A stretch of DNA of 64,000 bases from Sphingorhabdus rigui. Its GTDB lineage: Bacteria > Pseudomonadota > Alphaproteobacteria > Sphingomonadales > Sphingomonadaceae. The stretch is taken from the NCBI RefSeq assembly GCF_014196595.1, contig NZ_JACIEA010000001.1, positions 932,845 through 996,844 of the forward strand. Reading direction: 5' to 3'. Positions within the stretch are counted from its first letter, which is position 1. Each line of letters starts with the position of its first letter. Under the pieces are notes generated by a model. The model had not been told where the DNA came from, did no database searches, and saw only the letters and a list, made by a program, of their open reading frames with translations. This document shows positions 1 through 64,000 of the stretch, one piece after another. A program made the translations under genes and the position numbers.

Positions 1-469
1 GCTTGTGCTTATGCTGGTTGAGCAAGGACCAGTCGAACCGCGTACCCGTGCCGCCGGGCAATGCTTGCGCCGGCGCATCAAATAGGATGAGGTCTGCTGC
101 GCCTTCATATTGGTCCGCATTTTTAAGCGTTGCGGCGTCTTTCACCCCAAAGGCTTTCCAGATTTCGATGTCGACCGCGCTTTTTAAAACGCGCAAATAT
201 TGGTGCGTTTCCGATCCGTGAAATTGCACGATATCGGGTTTTACGACTTCAATAGCCTTGGCGGTAAAGCCGGGCTCGGCGTTCACCAGCAGCAGGACGA
301 CCTTTACACCGGCGGGCGCGCGCATCCGCAACGCAGCGGCTTGTTCTAAGGGAACGGAACGCGGGCTCGGTTCATAGAGATTAAGACCGATGTGTGTCGC
401 GCCTGACTTAGCAGCCGCATCAACGGTATGTTCGTCTTTCAGGCCACAGATTTTGATTTGTGTTTGCAT
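1..469 (-). CDS. trpF: Phosphoribosylanthranilate isomerase TrpF, 3' end outside window
   Basis: Tryptophan biosynthesis: isomerises N-(5-phosphoribosyl)anthranilate to the carboxyphenylamino-deoxyribulose phosphate. Read on the minus strand, the frame is open from the ATG at 469 to the window edge, about 156 residues of a family usually 200-220 long. The start has the family's KICGL motif with the catalytic Cys; further on are QFHG, the ILFDAP strand and PGGTGTRFDW, which fit the phosphate-binding half of the TIM barrel. It lies 80 bases downstream of pyrF in the same direction. The C-terminus is cut by the window boundary, not broken. Confidence 0.93.
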   Translation of the reverse strand, partial: MQTQIKICGLKDEHTVDAAAKSGATHIGLNLYEPSPRSVPLEQAAALRMRAPAGVKVVLLLVNAEPGFTAKAIEVVKPDIVQFHGSETHQYLRVLKSAVDIEIWKAFGVKDAATLKNADQYEGAADLILFDAPAQALPGGTGTRFDWSLLNQHKHK

Positions 470-549
470 CGGGCGCTAATAGCGGAGCGGTTGGTCCCCG
501 TCATGCTGAACTTGCTTAACCTCGCGTGATTTTATGTCCGCGTCTTGCG

Positions 550-1224
550 TTACAACGTACCCATAATGGCCCGTGCTGCATCTTCGGGGCTCTCGGCCTT
601 GGTAATCGGCCGCCCGATAACCAATATGCTTGCGCCGTCGTCGCGTGCCTGACGGGGGGTAACAGTGCGTTTTTGATCTGCGCTGGTGCCGCCGGCGGGA
701 CGAAGACCGGGAACAACGAAAAACCCGTCTTTCCAATTCTTTTTGACGGATTTTACTTCGTGGCCCGAACACACAATGCCGTCGAGTCCCGCTTCCTGCG
801 CCAACGCGGCCAGTCGGGCGACCTGAAGGTCTGCGCTGTCGGACACGCCGACGCGGTTAAGGTCATGGTCGTCGAGGCTGGTCAAAACCGTAACAGCGAC
901 AACTTTGGTATGCGCACCGGCCGCCGCCTTGGCATCTTCCATCATCGCGCGGCCACCGGCGGCGTGGATGGTGACAATGGCTGGTTCCAACGTATTAATC
1001 GCCTGCATCGCCTTGGCGACGGTATTGGGAATGTCGTGCAGTTTCAGATCAAGAAAGATCGGCAGGCCGAGCTTTTGCACTTCGTGCACGCCATGATGTC
1101 CGTTGGCACAGAAAAATTCGAGGCCAAGCTTAATCCCGCCAACCTGGTCCTTAATACGCCGCGTCAATTCCAGCGCGTCATCCAGATAGGGCGTGTCGAT
1201 TGCGACGAAAATCGGGTTGGTCAT
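550..1224 (-). CDS. pyrF: Orotidine 5'-phosphate decarboxylase PyrF
   Basis: Last step of UMP synthesis: decarboxylates orotidine 5'-phosphate. The 224 residues match the usual bacterial length. The sequence begins TNPIFVAIDTP, carries the catalytic block FLDLKLHDIPNTV with its Lys and Asp at about residues 58-68, and ends with the phosphate-binding region VVPGLRPAGG followed by VIGRPIT. The start overlaps the stop of the upstream LapA-domain gene by four bases (ATGA), so the two are probably translationally coupled. It is followed by trpF. Confidence 0.96.
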   Translation of the reverse strand: MTNPIFVAIDTPYLDDALELTRRIKDQVGGIKLGLEFFCANGHHGVHEVQKLGLPIFLDLKLHDIPNTVAKAMQAINTLEPAIVTIHAAGGRAMMEDAKAAAGAHTKVVAVTVLTSLDDHDLNRVGVSDSADLQVARLAALAQEAGLDGIVCSGHEVKSVKKNWKDGFFVVPGLRPAGGTSADQKRTVTPRQARDDGASILVIGRPITKAESPEDAARAIMGTL

Positions 1225-1526
1225 ATCATGTCCACAGCGGTGTATGCAGGGGGAGGGGACACTGGAGGCGGTGGCGGCACTGCCGAGCCGCGCTGGTTTG
1301 CCTCAAGCGTCATTATTCGCCTTTTTATGCGCCACACCTGCGTCAGGTGCACGAAGTAAAGCGGCACAAAACCAATCAGAAACGCTGCAATGACCAAAGC
1401 CGGCAATTTGGTGTCTAGGCGAAGGCCACCCCATAGGCTGACCGACACCGGCACCCAATTGTTGGTCGCAAACACGATTAGCCCGATAATGATCGTTACC
1501 CAAATGAGCATCTTCAAAAATCGCAT
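1221..1526 (-). CDS. LapA-domain (DUF1049) small inner-membrane protein
   Basis: A 101-residue protein with two hydrophobic segments (about residues 5-27 and 42-65), a layout typical of the LapA/DUF1049 family. Its E. coli relative LapA acts with LapB in lipopolysaccharide assembly; the exact role here is unknown. The C-terminus is a short charged helix followed by a Pro-rich tail (PPPPPVSPPPA). A good Shine-Dalgarno (AAGGAG) lies about ten bases before the ATG. It overlaps pyrF by four bases. In many alphaproteobacteria this gene follows ihfB; here no ihfB is next to it. Confidence 0.82.
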   Translation of the reverse strand: MRFLKMLIWVTIIIGLIVFATNNWVPVSVSLWGGLRLDTKLPALVIAAFLIGFVPLYFVHLTQVWRIKRRIMTLEANQRGSAVPPPPPVSPPPAYTAVDMI

Positions 1527-1631
1527 CGGTCGGCCGCTCCTTCTTGTCTTGCCACCTTATGACAAGATTTTGCCTTTGGGTAGCGCTATCCAACAACCTA
1601 TGCCGCCGCACATTTTGGTGGCGGCCAAGAC

Positions 1632-2942
1632 TTAGCCAAATACGCGTTCGAAAATGGTGTCGATATGTTTGAAGTGATAATCAAGATTGAAGCGGTCTTC
1701 GATTTCTTCGGCGGACATTTTCGCAGAAACATCTGCATCGGCCTTCAAAAGCTCCATGAGCGATTCTGCGCCGTCGGATTCCCAAACCTTCATCGCGTTG
1801 CGTTGAACGATGCGGTAGCTGTCCTCGCGGCTGATACCAGCCTGCGTGAGCGCCAATAGCACGCGCTGTGAATGGACAAGGCCGCCCATGCGGTCGAGAT
1901 TCTTCTGCATCCGTTCAGGATAGATCAGCAGCTTATCAATGACGCCCGTCAGTCGGCCAAGGGCGAAATCAAGTGTGATTGTCGCATCTGGCCCGATATA
2001 GCGTTCGACGCTTGAGTGGCTGATATCGCGTTCATGCCACAAAGCGACATTTTCCAGAGCAGGCGTCACATAGCCGCGCACCATACGGGCAAGGCCAGTC
2101 AGATTTTCCGTCAGCACCGGGTTGCGCTTATGCGGCATGGCGGAGCTGCCCTTTTGACCCGGCGAGAAATACTCTTCCGCCTCAAGCACTTCGGTGCGTT
2201 GTAAATGGCGCACTTCGGTCGCGAGACGTTCAATGGACGAGGCGATAACGCCCAGCGTTGCGAAATACATGGCATGGCGGTCACGCGGGATGACCTGCGT
2301 CGATACAGGTTCAATCGCAAGGCCAAGCTTTGCCGCAACATGCGCTTCAACGCCCGGATCGATATTGGCAAAGGTTCCGACTGCGCCCGAAATGGCGCAT
2401 GTCGCGATTTCAGCGCGGGCGGCCACAAGGCGTTCACGGCCACGTGCGAATTCGGCATAGGCTTGCGCAAGCTTCATACCGAACGTCACGGGTTCGGCAT
2501 GAATGCCGTGGCTGCGGCCGATGGTCGGCGTAAATTTGTGCTCCATGGCGCGCGTTTTAATCGCGGCGAGCAACGCATCCATGTCCGCGAGCAAGAGATC
2601 GGTTGCTTGCGTGAGCTGAACCGCCAAGCAGGTGTCGAGCACATCGGATGATGTCATCCCCTGATGCATGAAACGCGCTTCGTCGCCCACTTGCTCTGCG
2701 ACCCATGTCAGGAACGCGATGACATCATGCTTTGTGACGGCCTCAATCGCGTCAATGGCTGCAACATCGATAGCTGGGTTAGTGTCCCACCATTTCCAAA
2801 GCGCTTGCGCAGCAGAGGCGGGAACAACGCCGCGTTCGGCAAGTGCATCGGTGGCATGTGCCTCAATTTCGAACCAAATGCGAAAGCGGTTTTCAGGCTC
2901 CCAAATCTTCACCATGTCGGGGCGGGAATAACGTGGGATCAT
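1632..2942 (-). CDS. purB: Adenylosuccinate lyase PurB
   Basis: Purine synthesis: cleaves adenylosuccinate to AMP and SAICAR to AICAR, releasing fumarate. The 436 residues fit the short PurB form. The fumarase/aspartase-superfamily signature is plain (GSSAMPHKRNP at about residue 264), as are TSSDVLDT near residue 95 and GRSHGIHAEP near 143, which carry catalytic and substrate-binding residues. The N-terminus MIPRYSRPDM is typical. It stands alone on the minus strand, with a small perfect hairpin (3001-3016) in its leader. Downstream of the stop there is a bulged GC-rich stem without a T-tract, so no convincing terminator. Confidence 0.96.
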   Translation of the reverse strand: MIPRYSRPDMVKIWEPENRFRIWFEIEAHATDALAERGVVPASAAQALWKWWDTNPAIDVAAIDAIEAVTKHDVIAFLTWVAEQVGDEARFMHQGMTSSDVLDTCLAVQLTQATDLLLADMDALLAAIKTRAMEHKFTPTIGRSHGIHAEPVTFGMKLAQAYAEFARGRERLVAARAEIATCAISGAVGTFANIDPGVEAHVAAKLGLAIEPVSTQVIPRDRHAMYFATLGVIASSIERLATEVRHLQRTEVLEAEEYFSPGQKGSSAMPHKRNPVLTENLTGLARMVRGYVTPALENVALWHERDISHSSVERYIGPDATITLDFALGRLTGVIDKLLIYPERMQKNLDRMGGLVHSQRVLLALTQAGISREDSYRIVQRNAMKVWESDGAESLMELLKADADVSAKMSAEEIEDRFNLDYHFKHIDTIFERVFG

Positions 2943-3000
2943 GTTGGTCGCTTTCTGCTGCTATCGGGAGTCGTCGCCCCGTTAGCAGGCAGACCGCAAG

Positions 3001-3016
3001 GCGTCAAAAATGACGC
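3001..3016. other. Small perfect hairpin upstream of purB
   Basis: GCGTCA and TGACGC flank a four-base A loop (T loop on the minus strand). It lies about 60 bases before the purB start, between that start and the terminator of the TonB receptor gene. No T-tract follows on either strand, so it does not look like a terminator. It could be part of the purB leader or a short operator; nothing more can be said from sequence. Confidence 0.35.
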
Positions 3017-3029
3017 GTCTGAAGTGCAC

Positions 3030-3061
3030 AAAAAAGAAAGGCGCGGGTTTTACGCCGCGCC
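3030..3061 (-). terminator. Rho-independent terminator of the TonB-dependent receptor gene
   Basis: On the minus strand a perfect 7-bp GC stem (GGCGCGG/CCGCGCC, arms 3040-3046 and 3055-3061) is followed by TTTCTTTTTT. It begins 24 bases past the receptor stop codon. Confidence 0.85.
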
Positions 3062-3085
3062 CTTGCTTCTCAAAAAGTCGTCAAT

Positions 3086-5701
3086 TTAGAAGTCGATAGA
3101 GACACGACCATACACAAACCGTCCGCTGAAACCGAATGGCGACTGCGAGCTGTAAGGCAGGAATGAGTTGTTCAAGCCATAGCTTACGCCATCAACCGTT
3201 CCGAATGGAAGACGATCTGGATACACATCCAACACGTTGTTCGCGCCAAATGCAATTGAGACGGACTCAACGGGTTTGAAGCGGAACTCAAGGTCGGTAA
3301 TCCACTTGGGCGACAGGAATATATCGCCTGGGACAGCCCCGGGAGTGAGCGCAATGTTGCTATTGTTCGCTGATGTCGAAAAGCCGCTTGGCAAGAATAC
3401 TTCGCCGTAACGGTTCGTGCGCAGCGTCATGCCAAGATTGTTATAATCCCAATCGAGCGTGGCGTTCAGCTTGTTCTTGGGCTGTCCGTCGGTCAGGCGA
3501 TAGCTTTCCTGCCGTGCGAACAAACGCTGCGCAGTGAAGCCCGAAAATACCCGGCGGTCGGTAATTTTGGTATTGTTCAAATTATACCCGACGCTGACGC
3601 GGAATTTGCCGAGGCCGAATTCTGGCACACGGTAGCTGGCAACGATATCAAGACCAGTTGTACGGGTATCAATACCGTTGATGAAAAAGCGAGCCGAACT
3701 TACGCCCGTCACACCGGCTGCAGTCAGCAACGCCAGAACGTCTGTACCTTGAAGGTTTTCGGTCAAAGTGATGCGGTCGTTGATTTTTATGTTGTAGTAA
3801 TCCGCAGTGATGCTGAGCCCGCTAATCGGCGTGAATGTAACGCCGCCGCCAAGGTTCAACGATTTTTCTGGCGAGAGTGCCTGTGCACCCAACGCAACCG
3901 CTACAGGCGACGAAACCGGGAATGTCCCGACTTCGATAAGCACGCCGCCTACGTTGTTGGTCGATGTGGTTGCGAATGATTGCTGGGCGAGGCTTGGCGC
4001 GCGGAAGCCTGTTGAAATTGAACCGCGCAAAGCAACGCCATCAACGATTTCATATCGTGCTGCGGCTTTACCATTGATGGTATCGCCAAAGTCACTGAAA
4101 TGTTCGTAGCGTCCCGCCAATTGCATCGTCAAGCTGTCGGAGAGGTCGGCATCGAGTTCGATATAACCAGCAAAGCTATCGCGTGAAACGTCCGTCGCGT
4201 TTGCAGGACGGAAGCCCGGGAACACCTGCGCACCACCGGCGGCATTATATGGCGCAGCCGAAAAAGGCCCGTTGACGTAGCTCTGCAGCTCGCCAGGGAC
4301 GATTTTGTAGTTTTCGTTGCGATATTCGCCACCGACGGCAAGCGATACGCTTTGGCCAATACCGATGTCCAAATCGCGGCGCATATCAAGGTTGATCGAC
4401 GTCTGGCCTGAACGCAGGCCGCCGGCGTCAAATTGGCGCGCACTTACTGCGCCGCCCAAGGATGTGTTGACCGTATTTTGGATCTCATAATCCAGACGGT
4501 TGGACCCATAGACCACCGATAGGTCATAATCCCATCCGCTCATGTCGCCACGAAGACCCGCTGCCGCAGAGATGTCAACGATTTCGCTGGCAATCAGGGG
4601 AAGGAAGCCATCTGCGTAAATGGGCACAAAGGTCGTCGTCGACGCGGCCCAATCGCGGTTGCGTACGTCCGCGGAACGGCGGTAGAAACCAGCGCCATTA
4701 CCTTTACGGATGCCGTAGCTGCCGAAGGTGTAGAATTCTGCTGAGTCAGAGAATTCAATGCCGCCGTTGACGAAGAAGTTCAGATCCTGCGACACGCCGT
4801 CACCGTAACGATGCGCATAACGGTTGAAGGTCGCTTCGCGCGGATCACCTGCGTTGAAATAATTGCGGCGGATGTCTGGGCCCGAACGGTTGGTGGGTGA
4901 ACGGTCCTTATATTCGGCAGTAAGGTTCACATAGCCGCTGTCGCCCAAGGGTAGACCAAAGTTTGATGCGAAAGTGTATGTGTCACCATCGCGGCGTTTG
5001 CGGTCTTCGCCGGTGTATGTGATGACCGGGTTGTCCGAAAGGCCAGTGGTCAAGGAAACGGTATCAACCTGACCGACATCTTCCATCTCGGTGATATATT
5101 TGCCGAACGTTGCCTGCGCACGTCCGCCAATGCCCTTTTTCAGCTGAATGTTGATCACGCCTGCAATTGCATCGGAACCATATTGCGAGGCCGCGCCGTC
5201 GCGCAGGACTTCGAGGCGTTCAATGGCGAGCGGCGGTATGGTGTTCAAATCAACCGCGGTTGATCCGCGACCTACTGAACCGTTGAGGTTGACCAACGCA
5301 GACTGGTGACGGCGCTTGCCGTTGACGAGCACGAGCACTTGGTCTGGCGCAAGTCCGCGCAAGGTCGCTGGACGAAGCGAGTCGGTGCCATCGGTCAAGG
5401 ATGGCTGCGGAAAGTTGAATGAGGGAACGAGCTGGTTCAGCAACTTGTTGGTTTCGGTTGTGCCGCTGTTCAGCAGTTCATCGCCGGAGATGACATCGAC
5501 GGGCACTGTGCTGTCGGCAACGGTGCGGTCGGTCCGACGTGTACCGGTTACGATAATTGCATTTATACCGGTTGCCTCTTCAGCATCGGCTGCCTGCGCA
5601 GATGTATCTTGCTGTGCAAACGCCGGATTGGCTGCCGCTACGAAGAGCGCGGTGGACGAAACCGTCACCGCAAGTGCAGAAATTAACTTATATGTTTTCA
5701 T
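3086..5701 (-). CDS. TonB-dependent outer-membrane receptor
   Basis: A gated beta-barrel for active uptake of a ligand across the outer membrane, powered by TonB-ExbB-ExbD. I use the ATG at 5701 (871 residues) because a GGGGA ribosome site precedes it and it opens directly on a signal peptide, MKTYKLISAL, ending near AFAQQ; the frame also has an ATG at 5743. The mature N-terminus carries the TonB-box/plug start (NAIIVTGTRRTDRTVADS), then VLVLVNGKRRHQSALV and RLEVLRDGAASQYGSDAIAGVINI of the plug. The chain ends in aromatic Phe (VSIDF), as expected for barrel insertion. The substrate cannot be told; no transport or catabolic genes adjoin it. It has its own terminator. Confidence 0.93.
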   Translation of the reverse strand: MKTYKLISALAVTVSSTALFVAAANPAFAQQDTSAQAADAEEATGINAIIVTGTRRTDRTVADSTVPVDVISGDELLNSGTTETNKLLNQLVPSFNFPQPSLTDGTDSLRPATLRGLAPDQVLVLVNGKRRHQSALVNLNGSVGRGSTAVDLNTIPPLAIERLEVLRDGAASQYGSDAIAGVINIQLKKGIGGRAQATFGKYITEMEDVGQVDTVSLTTGLSDNPVITYTGEDRKRRDGDTYTFASNFGLPLGDSGYVNLTAEYKDRSPTNRSGPDIRRNYFNAGDPREATFNRYAHRYGDGVSQDLNFFVNGGIEFSDSAEFYTFGSYGIRKGNGAGFYRRSADVRNRDWAASTTTFVPIYADGFLPLIASEIVDISAAAGLRGDMSGWDYDLSVVYGSNRLDYEIQNTVNTSLGGAVSARQFDAGGLRSGQTSINLDMRRDLDIGIGQSVSLAVGGEYRNENYKIVPGELQSYVNGPFSAAPYNAAGGAQVFPGFRPANATDVSRDSFAGYIELDADLSDSLTMQLAGRYEHFSDFGDTINGKAAARYEIVDGVALRGSISTGFRAPSLAQQSFATTSTNNVGGVLIEVGTFPVSSPVAVALGAQALSPEKSLNLGGGVTFTPISGLSITADYYNIKINDRITLTENLQGTDVLALLTAAGVTGVSSARFFINGIDTRTTGLDIVASYRVPEFGLGKFRVSVGYNLNNTKITDRRVFSGFTAQRLFARQESYRLTDGQPKNKLNATLDWDYNNLGMTLRTNRYGEVFLPSGFSTSANNSNIALTPGAVPGDIFLSPKWITDLEFRFKPVESVSIAFGANNVLDVYPDRLPFGTVDGVSYGLNNSFLPYSSQSPFGFSGRFVYGRVSIDF

Positions 5702-5912
5702 GATCATCCCCAGTTTTGTCGGTATATTTCTACTGACGGGCATGAATCTGGCACTTTGTTACGCTAAATTCTAGCAAACTCGTGATTTATTACAATTTTG
5801 CACCTGAAATGTGTCTTTATTGCAACGCAGCATATTGCGCTGAGCGCATTAAGCTGTGGATTGCTGAAATCGTTGCTTTGCGGCGGCGGGTTCCCTCGCT
5901 ATCGGGTAAATT

Positions 5913-8240
5913 ATGTCTGACACAGTTGACGCTCCAGCAGAAGATCCATTTGACGCGATTGTCGATGCGCCGTTTGATGCGGCTTTGTCGGAACGCTATC
6001 TGATCTACGCGATGTCAACGATCACCGCGCGGTCGCTACCTGATCTGCGCGACGGGTTGAAACCTGTGCACCGGCGTTTGTTATGGGCGATGCGCTTGCT
6101 CAAGCTTGATCCGGCTAGCGGGTATAAGAAATGTGCCCGTGTTGTCGGCGATGTCATCGGTAAATATCACCCGCATGGCGACCAATCCGTTTATGACGCA
6201 ATGGTCCGGCTCGCGCAGACTTTTTCGCTGCGTTATCCGCTGGTGGACGGGCAGGGCAACTTTGGCAACATCGACGGCGATAATGCGGCTGCGTATCGAT
6301 ATACTGAAGCCCGTCTGACGCGCACAGCGATCGAGCTCATGAACGGGCTTGATGAGAACGCAACGGACTTTCGCCCTACCTACAATGGTGAAGACGAAGA
6401 GCCCGAGGTTATGCCCGGCCTGTTCCCCAATTTGTTGGCAAATGGTGCAAGCGGCATCGCCGTCGGCATGGCGACCAGCATCCCGTCGCATAATGCGGCC
6501 GAAATTATCGACGCTGCCATGCTCTTAATTGATGAGCCACAGGCGCGGCACGAACAGTTGATGGAAATCGTCAAGGGACCCGATTTTGCAACGGGTGGCG
6601 TGCTGGTGGACAGCCCAGCGGTCATAAGTGCAGCCTATGCGAGCGGTCGCGGTGCCATGCGGGTACGTGCGCGCTTTTCAAATGGCTGGCAGGACAGCGA
6701 GAAATGCTGGGAACCCACAGGCGTCGAAAAACTGCCCGGCGGCACGTGGCAGCTTGTTGTGTCGGAAATTCCGTATCAGGTGCAAAAAGGCAAGCTGATC
6801 GAGCAAATCGCGCAACTGATTGCCGATAAGAAGCTCCCCATATTGGACGACATTCGTGACGAAAGCGACGAACGCGTTCGTATCGTGCTTGTGCCCAAAA
6901 GCCGCAATGTTGATCCCGAAGATCTTAAAAACGCGTTGTTCCGCCTTACAGACCTTGAAACGCGCTTTTCGTTGAACATGAACGTGCTCGATGCCGACCG
7001 CACGCCAAAGGTCATGGGCTTGGGCGAAGTTCTGTTGCGTTGGTTGACGCACCAGATCGAAGTGCTGGTGCGCAAATCGCAGCACCGGCTGGAAAAGATC
7101 GATAGCCGCCTTGAACTGCTTCAGGGTTATATCATTGCGTTCCTCAACCTTGATCGCATCATTGAAATCATCCGTAACGAAGATGAACCAAAGCCCGTTA
7201 TGATGGCCGAGTTCCTGCTGAATGACCGGCAGGCCGAGGCCATTCTTAACATGCGTTTGCGTTCGCTCCGCCGGCTGGAAGAAATGGAGTTACGGCGCGA
7301 GCTTGAGGGCTTGGAAGCTGAACGCGAAGAGCTGGTGAAGCTTATCGAAAGCCCCGCGCGGCAGAAGACTCGCTTGAAAAAAGATCTGACTGCGCTGCGC
7401 AAAAATTACGGTGAAGATACCGAACTTGGCCGGCGCCGCACAAGCCTTGAGGAAGCAGGGCAAGCGCGCGAGATTTCGCTCGAGGCATTTGTCGAACGCG
7501 AACCCGTCACGGTTATCATGTCAAAACGTGGCTGGATTAAAGCCATGAAGGGGCATGTGGATCTGTCTGCGCGCGCCGATTTCAAATTTAAGGAAGGGGA
7601 TGGCCCTGCCTTTGCGTTCCACACGCAGACGACAGACAAGATCCTGATCGCAACAGCGAATGGCCGTTTTTACACCTTGGGTGCTGACAAGTTGCCCGGT
7701 GCCCGCGGTTTCGGTGAACCTGTTGGCACAATGATCGACATCGAAACCGGGAATGATATCGTTGCGGCGTTCCCCGCAGTTGCAGACGGGCGCCTGTTGC
7801 TCGCGGCTTCAACGGGCAAGGGCTTTATCGCGCGGATGAGCGACATTATTGCCGAAACCCGCAAAGGACGCGGCGTCGTCACGTTGAAACCGGGCGCGAA
7901 GCTTTCGGTGGTTCGCCTTGCTCCCACAGAGGCCACAGACGAAGCGACGTTGAAGGACCAATATGTTGCCGTAGTGGGTGACAACCGCAAATTGGTGGTC
8001 TTCCCGCTCAGTGAAATTCCCGAAATGGCCAAAGGGCAGGGCGTTACCTTGCAGCGTTATAAGGATGGCGGCCTTGCAGACGCTGTGTGCTTTAAGATGA
8101 GCGAAGGGCTCAGCTGGGCGATGGGCGGCGATAGCGGCCGGATGCGCACGGAAAACGACATGTCCTTGTGGCGCGTAGCGCGCGGCGCAGCGGGTCGACT
8201 TCCGCCGCAAGGTTTTCCAAGGAATAACCGCTTCGATTAG
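5913..8240 (+). CDS. parC: DNA topoisomerase IV subunit A ParC
   Basis: Breaks and rejoins DNA to unlink daughter chromosomes, with ParE (not in this window). The 775 residues fit alphaproteobacterial ParC. Landmarks: [16 protein letters not shown] near residue 40-55, [15 protein letters not shown] at 84-98, QGNFGNIDG at 114-122 and the active-site Tyr130 in YRYTEARL. The C-terminal half holds GyrA-like beta-pinwheel repeats and ends [14 protein letters not shown]. The residue equivalent to E. coli ParC Ser80 is Gln91 and Glu84 is Asp95, by ungapped alignment. The gene is divergent from the TonB receptor, with about 210 bases between the two starts. Confidence 0.96.
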
Positions 8241-8306
8241 GTTTAATGAAAATTAACCACGCACGGGGTGAACATATTTTACAATCGGTGTGCATAACGC
8301 CGCGTA

Positions 8307-10022
8307 ATGAACCGCGCGATCTCGCCCATTTTAGACGAAAAACACCCTGATAACAGGGCGGTCTTAGCCATAGGCGGGGCAGAGTTTAACTGGCTTTCCT
8401 CATTGCCCATCGCGGGCGCTATATTTCGCACCAATCAAAATGAAGTTCATCTGGTCCGCAGTAACAGGACGTTTGACGACCTGATGCTTGGCTTTGGGGG
8501 GCAAGCAAAACCCGACATGGAATTGCTGAGCGACCGGGCAATGGCCATGCTCGCCACAGGCCGTGAGACACATTTCGAATGCTGGCGATCGGACGACGCC
8601 GTTCATCCGCGTGAGTTGGAAATCAGCATCGCACGTTTCGGCGGTGGTGATGACATGTTCCTGCTGTCGATGGTTGACCGCACGGCCGAAGCCATCAGCC
8701 GGATTAACCTGCGCCGTGAAATGATGAGCGATAGCCTGACCGGATTTTGCAACCGCATCGGTTTTGAAGAACGGGTTGACGCCGCGGTTGCCGAGATGCG
8801 GAAATCGGGTTCGTCGCAAAATTATGCCATCATCCTGGTCGACTTGGCGCGTTTCAGCCGTGTGAATGAATCGGTAGGCGCGATTGCTGGCGACGAGCTG
8901 ATCATTACCGCCGCCCACCGCCTGAATGCGCGCATCCGCAGCAATGAAATTCTGGGGCGGCTTGGCGGCAATGAGTTCGCTCTATTTGCGCAGATCGATT
9001 CCGGTTCAGTCGACGTCGCGGCCATTGCCCAACGTCTGGGTGATGCATTTCAAGATCCATGCAAGCTTTCGAATTTGGAGATTCAGGTTGAATGTGCGCT
9101 CGCTGCGGCGACCGGTGGTGTCGGGGATGATCCAACGGATACATTGCGCCATGCCCAAATTGCGCTGAAGCGCGCCAAATCTTCGAAGACCTTCGAACTA
9201 TATGCGGTGGGGGCTCTCGATACCGCACGGCGCCGGTTCAGCCTTGAGACCGATTTGCGGCGCGCATTGAATCGCGGCGAACTTGTTCTGCATTATCAGC
9301 CGTTGGTGGACCTCGAGTGTGGCTCGTTAAGCGGCTTTGAAGCGCTGGCGCGTTGGGATCATCCCGACCTTGGCCCCATATCGCCGGTCGACTTTATTCC
9401 TGTGGCGGAGGAAAGTGGCTTAATCGTACCACTTGGCCGCTGGGCACTTGAAGAAGCGGCCAAAACCATCGCGCGATGGGATAGCAGATCGGGCGGGCAA
9501 AAGGATTTCCGGGTTTCCGTGAATATGTCTGCGGTGCAGATGCAGCGCGATGATGTGGTGGACGCGGTTGCTTCGGCGCTTAAGGGCGCGAATGTTGATG
9601 GCAACCGGATCACAATTGAGCTGACCGAGAGTGCCTTTATCAATGACCCGGCTGGCACAAAGACGTTGCTCGATGCGTTGAAGGGGCTGGATACCAACCT
9701 TGCGATGGATGATTTTGGCACCGGTTATTCCAATCTGGCCTATCTCCAGCAGCTCCCAATTGATGTTCTGAAAATCGACCGCAGCTTTGTATCGGAGATG
9801 TTGGTGAACAAAGATAAGCGGGCCATCGTGCGCACCGTGTTGTCGCTCGCGCGGGCATTGGGTATGAAGACAACGGCTGAAGGCATTGAAACCATTGAAA
9901 TTTCGCAGTTGCTCCGTCGTCTTGGCTGTTCCGTTGGGCAGGGCTATTATTATGCGCGGCCTTTGTCTGAAGATGCTGCTTATGCCTTTTTGGCCGCTGA
10001 CATAGCTGCCTCGACAAGCTGA
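8307..10022 (+). CDS. PAS-GGDEF-EAL cyclic-di-GMP protein with degenerate GGDEF
   Basis: A 571-residue soluble signalling protein: a PAS-like N-terminal region (about 30-135), a GGDEF domain (138-295) and an EAL domain (315-560). The GGDEF signature reads GGNEF (220-224), so cyclase activity is doubtful. The EAL domain keeps its full set: E345 of EAL, N406, E438, D468/D469 in DDFGTG, K489 in KIDRSF and E525 in AEGIET. I therefore expect a c-di-GMP phosphodiesterase, perhaps with GTP sensing by the degenerate domain. No membrane segment is seen. Its last 43 bases overlap the end of the convergent CCA transferase gene. Confidence 0.93.
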   Translation: MNRAISPILDEKHPDNRAVLAIGGAEFNWLSSLPIAGAIFRTNQNEVHLVRSNRTFDDLMLGFGGQAKPDMELLSDRAMAMLATGRETHFECWRSDDAVHPRELEISIARFGGGDDMFLLSMVDRTAEAISRINLRREMMSDSLTGFCNRIGFEERVDAAVAEMRKSGSSQNYAIILVDLARFSRVNESVGAIAGDELIITAAHRLNARIRSNEILGRLGGNEFALFAQIDSGSVDVAAIAQRLGDAFQDPCKLSNLEIQVECALAAATGGVGDDPTDTLRHAQIALKRAKSSKTFELYAVGALDTARRRFSLETDLRRALNRGELVLHYQPLVDLECGSLSGFEALARWDHPDLGPISPVDFIPVAEESGLIVPLGRWALEEAAKTIARWDSRSGGQKDFRVSVNMSAVQMQRDDVVDAVASALKGANVDGNRITIELTESAFINDPAGTKTLLDALKGLDTNLAMDDFGTGYSNLAYLQQLPIDVLKIDRSFVSEMLVNKDKRAIVRTVLSLARALGMKTTAEGIETIEISQLLRRLGCSVGQGYYYARPLSEDAAYAFLAADIAASTS

Positions 10023-11209
10023 AGCGCCAATTCGGACTGGCGGTCCGAAATCGGGAAATCTTCGGCAACCCAGTTGGCCTCCAGCTCTTGCAAGGTTTTC
10101 GCCACGAGTGGACCAGCGGGCAATCCCATTTTGATAAGATCGCCGCCTTTGATGTGCATGGTGGGGCTATCCCAATTGTCCAAGCGCGCCAGACATAGCG
10201 GCAGCGCATTGTCGTCTGCAAACAACATGGCGACATCGCGCGCGGTGTCGTTATCAAAACGATAAGCAATGGCGCGGATATTGCCCTCAGTCGGCGCGCC
10301 AGCGTTCAACCGGTTGGCGAGATTTTCGCGCATTTTGTTCGACAGCTTCAGGCGTGCCGCCACTTTGTCGACCGCGACGGGATCCGTCACCAATATGCTG
10401 AGAAACCGGGCAGGGAGCGAGAGCGGTTGATTGTGCAACTGCTCCCTGTGCACGAGCCGCTGCAATCGGTCGTGGGCATCGCTGCAAAGTTCGGGAAGAA
10501 ATGGCGCAAAAATACCATTTTCGATCATGAGGGTGACAGACGCGACTGGGTTTTTGAGCGACAGCAGTCGGGCGAGTTCCTGCGCAATGCGTTCGCGTGA
10601 CAACGCCGTCAGACCGTGCGCACCTTGCGCGCAGGCATGGATTGCGTCTGCATCCACCGGACCGCTGCCAAATCGGGCCAGGAAGCGGAAATACCGCAAT
10701 ATGCGCAGGAAGTCCTCGGCGATACGCTGCGTTGCGTCCCCAATGAAGCGAACGCAGCCGTTATCGAGATCACTTAAACCGCCGAAATAATCGAAAACCT
10801 CTCCTGTTTGTGGGGCGGCGTAAAGTGCGTTGATCGTGAAATCCCGCCGTGCGGCATCTTCCCGCCAATCGGTTGCGAAAGCCACCGTCGCGCGCCGGCC
10901 ATCGGTGGAGACATCGCGGCGTAATGTGGTGATTTCGTAATTCTTGCCGTCCACGACCGCCGTAATCGTACCATGGTCCAGCCCCGTCGGAACGGCTTTG
11001 ACGCCGCCAGCTTCCAATCGGTCCATGACCGTTTCAGGCAACAATGCTGTGGCAATATCAACGTCCGAAACGGGCAGCCCCAATAATGTGTCGCGCACAG
11101 CGCCGCCAACATATCGGGGGCCACCATAAGAATCGGCCAGCAGCGCCAGCACCTTTTTCAGGCCTGCGGCCTGTTGCCATTCGGCATGAGGAAGCTGTGC
11201 CGCAATCAT
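9980..11209 (-). CDS. CCA tRNA nucleotidyltransferase / poly(A) polymerase family
   Basis: Adds or repairs the 3' CCA of tRNAs (class II nucleotidyltransferase). From the ATG at 11209 it has 409 residues. That start gives a four-base ATGA overlap with the upstream Nudix gene; the frame is open 22 codons further, but those lie inside the Nudix gene. Motifs in order: YVGGAVRDTLLG with DVDIAT (metal-binding aspartates), EITTLRRD and EDAARRDFTINAL, then the helical tRNA-binding half. The 3' end overlaps the c-di-GMP gene on the other strand by 43 bases. Sequence alone does not separate CCA-adding from poly(A)-adding enzymes with certainty; the context favours the CCA type. Confidence 0.9.
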   Translation of the reverse strand: MIAAQLPHAEWQQAAGLKKVLALLADSYGGPRYVGGAVRDTLLGLPVSDVDIATALLPETVMDRLEAGGVKAVPTGLDHGTITAVVDGKNYEITTLRRDVSTDGRRATVAFATDWREDAARRDFTINALYAAPQTGEVFDYFGGLSDLDNGCVRFIGDATQRIAEDFLRILRYFRFLARFGSGPVDADAIHACAQGAHGLTALSRERIAQELARLLSLKNPVASVTLMIENGIFAPFLPELCSDAHDRLQRLVHREQLHNQPLSLPARFLSILVTDPVAVDKVAARLKLSNKMRENLANRLNAGAPTEGNIRAIAYRFDNDTARDVAMLFADDNALPLCLARLDNWDSPTMHIKGGDLIKMGLPAGPLVAKTLQELEANWVAEDFPISDRQSELALQLVEAAMSAAKKA

Positions 11210-11781
11210 GCCAGCCGTCGCACCAGATTGGCGATTATCCCCGCCGTTACGCCCCATATTCGCCGTTCGCCCCATTGCATGTCGTAATAGCTACGCTGCT
11301 GCCCATTCCAGTTGGCCTGTTTCTTGATGGAATTGGCAGGATCAAGCAGAAACGCAAGCGGGACTTCAAACCAGTCTTCAACCTCTTGCGGGTTGGGCTG
11401 AATCTCAAGGTCGGGGGGAATGATGCCAACAACGGGTGCAATGCTATACCCGCTGCCTGAATAATAAGTGTCGGCCACGCCTATGACCTCGACACGGGCT
11501 GGCGGTATGTTCAGTTCTTCTTCTGCTTCGCGCAATGCAGCAAAGATCGAATTTTCGTCGCTGTCATCAACCTTGCCGCCGGGAAATGCGACTTGGCCGG
11601 CGTGGCTGCGCAGCCATGTCGGGCGCTGGGTGAGAATAACCCCCGGTTCGGCGCGGTCGGTTATCGGGATTAGGACGGCAGCGGCACGGTGTTGAACCGT
11701 GTCACCCAAGTAGCGCTCGTCTTCAATCTCGATATCCAGCGCGGGGTCGAGCGCCTTATGAATGCGGTGCCGCCAATTCAT
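11206..11781 (-). CDS. Nudix hydrolase, CoA pyrophosphatase (NudL/UPF0035) type
   Basis: Predicted to split CoA or CoA derivatives into 3',5'-ADP and phosphopantetheine. The 191 residues carry SHAGQVAFPGGKVDDSDE followed by ALREAEEEL. This is the Nudix box with one extra residue in its first loop, as is usual in the CoA-pyrophosphatase subfamily, and the preceding RSHAGQVAFPGG is the subfamily signature. It sits between the DUF1285 gene and the CCA transferase gene, with four-base overlaps at both ends, so the three are probably one transcript. Confidence 0.9.
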   Translation of the reverse strand: MNWRHRIHKALDPALDIEIEDERYLGDTVQHRAAAVLIPITDRAEPGVILTQRPTWLRSHAGQVAFPGGKVDDSDENSIFAALREAEEELNIPPARVEVIGVADTYYSGSGYSIAPVVGIIPPDLEIQPNPQEVEDWFEVPLAFLLDPANSIKKQANWNGQQRSYYDMQWGERRIWGVTAGIIANLVRRLA

Positions 11782-12329
11782 GCAGGCGCCATCAAGCTGA
11801 ATTGCGCACCTTTACTCCAAATGCTGACGCCTTCGGGATCTTCGGCAAGCGCAAGGTTGGCAAGCTCATAATAAACGGGGCGCGCGAGCTTTGCCCAAAG
11901 TCCGCCGCGCACATGCAAATAGGGCAGGCCATCGCGCATTTCGATGGCGTGGTCGGCATCTGCAAAGACCAAATCGTCGCTGTTTAATCGGAACGCCAGA
12001 GTCCGGTCTTTGCCGTCGCCTTCGCTTTGCAGCTCAACCGCAATGAAGGGCGCATCATCGACCGCAATGGACAGCTTCTGCTGTGGCGTGACAAGCCAGT
12101 GCTTTCCATCGGCGTCACATGATAACAAACTCGAAAAGGCCCGGACCATTGCAGGACGTTTGATCTCACCGCCCTGATGATACCATTTGCCATCGGCAGC
12201 GACACGCATTTCGCTATCGCCTGTTTGTTCAGGCGTCCAGCTTTCGACCGGCGGCAGCTTTCGCGCTGCCACAAGTTCGGCAATGTCCGAAAGGCTCAGG
12301 TTTGCGAGGTCAGGGGCTTCGTAAGGCAT
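11778..12329 (-). CDS. DUF1285 family protein
   Basis: A 183-residue cytosolic protein recognised as DUF1285 by the run MRVAADGKWYHQGGEIKRP, then FSSLL, WLVTPQQKLSIAVDDAPFIAVEL and FRLNSDDLVFAD. Members are small two-domain proteins of unknown function; none of the residues suggests catalysis. It is the first gene of the DUF1285-Nudix-CCA transferase run and overlaps the Nudix gene by four bases. In many alphaproteobacteria these three genes are kept together, so a link to RNA or nucleotide metabolism is possible but unproven. Confidence 0.85.
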   Translation of the reverse strand: MPYEAPDLANLSLSDIAELVAARKLPPVESWTPEQTGDSEMRVAADGKWYHQGGEIKRPAMVRAFSSLLSCDADGKHWLVTPQQKLSIAVDDAPFIAVELQSEGDGKDRTLAFRLNSDDLVFADADHAIEMRDGLPYLHVRGGLWAKLARPVYYELANLALAEDPEGVSIWSKGAQFSLMAPA

Positions 12330-12367
12330 AGGCTGGCGATACGGCTAAAGCGGACGGTCGTCAAAGC

Positions 12368-12847
12368 TTAGTCGGCTGGACCAAGCGCGCCATGTTCCGG
12401 CAAGTCCACCATCGCCGGGTTGCGCAGCAACAGTCGGCGTGGTTCCCAAGGGCCGGGCAAAGTCCAACCCGATGTGCCTTCAGCGGTAAATCCAAATCGC
12501 CCATAATATTCAGGGTCGCCAATCATCACCATCGGTGCGTCATCCGCGCGCATTGCGTCGAGCATGAGCTGCATAAGCTTTGTCCCAATTCCGCTATTCT
12601 GACGAAGACGGGCGACAGCGACCGGACCGACCAATATCAAAGCGGCATCGCCGACGCGTATCGGCCAACATTGAATGCTTCCCACAAGTTCGTCGCCGTC
12701 CAAGATGCCGAGCGACAAATGGTCAATCGCGTGCATCCCCTTACGCAGCAGATATGCGGTGCGTTGATGGCGGTCGAGGCCAAAGGCATCATCCAGCAAC
12801 GCGTCTACAACGCCATCGGCAAGGTCCGAGAGTGCCGTTGGTTGCAT
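12368..12847 (-). CDS. GNAT-family N-acetyltransferase
   Basis: A 159-residue single-domain GNAT protein. Motif A for acetyl-CoA is visible as VGPVAVARLRQNSGIGTKLM (RxxGxG pyrophosphate loop), followed by VMIGDPEYYGRFGF, typical of the YhbS-like subgroup. The substrate is not predictable. It lies 38 bases upstream of the DUF1285 gene in the same direction and may be cotranscribed. Confidence 0.85.
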   Translation of the reverse strand: MQPTALSDLADGVVDALLDDAFGLDRHQRTAYLLRKGMHAIDHLSLGILDGDELVGSIQCWPIRVGDAALILVGPVAVARLRQNSGIGTKLMQLMLDAMRADDAPMVMIGDPEYYGRFGFTAEGTSGWTLPGPWEPRRLLLRNPAMVDLPEHGALGPAD

Positions 12848-12968
12848 GATTAATCACACAAGAGGGAAAATGGACGAAACATATGCGGCCCCCTGTCATT
12901 GCAGCCAGCATTTGTCCAATCGATTATCGATCAACTTGTTATGTAATCTTGGAAAATTGCGTTTGTCT

Positions 12969-12994
12969 GGAACATCGTTTAGCCTGTTCCCGTT
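12969..12994 (+). promoter_or_regulatory. EcfG-type general stress promoter
   Basis: GGAAC (12969-12973), a 17-base spacer, and CGTT (12991-12994) match the alphaproteobacterial sigma-EcfG consensus GGAAC-N16/17-CGTT exactly. The predicted transcript would start near 13000, just before the AGGAG ribosome site at about 13009 and the start of the DUF1499 gene. Match and position are seen in the sequence; use by EcfG is inferred. Confidence 0.75.
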
Positions 12995-13021
12995 AGAAAA
13001 TGCTGGGTAGGAGACAATTTG

Positions 13022-13879
13022 GTGAACGAGCAAGATATCCCTCATGAGACCATGAATGCGCAAGTATCTCCGGCGTCTTCGCAGCAGGGTGAACCGGATG
13101 GTAAGAAGATCGACTATTGGGGCTATATTGTCCTATCCGCCGGCGTTGGCGCGCTCATATGGGGACTTGTCTCTGCCGTTGGAACCGGTTGGGGATTTTG
13201 GGAATATACGTCCGGATTAAAGGGCGTGGCCGGGGCATTTTTGCTGGGTCTTGGCGCGATATTGATCGGTGCCGTGCAAGGCTGGCGCGTCCGTAAAGCT
13301 ATCAACCCGCCGCCGCGTGCGCGTCGTTGGGTCGGCATGGTTGTTGCGCTTTTATATGTCGGGTGGGTTGGAACGTTTTTGATGGCGGCATTGACCGTGC
13401 CTGCGATCCACGATGTTTCGACGGATTTGGCAGACCCGCCGGCATTTCAGACTTTGGCTTTGCGCACCGACAACCTCGACAATATTCCCGGCGCTGATGA
13501 TAGCGATATGAGGGGCCTTACGCCGCTGCAACGTTGGGCGTTGGTGCACCAAAAAGCTTATGGCGATATTCGCTCGGTACGCATCAATGAACCCGTTCCC
13601 ACGGTTATCGCCAAGGCGGAGCGTCTTGCCAAGGCACGGGGTTGGGATGTGGCGATATCGTTACCTGAAGAAGGGCACTTTGAGGCAACCGATACCACCG
13701 CGTTCTTTCAGTTTAAGGATGATGTTGTCCTGCGTGTTCGTCCATCGGATACCGGCGAGGGCAGCATTGTCGATATGCGATCGGTCAGCCGGGTCGGGAT
13801 AAGCGATCTGGGTATGAATGCGAAGCGCGTTCGCGCATTTCTTGCAGACCTTACAGGAACAGTAACGGCGGCGCCATAA
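13022..13879 (+). CDS. DUF1499 domain membrane protein, probable stress regulon member
   Basis: A 285-residue protein with three membrane segments (about 35-62, 70-92 and 105-128) and a C-terminal DUF1499 domain (about 160-280). Its function is unknown; DUF1499 is otherwise found in small lipoprotein-like proteins. The start is a GTG at 13022, eight bases after AGGAG; a TTG at 13019 is the alternative. A perfect EcfG-type promoter stands just upstream, so the gene is probably induced in the general stress response. The stop codon lies in the loop of a 9-bp hairpin that may end the transcript. It converges with the sugar dehydrogenase gene. Confidence 0.85.
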   Translation: MNEQDIPHETMNAQVSPASSQQGEPDGKKIDYWGYIVLSAGVGALIWGLVSAVGTGWGFWEYTSGLKGVAGAFLLGLGAILIGAVQGWRVRKAINPPPRARRWVGMVVALLYVGWVGTFLMAALTVPAIHDVSTDLADPPAFQTLALRTDNLDNIPGADDSDMRGLTPLQRWALVHQKAYGDIRSVRINEPVPTVIAKAERLAKARGWDVAISLPEEGHFEATDTTAFFQFKDDVVLRVRPSDTGEGSIVDMRSVSRVGISDLGMNAKRVRAFLADLTGTVTAAP

Positions 13880-13888
13880 GCGCCGCCG
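13866..13888 (+). terminator. Hairpin spanning the DUF1499 gene stop, possible terminator
   Basis: Perfect 9-bp stem CGGCGGCGC/GCGCCGCCG (13866-13874 and 13880-13888) with loop CATAA holding the TAA stop. It is followed by a weak T-rich stretch (CGGTTTATTT), so efficiency is uncertain. It sits between two convergent genes. Confidence 0.5.
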
Positions 13889-13894
13889 CACGGT

Positions 13895-15028
13895 TTATTT
13901 CCTTGGCGTAAGCTTCAACAGGCGGCCCTGCGATCCGGCACGCTCGTCTTCCAGCAGCCAGATTGCGCCGTCTGGACCCTGTTCGACTTCACGGATGCGG
14001 GCGTCCATATTCCATTGGTCCGCTTTCGTTGCGTTCTCGCCGTCCAGTTTTACGCGCACCAACGCTTTTGCGCCAAGGCCGCCTAAAAACGCGCTGCCTT
14101 TCCAATCCTTGAACATATTGCCCGAATAAATCATCAGGCCGCCGGGTGAAATCGCAGGGTTCCAGAACAGCTTCGGTGCTTCAAAGCCATCACCTGCCGC
14201 GTGGTCTGGGATATCGCGGCCGTCGTAATGATTGCCGTTCGACACGATAGGATAGCCATAATTGGCGGCCTTTTTGACAAGGTTCAGCTCGTCGCCACCC
14301 GCAGGTCCCATTTCCTGGTTCCACAAACGCCCCTGCGCATCAAAGGCGATGCCCAGCGGATTGCGGTGGCCATAGGACCAGATTTGCGATTTTACGCGCC
14401 CTTGGTCGTAAAACGGATTGTCCGATGGCACCATGCCGCCATCCGTGAGACGGACGATTTTGCCAAGATTTTGGTTCAGATCTTGGGCAGGATCGAATTT
14501 CTGGCGCTCCCCGCTGCTGATGTACAACATACCGTCCGGTCCAAATGCCAAGCGGTGTCCGAAGTGGCCTTGGCCCGAAACCTTTGGTTCCTGACGCCAG
14601 ATGATTTGAACCTCGGATAATGTCGGGGTGTTACCTGAAACATTCAGCTTGCCGCGCGCGACAGCGGCGCCGAACCCGCCTTCGCCTGCTTCAGCAAAGC
14701 TAATGTAAACGAACTTGTTTTTCGCAAAGTCGGGATGGAGAATGACATCACCCAAGCCGCCTTGTCCGCCATAGGCGACTGCGGGTACGCCCGCGACGTC
14801 GACAGCGGCACTGTCCTTTTTCCAAAGCTTCAGCTTACCTTTTTTCTCCGTCACCAGCGCATATGGCGTGCCGGGAACGAATGTCATCGCCCAAGGCTCT
14901 TCAAAGTCCGCCATCACCGTGACATCGAACGGTTGCGATGCACTATCGGTGGGTGCTGCATCACTCACGGATGGCTGGCAGGCCGCTGCCAAAAAAGACG
15001 CGCCAATTAGGAATGATAATTTCGACAT
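13895..15028 (-). CDS. PQQ-dependent sugar dehydrogenase, lipoprotein (GSDH fold)
   Basis: A six-bladed beta-propeller of the glucose/sorbosone dehydrogenase family, predicted to oxidise aldoses in the periplasm with PQQ. Start chosen at 15028 (377 residues): GAGGAG lies nine bases before, and the product opens on a lipoprotein signal (MSKLSFLIGASFLAAAC). Family blocks: EEPWAMTFVPG, YGGQGGLGDVILHPDF, GQGHFGHRLAFGPDGMLYIS, YGHRNPLGIAFD, QEMGPAGGDELNL with the calcium/PQQ-side residues, and NPAISPGGLMIYSG. A perfect 12-bp inverted repeat stands about 50 bases upstream of the start and is a candidate operator. Confidence 0.9.
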   Translation of the reverse strand: MSKLSFLIGASFLAAACQPSVSDAAPTDSASQPFDVTVMADFEEPWAMTFVPGTPYALVTEKKGKLKLWKKDSAAVDVAGVPAVAYGGQGGLGDVILHPDFAKNKFVYISFAEAGEGGFGAAVARGKLNVSGNTPTLSEVQIIWRQEPKVSGQGHFGHRLAFGPDGMLYISSGERQKFDPAQDLNQNLGKIVRLTDGGMVPSDNPFYDQGRVKSQIWSYGHRNPLGIAFDAQGRLWNQEMGPAGGDELNLVKKAANYGYPIVSNGNHYDGRDIPDHAAGDGFEAPKLFWNPAISPGGLMIYSGNMFKDWKGSAFLGGLGAKALVRVKLDGENATKADQWNMDARIREVEQGPDGAIWLLEDERAGSQGRLLKLTPRK

Positions 15029-15077
15029 GTATAAGTGCTCCTCAAATATCCGCTTAGCGCAGTTGGGTACTGACCGG

Positions 15078-15104
15078 CTTATATGCAAGAGGCTTGCATA
15101 TAAG
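15078..15104. promoter_or_regulatory. Perfect 12-bp inverted repeat between divergent genes
   Basis: CTTATATGCAAG (15078-15089), a 3-base centre AGG, then CTTGCATATAAG (15093-15104). It lies 50 bases upstream of the sugar dehydrogenase start and 111 upstream of rimP. A dyad of this length without mismatch suggests an operator for a dimeric repressor, or a cruciform/hairpin. The binding protein is unknown. Confidence 0.6.
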
Positions 15105-15214
15105 AGAGTTCGGCGCTATACGGCTGTCATCCTTACATTGTGAGAACTTGGAAGGGCTAGCGCCACTAGGGGCTGGCAGCCAGAAGCTTTGCATGCCGTA
15201 TAGAAAGACTAAAT

Positions 15215-15775
15215 TTGCCTGACCTCAATACACTGACCGCGTTGATCGCACCCGAAGCAGAAGCGCTCGGCTTTGCGCTGGTGCGTGTCGCGTGGTTTGA
15301 AACCGGCGGGCAGGGCAGCGACGAGCCAACCTTGCAGGTGATGGCCGAGCGCCCCGATACGCGGCAGCTTGGCATCGATGACTGTGCGGCGTTGTCGCAC
15401 CGTATATCGGACAAATTTGACGAGCTTGACCCAATTGTCGAAGCGTACAGGCTTGAAGTTAGCTCGCCCGGTATTGACCGTCCATTGACCCGCCTTGCCG
15501 ATTTTACCGATTGGGCAGGCCATGAGGTTAAGGTTGAGCTGGCAGAACCAATGGATGGCCGCAAGAATATCCGTGGCGATATTGTTGGCGTTGACGGTGA
15601 CAATATTCATGTCGATGACCGCAAATCCGGACGACTGACATTCGCCTTTTCCAATATGGGCAGCGCCAAGCTGCTCTTGACAGACCGCCTTATTGCGTCG
15701 ACTGCCCCCATCAACAGCGATGGGGCCGACGAAGTTGAGGCAGACCCCATTCACGACGAAGCACAGGAAGACTAA
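15215..15775 (+). CDS. rimP: Ribosome maturation factor RimP
   Basis: Needed for maturation of the 30S subunit. The 186 residues begin with a TTG codon (PDLNTLTALIAPEAEALGFALVRVAW), preceded by a modest GAAAG seven bases away. Family landmarks are CAALSHRISDKFDE, then YRLEVSSPGIDRPLTR around residues 80-95, then the C-terminal SH3-like domain GRKNIRGDIVGVDGDNI. A C-terminal acidic tail of about 25 residues is extra. It opens the rimP-nusA-ylxR-infB-rbfA cluster, with nusA five bases after its stop. Confidence 0.93.
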   Translation: MPDLNTLTALIAPEAEALGFALVRVAWFETGGQGSDEPTLQVMAERPDTRQLGIDDCAALSHRISDKFDELDPIVEAYRLEVSSPGIDRPLTRLADFTDWAGHEVKVELAEPMDGRKNIRGDIVGVDGDNIHVDDRKSGRLTFAFSNMGSAKLLLTDRLIASTAPINSDGADEVEADPIHDEAQED

Positions 15776-15779
15776 GAAC

Positions 15780-17423
15780 ATGGCTAACACGATTGCCGCG
15801 AACAAGGCCGAATTGCTTGCAATTGCCAATGCGGTTGCTGCCGAAAAGATGATCGACAAAGCTATTGTCATTGAGGCGTTGGAAGAAGCCATCCAGCGCG
15901 CTGCCCGTGCACGTTACGGCGCAGAAAACGACATTCGCGCGAAACTGGATACGCAGACCGGCGATCTTCGCCTGTGGCGCGTTGTGGAAGTTGTTGAAAA
16001 CGTCGAAGATTACTTCAAGCAAGTTGACCTGAAGCAAGCAGACAAGTTGCAAAAGGGCGCCGTTGTTGGTGACTTTATTGTTGACCCGCTGCCAGCGGTT
16101 GATCTGGGCCGTATCGATGCGCAGTCTGCAAAGCAGGTTATCTTCCAAAAGGTGCGCGATGCAGAGCGCGAGCGTCAGTTTGAAGAGTTTAAGGACCGCA
16201 CCGGTGAAATCATCACCGGCGTCGTAAAGTCGGTTGAGTTCGGCCATGTTGTTGTCGACCTTGGTCGCGCAGAAGGCGTTATCCGCCGTGACCAGCAAAT
16301 TCCGCGTGAAGTTGTCCGTGGCGGCGACCGCGTCCGGGCGCTGATTATGAAGGTGCAGCGCGAAAATCGTGGCCCGCAAATCCTGTTGAGCCGTGCGCAT
16401 CCTGACTTCATGAAGAAGCTGTTTGCGCAGGAAGTTCCTGAAATTTACGACGGCGTCATCGAAATCAAGGCCGCCGCACGTGACCCCGGCAGCCGCGCCA
16501 AAATTGGCGTTATCAGCCACGATAGCAGCATCGATCCCGTCGGCGCATGTGTCGGTATGAAGGGCAGCCGCGTTCAGGCCGTCGTTCAGGAAATGCAGGG
16601 CGAGAAAATCGACATCATTCCATGGTCGGAAGATACCGCGACGTTCATCGTAAACGCACTGCAGCCTGCGACCGTGAGCCGCGTTGTCATCGATGAAGAA
16701 GAAGGTCGCATCGAAGTTGTCGTTCCTGACGATCAGTTGAGCCTTGCCATTGGCCGTCGTGGCCAGAACGTTCGTTTGGCTTCGCAGCTGACCGGCCGTG
16801 GTATCGACATCATGACCGAAGCGGAATCGAGCGAAAAGCGTCAGAAAGAATTTGTTGAGCGTTCGGAAATGTTCCAGCAAGAGCTGGATGTGGACGAAAC
16901 CTTGGCGCAGCTTCTGGTTGCTGAAGGCTTTAGCGAGCTTGAAGAGGTTGCTTATGTCGATCCATCTGAAATCGCTGCCATCGAAGGCTTCGACGAAGGT
17001 CTGGCTGAAGAGCTTCAGAGCCGCGCACAAGAAGCGCTTGATCGCCGTGAAGAAGCCAACCGGAATGAACGCCGCGAACTGGGCGTTGACGACGCATTGG
17101 CCGAGCTCCCCATTCTGACGGAAGCGATGCTTGTTGTCCTGGGTAAGGCCGGCATCAAGACGCTTGATGATCTCGCTGACTTGGCGACCGACGAACTGAT
17201 CCAAAAGGCACGTGAGCCGCGCCGCAACGAACGTAGCGACCGCGAAATGCGCCGCAACCGTACGGAAGATAAGGCTGGCGTCTTGGCGGTGTTCGGATTG
17301 TCTGAAGAACAGGGCAATGAAATCATCATGGCCGCACGCGCACACTGGTTCGACGACGAAGACAGCGCGCCAGCTTCGGATATCATAGAGGAGGACGCGG
17401 TTGCAGCGGACGACTCCCAATGA
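15780..17423 (+). CDS. nusA: Transcription termination/antitermination factor NusA
   Basis: Binds RNA polymerase and nascent RNA, modulating pausing, termination and antitermination. The start at 15780 (MANTIAANKAEL, 547 residues) has AGGA upstream; longer frames run into rimP. Domains: N-terminal polymerase-binding domain (1-125), S1 (about 135-200, GEIITGVVKSVEFGHVVVDLG), KH1 and KH2 (230-345, DPVGACVGMKGSRVQAVVQE and LAIGRRGQNVRLASQL), then two helix-hairpin acidic repeats to residue 440-540. The last 23 bases contain the ribosome site and start of the ylxR gene. Confidence 0.96.
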   Translation: MANTIAANKAELLAIANAVAAEKMIDKAIVIEALEEAIQRAARARYGAENDIRAKLDTQTGDLRLWRVVEVVENVEDYFKQVDLKQADKLQKGAVVGDFIVDPLPAVDLGRIDAQSAKQVIFQKVRDAERERQFEEFKDRTGEIITGVVKSVEFGHVVVDLGRAEGVIRRDQQIPREVVRGGDRVRALIMKVQRENRGPQILLSRAHPDFMKKLFAQEVPEIYDGVIEIKAAARDPGSRAKIGVISHDSSIDPVGACVGMKGSRVQAVVQEMQGEKIDIIPWSEDTATFIVNALQPATVSRVVIDEEEGRIEVVVPDDQLSLAIGRRGQNVRLASQLTGRGIDIMTEAESSEKRQKEFVERSEMFQQELDVDETLAQLLVAEGFSELEEVAYVDPSEIAAIEGFDEGLAEELQSRAQEALDRREEANRNERRELGVDDALAELPILTEAMLVVLGKAGIKTLDDLADLATDELIQKAREPRRNERSDREMRRNRTEDKAGVLAVFGLSEEQGNEIIMAARAHWFDDEDSAPASDIIEEDAVAADDSQ

Positions 17424-18111
17424 GAACCGACACTCCCCAATAAGGAAGTGCATATTGTCAGGTGAGCATGGGACTCGTGCCCAGCTCATCCGGCTTGCCC
17501 TCGGGCCCGATGGCAGCATCGCGCCTGATCTATTTGCCAAGGCCCCGGGCCGTGGCGCGTGGATTGGTGTATCCGGGGCAGAACTGACAAAGGCGCAGGA
17601 AAAGGGCAAGCTTGCTGGCTTGCTGCGCCGCGCCTTCAAAACCGACAAGATTGACATCATTGATGACCTGAGCGGCCGCATCGACCGTGGGCTTGAAAAG
17701 GCTTTTCTGGACCGGCTCGGGTTGGAAGCGCGGGCAGGGCACCTTATCTTAGGTGCTGAGAAGATCGACTCTGCATCACGCAGCGGTCAGGTTCGTTTGC
17801 TTTTGCATGCGGCCGATGCCAGCGCCGACGGCAGTGGCAAACGCGACCAAGCTTGGCGCGTTGGTGAAGATGCCGAAGGGACCGGCAAGGGTGGTTTGAA
17901 GCTGCCTGTCGACCGTGACGCATTGTCTGCAGCGCTTGGACGGTCAAATGCCGTTCATGTCGCATTGATTGACCAAAAAGCGGCAGATAGGGTGATGCAT
18001 CATCTTGGACGCTGGCTAAATTTCAAAGGATGCAGTAATGCGCCCCTCGATTCCGCAGCTTCGGTTGCGGACGTGCGGGGCCATATTTCTGACGTCTCCG
18101 CAATTGACTGA
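17401..18111 (+). CDS. YlxR (DUF448)-L7Ae fusion RNA-binding protein
   Basis: A 236-residue fusion: an N-terminal YlxR/DUF448 domain (about 10-90, RKCILSGEHGTRAQLIRLAL and GRGAWIG) and a C-terminal L7Ae-like RNA-binding domain (about 110-215, GHLILGAEKIDSASRSGQVRLLLHAADAS). In Firmicutes these are two adjacent genes, ylxR and ylxQ, in the same cluster. The start is a TTG at 17401 inside the end of nusA; a perfect AGGAGG lies six bases before it, and the next possible starts would cut into the DUF448 core. The overlap with nusA is 23 bases. Confidence 0.9.
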   Translation: MQRTTPNENRHSPIRKCILSGEHGTRAQLIRLALGPDGSIAPDLFAKAPGRGAWIGVSGAELTKAQEKGKLAGLLRRAFKTDKIDIIDDLSGRIDRGLEKAFLDRLGLEARAGHLILGAEKIDSASRSGQVRLLLHAADASADGSGKRDQAWRVGEDAEGTGKGGLKLPVDRDALSAALGRSNAVHVALIDQKAADRVMHHLGRWLNFKGCSNAPLDSAASVADVRGHISDVSAID

Positions 18112-18132
18112 GTAAGGACGGGTTCTGTTTCG

Positions 18133-20670
18133 ATGAGTGATGATACCAACAATAAACCGACATTAACGCGCAAGCCGCTCACTTTGAGCCGCTCGCTCGA
18201 GTCTGGTGAAGTCAAACAGACCTTTAGCCATGGCCGCACAAACAAAGTTGTTGTCGAGGTTAAGCGCAAGAAACTCGTCGGTAAGCCCGGTTACGCGCCT
18301 GAGGCTGAAGTAGCCGCGCCACCACCACCTCCGCCGCCACCCGCTGCGCCTGTAGCGGCAGCACCTGCGCCGGCCCCGGCTGCACCAGCACCGCGTCCGA
18401 CGGGCAATGACATGCTGAGCCGTCAAGAGCGTCAGGCAAAGCTGCTTCGCGAAGCTGAAGAAGCGCGTTTGGCCATGCTGGAAGAAAGCAGCCGCCGTGA
18501 AGCTGAACAGCGTGCACAGCGCGCCGAAGAAGAGCGTCAGCGCGCGCAAGCCAATCGTGAGGAAGCCGCCGCTCCGCCGCCTCCACCGCCAGCTGCAGCA
18601 GCGCCCGTTGAGCCTGAAACATTTGAACCTGCTGCTGAAGAAGCCAGCAAGGATACTGCCGCACCTGCGCCGCGTCGTTTTACGCCTGTTGAAGCGCCCA
18701 AGCGTCCTGAGCGCGAGCGTGAAGAGGTTAAGAAGGCTCCAAATCGTCCAACCCGTGGCGCAGCGGATGATCGCCGCCAGTCGGGCAAGCTAACCGTTAC
18801 CCGCGCGCTTGAGGGCGATGATGGTGCCCGTGCGCGTTCACTCGCTGCGCTGAAGCGTGCGCGTGAAAAGGAAAAGCGTTTGCATGGCGGCGGTAACCGT
18901 CAGGCACAGGTGAAGCAGACCCGTGACGTCGTTGTCCCTGAAACAATTACTGTTCAGGAACTGGCCAACCGTATGGCTGAAAAGGGCAGTGACCTGGTCA
19001 AGGCACTGTTCAAAATGGGCATGCCCGTCACGATCAACGAGACTATCGACCAAGATACGGCAGAATTGCTCGTCGAGGAGTTTGGCCACAACATCACCCG
19101 CGTTTCCGACGCTGACGTCGACATCGTTCATGACGAAGACGTTGATGCCCCAGAAACGTTGAAGGCGCGTCCGCCCGTTGTTACGGTCATGGGCCATGTC
19201 GACCATGGTAAGACATCGCTGCTTGACGCCTTGCGCGGCGCAAATGTGGTTTCGGGTGAAGCTGGCGGTATTACGCAGCATATCGGTGCGTATCAGGTGA
19301 AGACAAAGGATGGCTCGCTCATCACTTTCCTCGATACCCCGGGCCATGAAGCATTCACGCAAATGCGCCAACGCGGTGCCTCGGTTACCGATATCGTCAT
19401 TCTGGTGGTTGCGGCCGATGACGGTCTTATGCCGCAGACGATCGAAGCCATTAAGCATGCCAAGGCAGCCAATGTGCCGATGATTGTTGCGATCAACAAG
19501 ATCGACAAGGAAGGCGCAAACCCGCAGAAGGTGCGTGAACGTCTGCTTGAACATGAAGTCGTTGTCGAAGCGATGGGCGGCGATGTTCAGGACGTGGAAG
19601 TCTCCGCGCTCAAGAAAACTGGCTTGGACGACCTGCTCGACAAGTTGGCGCTTCAGGCTGAAGTTATGGAACTCAAGTCCAATCCTGATCGTGCGGCGGA
19701 AGCCGTTGTGGTTGAGGCGCAGCTTGATAAGGGCCGCGGCGCGGTTGCGACCGTGCTGGTAAAGCGCGGCACGTTGAAGCGTGGCGATATCTTCGTTGTC
19801 GGCGCAGAAAGCGGCAAGGTCCGCGCGCTGATTAATGACAAGGGCCAACAGGTACCCGAAGCGGGCCCGGCAACGCCGGTCGAAGTGCTCGGCCTGACGG
19901 GTGTGCCATCTGCTGGTGACGTCTTGACCGTCGTAGAAAACGAAGCGCGTGCCCGCGAAGTTGCCCTGTACCGCAAGGAACAGTCAACGAAGGTGCGTAC
20001 AGCGCAAGTTACGCCAAATCTTGAAAACCTGTTTGATAATTTGTCCGCCACGCGGGCGAAGGAATATCCTGTCGTCATCAAGGGCGATGTGCAGGGTTCT
20101 GTCGAAGCCATTGTGACGGCGCTCAACAATATCTCCACAGACGAGATCAAGGTGCGCGTTCTGTTGGCTGGCGTTGGCGGTATTACGGAATCGGATATGC
20201 TGCTTGCTGCCGCGTCCAATGCGCCGCTGATCGGCTTTAACGTGCGTCCGAACAGCAAGGCTGCAGCGCTTGCGAAGCGTGACCGCGTCCGGTTGAAATA
20301 TTTCGATGTGATTTATCACCTTACGGCAGACATCGCCAAGGAAATGGCGGGCGAGCTTGGTCCGGAAATCATCGAAACCGTTGTTGGCCGCGCAGAGGTC
20401 AAGGACGTGTTCAAGTCCGGCAAGCGCGACAAGGCCGCTGGTTTGCTGGTCACCGAAGGCATCATCAAAAAGGGCCTTCATGCACGTCTTACCCGCGAAG
20501 ACGTTATCGTGTCGAAAACCACGATTGCTTCGCTTCGCCGGTTCAAGGACAATATCGACGAAGTGCGTGCTGGTCTCGAATGTGGTGTCGTGTTGGCGGA
20601 TACCAACGACGTCAAGGCGGGCGATATGCTCGAGGTCTTTGAAGTCGAGGAACGTGAACGGACGTTGTGA
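18133..20670 (+). CDS. infB: Translation initiation factor IF-2
   Basis: GTPase that brings initiator tRNA to the 30S subunit. The 845 residues comprise a long N-terminal arm (1-260, with low-complexity Pro/Ala runs at about 57-90 and 150-160 and a charged Glu/Arg helix between them), an IF2-N domain (about 265-325, [21 protein letters not shown]), the G domain ([20 protein letters not shown] at about 348, [16 protein letters not shown]), and domains II-IV. It starts 21 bases after the YlxR-L7Ae gene. Confidence 0.97.
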
Positions 20671-20699
20671 GCTTAGCTCGAACCTGAAAGGGGAGCTGT

Positions 20700-21104
20700 A
20701 TGGCCAAACATAACGACACTGGTACCGAGGGCCGTTCCGTGCGGTTGCTGCGCGTTGGCGAACAATTCCGGCACATATTGTCGGAACTGCTCGCGCGCGG
20801 CGAAGTGCATGACGATGTTCTTAACAGCCACAGTGTCAGCGTGACCGAAGTGCGGATGTCCCCGGATTTACGCCATGCAACGGCATTCATTAAGCCGCTG
20901 CTGGGCGCAAATGAAGAAAAGGTGCTGAAAGCACTGCGCACCAATACGGCGTTTTTCCAAAAGGAAGTCGCCTCGCGGGTGAGCATGAAATATGCGGCGA
21001 AGCTGAAATTTCTGGCCGACGATAGCTTCGACCAAGCCACACATATCGAAGGCTTATTGGCGCAGCCCAAGGTGCAACAAGATTTGACCGACGACGCAGA
21101 ATAA
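20700..21104 (+). CDS. rbfA: Ribosome-binding factor A
   Basis: Late 30S maturation factor with a KH-type fold. The 134 residues include [24 protein letters not shown] at the N-terminus and [20 protein letters not shown], a hallmark of the family, near residue 40-60. A ribosome site (AAAGGGGAG) precedes the ATG. Its stop overlaps the thymidine kinase start by one base (TAATG). Confidence 0.95.
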
Positions 21105-21685
21105 TGGCCAAGTTATATTTCTACTACGCGTCAATGAACGCAGGCAAATCGACGACCTTGCTGCAGGCGGCATTCAATTATGGCGAGCGCGGCATGCAGG
21201 TGATGCTGTGGACCGCCGCTATTGATGATCGCCCGGGTTTCGGTGCGATCAGCTCGCGCATTGGTCTCGCAGGCGATGCCAGCCGCTTTGAAAGCAACAC
21301 GGACATCGAAAGCGCAGTCCTTGCCAAACACGCAGAAACGCCGCTCGCGTGCGTGCTGATCGACGAAGCGCAGTTTTTGACCAAAGAGCAGGTTTGGCAG
21401 GCTGCAAGCTTAGCCGACAAGGCCGGTATTCCGGTCGTTTGCTATGGCTTGCGCACGGATTTTCAGGGCGAACTTTTTCCCGGCTCCGCTGCATTGCTTG
21501 GCATCGCGGACAGCCTGGTTGAATTAAAAGGCGTGTGTGACTGCGGTCGCAAAGCGACGATGAATTTGCGCGTTGATGAGACCGGCAAAGCCGTTGTCGA
21601 TGGCGCACAAACCGAAATCGGTGGCGATGACCGTTACGTCGCAATGTGCCGAAAGCATTTTAATGAGGCACGCGGCTTAGGCTGA
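21104..21685 (+). CDS. tdk: Thymidine kinase (type II, Tdk)
   Basis: Salvage of thymidine to dTMP. The 193 residues begin [21 protein letters not shown], containing the P-loop, and carry the Walker-B-like CVLIDEAQFL (about 84-93) and CYGLRTDFQGELFPGS, the lasso/substrate segment. Zinc cysteines are present as VCDCGRKA and MCRKHF near the C-terminus. It is coupled to rbfA by a one-base overlap, an unusual member of the nusA-infB-pnp cluster. Confidence 0.95.
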   Translation: MAKLYFYYASMNAGKSTTLLQAAFNYGERGMQVMLWTAAIDDRPGFGAISSRIGLAGDASRFESNTDIESAVLAKHAETPLACVLIDEAQFLTKEQVWQAASLADKAGIPVVCYGLRTDFQGELFPGSAALLGIADSLVELKGVCDCGRKATMNLRVDETGKAVVDGAQTEIGGDDRYVAMCRKHFNEARGLG

Positions 21686-21728
21686 CTTTTCATGTGCCGT
21701 TCATCCAGAAAGGCATATCGTCGGGCCT

Positions 21729-22160
21729 ATGATGAAAAAAGCCTTGCTCTCATTGTCGGTCGCCGCGGCAATCGCGGCGCCCGCGCATTCCAAAAGGCCG
21801 GAGCCCTATGTGTGGCCCGAAGTCGGCGTGGAAACCAAGATCAATTTCCCTAACCAAGGCGCGATCCGCAATTTCGAAGCCGATGGCAATGACGGCATAT
21901 GGCTGGAGGACCGGCAGCGGCGTTGGTATTATGCTGAGTTGCTTGGTGGATGCCAGGAACTTGATTTCGCGCAAGCGATTGGTTTTGATACGCGCGGTTC
22001 GGCGACTTTCGACAGGTTCAGCACGATCGTCGTGGCTGGCGACAAATGCCAATTGGCCAGCCTTGTGACCGCCAAAAAGCCATTGCCCCGCAAAGAGCGC
22101 CTAAAGCTCCGCAAGCAAACATTGGCCGCAGGCAGGGAAGCCGCCGCGCCTTCAAATTGA
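21729..22160 (+). CDS. DUF6491-like exported small protein
   Basis: A 143-residue protein with a signal peptide (MKKALLSLSVAAAIAAPAHS) and a core that matches what I know of DUF6491: INFPNQGAIRNFEADGNDG, then DRQRRWYYAELLGGCQELDFAQAIGF, DRFSTIVVAGDKCQLASL. Two conserved Cys could form a disulfide. Function unknown. The ATG may be at 21729 or 21732. It stands between tdk and truB in the translation cluster and is probably cotranscribed. Confidence 0.7.
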   Translation: MMKKALLSLSVAAAIAAPAHSKRPEPYVWPEVGVETKINFPNQGAIRNFEADGNDGIWLEDRQRRWYYAELLGGCQELDFAQAIGFDTRGSATFDRFSTIVVAGDKCQLASLVTAKKPLPRKERLKLRKQTLAAGREAAAPSN

Positions 22161-22175
22161 CTTGATGCTATGCCG

Positions 22176-22189
22176 CGCCCTAAAGGGCG
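22176..22189 (+). promoter_or_regulatory. Short hairpin over the truB ribosome-binding site
   Basis: CGCCC-TAAA-GGGCG forms a 5-bp stem whose right arm is the only purine-rich element (AAAGGG) before the truB ATG at 22193. It may damp truB initiation. Small enough to be chance. Confidence 0.35.
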
Positions 22190-22192
22190 GGC

Positions 22193-23107
22193 ATGCATGG
22201 CTGGATCATCCTCGATAAACCGCTTGGTCTGGGTTCAACGCAGGCCGTTGCAGCGGTAAAGCGCAACTTGCGATCTGCCGGCTTTGGTAAGGTCAAGGTT
22301 GGGCATGGCGGTACGCTTGATCCGCTCGCCACCGGTGTTCTGCCCATCGCATTGGGTGAGGCGACCAAATTATGTGGCCGGATGCTCGACGCGTCCAAGA
22401 CATATGATTTTACCATCTGCTTTGGGGCAGAGACCAGCGGCCTAGATGCCGAGGGCGAGGTTGTTGCAACTTCGGATGTGCGGCCCACGCTGGAACAGGT
22501 GCAGCAAGCACTGGCGCAATTCACAGGGCCGATTGAACAGATCCCACCTGCTTATTCGGCGATCAAAATCGATGGCAAGCGCGCGTATGATCTGGCGCGG
22601 GCAGGGGAAGTGGTCGAGATGAAGTCGCGAGGCGTCACGATATACGCGCTTTCGGTCCAGCAGCCGGACGCTCTCCCTCGCAGCGACGCGCTTTTGGGTT
22701 CGGTCACACTGACTGCCGACGTTTCCAAAGGCACGTACATACGCAGCTTGGCGCGGGATATTGCATATGCTTTGGGTACTGTCGGCCATGTCTCTATGCT
22801 GCGCCGCGTGCGCGCAGGTCCGTTTGCCCTGAATGGCGCGATTTCGCTGGACAAACTCAATGCATTCGGCCAAGGGGCAGCCCAAGAAGACATTATCTTG
22901 CCGATAGAGGCAGGGCTGGTCGACATCCCGGCTCTTGATCTCTCCCCGGAACAGGCAAGGGCGATCCAACAGGGTCGCGTCTTGACCGGGATTGCCATGA
23001 AAGATGGGCTACATTGGGCGAGGGACGCAGATTTGCGGCCTATTGCACTGGTGGAGAACATCGACGGTGCTTTAAAAACCGTCCGTGGCTTTAACCTAAC
23101 TCCATGA
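22193..23107 (+). CDS. truB: tRNA pseudouridine(55) synthase TruB
   Basis: Makes pseudouridine 55 in the T-loop of tRNAs. The 304 residues open [23 protein letters not shown], and the catalytic Asp lies in the motif [23 protein letters not shown] (about 37-58). [19 protein letters not shown] and [13 protein letters not shown] follow, then a C-terminal PUA-like region. It lies between the DUF6491-like gene and rpsO. Confidence 0.96.
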
Positions 23108-23123
23108 TGTTCGAAGGAAAAAT

Positions 23124-23393
23124 ATGTCAATTACTGCAGAACGTAAAGCACAGGTCATCAAAGAGCACGCACGCGAGCCAAATGATACCGGATCACCAGA
23201 AGTGCAGGTTGCAATCCTGACTGACCGTATCAACACGCTGACCAGCCACTTTAAAGACCACCACAAGGACAATCATTCGCGTCGTGGTCTTCTTCAGATG
23301 GTCAACAAGCGTCGTTCGCTTTTGGATTACCTGAAAAAAATCGATGGCGACCGTTACGCGGCGCTCATCGCGAAGCTCGGCCTTCGTAAGTAA
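23124..23393 (+). CDS. rpsO: 30S ribosomal protein S15
   Basis: Primary 16S rRNA-binding protein of the small subunit. The 89 residues are the standard length: [73 protein letters not shown] precedes the ATG. A strong terminator follows, so pnp may depend on readthrough or on its own promoter. Confidence 0.98.
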
Positions 23394-23398
23394 ATTTA

Positions 23399-23426
23399 AA
23401 AGCGGCCTCAATCGGGGCCGCTTTTT
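23399..23426 (+). terminator. Rho-independent terminator of rpsO
   Basis: Stem AAAGCGGCC/GGCCGCTTT (23399-23407 and 23416-23424) closed by an 8-base loop and followed by T residues to 23426, six bases after the rpsO stop. Confidence 0.92.
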
Positions 23427-23462
23427 GCATGGGGGGTCCGGCAATGAGGCTGGACTGCCATG

Positions 23463-23541
23463 GGGGCTTTGAAATGCCCCGGCCGTTTGCGGATCGGATC
23501 ATCCGCTCAATTGAGGCCCCGCATCGCATAGGGCATGCGGG
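23463..23541 (+). promoter_or_regulatory. Structured pnp leader with three consecutive hairpins
   Basis: Three perfect stems occur in a row: GGGGC/GCCCC (23463-23467, 23476-23480), GCGGAT/ATCCGC (23489-23494, 23501-23506) and CCCGCAT/ATGCGGG (23518-23524, 23535-23541). The last ends five bases before the AGGA ribosome site of pnp. In E. coli a leader hairpin cut by RNase III mediates PNPase autocontrol; a like role here is inferred. Confidence 0.6.
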
Positions 23542-23555
23542 TCAAAGGAAAATCT

Positions 23556-25877
23556 ATGTTTAATACGAAAACTGTATCAATCGAGTGGGGCGGACAAACC
23601 CTGACACTCGAAACGGGTAAGGTTGCCCGTCAAGCTGACGGCGCTGTTATGGCGTCTTTGGGCGAAACTGTTGTACTTTGCGCGGTTACCGCGGCGAAGT
23701 CGGTAAAGGATGGTCAGGATTTCTTCCCATTGACCGTTCACTATCAAGAAAAATATTCGGCAGCTGGCCGTATCCCCGGTGGCTTCTTTAAGCGGGAACG
23801 CGGCGCGACTGAAAAGGAAACTTTGGTTTCCCGTTTGATCGACCGTCCATTGCGTCCGTTGTTCCCAGAAGGTTTCTACAACGAAATCAACGCAATTGCA
23901 CAAGTTCTTAGCTATGACGGCGAGAATGAGCCGGACATTTTGGCGCTTGTTGCAGCATCGGCTGCGATGACCATTTCGGGCGTTCCTTTCATGGGCCCAA
24001 TCGGCGCAGCACGCGTTGGTTACCTGAACGGCGAATATATCCTGAACCCAACGGATGAGCAGGTTGCAGAAGGTGATCTCGACCTTGTTGTTGCAGCGAC
24101 ATATGACGCCGTGATGATGGTTGAATCCGAAGCCAATGAGCTTTCGGAAGAAGTCATGCTTGGTGCCGTCCTGTTTGCGCATGACGCATGTAAGGAAGTC
24201 GTTAAGGCAATCATCAAGCTTGCTGAACAAGCTGCCAAGGATCCTTGGGCAATGGCGGAGCAGGCTGACCTGACCGCTGCGAAGGACAAGCTTAAGAAGC
24301 TGATCGGCAAGGATATTGCTGCAGCCTATAAGCTGACCGACAAGTCGGAACGCAGCAACGCGTTGAACGTTGCACGCGCAAAGGCGAAGGAAGCGTTTGT
24401 TGATGCCGCGCCTCAGGATCAGCTTGCCGCTGGCAAGTTGATGAAGAAGCTTGAAGCTGAAATCGTTCGCGGCGCCATCCTGAAGGACGGCACCCGTATC
24501 GACGGTCGCAGCACCACGCAAATCCGTCCAATCGTCTCGGAAACGCATTTCTTGCCACGCGCACATGGTTCTGCCTTGTTCACACGCGGCGAAACGCAAA
24601 CCATCGCAACCTGCACCTTGGGCACCAAGGATGCAGAGCAGATGATCGACGGTCTTGGCGGTCTGCATTATGAAAACTTCATGCTGCATTATAACTTCCC
24701 ACCGTACAGCGTTGGTGAAGTTGGCCGTTTCGGTGCGCCCGGTCGCCGCGAAGTGGGACATGGTAAGCTTGCATGGCGTGCGCTGCACCCCGTGCTGCCA
24801 ACCAAGGACGAGTTCCCGTACACAATCCGTTTGACCAGCGACATCACAGAGTCGAACGGCTCTTCGTCGATGGCGTCGGTTTGCGGTGGCAGCCTCGCCA
24901 TGATGGACGCAGGCGTACCTATCAAGCGTCCGGTTTCGGGTATCGCAATGGGTCTTATCCTTGAAGGTAAGGATTTCGCGATCCTTTCGGACATCTTGGG
25001 TGATGAAGATCATCTCGGCGATATGGATTTCAAGGTTGCTGGAACGTCAGAAGGCATCACCACGATGCAGATGGACATCAAGATTGCCGGTATTACCCGT
25101 GAAATCTTCGAAGCTGCATTGAACCAAGCCAAGGAAGGCCGCGCGCATATCCTTGGTGAAATGGCAAAAGCTTTGGGCGAAGCCCGCGGTGAATTGTCGG
25201 CGCACGCACCACGCATCGAAACCATGCAGATCGACAAAGCGAAGATCCGCGACATCATCGGTACCGGTGGTAAGGTTATTCGTGAAATCGTCGCCACCAC
25301 TGGCGCGAAGGTCGACATCGATGATGAAGGTCTTATCAAGATCTCGTCGTCCGACGTTGCCCAGATCGAAGCCGCACGTAAGTGGATTTCCGGCATCGTT
25401 GAAGAAGCTGAAGTCGGCAAAATCTACGACGGCAAGGTCGTCAATCTCGTCGATTTCGGTGCGTTCGTAAACTTCATGGGTGGCAAGGACGGTCTCGTCC
25501 ACGTCAGCGAAATGCGCAACGAGCGCGTTGAGAAGGTTACCGACGTCGTCAGCGAAGGCATGGACGTTAAGGTCAAGGTTCTTGAAATCGATCCACGTGG
25601 CAAGGTTCGCCTTTCCATGCGCGTCGTTGATCAGGAAACCGGTGAAGAACTGGAAGATACACGCCCGCCACGTGAAAAGAGCGAGCGCAGCGATCGTGGT
25701 CCCCGTCGTGAAGGCGGCGGTGGCGGACGCGGCGAAGGCCGTGGCGATCGCGGACCGCGTCGTGATGGCGGTCGGGGCGAAGGCCGCGGCGACCGTGGTC
25801 CACGCCAAGAGCGTTCAGAAGGCGGAAACAATGGCGGGGGCGATCCCGACCATGTTCCAGCATTCCTGAAGGACTAG
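23556..25877 (+). CDS. pnp: Polyribonucleotide nucleotidyltransferase (PNPase)
   Basis: Phosphorolytic 3'-5' exoribonuclease of the degradosome. The start at 23556 ([13 protein letters not shown], 773 residues) has AAAGGA six bases before; an ATG at 23535 lies inside a leader hairpin. Domains: RNase PH 1 (10-140), helical linker, RNase PH 2 (about 310-530, with [14 protein letters not shown] and [20 protein letters not shown]), KH (about 560-615, [13 protein letters not shown]) and S1 (about 625-695, [29 protein letters not shown]). The last 65 or so residues are an Arg/Gly-rich tail with [10 protein letters not shown] twice, ending [10 protein letters not shown]. Confidence 0.97.
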
Positions 25878-25920
25878 GCCCGCGCGGCAAACAGAACATC
25901 CTGCAAAAGGATTGGAGAGG

Positions 25921-25949
25921 AAAAGGGGTCGCTACGGTGGCCCCTTTTT
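25921..25949 (+). terminator. Rho-independent terminator of pnp
   Basis: AAAAGGGG pairs with CCCCTTTT, with a partly wobble-paired inner stem, and a run of five T ends at 25949. It begins 44 bases after the pnp stop. The rest of the gap up to bamD (25950-26093) shows no further element. Confidence 0.85.
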
Positions 25950-26093
25950 CGTTGTGGGCATTCGCCGCCGTAAATGGGCAAAGCCGGTTGCCCCCGACGC
26001 TGTCTCGGCTTCAGTTCATGCCCGATATAGCATCTCGCACTAACATGCGCAAAACCCTTGGCGACGGCCACAAGAGTATCTAAGGACAATCCC

Positions 26094-26888
26094 ATGAACA
26101 GAAAAATCCTTGTGTCCGCTGGCCTGCTGGCTTCGGTTTCCATGCTTTCCGGTTGCGCTATGCTTGGCCTTGGCGGCGGCGGTGCAAAGCCGGGTAGCAA
26201 CACCCGTTATGTCGCACGTGACGTCAACACGTTATATACTGCGGCAAAGGACAAGCTGGATAACAAGCAATATGAAGTTGCTGCCGCTTTGTTTGACGAA
26301 GTCGAACGCCAGCATCCATATTCGCCATGGGCGCGCCGCGCGCAGCTGATGAGCGCATTTAGCTATTACATGGCGCAGAAATATAACGAATCGATTCAAT
26401 CGTCGCGCCGGTTCCTGTCGATCCATCCGGGTAACAAAGATGCGGCTTATGCATATTATCTGATCGCCTTGTCTTATTATGAACAGATGAGCGATGTGAC
26501 CCACGATCAGAAGATTTCGGAGCAGGCATTGGCCGCATTGGGTGAAGTGCAGCGTCGCTATCCCACTTCGCGCTATTCCGCTGACGCCACGCTGAAAATG
26601 GACCTTGTGCGCGATCATTTGGCGGGCAAGGAAATGGAAATCGGCCGTTTCTATCAACGTCGTGCCTTGTGGCTCGCATCCTCTTTGCGTTTCCGCGAAG
26701 TTATCGACAAGTTTGATACGACAACGCATACGCCAGAGGCTTTGTACCGCCTGACCGAAAGCTATTTGGCGATGGGCGTGCCTGAAGAGGCGAAGAAAGC
26801 TGCGGCCGTGCTGGGTGCCAATTACCCCGGTAGCAAATGGTATCAGCGCGCCTATGACCTGATGCAGAAGAACGCGCCCGCCGCGTAA
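26094..26888 (+). CDS. bamD: Outer-membrane assembly lipoprotein BamD
   Basis: Essential partner of BamA in the beta-barrel assembly complex. The start at 26094 (MNRKILVSAGLLASVSMLSGC, 264 residues) has AAGGA seven bases upstream and opens on a lipoprotein signal with lipobox LSGC. The mature chain shows five TPR-like helical pairs, with YTAAKDKLDNKQYEVAAALFDEVE, then HPYSPWARRAQLMSAFSYY and YLIALSYYEQMSDV typical of BamD/ComL. It is followed four bases on by recN. Confidence 0.95.
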   Translation: MNRKILVSAGLLASVSMLSGCAMLGLGGGGAKPGSNTRYVARDVNTLYTAAKDKLDNKQYEVAAALFDEVERQHPYSPWARRAQLMSAFSYYMAQKYNESIQSSRRFLSIHPGNKDAAYAYYLIALSYYEQMSDVTHDQKISEQALAALGEVQRRYPTSRYSADATLKMDLVRDHLAGKEMEIGRFYQRRALWLASSLRFREVIDKFDTTTHTPEALYRLTESYLAMGVPEEAKKAAAVLGANYPGSKWYQRAYDLMQKNAPAA

Positions 26889-26892
26889 TGAC

Positions 26893-28544
26893 ATGCTAAC
26901 GGGGCTGTCGATCCGCGATGTGGTGCTGATCGAGGCGCTAGACCTTGAATTTGCAAACGGCCTTGGTGTGTTAACCGGGGAGACGGGCGCTGGTAAGTCT
27001 ATCTTGCTGGACGCTCTGGGCCTTGCACTGGGTGCGCGTGCCGATAGCGGCCTGGTGCGTGCAGGCGCTGATAAAGCGCAAGTGACAGCAAGCTTTGATG
27101 CGCCAGCCAATGTGGTCGCGTTGCTTGGCGAAAATGACATTGAAATTGGCGTAGGCGAACCGCTGCTGATCCGCCGTTCGGTCAAGGCCGATGGTGGAAG
27201 TAAGGCCTTCATAAATGATCAGCCATGCTCCGCGGCTTTGTTGCGCGATGTCGGCGCATCTTTGGTTGAAATACACGGACAGCATGATGATCGCGGTTTG
27301 TTAAATCCGCGCGGACACCGGGCGCTGCTTGACGCCTTTGGTCGATGCGACACCGCAACAGTCGCGGCCAATTTTACGTCATGGCATGAGGCGAAAGTGC
27401 GGCTTGATATCGCACGCGAAGCTCTGGAAAATGCGGCGCGCGATCAAGAGTGGCTTGAACATGCGGTGGCTGAACTTGCTGCCTTTAATCCGCAACCGGG
27501 CGAGGAAGAGGAACTGGCTGGTGAGCGGTCGGACATGCAAAAGGGCGAACGTATCGCCGAAGATTTGAAGGCTGTGCTCGAAAGCTTTGACGGCCCCAAA
27601 AGCGGCCTCGCGCTTATCCGGTCTGCGGCACGCAAGCTTGACCGCTTGGCGGACGCGCATCCATTGCTGGCAGAAGCGCTGACATCACTTGACCGTGCCG
27701 TGATTGAGGCAAGCGAAGCTGAGGACAAATTGAATGCGGCTGCGCGGGCGATTGAATATGAACCAGCACGTCTCGATGAAATTGAGGAGCGCCTGTTCGA
27801 ATTGCGCGCGCTGGCCCGTAAGCACAATGTCGCACCGGACGGCATCATTGCCCTGCAGGAGCGTCTGACGGCGCAGCTTCAGTCCATTGAGGCAGGGGGC
27901 GAGGGGCTCGCTCTGTTAGAGGCTGAGGTCGCTGCAAAGCACGCGGCCTATGTCACGTCCGCCACGGCACTGTCGGAGACGCGGCGCGCGTCAGCAGCGA
28001 AGCTCGATGCCGCGGTTAAGGTGGAATTGGCGCCGTTAAAGCTGGATGCCGCACAGTTCCGAACATCTGTCGAGCAGCTTCCCGAAGAGCGCTGGGCCGC
28101 GTCGGGCATGGACCGCGTCGAGTTTTTGATTTCGACAAATCCCGGCGCGCCATTTGCGCCGCTGGCCAAAATCGCATCGGGCGGCGAACTGTCCCGCTTC
28201 ATCCTCGCGCTGAAAGTCGCGTTGGCGGAAGAGGGCGGGGCCGCGACGATTATCTTTGATGAAATCGACCGCGGCGTCGGCGGCGCGGTGGCGGCTGCCA
28301 TTGGTGAGCGGCTTGCGCGCTTGGCCCAACATACGCAGTTGCTGGCGGTCACGCACAGTCCGCAGGTCGCGGCCAAAGGCAAGGCGCATTACTTCATCGC
28401 CAAATCCAGCCAAGGGACGGTGACGCGCACGGGCGTCGTCTTGCTGGATCATGAAGCGCGCAGCCAAGAAATCGCCCGGATGCTTTCGGGCGCGGAAGTG
28501 ACGGACGAAGCGCGCGCGCAAGCAAAACGCCTTTTGGAGGTTGT

Positions 28545-28548
<4 letters not shown>
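26893..28548 (+). CDS. recN: DNA repair protein RecN
   Basis: SMC-like ATPase in double-strand break repair. The 551 residues begin MLTGLSIRDVVLIEALDLEF with Walker A GETGAGKSILLDAL at about 31-44. A coiled-coil middle (about 150-370) precedes the C-terminal signature IASGGELSRFILALKVAL and Walker B TIIFDEIDRGVGG, then LAVTHSPQVAAKG. It lies four bases after bamD. No LexA-type box was noticed in front, as the gene has no intergenic space. Confidence 0.96.
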
Positions 28549-31150
<2,602 letters not shown>

Positions 31151-31233
31151 CGGGGACTAGCAAGGCCTTGTAGCCTGATGAGATCGCGACCAACGCGGTT
31201 GATGCAAAACAGTTTCAAGTGTAACCAATTGCC

Positions 31234-32130
31234 ATGGATAGCTCGAGCCATGTTTATGACGCGCCGCCTGCCGGCGCAAATGCCGATTGGACCGTGCCCC
31301 AGAATTGGGACGCCTTTGGCGCTGATGACCATGCGATGTGGGACCGGCTTTTTGCGCGCCAAACCGCGATGCTACCGGGCCGTGCGGCGGACGCGTTTCT
31401 GCGCGGGATCGACGTTCTAAAGCTAACACGCCCCGGTATTCCGGATTATCGCGAATTGAACGCGCGTTTGATGGCGGCCACCGGTTGGCAAATCGTTGCC
31501 GTGCCGGGCTTGGTTCCCGACGACGTGTTTTTTGACCATCTCGCCAATCGCCGTTTTCCGGCAGGCAATTTTATCCGGACGCCGGAGCAGCTGGATTATC
31601 TGCAAGAGCCAGATATTTTCCATGATGTGTTCGGGCATGTGCCCATGTTGGCTGACCCCGTATTCGCCGATTATATGGTGGCTTATGGCAAGGGCGGATT
31701 GCGCTCGCTCGGTTTTGGGGCGCTTGACCATCTCGCGCGGCTATATTGGTATACGGTGGAGTTCGGCCTTATTCAGCAGGCCGATGGCTTGCGGATTTAC
31801 GGCGCGGGAATTGTTTCAAGCTATGCAGAGAGCATTTTTGCGCTGGAGGACCCAAGTCCCAACCGGATCGCATTCGACCTGCTGCGCGTGATGCGTAGCC
31901 ATTACCGCATTGATGATTTTCAGCAGAACTATTTTGTGGTCTCGAGCATGGAACAGTTGCTTCAGGTGACCGTCGAGACCGATTTCGCGCCATTGTACGA
32001 GCGGCTTGAATCATTGCCCGACATATTGGTTGGCGAAACCATTGCCGAAGATGCGCTTGTCACCAAGGGTACGCAGGAATATGTGAAGGGTGCCAGCCGT
32101 TACCAGGTTCCAAAGTCACCCGGCGGCTGA
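31234..32130 (+). CDS. phhA: Phenylalanine-4-hydroxylase PhhA
   Basis: Pterin-dependent non-haem iron enzyme turning phenylalanine into tyrosine. The 298 residues match the bacterial monomeric enzyme. Iron ligands are visible: His130 and His135 in the motif IFHDVFGHVPML, and Glu176 in YTVEFGL. Also typical are RRFPAGNFIRTPEQLDYLQEPD and GAGIVSSYAES. No recycling gene (phhB) is next to it. The 3' end overlaps prmA on the opposite strand by 31 bases. Confidence 0.95.
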   Translation: MDSSSHVYDAPPAGANADWTVPQNWDAFGADDHAMWDRLFARQTAMLPGRAADAFLRGIDVLKLTRPGIPDYRELNARLMAATGWQIVAVPGLVPDDVFFDHLANRRFPAGNFIRTPEQLDYLQEPDIFHDVFGHVPMLADPVFADYMVAYGKGGLRSLGFGALDHLARLYWYTVEFGLIQQADGLRIYGAGIVSSYAESIFALEDPSPNRIAFDLLRVMRSHYRIDDFQQNYFVVSSMEQLLQVTVETDFAPLYERLESLPDILVGETIAEDALVTKGTQEYVKGASRYQVPKSPGG

Positions 32131-33074
32131 CTGGTGCGGCCTGACGCGCGCAGCGGTCGTTTCCAGCCATAATTGCGGCGCTTGACGAGCCACAGGCATG
32201 GCCAATCGCCCATATCCTTGCGTTTTTGCAGTCGAAAACCGTGCAGGCGATATGCGCGCGTGACGGCTTCTGCCTGTGTATTCAGCAAGCCTGCCAATAT
32301 CAGCGAGCCACCTTCGCGCAATATCGCCGATAGCGACGGCGCAAGCTCGATTAACGGGCCCGCCAAAATATTGGCGATGACCAAGTCATAAGGTGCGCGG
32401 GCGGTGATAAGGTCGTGCGCTGTCCCCGCGGCAACACACAACGCCAACTGGCCCTGCGCAACGCCGCAAGGGACGTTGTTGACCACGGCATTGGCCGCAG
32501 TGACATCAATGCTGACGGGGTCGATATCCGATGCCGTCAAATATGCTTTCGGCCACAGCACATGGGCGGCAAAAGCCAGCAGGCCAGTGCCGGTCCCGAT
32601 GTCGGCAATCAGGTCAAAGCGTTTGCCGGCACGTTTCATTCGGTCGAGCATATCAAGACAGCCGCTGGTCGTTTCATGTCCGCCCGTGCCAAAGGCGCGG
32701 CTAGCCTCGATTTGGAACGGGGTTGCGCCGAAAGGCACTGTGCCTTTGTTGGCCATTGTATGGACGTAAAAGCGCCCGGCATGCACCGGCTGAAGCCCTT
32801 GTTGGCTCATCACGACCCAATCGGCGTCGGGAAGTTCTTCAACCACCGCCTTTGCGTTGACGGCGCTGGGCAAGCGGATTTGGATGGCGGCGATCACCTG
32901 AGCGTTTGGCTTCTCGTTAAAATAGGCTTCAAGCCGCCATTTTTCGTCATTGAAGGCTTCGACTTCGTCCGCAACGATTGTCGGCATGGGTTCCAATGCG
33001 GCCAACCACTCATCGTCATTGTGCAGCTCTTCCGCTTCATTGCGGGTGCAGGGCAGGGTAACCTTCCAGTTCAT
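32100..33074 (-). CDS. prmA: Ribosomal protein L11 methyltransferase PrmA
   Basis: Methylates L11 using S-adenosylmethionine. The 324 residues include an N-terminal substrate-binding domain, then the Rossmann methyltransferase part: PFQIEASRAFGTGGHETTSGCL, motif I DIGTGTGLLAFAA, and the NILAGPLIELAP motif of PrmA. The last 30 or so residues (after CLWLVKRRN) are an extension that overlaps phhA. It is the last gene of a coupled run: its start overlaps the beta-lactamase stop by four bases. Confidence 0.93.
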   Translation of the reverse strand: MNWKVTLPCTRNEAEELHNDDEWLAALEPMPTIVADEVEAFNDEKWRLEAYFNEKPNAQVIAAIQIRLPSAVNAKAVVEELPDADWVVMSQQGLQPVHAGRFYVHTMANKGTVPFGATPFQIEASRAFGTGGHETTSGCLDMLDRMKRAGKRFDLIADIGTGTGLLAFAAHVLWPKAYLTASDIDPVSIDVTAANAVVNNVPCGVAQGQLALCVAAGTAHDLITARAPYDLVIANILAGPLIELAPSLSAILREGGSLILAGLLNTQAEAVTRAYRLHGFRLQKRKDMGDWPCLWLVKRRNYGWKRPLRASGRTSQPPGDFGTW

Positions 33075-33970
33075 TGTACTGCTTCTTTGGCTAACCGGGC
33101 GTCAAGCCGCTCCATGGCTGCTTTCGCATAATTTGCACAGCCTGCAGGGTCGGCGAGAGGTTCCTTGCCCGAAATGCGGTCAAAGAAACGCGATTGCGCG
33201 GGGTGCGGGGCAATCAGGACGTCGCATGGTTGTAGCTCAGATACCCGTTTCATGGTCGCCCTTAACACCGCGACATATTCTGGGTGGTCCGTAAATCGGT
33301 ACGCATCACCAGACACAGCGCCAAGGCTGTCGGCGAAAACAAATTGATGACAGGTCGCACCCTCACATGATTTCCAGGTCCAACTGGTTCCACCCGGGGA
33401 ATGGCCGGGCGTGGCGATGGCGGTCATTTTTATCGGGCCAAGGGTGATGGTTTCGCCGTCGCGGACGATTTGGTCGACCTTCATGCCCACAAAGGGCGGC
33501 AATATTGCCAATTGCGGGTCCGTTGGATCCGAAATACCCGTTTCCAGACTTTTGCGCGCTTCCGCTCGCGCCAGCATGCGGGCACCGGTAATGCTCTTTA
33601 GCGCGGCAAGCCCGCCAACATGATCATAATGTTCATGACTGCTGACCAGATATTTTACATCGGTCGGTTGGAAACCAAGGTCGCGGATATTGTCGGCAAT
33701 GAATGGGGCAGCTTCGGCGGTCGCGCCGTCGATGAGGATATGACCTTTGGGTGACGTGACGAGCAAAGACACGATGCCACATGTGCCCACCATATACACA
33801 TTCGCGAAAACATGTGCGGGCGGGGTAGGGTCGCTCCAGCCGTCACGGCCGTGGCACTGTGATGCGAGTGTGGCTCCGCTGCTAAGGGGTTTGACCGTTG
33901 GCAGCGGCGCGCAGGCCGTCAGTGCCAATGCCAATAGGGCGCCAAGCTTAGCGTACATAGCTCGCGCCAT
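33071..33970 (-). CDS. Subclass B3 metallo-beta-lactamase, putative lipoprotein
   Basis: A 299-residue metallo-beta-lactamase-fold protein with the B3 pattern. Zinc ligands by position: H112, H114, D116 and H117 in SSHEHYDHVGG, H190 in GHSPGGTSWTW, and H256 in IAPHPAQS. The N-terminus has a signal with lipobox LTAC20, so membrane attachment is possible. The start may be 33970 or the ATG at 33958; both overlap the upstream dehydrogenase gene. Full B3 ligand conservation suggests hydrolysis of penicillins, cephalosporins or carbapenems, but activity is inferred. Its stop overlaps prmA by four bases. Confidence 0.85.
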   Translation of the reverse strand: MARAMYAKLGALLALALTACAPLPTVKPLSSGATLASQCHGRDGWSDPTPPAHVFANVYMVGTCGIVSLLVTSPKGHILIDGATAEAAPFIADNIRDLGFQPTDVKYLVSSHEHYDHVGGLAALKSITGARMLARAEARKSLETGISDPTDPQLAILPPFVGMKVDQIVRDGETITLGPIKMTAIATPGHSPGGTSWTWKSCEGATCHQFVFADSLGAVSGDAYRFTDHPEYVAVLRATMKRVSELQPCDVLIAPHPAQSRFFDRISGKEPLADPAGCANYAKAAMERLDARLAKEAVQ

Positions 33971-34640
33971 TTATATCCAATACCGCACCGGTCATCGAAG
34001 GCGGCGCATCCAGTGCACAGAATTTCACCATCGCCGCGACCTCTTCGGGATCAGCGACCTTGCCGAGCGGAATATCGGCGAGCAGCTTATCGCCGCCGCG
34101 GCTTGCGAGATAATCGTCCGCCATGCCGGTCATGGTAAATCCAGGGCATATGGCAAAGGCATAGATTTTTTGCGCAGCGTAAGCGCGGGCAATCGTCTTG
34201 GTCATTGCGACCATGCCGGCCTTTGATGCCGCATAATGCCAATGGGCTGGACTATCCCCGCGATGCGCGGCGCGGCTGGCGATGTTGATGATCCTGCCGC
34301 TCGCGTTCGATACTTGCCAATGCAGGACGGCGCGGCGGCACAAGTCCGCACTGGCCGTCAGGTTGATCTGCATGGTCCGGTTCCAATTGGCGAGCCATTC
34401 CTCGTCCGAGGCCGAAATCGGGTTTTGCTCAAATATCCCGGCATTGTTGATCAACACATCCACACGACCGTCCAGGCGATCAAGCGCTTGCGCCCACAGC
34501 CGTTTTGGCGTGGCGGGATCGCTAAGATCACCATCCTTGCTGGACAGTGCCAGCACATTAGTCGTTGCAGGGTCAAAGCTGGCGGCTGCAGCAGCGCCGA
34601 TGCCGCGTGATGCGCCGGTGATAAGGATATGGGTTTTCAT
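33948..34640 (-). CDS. Short-chain dehydrogenase/reductase
   Basis: A 230-residue classical SDR. Cofactor loop ITGASRGIGAAAA at residues 6-18, NNAGIF near 65, catalytic Ser region INIASRAAHRG and YAASKAG (Tyr and Lys of the YxxxK motif), then ICPGFTMTG. The C-terminal INGASYVR fits FabG-like enzymes. The substrate is not predictable. It heads the run SDR, beta-lactamase, prmA, overlapping the next gene by 23 bases at most. Confidence 0.9.
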   Translation of the reverse strand: MKTHILITGASRGIGAAAAASFDPATTNVLALSSKDGDLSDPATPKRLWAQALDRLDGRVDVLINNAGIFEQNPISASDEEWLANWNRTMQINLTASADLCRRAVLHWQVSNASGRIINIASRAAHRGDSPAHWHYAASKAGMVAMTKTIARAYAAQKIYAFAICPGFTMTGMADDYLASRGGDKLLADIPLGKVADPEEVAAMVKFCALDAPPSMTGAVLDINGASYVR

Positions 34641-34681
34641 CCGCGCTGCTTTTCACAGCGCCGACAAAATTTCAACCGAAG

Positions 34682-36022
34682 TTATCGGATGAGGTTTCCA
34701 ACAAATCGCGTGGCATTGGCTTGAAGCGATGAGATTTTCTCATTTACTTCGCTAAATCCGCCCTCAAGCTGCATGATTTCCGACACCACATTTTCCGTAT
34801 CGCTGCGGATGGCAGAGATGGTGTTCGACATTAAATCGGCCGCCAGCGCGGTTTCATCAACGGATGCGGTAATCATTGTAACCGTTTGTGCTTGGTCCTC
34901 CATCGCCCGCCGGATGCGCTCGGCAGACATGCGCACTTCGTCAACGGTTTCGCGGATGGATGCGTTCGATTCAACCGACGCCTTGGTCGCACTTTGAATG
35001 GATGAAATCTTCTGCGCAATTTCGTCGGTTGCCTGCGCTGTTTGATTTGCGAGACTTTTCACTTCCTGTGCGACCACGGCGAAACCGCGGCCCGCATCGC
35101 CTGCGCGCGCGGCTTCGATTGTGGCGTTCAACGCCAGCAAGTTGGTTTGCCCGGCGATGTCGCGGATAAGCCCCAATATAGACTCAATGGATTGGGATTG
35201 TTCGGACAGTGTATCGGTCGCGACGGCACCCTTCGTTGCCACGGCGGCGGCGCGGTTTGCAACGTCGGCGGCGGTCTCCACTTCTGTTCGTGCATCTTCA
35301 ATTGCGCGGATGAGGCCTGCGGCCGTCTGGGCTGCTTCGCGCATGGCGACCGCCGATTGTTCAGACGCTGCAGCAACTTCGGATGCCTTGGACAGCATGC
35401 CGACCGCCATTTGCGAGCTGCTCGCGGCTTGTTGGCGCAATACGGCGGTGCGGTCTGCAACGTCATGTGCAGCAATGCCAATGTCTGATTCAAACTGCGC
35501 CGATTGTTCGCGGCGGCGTGTCACGTTCTGATTGGCGCGATATGACGTATAGCACATCGCCATGATGGACAGTTCCAGACCGGTTGCCGTCAGAACGGCC
35601 GCTGCCAGATCCTGATAATCTTCCTGTTCAAAGCCATATATTTCACCAAGCAATTTTAGCGTGAAGCTGTTGACGCGGGTGGACGCTGCATTAACATTCT
35701 CGAGTGGAATGCCGCGTTGGCACGAATCCATGATCTGACGGGTGAGAAACTTTGACCATTCAGCGCCTTCGATATCGCTAAGGCGCTTCTCAATAAAGGC
35801 CGCTGTTTTGACCCGGGCTTTTTCAACATTTTCGGAATCCTGCATTTCAGGAAACTTGCCCATGTTGATCCAATAATCCCAATAATAGCTGCTAATGTCA
35901 TATAGCCGGTCTTTTAACAGCTCACCGACTTTGCGGCAGCGGGGCGCAAAGCTTTTGTCTTCGACAAACACATCAATAATCGCCTGAACGTCCGATGGTT
36001 CAATGTCCCGTTTCTCTGCCAT
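34682..36022 (-). CDS. Soluble methyl-accepting chemotaxis protein with globin-like N-terminus
   Basis: A 446-residue cytoplasmic chemoreceptor without membrane segments. The C-terminal half is the MCP signalling domain with the conserved hairpin tip [34 protein letters not shown]. The N-terminal 170 residues look all-helical and fit the protoglobin/globin-coupled-sensor layout by pattern ([27 protein letters not shown]). No His occurs before about residue 186, so the usual proximal haem ligand is missing. AGGA precedes the ATG by eight bases. A CtrA-like site lies about 65 bases upstream. No che genes adjoin it. Confidence 0.88.
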
Positions 36023-36088
36023 ACTCGCATTCCTGTGTCATGGTCTTCCGCAATGCGGACCGATTTCACATGTTTAAGCGGCAAATGG

Positions 36089-36103
36089 TTAATAGGCGGT
36101 TAT
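36089..36103. promoter_or_regulatory. Candidate CtrA-type site upstream of the chemoreceptor gene
   Basis: TTAA-TAGGCGG-TTAT matches the CtrA consensus TTAA-N7-TTAA with one mismatch. It lies 67 bases upstream of the chemoreceptor start, in the 248-base gap before sdhC. Motility genes are often CtrA targets in alphaproteobacteria. The motif is short, so chance is possible. The rest of the gap shows no other element. Confidence 0.35.
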
Positions 36104-36270
36104 TGCTCAACGCCTCCGATGCTCTTGCGCAGATTTTGTGTAAAGTTGTGATTGAACAAATCCATCATCTCAATGCGTGATTCTGACCGTGCAGGCCTTG
36201 CGCCACGCCATTAAACGATTAAAGAGCGACGCTTAATACAGGCCGCGCTTAAATGAAGGACGCTGAAATC

Positions 36271-36711
36271 ATGGCGAAAAACCCGAACCGCCCGTTATCA
36301 CCGCATTTGCAGGTGTATCGCTGGTCACCGCAGATGGCGATTTCGATTTTCCACCGCGCAACAGGATTCATTCTCGCGACGGTAGGAATGATCACCTTGC
36401 TTTGGTGGTTGTCGGCGATTGGTGGTGGCGCGGAAAGCTATGCGACCTTCCAAAAATATGTTGTCTCCGCAGGCGAAAGCGCAACCGGGTTTGAAACGGC
36501 CGTCAACTGGTTCTTCCGGCTTTTGGGCCTTGCTGTTACCTTCAGCTTTTTCCAGCATCTCGCCTCGGGCATTCGCCACCTCGTTTTGGATATTGGCGCT
36601 GGTTACGAATTGAAGACGAACCGGACCTGGGCTTCGGCTGCATTCATTGCGGCCTTTTTTGCAACTGCATTCGTTGTCCTGTTTGTGGCATCGCGCTTTC
36701 TTGGAGTTTGA
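36271..36711 (+). CDS. sdhC: Succinate dehydrogenase cytochrome b556 subunit SdhC
   Basis: Membrane anchor subunit of complex II. Start taken at 36271 (MAKNPNRPLSPHLQVYRW, 146 residues), ten bases after AAGGA; an ATG at 36253 would add six residues but has no ribosome site. Three membrane segments follow at about 23-47, 68-92 and 108-130. SIFHRATGF is the family's quinone/haem-side motif and GIRHLVLDIG holds the probable haem-ligand His. Coupled to sdhD with two bases between stop and start. Confidence 0.93.
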   Translation: MAKNPNRPLSPHLQVYRWSPQMAISIFHRATGFILATVGMITLLWWLSAIGGGAESYATFQKYVVSAGESATGFETAVNWFFRLLGLAVTFSFFQHLASGIRHLVLDIGAGYELKTNRTWASAAFIAAFFATAFVVLFVASRFLGV

Positions 36712-36713
36712 TG

Positions 36714-37103
36714 ATGGACAGTAGAACATATATCGGGCGCGTGCGCGGGCTGGGTTCAGCAAAGCATGGCGGCGAACATTGGTTGAAACAGCGCCTGACC
36801 GCGATTGGCAATATCTCGCTGACCACGTGGCTCGTCGTCTCACTGCTTCTCATGCCGAATTTTGATCAAGCAACTTTGGCGCAATGGCTGGCTCAGCCAA
36901 CGGTTGCGGTCCCGATGATATTGATGATCGTCAACATTTTTTCGCACGCGCGCCTTGGTCTTCAGGTTTTGATTGAAGATTATGTGCATGACGAAGGATT
37001 GAAGTTTGGCGCAATGGCGCTTCTCAACTTCTATGTCGTCGCGAGCGCCGTGTTCGGCATTTTCGTCGTAGCAAAATTAGCATTTACCGGAGCATCCGCC
37101 TGA
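36714..37103 (+). CDS. sdhD: Succinate dehydrogenase membrane anchor SdhD
   Basis: Second membrane anchor of complex II, 129 residues from the ATG at 36714 (GGAG seven bases before); the ATG at 36711 is equally in frame. [22 protein letters not shown] is the typical N-terminus, followed by three membrane segments and [20 protein letters not shown], which supplies the haem-side His. Its stop overlaps the sdhA start by one base. Confidence 0.92.
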
Positions 37104-38905
37104 TGTCAGACGCTTACAAGATTATCGACCATACCTATGACACGGTTGTTGTTGGAGCCGGCGGCTCTGGCTTGCGCGCCACGATGGGCAGCGCTGAAGC
37201 TGGTTTGAAAACAGCCTGTATCACCAAGGTTTTCCCTACCCGTTCGCATACTGTTGCGGCACAGGGCGGCATTGCGGCGTCGCTTGGCAACAACTCGCCG
37301 GACCATTGGACCTGGCACATGTACGACACCGTAAAGGGGTCGGACTGGTTGGGTGACCAAGACGCGATCGAATATATGGTGCGTGAAGCGCCAGCTGCGG
37401 TGTATGAGCTTGAGCATGCTGGCGTTCCATTTAGCCGCAATGCCGACGGCACAATTTATCAGCGCCCCTTTGGTGGCCACATGCAGAATATGGGCGAAGG
37501 CCCCCCCGTTCAGCGTACGGCCGCAGCGGCCGACCGCACCGGTCACGCCATGTTGCACAGCCTGTATCAGCAGAGCCTGAAATATGACGCGGATTTCTTC
37601 ATTGAGTATTTCGCACTCGATCTGATTATGGAAAATGGCGAATGCCGCGGCGTTATCGCCATGTGCATGGAAGATGGCACCATTCACCGTTTCAAGAGCC
37701 ATGCCGTCGTGCTGGCAACTGGCGGATATGGCCGTGCGTATTTCTCCGCAACTTCGGCGCATACCTGCACCGGTGACGGTGGCGGCATGGTGCTGCGCGC
37801 CGGGCTTCCGCTTCAGGATATGGAATTCGTGCAATTCCACCCCACCGGCATTTACGGCGCTGGCGTGCTGATTACCGAAGGTGCACGCGGCGAGGGCGGA
37901 TATCTGACCAACAGCGAAGGTGAGCGCTTCATGGAGCGTTATGCACCGTCGGCTAAGGACTTGGCATCACGCGACGTTGTCAGCCGTTCGATGGCACTTG
38001 AAATGCGCGAAGGCCGCGGTGTCGGCCCGCATAAGGACCATATCTACCTACATCTCGACCATATCGATCCCAAGGTTTTGGCGCAGCGTCTGCCCGGCAT
38101 TACCGAAAGCGGAAAGATTTTCGCTGGCGTCGATCTGACACGCCAACCGCTGCCAGTGACACCAACGGTGCACTACAATATGGGCGGAATTCCCTGCAAT
38201 TATCATGGTCAGGTGGTCACTAAGGTTGGTGATGATCCTGAAGTCATCGTACCGGGCCTTTACGCGGTTGGCGAAGCAGCATGTGTTTCGGTGCATGGTG
38301 CGAACCGGCTTGGATCAAACTCGTTGATCGACTTGGTCGTATTCGGACGGGCAACGGGCTTGCATTTGAAATCGTCATTGACGCCCGGTGCACCGCACAA
38401 GGCGCTGCCGAAAGATGCCGCCGATTTGGCGCTGACCCGCGTCGACAAGTTCCGTGCAGCAAAGGGCGGTTCGCCGACTGCGGACATTCGTCTACAAATG
38501 CAGCGGACAATGCAAAAGCACGCTGCGGTGTTCCGCGACACAGCACTGCTGGCCGAAGGCGTTACCGAGATGCAAAAGGTCAATCAGCGTCTCGCCGACG
38601 TGCACGTCACCGACCGCAGCATGATTTGGAACACCGACCTCATCGAAACGCTGGAGCTCGACAATTTGATGGCGCAGGCCGTCTGCACCATTGAAAGCGC
38701 CAACAACCGCAAGGAAAGCCGCGGCGCGCATGCGCATGAGGATTATCCAGAGCGCGATGACGCAAATTGGATGAAGCACACCGCTTCATGGTTTGAAGGT
38801 TGGGGCGGTTCCGGCGGCGCGGTGAAAATCGACTACCGCCCAGTGCATGATTATACGCTGACCGACGAGGCAGAGTATATCAAGCCGAAGCCACGCGTTT
38901 ACTAA
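37103..38905 (+). CDS. sdhA: Succinate dehydrogenase flavoprotein subunit SdhA
   Basis: Catalytic FAD subunit of complex II in the citric acid cycle. The 600 residues show the dinucleotide fold [15 protein letters not shown], His49 in [17 protein letters not shown] (site of covalent FAD), [23 protein letters not shown], the substrate region [14 protein letters not shown] and [19 protein letters not shown]. Transcription appears to end at a strong terminator just past the stop, and no sdhB follows: the next gene is convergent. The iron-sulfur subunit must be encoded elsewhere. Confidence 0.97.
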
Positions 38906-39887
38906 GCTCCGCGAAAACGGAGGCTGTTATATCCAGGCTCCGTTTTCGTTTTTCATGATCGAAAACCGAACCGGCGACGATGATTTCGTCTGCTTGCGTG
39001 CGCGCCAAAAACGCTTTGACGCCCGCCTTCACAGTGTCAACGGAGCCGATGGCGCTGGCCGATAATATGTCGTTCAACGCTGACGTAAATTGCGGCGGCA
39101 GTGACGCCACATAGCCTTCGACCGGCGGCGGCATTTGGCGCGGGTTGCCGGTGCGTAAGGCGATGAAGCTTTGCATGAGCGAGCTCGCCAAAAACTCGGC
39201 TTCCGCATCGGTTTCGCCTGCGATAATGTTGAATGCGGCCATCGCATAGGGCTTGTCCAATATAGCGCTTGGCCGGAAATGGCTGCGGTAGATGTGCAAG
39301 GCTTCGTCGAGCATTTGCGGCGCAAAATGGCTGGCGAACGCGAAGGGAAGGCCGAGCGCAGCGGCCACTTGCGCGCCGTAGAGGCTGCTGCCCAATATAT
39401 AGAGCTGCACATTCGCGCCCGCGCCGGGTGTCGCGACGATGCCGGTTTTGCCGTCATCGGCGAAATAGCTTTGTAGTTCCATCACATCGCGCGGGAACGC
39501 GTTCGGGTCGCTGTCGAGCGTGCGACGTATTGCTGCGGCAACGCGTTGGTCGCTGCCGGGCGCACGGCCCAATCCAAGGTCGATCCTGCCTGGGTAAAGC
39601 GCGTCCAAGGTGCCAAATTGTTCGGCAATGACTAAAGGCGCATGGTTGGGCAACATGATGCCGCCTGAACCAACGCGGATGGATTTGGTCGCTGCGGCAA
39701 TATGCCCGATGACGACGCTGGTGGCCGCGCTGGCGATGCCGCGCATCCCATGATGTTCGGCAACCCAATAGCGGCTGAAGCCCAGACTTTCGGCGTGGGC
39801 CGCAAGGTCTGCGGCATTGGCGAGCGCGCCAGCCACTGAGCCACCTTCGACAACGGGAACAAGGTCAAGCAAAGAGTAATTGGTCAT
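38880..39887 (-). CDS. Luciferase-like (LLM class) flavin oxidoreductase, group 1
   Basis: A 335-residue TIM-barrel flavin-dependent monooxygenase-like protein. The N-terminal blocks [90 protein letters not shown] match the group 1 luciferase-family oxidoreductases (abbreviated here as separate blocks [23 protein letters not shown] and [11 protein letters not shown]). Substrate unknown. The last 26 bases overlap sdhA, and the sdhA terminator lies inside this gene's coding end. Confidence 0.9.
38912..38953 (+). terminator. Rho-independent terminator of the sdhCDA operon
   Basis: Perfect 11-bp stem CGAAAACGGAG/CTCCGTTTTCG (38912-38922 and 38938-38948) followed by TTTTT to 38953. It begins seven bases after the sdhA stop, and is wholly inside the 3' coding part of the convergent oxidoreductase gene. 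Confidence 0.9.
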
Positions 39888-39956
39888 GAACCCTAAATGG
39901 GTGTGTTGACGCGTAATGCCAAGCGCAATCGACTATCGGGTGAAGGCGTGTATAAA

Positions 39957-40577
39957 ATGCGGATGATCACCGCGCTGTTCCTTCCCTTTATTATCACCAC
40001 AATGCTGATTGAACTGACCCCAGGACCGAACATGGCATGGCTTGCATTGACCAGCGCGACGCAAGGGAAGCGGTCGGGTTTCGCTGCGGTCGCGGGAATT
40101 GCAACGGGCCTTGCGATTCTTGCGTTGGCTTCGGCAATGGGGCTTGCCGCGCTCGCAGCCCGTTCACCTTTTGCCTTTAGTTTGCTGCGCTACGCAGGTG
40201 CGGCCTATTTGCTCTGGCTGGCATGGCAAACATGGGTTGGGGAGCAAGAAGTTGCGACCGGTGAAATAGACACGACGGCCATGGCAGCATGGTTCCGCCA
40301 TGGCTTGCTGCTAAACTTACTGAACCCAAAGGCCGCGGTGTTTTTTGTCACGGTCCTGCCAGCCTATATCGTAACCAATGCACCGATTGCGCCACAAACC
40401 ATTCTGCTGTCGGCATGCTATGTTGCCATTGCAACAGCGATGCACCTCGTCATCGTTGCATTGGCGGCGCAAGCGCATGGATGGATGACTGTGGGCAACC
40501 GCCGGAACCAAGTGCGCCGCATATTTGCGGTTCTATTGGCGATGGTCGCAATCTGGTTCTTGGTGAGCACCGCCTAA
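39957..40577 (+). CDS. LysE/RhtB-family exporter
   Basis: An amino-acid or metabolite exporter with about six membrane segments. From the ATG at 39957 (GAAGG ten bases upstream) it has 206 residues; a longer frame starts at 39897 but its extra 20 residues are not membrane-like. The signature LIELTPGPNMAWLALTSATQGKRSGFAAVAGIATG (key part ELTPGPNMAWLA, then G-rich GIATG) and NLLNPKAAVFFVTVLPAYI are typical of the family. The substrate is not predictable. It is divergent from the oxidoreductase gene. Confidence 0.9.
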   Translation: MRMITALFLPFIITTMLIELTPGPNMAWLALTSATQGKRSGFAAVAGIATGLAILALASAMGLAALAARSPFAFSLLRYAGAAYLLWLAWQTWVGEQEVATGEIDTTAMAAWFRHGLLLNLLNPKAAVFFVTVLPAYIVTNAPIAPQTILLSACYVAIATAMHLVIVALAAQAHGWMTVGNRRNQVRRIFAVLLAMVAIWFLVSTA

Positions 40578-40614
40578 CGCTGTTTTCCTGACGTTGCAGG
40601 GGCGCGCAAAAGCC

Positions 40615-41763
40615 TTAGCGATAGCGCAACATAGAGCGGTTAAGCTCCGCGACGGATTTGACACCCATCAACCGCATGTCCCGATCAATTTCGTCGCGCA
40701 ATTTGCCAACGATACGTTCAACACCCGGTTGGCCGGCTGCGGCCAATGCGTACAGATACAGCCGCCCGCCTGAGCATGCTGTGGCGCCTGCTGCCAGCGC
40801 CTTTAATACATGGCTGCCGCGCTGCACGCCGCCGTCGCAGATGATGTCGATTTTACCGCCAACGGCGTCGGCGATTTCGGAAATCTGGTCGAATGGCGAC
40901 CGCGACCCGTCCAATTGCCGCCCGCCATGGTTGGACACCATGATCGCCGTCGCGCCTATGTCGACAGCCCGCTTTGCATCATCAACGGACATGATACCCT
41001 TTAAGCAGAATTCGCCGCCCCAGTCGGACCGGACTTTCTCCGCCATTTTCCAATCCATCGACGTGTCGAGCATAGTATTGAAATATTCGGCCACAGACAC
41101 CGCGACATTGGTGCCGGCGTCAACATGTGTCTGCAGATTGGGAAGCGCGAATTTCTCCCGGAACATATAGTTCAGCGCCCATGATGGATGGATCGCGTAG
41201 CTCAGCACCGATGCAGGCGTGAAGCGTGGGGGTGAGGTGAACCCACTGCGCAGGCAGCGTTCCCGGTTGCCCGATACGATCGTATCGACGGTCAACGCGA
41301 TGGCATCAAATTTCGCGGCTTTACAGCGTTCGATCATCGACGCGTTCAGGCCTTTGTCTTTGTGGATATAGAGCTGAAACAGCTTGGGCGTCTTGATGCG
41401 TTCGCCGACTTCCTCGATGCTGACCGTGGCAAGCGAAGAAATGCCGAACCATGTGTTAAACTGCTGCGCCACAGCGGCAACGGCGCGTTCACCTTGCCAA
41501 TGGAATAAGCGTTGCAACGCGGTCGGCGATAGCATGAGCGGCATGGCAATGTCTTTGCCCATGACACGCACTTTTGTGTCGATATCTGAAACGCCCGCGA
41601 GCACATTGGGCACAAGGTCGCAGTCGTCGAACGCCGAACTGTTGCGACCTTTCGTCCGCTCATCATCGGCTGCGCCGTCGATATAGTTGAAGATAGGTGA
41701 CGGCAGGCGCGACTTCGCCAGCTGGCGAAAATCGGCGACATTATGACAATCATTCAAACGCAT
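40615..41763 (-). CDS. FMN-dependent alpha-hydroxy-acid dehydrogenase (L-lactate dehydrogenase-like)
   Basis: Oxidises a 2-hydroxy acid, probably L-lactate, to the 2-oxo acid with FMN. The 382 residues begin NDCHNVADFRQLAKSRLPSPIFNYIDGAADDE. The active-site segment MVSNHGGRQLDGSRSPFDQI holds the catalytic His and Arg, and DGGVQRGSHVLKALAAGA binds the FMN phosphate. Length and motifs suit the LldD group; the exact substrate is uncertain. It diverges from the 3-hydroxybutyrate dehydrogenase gene across a shared region with a perfect dyad. Confidence 0.88.
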   Translation of the reverse strand: MRLNDCHNVADFRQLAKSRLPSPIFNYIDGAADDERTKGRNSSAFDDCDLVPNVLAGVSDIDTKVRVMGKDIAMPLMLSPTALQRLFHWQGERAVAAVAQQFNTWFGISSLATVSIEEVGERIKTPKLFQLYIHKDKGLNASMIERCKAAKFDAIALTVDTIVSGNRERCLRSGFTSPPRFTPASVLSYAIHPSWALNYMFREKFALPNLQTHVDAGTNVAVSVAEYFNTMLDTSMDWKMAEKVRSDWGGEFCLKGIMSVDDAKRAVDIGATAIMVSNHGGRQLDGSRSPFDQISEIADAVGGKIDIICDGGVQRGSHVLKALAAGATACSGGRLYLYALAAAGQPGVERIVGKLRDEIDRDMRLMGVKSVAELNRSMLRYR

Positions 41764-41840
41764 GCAGCGCTTATGACAGGCCTTTTAGATAATTGCACCT
41801 ATTTGGTCTTGGCATTCTGCCATATTGTCCTGCACCAACA

Positions 41841-41865
41841 TTGCGTTTAGCGATGTATAACGCAA
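41841..41865. promoter_or_regulatory. Perfect dyad operator candidate between lldD-like and bdhA genes
   Basis: TTGCGTT (41841-41847), 11 bases, AACGCAA (41859-41865). It lies 35 bases before the 3-hydroxybutyrate dehydrogenase start and 78 bases before the divergent hydroxy-acid dehydrogenase start. The half-site spacing (18 bases centre to centre) suits a dimeric regulator. No regulator gene is adjacent. Confidence 0.55.
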
Positions 41866-41899
41866 ATAATGATCATCCCTAATGCAAAGGCTATCTCCC

Positions 41900-42685
41900 A
41901 TGTTCCTCCAAGGCAAAACGGCGCTTATCACTGGTTCAACATCTGGCATTGGTCTGGGTTATGCGCGCGCACTGGCGGCCGAGGGCGCCAATGTGATGAT
42001 CAACGGTTTTGGTGATGCGGATGCCATTGAAGGCTATGTGGCGGAACTCGCCGCTGCAAGTGGTGGGAAAGCACTCAATTCTGGCGCTGATATGATGAAG
42101 CCAGATGAAATCAGGGCGATGGTCGCCGAATGTAGCGAGAAACTGGGATCGCCTGATATTTTGATCAATAATGCGGGTATCCAGCATGTTGCGCCGGTTG
42201 ATGAATTCCCTGAAGATAAATGGGACGCCATCATGTCGATCATTTTGTCGTCCGCGTTCCATACCACGAAAGCTGCCTTGCCCGCGATGAAGGCAAAGCG
42301 GTGGGGCAGGGTCATCAACACCGGTTCGATGCACAGCCTTGTCGCGTCACCGTTTAAGTCGGCGTATAATGCGGCAAAGCACGGCCTTGCGGGCTTTAGC
42401 AAAACCGTTGCGCTTGAGGTCGCGACGCAAGGCATAACCGTCAACAATATCTGCCCGGGATATGTGTGGACGTCCTTGGTTGAAAACCAAATTCCCGACA
42501 CGATGAAGGCACGCGGATTGACGCGCGAACAGGTTATCAACGATGTGTTGCTGGCCAACCAGCCGCAGAAAAAATTTGTTCAGGTTGAACAATTGGCGGC
42601 TTTGGCGGTGTTTCTGTGCCGGGATGAGGCCAGCGCGATTACCGGAACGAACCTATCGGTCGATGGTGGCTGGACCGCCCAATAA
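41900..42685 (+). CDS. 3-hydroxybutyrate dehydrogenase (SDR family)
   Basis: Interconverts 3-hydroxybutyrate and acetoacetate with NAD, in polyhydroxybutyrate or ketone-body use. From the ATG at 41900 (AAAGG upstream) it has 261 residues, the usual BdhA length; an ATG at 41882 has no ribosome site. Features: ALITGSTSGIGLGYARALAAEGANV, NNAGIQHVAPVDEFP, NTGSMHSLVASPFKSAYNAAKHG with the Ser-Tyr-Lys triad, NNICPGYVWTSLVENQIPD, and VDGGWTAQ at the end. The IQHVAP and PGYVxTxLV motifs are characteristic of this enzyme. Confidence 0.9.
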   Translation: MFLQGKTALITGSTSGIGLGYARALAAEGANVMINGFGDADAIEGYVAELAAASGGKALNSGADMMKPDEIRAMVAECSEKLGSPDILINNAGIQHVAPVDEFPEDKWDAIMSIILSSAFHTTKAALPAMKAKRWGRVINTGSMHSLVASPFKSAYNAAKHGLAGFSKTVALEVATQGITVNNICPGYVWTSLVENQIPDTMKARGLTREQVINDVLLANQPQKKFVQVEQLAALAVFLCRDEASAITGTNLSVDGGWTAQ

Positions 42686-42700
42686 ATCTTGGCTTCTGGG

Positions 42701-43144
42701 TTAGCGGCCAAAGGGCGCGTTAGTCGCCATCGCCCTCTCGTCTAGGGCAGCTGCGCCCGGCACGGCAAATACCGGCGGTGTATAGCCAATTTTGTTCTTT
42801 CGGGGTGTGTCCGGATTTTCTCTGTCTGATCGCGGAGATACGCCAAATGGCAACCCGAAATCAGCTTGAATTGGCCGGCCGTCAATGGTTGGCGCGCCGG
42901 TTATAAATTCAACAGAAACCCCCGAATCGAATGGAACAGGCGGCGGGGATGGTGGCGGAGAGGGGAACGGTGCTGTTGGCTCGGGCGGCGGCGCGTTAAC
43001 TTCCGGGTTCGCTATGTCTGCGGCTTCGCGGGGCGCCACGGGATTGCCCTGCGGAATGACCACGGTGATGAACCCGGTGACCGACAGAACCCCAAGCAAC
43101 AGTTTTAGAGTATTATCCACGTGCCCCAGCCTGTTTGGTTGCAC
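42701..43144 (-). CDS. Proline-rich single-pass membrane protein, unknown
   Basis: A 147-residue protein (GTG start at 43144; a second GTG at 43120, after GGGG, gives 139 residues and may be the real start). One membrane segment, LLLGVLSVTGFITVVIP, is followed by a Pro-rich periplasmic stretch (PPPEPTAPFPSPPPSPPPVP) and a tail with no domain I recognise. The hydrophobic N-terminus plus Pro-rich linker resembles a cell-envelope spanning protein. No function assigned. Confidence 0.6.
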   Translation of the reverse strand: MQPNRLGHVDNTLKLLLGVLSVTGFITVVIPQGNPVAPREAADIANPEVNAPPPEPTAPFPSPPPSPPPVPFDSGVSVEFITGAPTIDGRPIQADFGLPFGVSPRSDRENPDTPRKNKIGYTPPVFAVPGAAALDERAMATNAPFGR

Positions 43145-43199
43145 GGGGGGTATACCAACGGCCTTAAGAAAATATTAGCGACAATGCGTTGGCCCATAG

Positions 43200-43229
43200 A
43201 AAAAACCGCCGACATTCCTGCCGGCGGTT
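43200..43229 (-). terminator. Rho-independent terminator of the aceA transcript
   Basis: On the minus strand, AACCGCCG pairs with CGGCGGTT (plus-strand arms 43222-43229 and 43204-43211), then TTTT. It lies 44 bases beyond the stop of the 52-residue gene that follows aceA. Confidence 0.88.
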
Positions 43230-43272
43230 AGGTGTTTTCCTCCCCAGGAAAACTCGTAAAATATAACTGCGG

Positions 43273-43431
43273 TTATTTGCCGCCTGCGCTCCCCAAACGG
43301 TGGTAGAGGCGGGCAAATTTAATCGACTCCGGCTGATCCTTTATCGCTTCCAGATAGTGGACCAAGGCCTGCCTCAAAAGTGTGAGGTCCTCGGTCGACA
43401 AAACGGCGCGTGCGCGTGCTGGCTCGCTCAT
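43273..43431 (-). CDS. Small 52-residue protein downstream of isocitrate lyase
   Basis: A short gene found by reading the minus strand: ATG at 43431, AAAGG seven bases before it, TAA at 43273. The product starts MSEPARARAVLSTEDLTLLRQ and ends YHRLGSAGGK; it is predicted helical (VLSTEDLTLLRQALVHYLEAI), soluble and charged. It begins 13 bases after the aceA stop and is followed by a clear terminator, which makes aceA plus this gene one transcript. I do not recognise a family; a role tied to isocitrate lyase is only suggested by position. Confidence 0.7.
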   Translation of the reverse strand: MSEPARARAVLSTEDLTLLRQALVHYLEAIKDQPESIKFARLYHRLGSAGGK

Positions 43432-43444
43432 GACTTCACCTTTC

Positions 43445-45046
43445 TTACGCTGCGTTGCTGAACTGGTTCATGGTGTTGTCTTTACCACCGGCCTTAAGCG
43501 CGGCTTCACCAGCGAAATATTCCTTATGTTCGTCGCCAATGTCGGAACCCGACATATTCTGGTGCTTAACACAGGCGATACCTTGGCGGATTTCCTTGCG
43601 CTGAACGCCGGCAACATAGCCAAGCATACCCATTTCGCCGAAATAATCCTTCGCCAGATTGTCCGTGCTCAATGCCGCGGTGTGATATGTTGGCAAGGTG
43701 ATTAGGTGGTGGAAAATGCCCGCACGCTTGGCAGAATCGCGCTGGAAATTCTGGATCCACATGTCGGCTTGGGCGCCCAATTCGGTTTCGTCATATGACG
43801 CGCTCATCAGGTTTGCGCGGTCGTAAGCCGACACGTCCTTACCTTCTGCAGCCCAGGCGTCGAACACTTGCTGACGGAAATTGAGCGTCCAGTTGAAGCT
43901 TGGCGAGTTGTTATACGCCAATTTGGCGTTGGGAACGACTTCGCGGATACGGTCGACCATGCCGGCAATCTGTTCGATGTGCGGCTTTTCGGTTTCGATC
44001 CAGATAAGGTCAGCGCCGTTCTGCAGTGATGTGATGCAATCCAGCACGCAGCGGTCTTCGCCTGTGCCTGAACGGAACTGGAAAAGGTTCGAAGGCAAAC
44101 GCTTTGGCTTCAAAAGCTTCCCATTGCGGTTCAGGATGACATCGCCATTCTGCGCTGTGCTCGGGTCGATTTCTTCGCAGTCGAGGAAGCTGTTGTACAA
44201 GTCGCCAAGGTCGCCAGCTTCTTTCGATACCGCGATCTGCTTGGTAAGGCCTGCACCCAAGGAGTCCGTGCGCGCAACGATGATGCCTTCAGGAACGCCC
44301 AGTTCGAGGAACGCGTAGCGGCAGGCCCGAATTTTTTGCAGAAAATCTTCGTGCGGGACGGTAACCTTGCCATCTTGGTGGCCACATTGTTTTTCGTCCG
44401 AAACCTGATTTTCGATCTGCAAGGCGCATGCACCCGCTTCGATCATCTTCTTGGCCAGAAGATAGGTCGCCTCGGCATTGCCGAAACCTGCGTCAATGTC
44501 CGCGATGATCGGCACGACGTGGGTTTCATGATTTTCGATTTTGGCAAGCGCCTGCGCTTCCTTGGCCGCATCATTAGCTGCGCGTGCGTCATCAAGGTCC
44601 TTGAACAGAAGGTTGAGCTCACGGCTGTCTGCCTGACGCAGGAATGTGTAGAGTTCGCCGATCAGGGCAGGGACGCTCGTCTTTTCATGCATCGATTGGT
44701 CGGGCAATGGGCCGAACTCGCTGCGTAGGGCCGCAATCATCCAGCCCGACAGATAAAGATAACGCTTTTTGGTTGTGCCGAAATGCTTCTTGATCGAAAT
44801 CATCTTCTGCTGGGCAATGAACCCGTGCCAGCAACCGAGCGACTGCGTATACTGCGCAGGGTCTGCATCATAAGCCGCCATGTCTTCGCGCATAATTTTT
44901 GCGGTGTAGCGCGCAATGTCGAGGCCCGTCTGAAAACGGTTTTGCAACTGCATACGCGCCACGGACTCTGCGCTAATCGAGTCCCAAGTGCCATTGTTCG
45001 CGGCTATGTGCGTGCTGTTTTCAGCAATGAGCGACTGGTACGACAT
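43445..45046 (-). CDS. aceA: Isocitrate lyase (long form)
   Basis: Glyoxylate shunt: splits isocitrate to glyoxylate and succinate. The 533 residues are the longer type, about 100 more than the E. coli enzyme and like that of Pseudomonas. The catalytic Cys is in QCGHQDGK, after IIADIDAGFGNAEATYLLAKKMIEAGA (metal-binding Asp) and IENQVSDEK; LAYNNSPSFNW is another core motif. GAAGGA precedes the ATG. It is divergent from the ScfR-type regulator with 149 bases between. Confidence 0.96.
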   Translation of the reverse strand: MSYQSLIAENSTHIAANNGTWDSISAESVARMQLQNRFQTGLDIARYTAKIMREDMAAYDADPAQYTQSLGCWHGFIAQQKMISIKKHFGTTKKRYLYLSGWMIAALRSEFGPLPDQSMHEKTSVPALIGELYTFLRQADSRELNLLFKDLDDARAANDAAKEAQALAKIENHETHVVPIIADIDAGFGNAEATYLLAKKMIEAGACALQIENQVSDEKQCGHQDGKVTVPHEDFLQKIRACRYAFLELGVPEGIIVARTDSLGAGLTKQIAVSKEAGDLGDLYNSFLDCEEIDPSTAQNGDVILNRNGKLLKPKRLPSNLFQFRSGTGEDRCVLDCITSLQNGADLIWIETEKPHIEQIAGMVDRIREVVPNAKLAYNNSPSFNWTLNFRQQVFDAWAAEGKDVSAYDRANLMSASYDETELGAQADMWIQNFQRDSAKRAGIFHHLITLPTYHTAALSTDNLAKDYFGEMGMLGYVAGVQRKEIRQGIACVKHQNMSGSDIGDEHKEYFAGEAALKAGGKDNTMNQFSNAA

Positions 45047-45186
45047 TTACAATTCCTTCGGTAACCTGATTTATGCTGCAGTTATGCGGTTGTAATGGTC
45101 AAAGGACGAGTCAATTTTGTAATATTTGTTGTGTTATGGTGCGGATAATCTAAGGTTTAATTGTAAATCTGTAATATAACTTACAA
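45047..45186. promoter_or_regulatory. TTGTAA hexamer cluster in the aceA-regulator intergenic region
   Basis: TTGTAA or its complement TTACAA occurs five times: 45047-45052, 45090-45095, 45117-45122, 45161-45166 and 45181-45186. The last two form a dyad (TTGTAA-N14-TTACAA) just before the regulator start. These are candidate binding sites for the adjacent regulator, which in the RamB/ScfR family commonly controls its own gene and glyoxylate-cycle genes. Confidence 0.5.
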
Positions 45187-45195
45187 GGCACTGCC

Positions 45196-46611
45196 ATGAG
45201 TGAACAAAAGCTATTTGCCGGTCATGCCGTCCGCAGAATCCGTCGCGCAAACGGACTGACACAAGGGGCTATGGCTGATGCGCTCGCGATATCGGCGTCT
45301 TACCTAAACCTGATTGAGCGCAACCAGCGGCCACTCACGGCCACCTTGTTGCTGAAACTCGCGCAGTCATATGACTTCGACCCACGCACACTGACTGGCA
45401 CAACCCCCGGCGGCGGCGTTGAGGCCATTCGCCGCCGGTTGAGCGATCCCATGTTTGCCGATTTGTCCGTCGACCGAACACAGGTGGAAGAATGGATTGC
45501 CGCCAGCCCTGACGCAGCCGAAGCGTTTGCCCGCGCGTTTGACCGCTTGTCGGGCGGTTCGCATGGCGCGGCGGGCACATTGCAAGGCGGCGCAAGCATT
45601 GAACCTGAATCCATCGCATCGGCGCGGCGCGAGATAGAACGCTGGCGCAACCATTTTGCAGATTTGGATTCGCAAGCTGAAAATCTCGCGGATGAGCTGC
45701 GTCTTAATAATGCGGACCTGTATGGCGCGATTACTGAACGGCTGCGCGTGAAGCATCAGTTGTCGATACGGATATTGCCGTTCGATGTAATGCCTGACCG
45801 ATTGCGCCGGTTGGACCTCCATGCCCGGCAATTGCAGTTGTCGGAGCTATTGGATCCGGCAAGCCGCACATTCGCCGCCGCCTTGCAACTTGGTATGTTG
45901 GAGGCAAAGGCGGAGGTTGAGGCGCTCGTTTCCGGCGCCTCATTCACCGAACGGGCAGGGGAACGTCTCTACCGACGCCATTTGCACAGCTATTTCGCGG
46001 CAGCCGTCATGATGCCTTACGCCCGCTTCCTGCGCGCCTGCGAAGCGACTGGCTATGATCTTATCTTGCTGCAACGCCGGTTTGGGGCGGGTTTTGAACA
46101 CGTTGTGCACCGCCTAACGACTTTGCAGCGGGTGGGGCAGCGCGGGTTGCCATTTTTCATGCTGCGGATTGATCGGGCCGGGCAGAGCAGTAAGCGTTAT
46201 GCAGGGGCGAGTGCATCACCGTTGGTGGAGACGGACCGTCGGTGTCCCTTGTGGCACGTGCACAATGTTTTTGCACGACCGGGCACGCTGTTGCCGCATC
46301 TGGTTGAGCTGGAGGACAAAAGCCGCTGGTTCACGCTGTCGCGCACGGTGCACCCACAAACGGCTGTGAGTGGCGGCGTTGAAGCTGAATTCGCCATTTG
46401 TTTGGGTATCGATGCCAAGCTGGCGGCACCCTTGGCCGCGGCGCGGGGCTGGGATTTAGGGGACGCGGCAGCGACGCCGATCGGATTGGGCTGTCCTGCG
46501 TGCACGCGATCGGACTGCCCGCAACGCAGCGCGCCGCCCGCGGGACGCGTGCTTGTTTTCAACGAGCGCGAGCGCGGGTTGTCGCCATTTGCCTTTGATC
46601 AACAGGCATAA
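45196..46611 (+). CDS. ScfR/RamB-family XRE transcriptional regulator
   Basis: A 471-residue regulator of short-chain acyl or glyoxylate metabolism. Domains: N-terminal XRE helix-turn-helix (8-65, VRRIRRANGLTQGAMADALAISASYLNLIERNQRPL), a central IrrE/DUF955-like region (about 165-330) and the C-terminal DUF2083 domain with GLGCPACTRSDCPQR near 440. In other bacteria such proteins (RamB, PrpC/MccR types) sense acyl-CoA or acetate status and control isocitrate lyase. Its divergence from aceA supports that role here. AAGG precedes the ATG by seven bases. Confidence 0.92.
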   Translation: MSEQKLFAGHAVRRIRRANGLTQGAMADALAISASYLNLIERNQRPLTATLLLKLAQSYDFDPRTLTGTTPGGGVEAIRRRLSDPMFADLSVDRTQVEEWIAASPDAAEAFARAFDRLSGGSHGAAGTLQGGASIEPESIASARREIERWRNHFADLDSQAENLADELRLNNADLYGAITERLRVKHQLSIRILPFDVMPDRLRRLDLHARQLQLSELLDPASRTFAAALQLGMLEAKAEVEALVSGASFTERAGERLYRRHLHSYFAAAVMMPYARFLRACEATGYDLILLQRRFGAGFEHVVHRLTTLQRVGQRGLPFFMLRIDRAGQSSKRYAGASASPLVETDRRCPLWHVHNVFARPGTLLPHLVELEDKSRWFTLSRTVHPQTAVSGGVEAEFAICLGIDAKLAAPLAAARGWDLGDAAATPIGLGCPACTRSDCPQRSAPPAGRVLVFNERERGLSPFAFDQQA

Positions 46612-46614
46612 CCA

Positions 46615-47292
46615 TTAAGGCCGGTCGAAAACATAGCCTGCCGACCGAACCGTACGGATAGGGTCTGGACTGCCAACCTGGACAAAGGCTTTGCGCAGGC
46701 GACCAACCCATACGTTCACAGTTTTATCGTCAACTATGTCGCCATCTTTGCCGAGAACTCGAATGAGGTGCTGGCGTGAAAAAACGCGATCGGGATTAGC
46801 TGCAAAATGGGCCAATAAGCGAAATTCTGTCGGTCCAAGAGGCAGGGATTGGCCGTTATATTGGGCTCTAAAGGTCGCTGTGTCGACGATCAGCCGTCCA
46901 TGAATATATTTGTGGAGGTCGTGGCCTGCGTTTCGCGCAGACAACTGAAGCGCAAGCCTGCGGCTTAGCGTTTTAGCGTCGAACGGCCCAATGATATAAT
47001 CGTCTGCGCCGGCGTCCAGCGCGCGCCGCTGGCTGGTTTCGTCTGCATGTTCCAGGACAAGCGTCGTATGACATTGCTGGCCAACGTCGGTGGCTTTTAA
47101 CTGGCGGCAAAACTCTAGACCGGACTTGTCAGGAAGAATCCAATCAACAAAGCAGAGAATGTTTTGCGTTTCGGGCAGAGATATAATGTCGGACGATCCG
47201 GTCAAAAACCGAACGTCTGGGTACTCTGCGGTCATGTCAGCTATCAGTTCCGCATCGCCGCCTGCGATTAATACATAAATATCGTCGTTCAT
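46615..47292 (-). CDS. OmpR/PhoB-family response regulator with degenerate receiver
   Basis: A 225-residue regulator (ATG at 47292, GGTGG six bases upstream; 47298 is an alternative). The C-terminal winged helix is normal (LGPTEFRLLAHFAANPDRVFSR, VDDKTVNVWVGRLRKAF, IRTVRSAGYVF). The receiver is not. The phospho-acceptor site has an Asp (VDWILPDKSG, D50), but the acidic pair is replaced by Gly-Gly (G11, G12), the invariant Lys by Gly (G102 in IIGPF), and the Thr/Ser at the switch by Glu81. Phosphorylation by a standard kinase is doubtful. No kinase gene adjoins it. It is divergent from a TonB receptor gene and ends three bases from the ScfR gene. Confidence 0.9.
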   Translation of the reverse strand: MNDDIYVLIAGGDAELIADMTAEYPDVRFLTGSSDIISLPETQNILCFVDWILPDKSGLEFCRQLKATDVGQQCHTTLVLEHADETSQRRALDAGADDYIIGPFDAKTLSRRLALQLSARNAGHDLHKYIHGRLIVDTATFRAQYNGQSLPLGPTEFRLLAHFAANPDRVFSRQHLIRVLGKDGDIVDDKTVNVWVGRLRKAFVQVGSPDPIRTVRSAGYVFDRP

Positions 47293-47354
47293 GTTCATCC
47301 ACCCGGTTCTGCGGATGAGATGCAGATAGCTAATGACAAGTTCGTGACCGTTAT

Positions 47355-47407
47355 GCGTCACTTTGGTGTCGACTTTTTTCTGTAACGTTGGCGTCACCAA
47401 AGTGTCG
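47355..47407. promoter_or_regulatory. Two 17-bp sites GCGTCAC-N4-GTGTCG, 36 bases apart
   Basis: Copies at 47355-47371 and 47391-47407 have identical outer 7 and 6 bases; the four-base centres are TTTG and CAAA. Together they also make a perfect 10-bp inverted repeat (47359-47368 and 47395-47404). A further GTGTCG follows at 47413. The sites lie between the divergent regulator and TonB receptor genes, so they are candidate operators for that regulator. Confidence 0.55.
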
Positions 47408-47522
47408 GTGAAGTGTCGCGGGGGTGCAACTCACGACGTCTAGCGACCTCCTTGCAAATGCACCCGGGGCGAATCGAAATGAATTCAAGCGTCCCGACAA
47501 CGATTAGCAACAGGGATTTATT

Positions 47523-49888
47523 ATGAAGCGCACCGTCTCTCTCCATCTGGTTTCGTTGGCTGCGATCGCCGCTTTCCAGACCACTACGCCCGTATTCGCG
47601 GCGGTCGATGACGCTACCCGGCAGGACAATTCCGGCCTGGTCGACATTGTGGTAACGGCGACGAAGCGTGAAACCAATCTACAGGACACGCCGATTGCTA
47701 TCGCGGTCATGAGCGACGAAGATTTGAAGAAGCGCCAGGTACAAAGCTTGTTGGATCTCGCAGATGGCGGAATACCATCGCTGCGCGTGGCGACATTTGA
47801 ATCACGTCAAACAGCGCTAACAGTCGGCATGCGGGGTATTGTTCCCGGTGACGCCAATCAACCCGCCCGCGAACAAGGCGTAGGCGTCTATATTGACGGT
47901 GTGTATTTGGGGCGCCAGCATGGTCTGAACGCTGGCTTTTGGATGTACAGCGCATTGAGGTTCTGAAAGGTCCGCAAGGAACCTTGTTTGGACGCAATAC
48001 CGAAGGTGGCGCAGTTAACATTGTCACGCGCGCTCCAACTGGTGAGTTCGGTGGTCGTGCGTCCGCCGGTATGGGCAATTTCGGTGCATATAGCGGCCAG
48101 ATACGTATCGATCTTCCTGAAGTCGCTGGTTTCGCGTTCAAAATTGACGCCGGTCTGCAACATCAGGATGCAACGACCAAAAACCCATTGGAGGGACAAG
48201 TCGGGTGGAATTATTTCCATCGCTATGGCGGTCGGATAGCGGCACGGTGGGAACCGACGAACACGATTACAGCCGATTTTTCGGCCGATCTCGGTCGCGA
48301 TCAAAACACCGCATTTCTTAGCCAGCTGATCAATTATAATCCCACCAATCGCCCCATTGCGACGCTTGCGCAGATTGTAGCCAACAGCAACCGCCTTCCT
48401 TCGGGCTTTGTTGCGCCGCTTCCTTCGTTGTTGAAGGTGCAACCTGACCGCGTTAGCACCGCTGACATCGGCGTGCCGCAACAGCCCAGCGTGGGCAAAA
48501 CCTTCGGCGTTGTCAGCAACATCAAATGGCGGCCGTTTGACGGTATCGAAATTCGCTCGATTACAGCATGGCGCACCGTCAGCGACCGTCAGTTTGATAA
48601 TTCCGGCGGTGCTAACCGGACTCCGACATTCCTTCCGAATGCCACGTTCAGCCGCTATAGCCTTGCGACGTTAGACCAACGTCAGTTCAGCCAGGAAATA
48701 CAAGCTGTCGGTAATACCGATACCGTCGATTATGTTCTGGGCCTCTATTATTTCAATGAACGGGCCAACGACACTGCCCGTACCCCGAATACGAACCGTT
48801 GGAATGCCGACGGAACAGCGTTCAGCATTGTTGATCCGGCGACCTATCCACTTGCGGTTACAGCACGTGCGAGCATCGCATTTGCCAAAAGCTACGCCAT
48901 ATATGGGCAGGCTACCTACACGCCCGAACAATTGGAAAGCTTGCATGTGACGGTCGGTGGTCGCATTACGCGTGATGACAAGAACGGACAGTTGTTCACG
49001 GTAAATGGTGCATCCACCAACTTCACCTTCGACCAACGCAATACGCGTATTGATCCGTTGGTGACAGTCGCTTGGGATGCCTCAGATGCCGTCAATCTAT
49101 ACGCAAAATATGCGACGGGTTACCGTGCGGGTGGCGCAAGTTCACGTTCTTTGAACTACCGCGCATTCGGCCCTGAGTCCGTAAAGTCTTATGAAATTGG
49201 CGCAAAAACCGAATTGTTTGATCGCCTCGTCCGATTGAATCTTGCCGGTTATATCATGGACCGGACCGACAGTCAGGTCGATTTCAACTTCTTCATTCCG
49301 CAAACCAATGGGACAGTCCGCAACACGCTGGAAACCGTAAATGCGGAAGGCGTAACCAAGATTAAGGGTATTGAGGCGGACTTGACCGTCAGGCCCACCG
49401 ACAGCCTGTCTTTCGGTGTATCTTATGCGTACACCGACGTGAAGATTCCACCCGCACGCAATACCGTGCAGGAACAGCTTAACGCGTCGCTGACACCCGC
49501 GGTGACTACGCCAGTGTTTCAGGACGTCTATGTCGTATATACACCCAAGCACGCTGTATCAGGGTCGATTGACTTTGAAACACCAGTGGGCGGAGCAGGC
49601 GCAGCGGCAAAGCTTCACTTGGACGCCAACTACAGCTCGCCATCCTTCACGTTCGATAATGAAAACGTCAAAAATGAAAAAGCGTTTCTTATGAACGGCC
49701 GGCTGTCACTTGCAGACATTCCAATGTCCGGAAATGGCCAGCTGTTAACGGTCGCTTTATGGGCGCGTAACATGTTTAATGAATCGCATATCTATCGTCG
49801 TTCAAATGCAAATGGTCCGGTTCTGGGCGATTATGCGAACTTCAATGCGCCGCGCACGATAGGCGTTGAAGCTACCGTCAACTTCTAA
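47523..49888 (+). pseudogene. TonB-dependent receptor, interrupted by a one-base frameshift
   Basis: Two consecutive frames form one receptor of about 788 residues. The first (47523 to 47966) has a signal peptide (SLAAIAAFQTTTPVFA), TonB box VDIVVTATKRE and plug to VYIDGVYLGRQHGLNAG. The second resumes at about 47939 with LDVQRIEVLKGPQGTLFGRN, then plug, barrel and C-terminal Phe. A single base is missing near GGCTTTTGG (47934-47942). With one more base the plug reads through without a gap. Either the gene is newly inactive or the assembly has an error. The substrate is unknown. It faces the degenerate-receiver regulator. Confidence 0.85.
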
Positions 49889-49907
49889 GGGTACGTCCCC
49901 CAAGACT

Positions 49908-49942
49908 AAGGGGTGCTGCAGCAATGCCGCACCCTTTTTTTT
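49908..49942 (+). terminator. Rho-independent terminator after the frameshifted receptor gene
   Basis: GGGTGC (49911-49916) pairs with GCACCC (49929-49934), with inner GC/GC pairing, followed by eight T residues. It begins about 20 bases after the stop codon. Confidence 0.85.
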
Positions 49943-50017
49943 GACGTGACTGCAGACTGTAAAATTAATCGACACTTTACCATTGCCCGTTAGCAAAGCC
50001 GACATGGACGCGGCGCG

Positions 50018-50245
50018 ATGATACGGCTTTTTAGGCATTACATACCTTATGGGGTGCTTTTTCTGGCACTTATCGACCTAGTTCTTCTCGTTGCCGCGGC
50101 AGAAACCGCATGGGCTATGCACGCGCATCAGATCGGGATGCAAGTCGGCCATATCGTAGATTATGTTGAGAAGCTTGGCACAAGCGAAGTCGTGCTCGCG
50201 TTGGTAGATCGACGAAATGCATTGTGGCTGGATGGTGCACGGTAA
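50018..50245 (+). pseudogene. Relic of an XrtA/PEP-CTERM system glycosyltransferase (TIGR03013-like)
   Basis: A 75-residue frame. Its first 45 residues (RLFRHYIPYGVLFLALIDLVLL and HAHQIGM) match the start of the exosortase-associated sugar transferase that normally precedes prsK. They are followed directly by VDYVEKLGTSEVVLALVDRRNAL, a segment that in the intact enzyme lies roughly 200 residues further on, and the frame ends soon after. I read this as an internal deletion plus loss of the catalytic half. It stops at the base before prsK starts. Whether the short product is made is unknown. Confidence 0.65.
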
Positions 50246-52339
50246 ATGATTGCGCTGCTTTCATCGGTATCATTATGGGGTCATTTGACGGCGGGCTTCG
50301 CATACACTGCGCTCGCGATTTGGTTGATTCACCAATATTCGGTTAAAAACCGTGCCCAAGCGCACTTGATATGCGCCATGGCGCTGACCGCTATGTGGGC
50401 ATATGTGGCAACGTTCGTCGGGCCATTCAGTCTACCGGCGCAAATGGCAGAAACCGCGCGCAATCTGGCGTGGCTTGGCTTCATGTTTTATCTACTGCGC
50501 AGTAGCGACGGTCAGCAGCAGCCGCGCACAATCAACATGATTTATGCTGCGCTCTTATTTGTATTAATCTCGCAGCCGATTTTTGATGCTTTGGCCGGGG
50601 GCCTCGTTATCGGAAGCCAAGGGGCGGCATATGCGATGCAATCCGCCATATTGATGCGTATGATTTTCGGCGCCGGTGCGCTGGTCTTGGTCCACAACCT
50701 GTATTCGGTATCTGCACCCGGAACGCGTTCGGGCATGAGCCTACCTATGGCTGCTTTGGCGGCGATGTGGACGTTTGATCTCAATCTTTACACGATCAGC
50801 TATTTGACATCCGAAATCTCGGCGGAGCTTGTGTCAGCGCGCGGTTTAGCATCGGCGTTGTTGGCACCGATATTCGTGATAGCCACGCTGCGTAACAGTG
50901 ACTGGCGCCTCCAACTGTCGCGCACGGTCGCATTTCATTCCGCGTCTCTGCTTGCCATTGGCGCATATTTGATAGCGATGGTTGTCCTTGCGTCAGCCAT
51001 CGAAATAATCGGCGGTACATATGCTGGCCTTGCCCAACTGACCTTGATATTTGGCATGTCGATTTCGGCGCTGTTGATCCTGCCCTCGGGGCGCTTCAAG
51101 GCATGGCTGAACGTCATTATCGTGAAAAATTTTTTCCAGCATCGTTATGATTATCGGTCGGAATGGATGCGCTTTGCAGACACCATTGGTTTCCCGTCGC
51201 ACGATGCAGCGCCATTTTATGAACGAGTCATCAAATCGCTGGCCGATATCTTTGACAGCCCGGGCGGGCTCATATTTGTGCCCAACGATGAAGGGCGGCT
51301 AACGCTGCAAGCGCGATGGAACTGGTCAACAGCGCAGATCCCCGCAAGCTGTGTAACGTCTCAGACGATGCCCTTTTTTGAATCGACTGGGTATATCTTG
51401 GCAATGGATGATGTGCGGGCGGGAAAAGACGTTCGCTGTGACCCTCGGGCCGTGCCGCAATGGCTATATGACGAGGATCGCGCATGGGCGGTCGTCCCTC
51501 TCGTGCATTTCGGAAAGCTTGCTGGCCTTGCTGTGTTATCGCGGCCACGCCTTCCGCGTGCTCTCGATTGGGAAGATCTGGATATGCTGCGGGTTGTTGG
51601 GCGGCAGCTGGCCAGCTATCTGGCCGAGGCGGCAAGCCAGCAAGCGCTTGCGGAAAATCGTCAATTCGAACAATTCAACCGGCGCTTTGCGTTCGTGATG
51701 CATGACATCAAAAATCTGGTGAGCCAGTTAAGCATATTGGCGCGCAATGCTGAAAAGCATGCGGATAAGCCGGAATTTCAAGCGGACATGGTCGACACAT
51801 TACGATCTTCGGTCGACAAGATGAATGAGTTATTGGCGCGACTTTCCCAGCACAACAAAACCAAACATAATCCGCCCATCGCCGTTGATATTGGTGAGAC
51901 GGTTATGAATGCGGTGCACAACACCCGGCTTGTTTATCCGGTCGAGGTGCAGCTTGCGCGCGGGTTATTCGTATTAGCTGATCCATCGCGTGTTGAAACT
52001 ATCATTGGCCATCTCGTGCAAAACGCGATTGAGGCGACACCCGACGGAGCGCCTGTAAAAATCACATGCAGAGCGCAGGGCAACCAAGCGGCGGTGAACA
52101 TAATCGACACAGGTATAGGGATGTCCGAAAGCTTCATTGCCGACCAGCTGTTCAAACCGTTTGAGTCCACTAAAAAAAGTGGTTTTGGCATTGGCGCTTA
52201 CGAGGCCCGCGCCTTGGCGCTGTCCATGGGCGGCAATCTGCGGGTGAACAGCAGACCGGGCAAGGGCACAGTCTTCACGCTGCTGTTGCCCTCGGTCATC
52301 GCACATAGCGACAGCGCCTCACACCAGGAACCAGCATAA
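50246..52339 (+). CDS. prsK: XrtA/PEP-CTERM system histidine kinase PrsK
   Basis: A 697-residue membrane sensor kinase. About nine membrane segments (10-290) precede a GAF-like domain (about 310-450). The phospho-acceptor His486 lies in VMHDIKNLVSQLSIL. The ATPase part has LVQNAIEATPDGAP (N box), IDTGIGMSESFI (G1) and KKSGFGIGAYEARALALSMGG (G2). The kinase start follows the relic's stop without a gap, and prsR starts immediately after its TAA. In other bacteria PrsK/PrsR controls PEP-CTERM protein and exopolysaccharide genes. The exosortase itself is not in the window. Confidence 0.9.
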   Translation: MIALLSSVSLWGHLTAGFAYTALAIWLIHQYSVKNRAQAHLICAMALTAMWAYVATFVGPFSLPAQMAETARNLAWLGFMFYLLRSSDGQQQPRTINMIYAALLFVLISQPIFDALAGGLVIGSQGAAYAMQSAILMRMIFGAGALVLVHNLYSVSAPGTRSGMSLPMAALAAMWTFDLNLYTISYLTSEISAELVSARGLASALLAPIFVIATLRNSDWRLQLSRTVAFHSASLLAIGAYLIAMVVLASAIEIIGGTYAGLAQLTLIFGMSISALLILPSGRFKAWLNVIIVKNFFQHRYDYRSEWMRFADTIGFPSHDAAPFYERVIKSLADIFDSPGGLIFVPNDEGRLTLQARWNWSTAQIPASCVTSQTMPFFESTGYILAMDDVRAGKDVRCDPRAVPQWLYDEDRAWAVVPLVHFGKLAGLAVLSRPRLPRALDWEDLDMLRVVGRQLASYLAEAASQQALAENRQFEQFNRRFAFVMHDIKNLVSQLSILARNAEKHADKPEFQADMVDTLRSSVDKMNELLARLSQHNKTKHNPPIAVDIGETVMNAVHNTRLVYPVEVQLARGLFVLADPSRVETIIGHLVQNAIEATPDGAPVKITCRAQGNQAAVNIIDTGIGMSESFIADQLFKPFESTKKSGFGIGAYEARALALSMGGNLRVNSRPGKGTVFTLLLPSVIAHSDSASHQEPA

Positions 52340-53701
52340 ATGACCGAACACCGGCAAAAGCTACTCATTGTGGAAGATGACCTTGGTCTTCAGAAGCAGC
52401 TCAAATGGTCGTATGAAGGGTTTGACGTCTTTTGCGCGTCCAATCGCGAAGACGCGCTGACCTTACTGCGTGCGGAAGAGCCTGATGTGGTCACGCTAGA
52501 CCTCGGACTGCCGCCTGATCCCGATGGCGTTACCGAAGGCTTCGCCGCCCTCGACGAAATGTTGAAACTGAAGCCTGATACGAAAATCATTGTCGCCTCG
52601 GGACATGGCGCACGCGAGAGCGCGCTGCAGGCTATTTCGGCTGGTGCTTGGGATTTTTATCATAAGCCCTTGGATATTGACGAGCTTCACCTGATCGTTC
52701 GGCGGGCATTTCATGTGCGTGAGCTGGAGGTGCAGAACGCATTGTTGCAGCAACCCGATAGCGACGGTGCGTTGTTGCTGGGAACAATACTCACAGCATC
52801 GCCGGAGATGGTGAAGGTCGCACGTACCATAGAGCGGATAGCCCCAGCCGATATCTCGGTTTTGCTGCTGGGTGCCAGCGGCACGGGAAAGGAATTGCTG
52901 GCGCGCGGTTTGCACAATGCCAGCGGTCGGCGCGATAAGCCATTCGTCGCCATAAATTGTGGCGCAATACCTGATAATTTGCTGGAATCCGAATTGTTCG
53001 GGCATGAAAAAGGTGCGTTTACCGGCGCTGTTAAAACGACCGAGGGCAAGATTGAGCTGGCACATGGCGGAACGCTCTTTTTGGATGAAGTGGGCGACAT
53101 CCCGTTAGCGCTGCAGGTAAAACTGCTTCGTTTTCTTCAGGAGCGCAATATTGAGCGTATTGGAGGCCGCAAAGCTATTCCCATTGATGTCCGTGTGGTC
53201 TGTGCCACACATCGCAATCTCAGCGAGATGATATCGGATCAAACTTTCCGCGATGATTTGTTTTACAGATTGGCGGAAGTCACCATCAATATTCCACCGC
53301 TTACCGCGCGCACGGGGGACGCAATTTTGTTGGCCAAGCATTTCGTAAGCAAATTTGCGCGCGAGATGAACCCGACGATTAAAGGCATGTCGACCGGCGC
53401 ATTAGCCGCGATTGATGTTTGGAAGTGGCCGGGAAATGTCCGCGAACTTGAAAACCGCATAAAGCGGGCTGTTATCATGGCAGAGGGAAAATTCGTTACG
53501 GCGGATGACCTCGACTTTAGCGACGGGGATGAAGACGATCTGTTGCTCAACTTGAAGGCTGCGCGCGAGGCATCTGACCGCAAGGCGATTAAAAGGGCTG
53601 TTGCGCGGACAGAAGGCAATATTTCTAGCGCAGCGAAGTTACTGGGGATTAGCCGTCCGACGCTGTACGATCTGTTGAAGCAGTATGATCTGCATGTGTA
53701 G
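52340..53701 (+). CDS. prsR: Sigma-54-dependent response regulator PrsR
   Basis: Partner of PrsK, 453 residues. Receiver domain 1-125 with VEDD and phospho-acceptor D54 in VTLDLGLPP and Lys in HKPLD. The AAA+ domain (about 145-385) has Walker A GASGTGKELLARG, the sigma-54 contact loop GAFTGA (about 225-230), Walker B GGTLFLDEVGDIP, and the arginine finger region. A Fis-type HTH (ISSAAKLLGISRPTLYDLLKQY) ends the protein. It should activate RpoN promoters in the PrsK pathway. All active residues look intact. Confidence 0.93.
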   Translation: MTEHRQKLLIVEDDLGLQKQLKWSYEGFDVFCASNREDALTLLRAEEPDVVTLDLGLPPDPDGVTEGFAALDEMLKLKPDTKIIVASGHGARESALQAISAGAWDFYHKPLDIDELHLIVRRAFHVRELEVQNALLQQPDSDGALLLGTILTASPEMVKVARTIERIAPADISVLLLGASGTGKELLARGLHNASGRRDKPFVAINCGAIPDNLLESELFGHEKGAFTGAVKTTEGKIELAHGGTLFLDEVGDIPLALQVKLLRFLQERNIERIGGRKAIPIDVRVVCATHRNLSEMISDQTFRDDLFYRLAEVTINIPPLTARTGDAILLAKHFVSKFAREMNPTIKGMSTGALAAIDVWKWPGNVRELENRIKRAVIMAEGKFVTADDLDFSDGDEDDLLLNLKAAREASDRKAIKRAVARTEGNISSAAKLLGISRPTLYDLLKQYDLHV

Positions 53702-53737
53702 TGGGATGATAATAAAGCAAAAGCTGCGGTAAAAAAG

Positions 53738-54079
53738 TCAGCTAAGCGCCAGTAATTCGGCCGGATCGATACCGGCACGCTGCATTTGGGCTTTTACGTC
53801 AGGCCAAATATTGTGCATGAAATTGTCGCGCTCGAAACTGCGAAGCTTCGAAATCGCACCATTCGCAACAAACAAACCGACACCGCGCTTGACGTCCACG
53901 AGCCCGCTGTCCTGAAAAAGCTGATAGGCTTTAGCGACCGTCAACGGGTTTGCGCCTTGGTCAGCAGCAAATGCGCGAACCGAAGGCAACATGTCGCCTT
54001 CCTTATACGCACCGTCCAAAATGGCGGCGGCAATCACATCGCGCAATTTCAAATATACGGGTTTAACGTCGTTTTTCAT
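53738..54079 (-). CDS. GntR-family regulator, YtrA subfamily
   Basis: A short 113-residue regulator with an N-terminal winged helix (PVYLKLRDVIAAAILDGAYKEGDMLPSVRAFAADQGANPLTVAKAYQLFQDSGLVDVKRGVGLFV) and a brief C-terminal tail without a ligand domain, as in YtrA-type GntR proteins, which often control adjacent ABC transporters (none here). A dyad TACTG-N8-CAGTA lies nine bases before its start and may be an autoregulatory operator. It converges on prsR, 36 bases apart. Confidence 0.88.
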   Translation of the reverse strand: MKNDVKPVYLKLRDVIAAAILDGAYKEGDMLPSVRAFAADQGANPLTVAKAYQLFQDSGLVDVKRGVGLFVANGAISKLRSFERDNFMHNIWPDVKAQMQRAGIDPAELLALS

Positions 54080-54087
54080 TACGTGCT

Positions 54088-54105
54088 TACTGCCATAATA
54101 CAGTA
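54088..54105. promoter_or_regulatory. Operator candidate of the GntR gene
   Basis: TACTG (54088-54092) and CAGTA (54101-54105) with eight bases between. The site is nine bases upstream of the GntR-family start, a place where repressor binding would block transcription or initiation. Confidence 0.45.
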
Positions 54106-54126
54106 GGTCGCGTCAAGGCAGCACTT

Positions 54127-54696
54127 TTACGGCCATTGCCGAATGATATGCGACGGGTCGGGGCGTGGCCGCTCTTCAAGAGGCAGGGCCGGCGACCCCA
54201 TGAAGAATAGCCCGGCAATTTGTTCGTCGCCGGTGCAAATCGCTTTGCGCACGCTGTCGTCGTAGGTCGCCCATCCGGTAATCCAGCTTCCGACAAAGCC
54301 ATGTGCGTGGGCTGCATGCAGCAGGTTCATGCCGACTGCGCCAACGCTAAGTTGCTGTTCCCATGAAGGAATTTTTGCGCTTGGCTGGGGCGCATATATC
54401 AACAGAACCAACGTTGGAGCCATGCGCGATGGTGATACCGCCGCGCCAATTTGCGCAGGCCGTGCATCGGGATTGGCAGCGGTGAAGGCATGGGTGAGGA
54501 GTTCAGCAAAGGCGCTGCGGTCGGTGATCGCGACAAAACGCCACGGAAATAGCTTGCCATGGTCGGGGGTGCGCATAGCGGTCTGCAATATGCGGTTAAG
54601 TGTGGCTTGGTCGGGGCCGGGGTCCACCATATCGCGTGGTTTGCCGGACCGGCGGGTTTCGAGATAGCGCGTTACGGAGGAGAGGTCGTTGAACAT
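54127..54696 (-). CDS. Nitroreductase family protein (YdjA-like)
   Basis: FMN-dependent NAD(P)H oxidoreductase of about 189 residues from the ATG at 54696 (GGGAG four bases upstream). The longer frame starts at 54732. RYLETRRSGKPRDMVDPGP at the N-terminus carries FMN-phosphate-binding Arg residues; TPDHGKLFPWRFVAI and the C-terminal FVGSWITGWATYDD, GDEQIAGLFFMGSP follow the YdjA-type layout. The substrate is not predictable. Confidence 0.88.
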   Translation of the reverse strand: MFNDLSSVTRYLETRRSGKPRDMVDPGPDQATLNRILQTAMRTPDHGKLFPWRFVAITDRSAFAELLTHAFTAANPDARPAQIGAAVSPSRMAPTLVLLIYAPQPSAKIPSWEQQLSVGAVGMNLLHAAHAHGFVGSWITGWATYDDSVRKAICTGDEQIAGLFFMGSPALPLEERPRPDPSHIIRQWP

Positions 54697-54829
54697 TCTA
54701 CTCCCATCGACGAATTTTGACGGTATCCGCAATTAAATTCTTCACACGCGCAATTTTTTCGGTAGGTTCGCCGCCAATCGTTCCTTTCAATGGAATATCA
54801 AACATAACAGAAATGAGGGGTTTCGCTCG

Positions 54830-56362
54830 ATGGCGACATCATATGCGCAAGATGGAGATGCAGCAGGGACATTCCTTGGCCATCCCAAAGGTCTTTTCGT
54901 TCTATTCTTTGCCGAAATGTGGGAGCGCTTTTCCTATTATGGAATGCGCGCACTGCTGATTTTTTATCTGACAAAGCATTGGCTTTTTTCAGATGAAAAA
55001 TCGGGTGTCATTTATGGCGCTTACACGGCGTTGGTATATATCACGCCGGTACTTGGCGGCTATTTGGCGGACCGATGGCTCGGACAACGAAAGGCGGTAA
55101 CCTATGGCGCTGTATTGTTGACCTTTGGGCATCTGCTCATGGGCTTTGAAGGCACGGGCGGACAGGATGCTGCCTCGTTGAACATCTTCTGGCTCGCGTT
55201 GGCGTTCATTATCGTGGGATCGGGCTTTTTGAAGGCCAATATTTCCGTGATTGTCGGGCAACTCTACCCACGCACCGACGTGCGCCGCGACGGTGCATAT
55301 ACCATTTTCTACATGGGCATTAACTTGGGCGCCGCGCTCGGTTCACTATTGTGCGGCTATTTGGGCGAAACCTATGGCTGGTCTTATGGCTTCGGCGCAG
55401 CGGGCGTTGGCATGCTTCTCGGTCTGGTTGTCTTTATCGTCTTTAAACCTTTGTTGCTTGGCCGTGGTGAACCTTCCAACCCGGACGCTTTGGCAAAGCC
55501 TGTCATGGGCATTAAATTTGAATGGCTGTTATATGTTGTTGGCTTGGTGGCTGTGGTCATTTGCTGGTGGCTTGTACAAAATCAGGCTGTCGTTGGAACG
55601 TTGCTCGGCATCGCCGGTGCCACTCTGGTTGCTTATGTTTTGTGGACCGCCGTTCGTAAACTTGAACCCCATGACCGTGACCGCATTTTCGCGGCGATGT
55701 TCCTGATTATTGGTTCGATCCTGTTCTGGGCCTTGTTTGAACAAGCTGGATCGTCGCTTAATCTGTTTACGGACCGCCATGTCGATCGTGCAGGTGTTCC
55801 CGCATCAGTGTTCCAGTCGTTGAACGCCATTTACATCGTCCTGCTTGCGCCGCTGTTTGCGTGGCTTTGGACGGCGCTTGGCCGCAAGGGACTTGAACCT
55901 TCTGCACCGGCGAAGTTCGGTCTGGGCATTGTGCAACTCGGAATTGGTTTCCTCGTTCTGGTCGCAGGTTCTGCAGCCGCGGGCGCGGACAGCATGGTTC
56001 CTGTGTTGTTCATTTTCCTGATCTACCTGTTCCACACAACCGGCGAATTGTGCCTGTCGCCCGTGGGGCTTAGCGCCATGAACCGCCTCGCGCCTGCGCA
56101 TCTTGCGTCGTTGATCATGGGAACATGGTTCTTCGCATCGGCTACCGGTAACTTCGCAGCGGGCCTCATCGCCTCTGCAACGGGTTCGGAAGCTGCATCG
56201 GGTGAAGGTGCTGGCCGCGAAGTCGTCATGGCTGTGTATAGCCAAATCGGCTGGATCGCGATTGGCGTCGGTGTTGCGGTTGTCGTAATTTCGCCGCTTA
56301 TCAAGAAACTGATGCACCTCGACACCTTGCGTGATGACGGGCATCTTGAAGGTCAGGCATAA
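54830..56362 (+). CDS. Proton-dependent oligopeptide transporter (POT family)
   Basis: A 510-residue major-facilitator-type peptide:proton symporter with about 14 membrane segments. The hallmark ExxERFxYYG appears as EMWERFSYYGMRALL (about residues 28-42), followed by GGYLADRWLGQRKAV. FFYMGINLGAALGSLLCGYLGETYGW is represented by YMGINLGAALGSL. A large cytoplasmic loop lies mid-protein. GAGGGG precedes the ATG by nine bases. It lies 51 bases upstream of two amidohydrolase genes of unknown substrate. Confidence 0.94.
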   Translation: MATSYAQDGDAAGTFLGHPKGLFVLFFAEMWERFSYYGMRALLIFYLTKHWLFSDEKSGVIYGAYTALVYITPVLGGYLADRWLGQRKAVTYGAVLLTFGHLLMGFEGTGGQDAASLNIFWLALAFIIVGSGFLKANISVIVGQLYPRTDVRRDGAYTIFYMGINLGAALGSLLCGYLGETYGWSYGFGAAGVGMLLGLVVFIVFKPLLLGRGEPSNPDALAKPVMGIKFEWLLYVVGLVAVVICWWLVQNQAVVGTLLGIAGATLVAYVLWTAVRKLEPHDRDRIFAAMFLIIGSILFWALFEQAGSSLNLFTDRHVDRAGVPASVFQSLNAIYIVLLAPLFAWLWTALGRKGLEPSAPAKFGLGIVQLGIGFLVLVAGSAAAGADSMVPVLFIFLIYLFHTTGELCLSPVGLSAMNRLAPAHLASLIMGTWFFASATGNFAAGLIASATGSEAASGEGAGREVVMAVYSQIGWIAIGVGVAVVVISPLIKKLMHLDTLRDDGHLEGQA

Positions 56363-56413
56363 GCAGGCGAGGCTGCTGCCGCTGGCATTCGCCCCACAAA
56401 CTGGAGTTAAGTG

Positions 56414-57817
56414 ATGGCAAAGTTTAATGCATTGCGCAGCGCATATCTTGTGCTGCCGCTGGCTCTTATGGCCTGTTCAAACGCGGAAGGCCCAAAGACG
56501 GCTTCCGCTGCGCCTGTTGCAAATCCGGCGGAAAAGGCACCGGTGCCGTTCCCGTCGACATATAAGGCGTATCCCGGCGTTGCGACCGCCATCCGTAATG
56601 TCACCATTTACGATGGCGAAGGTGGCAAAATCGAAAATGGCGTTGTCTTCATTTCGGGCGGTAAGATTAGCAGCGTCGGCGGGCCGGACACTGTTATACC
56701 TTCGGGTACGGTTGTTGTGGACGGTGCAGGCAAGTTTGTAACACCAGGCATAATCGATATTCACTCGCACCTCGGCGATTATCCCACGCCATCGGTGGAA
56801 GCCCATAGCGACGGGAACGAAGCGACATCGCCGACTACCCCCGAAGTTTGGGCGGAACACAGCGTGTGGCCACAGGATCCGGGCTTTAGCCGCGCACTCA
56901 CCAATGGTGGCATAACCGCGCTTCAGATTTTGCCCGGCTCGGCTAACCTGATGGGTGGCCGATCTGTGGTGCTGAAAAATGTCTATGCGCGCACGGTGCA
57001 GGGCATGAAGTTCCCGGGTGCGCCGTACGGTATGAAAATGGCCTGCGGCGAAAATCCGAAGCGTGTGTATGGCAGCAAGGGGCGCATGCCTTCAACCCGC
57101 ATGGGCAACATCGCCGTCAATCGTCAGACATGGATTAAGGCGCAGGATTACAAGAAAAAGCGGGACAGCGGCAAGGAATATACCCGCGATCTCGGGCTTG
57201 AAACGCTTGCTGGTGTTCTGGATGGCGACATCTCGATCCAAAACCACTGCTATCGCGCGGACGAAATGGCGCTCGTTCTCGATATGGCGAAGGAATTTGG
57301 CTACAAAGTCTCGACATTCCACCACGCCGTTGAGAGTTACAAAATCGCTGATTTGTTGCGCGACAATGGCGTGTGTTCCGCCGTTTGGGCGGACTGGTGG
57401 GGTTTCAAGATGGAAGCCTATGACGCAATCCCTGAAAATGCCGCGATATTGCACAACACGGGCGCGTGCGTGATCATTCACTCGGATGATGAAAACCAGA
57501 TTCAGCGTTTGAACCAAGAGGCGGCAAAGGCGCAGGCCGATGGTCGCAGAATGGGCATCAATATCAGCGATGCTGAAGTCATTAAGTGGCTGACATATAA
57601 CCCAGCCAAGGCGCTTGGCATTTCGGACAACACCGGCAGTTTAAAGCCCGGTAAAATGGCCGATCTGGTGTTGTGGAATGGCAATCCGCTGAGCGTATAC
57701 GCGCGTCCAGACAAGGTCTGGATCGACGGCGCGTTGATGTTTGATGCAAGCAACCCCAAAATACGTCCGGTCAGCGACTTTGAGCTTGGCCAACCCGGTG
57801 AAGGAGATGTGAAATGA
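56414..57817 (+). CDS. Amidohydrolase family lipoprotein
   Basis: A metal-dependent hydrolase of 467 residues from the ATG at 56414 (GGAG seven bases upstream; GTG at 56411 is adjacent). The signal has lipobox LMAC. The metal site is visible: HxH in IDIHSHLGDYP, later His in FHHAVESYK, and Asp in IIHSDDENQ near the C-terminus; GLETLAGVLDGDISIQNHCYR also fits the imidazolonepropionase-like subfamily. It may act on peptides or cyclic amides in the periplasm, perhaps with the neighbouring peptide transporter; this is inference. It overlaps the next gene by four bases (ATGA). Confidence 0.87.
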   Translation: MAKFNALRSAYLVLPLALMACSNAEGPKTASAAPVANPAEKAPVPFPSTYKAYPGVATAIRNVTIYDGEGGKIENGVVFISGGKISSVGGPDTVIPSGTVVVDGAGKFVTPGIIDIHSHLGDYPTPSVEAHSDGNEATSPTTPEVWAEHSVWPQDPGFSRALTNGGITALQILPGSANLMGGRSVVLKNVYARTVQGMKFPGAPYGMKMACGENPKRVYGSKGRMPSTRMGNIAVNRQTWIKAQDYKKKRDSGKEYTRDLGLETLAGVLDGDISIQNHCYRADEMALVLDMAKEFGYKVSTFHHAVESYKIADLLRDNGVCSAVWADWWGFKMEAYDAIPENAAILHNTGACVIIHSDDENQIQRLNQEAAKAQADGRRMGINISDAEVIKWLTYNPAKALGISDNTGSLKPGKMADLVLWNGNPLSVYARPDKVWIDGALMFDASNPKIRPVSDFELGQPGEGDVK

Positions 57818-59106
57818 GGCATTTCCTCTATGCTGCTGCCGCGCTTGCGGCTTTTGCGACACCCGTTTCGGCTGAAACCATAGCCATTACCGGCGGCCGC
57901 GTCGTCATCGGCGATGGCAGTGCACCCATTGATGGCGGCACTGTGGTCGTGCGTGATGGCGTTGTCGTTGCTGCTGGTACCGGCGTTGCAGTTCCGTCGG
58001 GCGCACGTCGCATCGACGCTTCAGGCAAATGGGTAACCCCTGGCGTTTTCGCTGGCTTTACCCGTTTGGGCCTCGCTGAAGTCGATGCCGTTAACGGCAC
58101 GAACGACAAAAGTGGTGGTCGCAGCGGTTTTTCCGCAGCCATTGACGTTGCACCTGCAATTGATCCGTTCCGGTCGCCATTTGCGGTTAACCGTTCCGCC
58201 GGCGTAACGCGCGCAGTCGTGGCACCTGAAGGTGCTGCTTCTATTTTTGCAGGGCAGGGCGCCATTGCGGATCTGGGTGCGGACAGTAATCCGGTTACCA
58301 AGGCACGTGCGTTTCAGTTTGCCGAATTCGGTGAGGAGGGGGCGGATGCCGCTGGCGGAAGCCGTGCTGGAACGCATCTGCATTTCCGCGCGATGTTGCG
58401 CGAAGCGCAGGATTATGCCGCAGGGCGTGGTACCTTTGATGATGACTTGCTAAAGGCAGAAGACGCCAAGGCGTTGTTGTCTGTGCTTCGCGGCGAAACG
58501 CGTCTTTTGATCCATGTCGAAGGCGCAAATGATATGCTTCGGCTCATTGAGCTGAAACGCGACTTCCCATCGATCAAAATGGTATTTGTTGGTGTTAGCG
58601 AAGGATGGCGGGTGGCACCGCAACTGGCGCAAGCCCGTATTCCCGTTATCGCGTCGGCTTTGAACGATTTGCCAGCATCGTTTGAAATGCTGGGCGCCAC
58701 GCAGAGCAATATCGGTCGCATGAAAGATGCCGGTGTGCAGGTTGCCATCGGCATGATCAATGACCGGGATTCGCACCAATTGCGGTACACGACGCAATAT
58801 GCAGGCAATATCGTAAGCCTTGAGCGCGTGCCCGGTGCGACTGGCCTGACATGGGATGAGGCATTTGCAGCCATCAGCTCGGTTCCTGCAGATATCATGG
58901 GTGTTGGTGACCGTTTGGGTAGCCTCAAGGCCGGCAAAGCCGCTGACGTCGTTGTTTGGGATGGCGATCCGCTTGAGCTGTCCTCTGCGCCGACGACAGT
59001 GATCATCGACGGTGTCGAACAGCCATTGGGCAATCGCCAAAACCGACTGCGTGACCGCTATGCGCGGCCAACAGAAGGCAATTTGCCAAAGGCATATGAT
59101 CGTTGA
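57814..59106 (+). CDS. Second amidohydrolase-family protein, metal ligands missing
   Basis: A 430-residue exported protein (signal MRHFLYAAAALAAFATPVSA) with the amidohydrolase fold (ITGGRVVIGDGSAPIDGG at the start, GSLKAGKAADVVVWDGDPL at the end). Where the first enzyme has HxH, this one reads GFTRLG with Phe82 and Arg84. The C-terminal Asp region reads IGMINDRDSHQ. Metal binding is therefore doubtful. Its four-base overlap with the intact enzyme suggests it is a non-catalytic partner or a heterodimer subunit. Confidence 0.85.
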   Translation: MRHFLYAAAALAAFATPVSAETIAITGGRVVIGDGSAPIDGGTVVVRDGVVVAAGTGVAVPSGARRIDASGKWVTPGVFAGFTRLGLAEVDAVNGTNDKSGGRSGFSAAIDVAPAIDPFRSPFAVNRSAGVTRAVVAPEGAASIFAGQGAIADLGADSNPVTKARAFQFAEFGEEGADAAGGSRAGTHLHFRAMLREAQDYAAGRGTFDDDLLKAEDAKALLSVLRGETRLLIHVEGANDMLRLIELKRDFPSIKMVFVGVSEGWRVAPQLAQARIPVIASALNDLPASFEMLGATQSNIGRMKDAGVQVAIGMINDRDSHQLRYTTQYAGNIVSLERVPGATGLTWDEAFAAISSVPADIMGVGDRLGSLKAGKAADVVVWDGDPLELSSAPTTVIIDGVEQPLGNRQNRLRDRYARPTEGNLPKAYDR

Positions 59107-59156
59107 CGTAATGGTCTGCTATTGAGCGAACACATCCGGGGGCGGGAGTAGAGGTT

Positions 59157-59830
59157 ATGAGCGAATATGTGTTATTGGCTGCCGCCGCCATATTGTTTGT
59201 CGGTAGCCATTTCCTCATGTCGCATCCTTGGCGCGCGGATATGGTCAGGAGATTCGGTGCAAACGGGTTTCTGGGGCTTTATTCGCTCGTCTCGTTCGCG
59301 ACATTTGGCTGGATGCTTTTTGAATTTGGGCGAGTAGCAAAAGGTGATGTGCTGTGGCCAGCGCGTGACGGCGTGTGGATGGCTGCAAGCGTGCTGACTT
59401 TGGTCGCCGCAGTTTTGTTTTCCGGATCGTTCATTCGCAATCCGTCATTGCCGGGTGTGCCCGACGCTATGGCGGGGCAAGCACCCTTTGGCGTGTTCAA
59501 GGCTACCCGTCACCCGATGATGTGGGGCTTTGCACTGTGGGGCATTGCACATATTTTGGTAGCGCCGAGGATCGACAATTTCATTTTTGCCGGAAGCTTG
59601 GTTTTCCTCGCGCTGGTGGGCTCCAAGGCGCAGGAAATCAAGAAACGCAAGCTTATTGGCGCCGAATGGGACGCGTGGCTGCGCAGGACGCATTTTGCCA
59701 TCCACCCCGTGGCTTTGTTCCAAGTCGGGATCGGTCCGTGGGTTGCGGGGATAATCCTCTGGGCCGCCGCAACTTGGGCGCACCCATATTGGAATGTCGC
59801 TGGCGCTGGCTTGTTCCGGTGGTTCAGCTT

Positions 59831-59834
<4 letters not shown>
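59157..59834 (+). CDS. NnrU family membrane protein
   Basis: A 225-residue protein with about six membrane segments. ILFVGSHFLMSHPWRADMVRR, GLYSLVSFATFGWMLFEFGR and FKATRHPMMWGFALWGIAHI (with the conserved RHPMMW) match NnrU, first seen with nitric oxide/nitrite reduction genes; homologues also occur outside denitrifiers, as here. The function is unclear. The 3' end overlaps the convergent aldo/keto reductase by four bases. Confidence 0.9.
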
Positions 59835-60812
<978 letters not shown>

Positions 60813-60826
<14 letters not shown>

Positions 60827-62057
60827 GGGCGTTTTCCTTTTCGGGGGCTTCAATGACGGTAGCGAGCGCAACATCCATCTGCACATTGCCCGTTGTCCGG
60901 AAAATATCCGGCAGTGTTTCGACCGCGATTAACAAGGCGAGTGGTTCCACGGGAATGCCAAGCGCAATACATATTGGCGCGATTGAGGTCACAAAGCTGA
61001 CCGTTCCGGGAAGACTTACCGCGCCCATTGACGTCAGTGCGGCGATAAAAATTGCGGCACCATAATCGAACGCGTCAAGCTTTATGCCAAACCAGTTTGC
61101 AACATAAAGCGCGACGGCAAGGTTCATTGCAGGGCCCGTGGCACGCAACAATGCCACCGCCATCGGCAGCACAAGGCCTGCAGTGGACTCTCGAACGCCC
61201 AACGCTTCTGACTTCTTCAACATCAACGGAAGGCTGGCCAACGAAGACTGCGTCGAAACGGCAAAGGCTTGAACAGGAGCAATCTGACGGGCAAAATCGC
61301 GCAAGCGCACTTTGCCGGCAAAAACCGCAATTGGATAAGCAAACGCGCCGACGATAATGCCGACGATGGAGACCGTGACGATATAATGCGCAACGGCGCC
61401 CAACGCGGCCAATCCAGATCGCGCGCCAACGACAAATGCCAAAGCAAACACACCGATGGGTGCGAGCTTTAGCACCCATTCGATCACGAGGATCATCGCG
61501 TCGGCAAGCGCGCTGAAAAATCCAGCCATGTGCGCCCGCGGCTCTTGCGCAAGGCGCGTTACGGCAAAGGCAAAGACGAGCGTGAAAATCAGAAGTGGCA
61601 AGATGGAGTCACTTGCGGCTGCTGAAATCGGATTGGTTGGCACCAACGCAACGACGAAATCGCGCAAACTGGGTTGTTCAGCTACCGCTGGCGCCGTTGT
61701 CAGCGCCGACCGTAAAGCGTCCGCACTTTCTTGTGGCATGGGCCAAAGTGAAAGCACCATTGGCGTCAACAGTGCGCCCAACGCAGCCGACATGAACATC
61801 ATCACGACTATCCAGCTGATGGTGCGCGCTGCCATCGGCCCGGCCCGCGCGGCTTCCGCGCTTTTGACTATTCCAGTTATCACCAATGCGACCACCAACG
61901 GAACAACAGTCATGCGCAGGCCGTTGAGCCATAATGTTCCTACAATATCGAGGATCAAATCCAGCTTTTCGCCAGCGGCAGAGAACTGCGCGGTCACGAA
62001 AATGCCGAGGGCAAGGCCAATAACAAGGGCGATAAGAATACGGGTAGCGTTTGACAT
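60813..62057 (-). CDS. Dicarboxylate/amino acid:cation symporter (DAACS family)
   Basis: A sodium- or proton-coupled glutamate/C4-dicarboxylate carrier, 414 residues from the ATG at 62057 ([19 protein letters not shown]), the usual length; the 75 residues before it in the frame are not family-like. No good ribosome site was found there. About eight membrane segments plus two re-entrant hairpins are expected. The substrate/sodium region is seen as [15 protein letters not shown]-type [13 protein letters not shown], then [39 protein letters not shown] and [12 protein letters not shown]. It overlaps the aldo/keto reductase by 14 bases. Confidence 0.9.
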
Positions 62058-62118
62058 AGGATCGGGTCTTGCCAGCCCATCGCTCCCTATGCAAGGGAGA
62101 GGCTTAGCAGCGTGGAAA

Positions 62119-62131
62119 TTCACAATGTGAA
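62119..62131. promoter_or_regulatory. Short palindrome upstream of glmM
   Basis: TTCACA-A-TGTGAA, a 13-bp dyad 23 bases before the glmM start, in the gap between divergent symporter and glmM genes. It could be an operator; the shortness makes chance possible. Confidence 0.3.
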
Positions 62132-62153
62132 CCGCAGAACGGCAGGAAGCAAA

Positions 62154-63494
62154 ATGGCGCGCAAATATTTCGGGACGGATGGCATCAGAGGTCGCACCAA
62201 TACGGGCGCGATGACACCGGAAATGGCGATGAAGGTTGGGCAAGCCGCAGGCACCCACTTCTTGCGCGGTGGGCATAAGCACCGGGTCGTCATCGGGAAA
62301 GATACGCGCTTATCGGGCTATATGATCGAAAACGCGCTCGTGGCTGGATTTACGAGCGTGGGCATGGATGTCGTCCAGTTCGGTCCGATTCCGACCCCCG
62401 CCGTTGCGCTTCTGACGCGGTCCATGCGCGCAGACCTTGGCGTGATGATCTCTGCCAGCCATAATCCTTATGAAGACAATGGCATCAAGCTGTTTGGACC
62501 TGATGGATATAAATTATCGGATGCCGATGAGCTGGCGATTGAGGCATTGCTGGGCGAAAAGCTGACGCTTGCTGATGCCCCCGATATTGGCCGCGCACGC
62601 CGTATCGAAGACAGCCGTGGACGGTATATCCATGCGGTGAAGGCGTCGGTGCCGGAACATATCCGTTTCGATGGACTACATGTCGTGCTCGATTGCGCAA
62701 ATGGAGCAGCATATCAGGTCGCACCAACGGCCATTTGGGAGCTGGGTGCTAAGGTCACCTCCATCGGCGTTGAACCGAATGGCAAGAACATCAACGACAA
62801 GGTTGGGTCAACGCATGTTGCGACGCTTCAGGAAACCGTTGTTGCTTCGGGCGCGGATATCGGGATTGCGCTTGACGGTGATGCCGACCGGTTGATCGTT
62901 GTCGACGAACATGGCCAAGTGGTCGACGGTGACCAGATCATGGCTTTGCTTGGCTGTGCCATGAGCCGCGCAGGCAAACTTGCGGGCGATGGTATCGTTG
63001 CGACGGTGATGTCCAATCTCGGGCTAGAGCGCTATTTGGAGAGCCAGCATTTAAAGCTCATCCGCGCAAAAGTCGGTGACCGTTATGTCCTCGAAGAAAT
63101 GCGCAAGCACGGCATCAACGTTGGTGGCGAACAATCTGGGCATATGATCCTTTTGGACCACGCGACCACGGGTGACGGTACGATTGCTGCGCTTCAAGTA
63201 TTGGCGCAGCTGGTCGAAAGCGGGAAACCAGCCAGTGAAGTGCTGCACCTGTTTGATCCGGTGCCACAGCTTTTGAAGAATGTCCGCTTTTCAGGCGGGA
63301 AGCCGTTGGAGGATGCGCGCGTTCAGCAGGTGATCGCCGATGCTGAAGCCGAATTGGCTGGCACAGGCAGGCTGGTCATTCGCCCGTCGGGCACTGAACC
63401 CGTCATCCGTGTGATGGCGGAGGGCGATGATGCTGCACAGGTCGAGCGGATCGTTGACGGCATATGCGACGCTGTGAGGGCAGCTGCGGCCTGA
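62154..63494 (+). CDS. glmM: Phosphoglucosamine mutase GlmM
   Basis: Converts glucosamine-6-phosphate to glucosamine-1-phosphate for UDP-GlcNAc, peptidoglycan and LPS. Start at 62154 ([13 protein letters not shown], 446 residues), AGGA six bases upstream; the frame's earlier ATG at 62112 is not family-like. Catalytic Ser102 is in [18 protein letters not shown], the metal loop is [10 protein letters not shown], the sugar loop [10 protein letters not shown], and the phosphate loop is [15 protein letters not shown]. The stop overlaps the thiD start by one base. Confidence 0.97.
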
Positions 63495-64000
63495 TGCCTC
63501 AAAATACACCCGCGCGCGTTCTAATCATCGCTGGGTCCGACAGCGGCGGCGGCGCCGGTATTCAGGCGGATATCAAGACGGTAACCATGCTCGGCGCGCA
63601 TGCGATGACTGCGATTACGGCAATCACTGCGCAGAACACGCTAGGTGTCGATGCGGTGCATATGGTGCCAACGCAGATGGTCATCGACCAGATCGCCGCC
63701 GTCGTGAGCGATATTGGCGTGGATGCCGTAAAAATCGGTATGATTGGCAATGCGGCCACGGCACATGCCGTTGCGGACAGCCTTTCGCAGCTGTCATGTC
63801 CGATCATATTCGACCCCGTCATGGTGGCAACGAGTGGCGCTGTGCTGGCGGATGCCGATACCATCTCCGCATTTGAACGGCTTATGCGGCTTTCGACACT
63901 GACGACGCCCAATCTGCCCGAACTGCAGGCGCTCGGCGGGAAGGATAGCTTGCTGGAGCGGCGCATATCGTTGCTTATCAAAGGCGGGCATGCGGATGGC
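63494..64000 (+). CDS. thiD: Hydroxymethylpyrimidine/phosphomethylpyrimidine kinase ThiD, 3' end outside window
   Basis: Thiamine synthesis: phosphorylates HMP and HMP-P. 169 codons are present of about 260-270. The N-terminus RVLIIAGSDSGGGAGIQADIKT and TAITAITAQNT match the ribokinase-fold family, followed by VKIGMIGNAAT, FDPVMVATSGAVL and TPNLPELQAL. It is coupled to glmM by a one-base overlap, and is cut by the window edge. Confidence 0.94.
   Translation, partial: MPQNTPARVLIIAGSDSGGGAGIQADIKTVTMLGAHAMTAITAITAQNTLGVDAVHMVPTQMVIDQIAAVVSDIGVDAVKIGMIGNAATAHAVADSLSQLSCPIIFDPVMVATSGAVLADADTISAFERLMRLSTLTTPNLPELQALGGKDSLLERRISLLIKGGHADG

Follow-up and report, generated by a model that had tools for sequence, protein, structure and literature searches.

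Analysis of the region upstream of prsK confirmed that its 75-codon open reading frame is a pseudogene relic of a 462-codon epsB2 gene (TIGR03013, XrtA-associated polyprenyl sugar transferase), and the exosortase/PEP-CTERM system has been deleted from the genome, not moved. The explanation that we favour, and consider quite probable, is that epsB2 decayed as the system was lost and that PrsK-PrsR was retained for an XrtA-independent sigma-54 role outliving the system. Comparisons were made with L009 and L001, the nearest prsK loci in public genomes (~93% identical), in which a 462-codon glycosyltransferase gene occupies the relic's place. Orphan loci are those with prsK-prsR and no intact epsB2, and coordinates refer to the window, the whole 64-kb stretch of DNA analysed. 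The features of the locus are as follows.

45196..46611, forward strand: XRE/ScfR-type regulator (ScfRs domain, E = 2e-47), the conserved left neighbour, syntenic in relatives and orphan loci
46612..49941, no strand: segment inserted after the ScfR-family gene and ahead of the promoter element, absent from L009, where 217 bp separate the two flanks
46615-47400, reverse strand: response regulator, part of this ~3.3-kb segment
49958..49974, forward strand: operon promoter element TGTAAAATTAATCGACA (reverse complement TGTCGATTAATTTTACA), followed by CTTTACC to 49981
50018..50155, forward strand: epsB2 relic piece 1, codons 1-46 (85% amino acid identity to L009 8612-8749; E = 3e-21 in tblastn of the 75-residue frame against the N-terminus of the L009 gene)
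50153..50158, forward strand: junction left by in-frame deletion 1 of 444 bp, with a short shared TCG at the joint
50156..50224, forward strand: epsB2 relic piece 2, ~codons 195-217 (DYVEKLGTSEVVLALVDRRNAL), from nucleotide alignment and homologue comparison
50221..50233, forward strand: junction left by in-frame deletion 2 of 717 bp, whole catalytic domain removed
50225..50245, forward strand: epsB2 relic piece 3, the final 6 codons plus stop, within which the prsK translation start region lies
50246..52339, forward strand: prsK, histidine kinase (membrane sensor, GAF, HATPase), intact (TIGR02916, 550.1 bits, cut-off 300)
52340..53701, forward strand: prsR, NtrC-type sigma-54 activator response regulator, intact (TIGR02915, 666.2 bits, cut-off 502.6)
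53738..54079, reverse strand: small GntR regulator, the conserved right neighbour

The frame spans exactly 50018-50245 and encodes 75 amino acids. Nucleotide alignment with the intact L009 and L001 genes matched codons 1-46, ~195-217 and the last 6 with the stop, interrupted by gaps of 444 and 717 bp, respectively; homology to both loci resumes unambiguously at 49942. The three kept pieces lie in order, which indicates two deletions rather than one join. The first-pass annotation had described the frame as the N-terminus of TIGR03013 joined directly to a segment from further along. Alignment with the intact orthologues at the same locus bore out the identity and both of these parts, matching the two ends of full TIGR03013 genes upstream of prsK; the single direct join did not hold, an extra middle piece lying between two deletions. 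Both gaps are divisible by three, and the frame is open. The relic stop abuts the prsK ATG (TAAATG), a joint also found in L009 and L001. The short matches at the deletion joints point to illegitimate recombination of an ordinary kind.

The intact L009 protein scored 495 bits against TIGR03013 (cut-off 393), and its Bac_transf catalytic domain, residues 273-456, falls wholly inside the 717-bp deletion. The relic therefore has none of this domain, in agreement with the earlier view that the catalytic part was missing. The TIGR03013 HMM gave no match to the 75-residue frame at E ≤ 10, leaving it short of the curated cut-off of 393 bits, and the best NCBIfam match was a weak one to an unrelated family, Na+/H+ antiporter subunit E (E = 0.011). 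The identity of the relic was thus invisible to HMM scans alone, and alignment with orthologues was needed to reveal it.

The missing HMM match would suit an independent small-protein family, and a frame break in the neighbouring TonB receptor could hint at sequence errors and hence an assembly artefact. We consider either very improbable. An independent family, expected to fit the frame end to end, is refuted by the ordered match of three pieces to the orthologous gene in its orthologous position. Gaps of 444 and 717 bp are not made by indel errors, and separate losses of the exosortase and PEP-CTERM genes agree with the relic.

These losses were traced in the genome of the window, G000 (2.47 Mb, 8 contigs, rated 100% complete; the sister L009 genome has 3.1 Mb). 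A TIGR03013 match occurred nowhere in the 2.47 Mb. Exosortase (PF09721) was absent from it as well; PF09721 was found in G061 and G062, and the L009 and L001 genomes have exosortase. The same genome held no PEP-CTERM protein (TIGR02595), with one above cut-off in each of G061, G062/G025 and G022. RpoN (sigma-54) is intact in G000 (PF04552, 221.1 bits). In the L001 genome, fmt and an ada-like gene flank a cluster of asparagine synthase, exosortase, glycosyltransferase, deacetylase and chain-length genes. In G000 these flanks are joined at C2:~59128, with 12.86 kb of the exosortase/EPS cluster lost relative to the sister. Next to serS, where relatives have their single PEP-CTERM gene, a deletion of 963 bp has left 19 codons of it, and a second, separate one of 157 bp has taken away the promoter of the gene. 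An earlier suggestion that the system might be spread elsewhere in the genome is contradicted by the absence of exosortase, TIGR03013 and PEP-CTERM matches and by these deletion scars at syntenic sites. The scar on G000:C2, flanked by fmt (from 57351) and the ada-like gene (~59140), keeps only the last few asparagine synthase codons. The 19-codon PEP-CTERM remnant (MKKVRIMSVRMAFAKLCAC) lies in L208 (G000:C1:762000-770000) at ~767413-767470; the relatives' protein is Ser/Gly/Thr-rich.

Among 36 congeners, prsK, epsB2 and exosortase occurred together in 19 and were all missing from the other 17, such that exosortase and epsB2 were present in 19/19 genomes with prsK and 0/17 without it. The genome analysed here is the only mixed case beside them, with regulators and neither epsB2 nor exosortase. 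The 17 genomes with none of the three are mostly small (1.8-2.4 Mb).

The losses were placed on the tip branch of the genome itself. This placement, together with the lack of prsK in the 17 congeners without exosortase, fits plain decay in progress, with prsK-prsR functionless now and merely not hit yet. We regard this as unlikely. The PrsK match to TIGR02916 spans model positions 1-679, and PrsR belongs to its family with receiver, sigma-54 AAA+ (GAFTGA) and Fis HTH domains all present. Key residues of both proteins are kept, as first noted: the H box, GFGIGA, Walker A, the TLDLGLP receiver stretch, GAFTGA and the Fis-type HTH. The nearest other models were those of the NtrC-family two-component systems AtoS-AtoC and ZraS-ZraR, which share the mechanism of sigma-54 activation; PrsK and PrsR scored far under the cut-offs of those families.

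Substitutions were counted with the window and L009 taken as sisters, on the basis of synonymous distances. For prsK and prsR together, 124 synonymous and 38 nonsynonymous changes fell on the window branch, and 100 and 40, respectively, on the sister branch, where the system is still present. By likelihood, the relaxed fraction of the window branch was 0 for prsK-prsR (95% CI 0-0.027), as against 0.52 (CI 0.23-0.97), about half of the branch, for the N-terminal piece of the relic. Under plain decay, such a difference would not be expected. For the whole relic (9 synonymous, 10 nonsynonymous changes on the window branch) the relaxed fraction was 28%, with an interval of 0-0.64 that touches zero; the contrast is thus carried mainly by the N-terminal piece. 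The prsK-prsR pair, with no detectable relaxation, is under purifying selection.

The frame might alternatively have a function of its own, as a small membrane protein or as a leader peptide coupling translation to prsK. It is open after two in-frame deletions and still has the first transmembrane segment and the stop, with the prsK ATG abutting; in most relatives, too, the end of epsB2 and the start of prsK are no more than a few bases apart. Even so, the substitutions K6R, R35H, E211V and E212D alter sites that are 97-100% conserved in 77 homologues, those at K6 and R35, in piece 1, being invariant. With L001 and other relatives as outgroup, nonsynonymous and synonymous changes in the N-terminal piece numbered 8 and 4 on the window branch, against 0 and 3 on the sister branch. 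Moreover, three other orphan loci lack any such frame. A functional small protein or leader is accordingly improbable, though a leader role by position alone is conceivable.

These other loci emerged from a survey of 78 prsK loci with enough upstream sequence. In 75 of them, epsB2 lies directly upstream of prsK (L035 and L072, each with the full gene, included). The exceptions, L038, L039 and L057 (3/78), have the same neighbours (ScfR-type regulator, prsK, prsR) and no trace of epsB2 at the locus, and exosortase was undetected in their genomes (2.5 Mb each); their orphan status refers to the locus and the exosortase search. Scores also exceeded the cut-offs for PrsK (TIGR02916: L038, 517.9; L039, 511.1; L057, 488.4 bits) and PrsR (TIGR02915: 667.8, 668.4 and 672.4 bits, respectively). 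L057 belongs to the Erythrobacteraceae. On a PrsK+PrsR tree, well-supported branches oblige the four orphans, the window included, to have arisen by three separate changes; long branches make the deeper position of L038/L039 uncertain.

L038 and L039 are both orphan and stand at a synonymous distance of ~0.5-0.9. Between them, dN/dS was 0.02 for prsR (dS 0.82-0.84) and 0.08 for prsK (dS 0.54-0.57), values that fall among those of close intact pairs; for distant intact pairs dS is saturated, which inflates their median dN/dS, and that figure was set aside. Idle genes would not be so conserved over a dS of ~0.8, which argues further against plain decay. This constraint is the strongest evidence for a putative XrtA-independent function. 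The early idea that the regulatory arm had outlived its partner gene is hence supported, and the situation recurs in L038/L039 and L057. With regulator retention repeated in at least two other lineages, PrsK-PrsR probably has another job, and we infer from selection that the pair may have been put to another use.

The promoter element is conserved as well. A strict form of the 17-nt element TGTAAAATTAAYCGACA is found upstream of epsB2 in 58/75 loci. The element also occurs upstream of prsK in the window, L038, L039 and L057, and is thus kept in all four orphans. The exact element is present in one copy each in G000, G061, G062 and G022, always upstream of epsB2 or the relic, and its motif class occurs once in the 64-kb window. 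In the sister and L001, the PEP-CTERM gene is preceded by a related element, TTCGGGACG(C/A)TTTAC(C/A). Motif 1, a predicted PrsR site, is 17 nt long with the 3′ end TTTACA (PMC1569441); the reverse complement of the operon element matches this verbal description, the comparison being with the description and not the logo. This match and the related element upstream of the PEP-CTERM gene make PrsR autoregulation plausible. No sigma-54 −24/−12 site was found next to the element, and a consensus scan of the window and the G025 and G022 stretches gave no convincing sigma-54 promoter near the system. A genome search with the 17-mer, allowing ≤3 mismatches, showed no notable excess: G000 had 9 near-matches, mostly in or at coding regions, versus 5 in a reversed-pattern control.

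Taken together, the data are consistent with retention of PrsK-PrsR for an XrtA-independent role by the following route. The normal operon is epsB2-prsK-prsR, with epsB2 at the head. From this lineage the exosortase/EPS cluster has been lost, as have its single PEP-CTERM gene, together with the promoter of that gene, and the catalytic body of epsB2. The common feature of the deletions at the locus is that epsB2 is removed and the promoter and prsK start are spared; being in frame, and sparing the operon promoter, stop codon and prsK start region, they should leave prsK-prsR transcribable and translatable. Expression would continue from the old promoter, with PrsR binding the TGTCG-N6-TTTACA element. 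PrsK-PrsR, with the intact RpoN, would sense something and activate sigma-54 genes outside the XrtA system, alone or along with its own genes; purifying selection on the pair points to such continued sensing and activation. Against this explanation, two in-frame gaps have an expected chance of 1 in 9, and no XrtA-independent PrsR targets were found in G000, in which near-matches to the element were at about control level. Nor is retention the rule, since the 17 congeners lost prsK-prsR together with the system. A broader proposal, that PrsK-PrsR is more than the switch for the exosortase/PEP-CTERM system, that in several Sphingomonadales lineages it was freed from this system when epsB2 was deleted between promoter and regulators, and that it runs a separate sigma-54 regulon outweighing the EPS system, seems to us a little better than evenly balanced.

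The gene neighbourhood and families resemble those of the epsB2-prsK-prsR locus of Aquincola tertiaricarbonis, where flocs no longer form once a transposon has hit epsB2 or prsK, and where RpoN is required for pepA, a PEP-CTERM gene (PMC9850573). In contrast to that locus, the window retains 75 codons of epsB2 as a relic, and neither an exosortase gene nor a PEP-CTERM gene is left for the pair to regulate. By model score, PrsK and PrsR are members of the PEP-CTERM/EpsH system with PrsK, PrsR and PrsT (Haft et al. 2006, PMC1569441), whose phylogenetic profile links both regulators to genomes with PEP-CTERM genes. Unlike in that profile, the regulators occur here without exosortase, and apparently do so in three further genomes. 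No description of exosortase-free PrsK-PrsR was found in the literature searched, which left most subscription papers outside. Beyond a relic and a surviving regulatory arm, the present comparison adds that the arm has been kept selectively, and more than once.

PrsK and PrsR were named from co-occurrence with PEP-CTERM genes. Genomes that keep prsK-prsR under selection after losing all known clients break the co-occurrence profile. Such orphan strains offer a clean background, in which any genes under PrsR control must lie outside its recognised role. In annotation, the presence of prsK-prsR alone should not imply an exosortase system.

Within the segment absent from L009, the TonB receptor (47523-49888, forward strand) has a frame break near 47945, with the Pfam Plug and barrel domains in different frames; it is either a pseudogene or a sequencing error. 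Around the locus a conserved frame (window 43445-46611 and 53738-59106) comprises isocitrate-lyase-like, ScfR-type fatty-acyl-CoA regulator, prsK, prsR, GntR, nitroreductase and peptide transporter genes. Its ScfR-prsK-prsR core is kept even in the Erythrobacteraceae locus L057.
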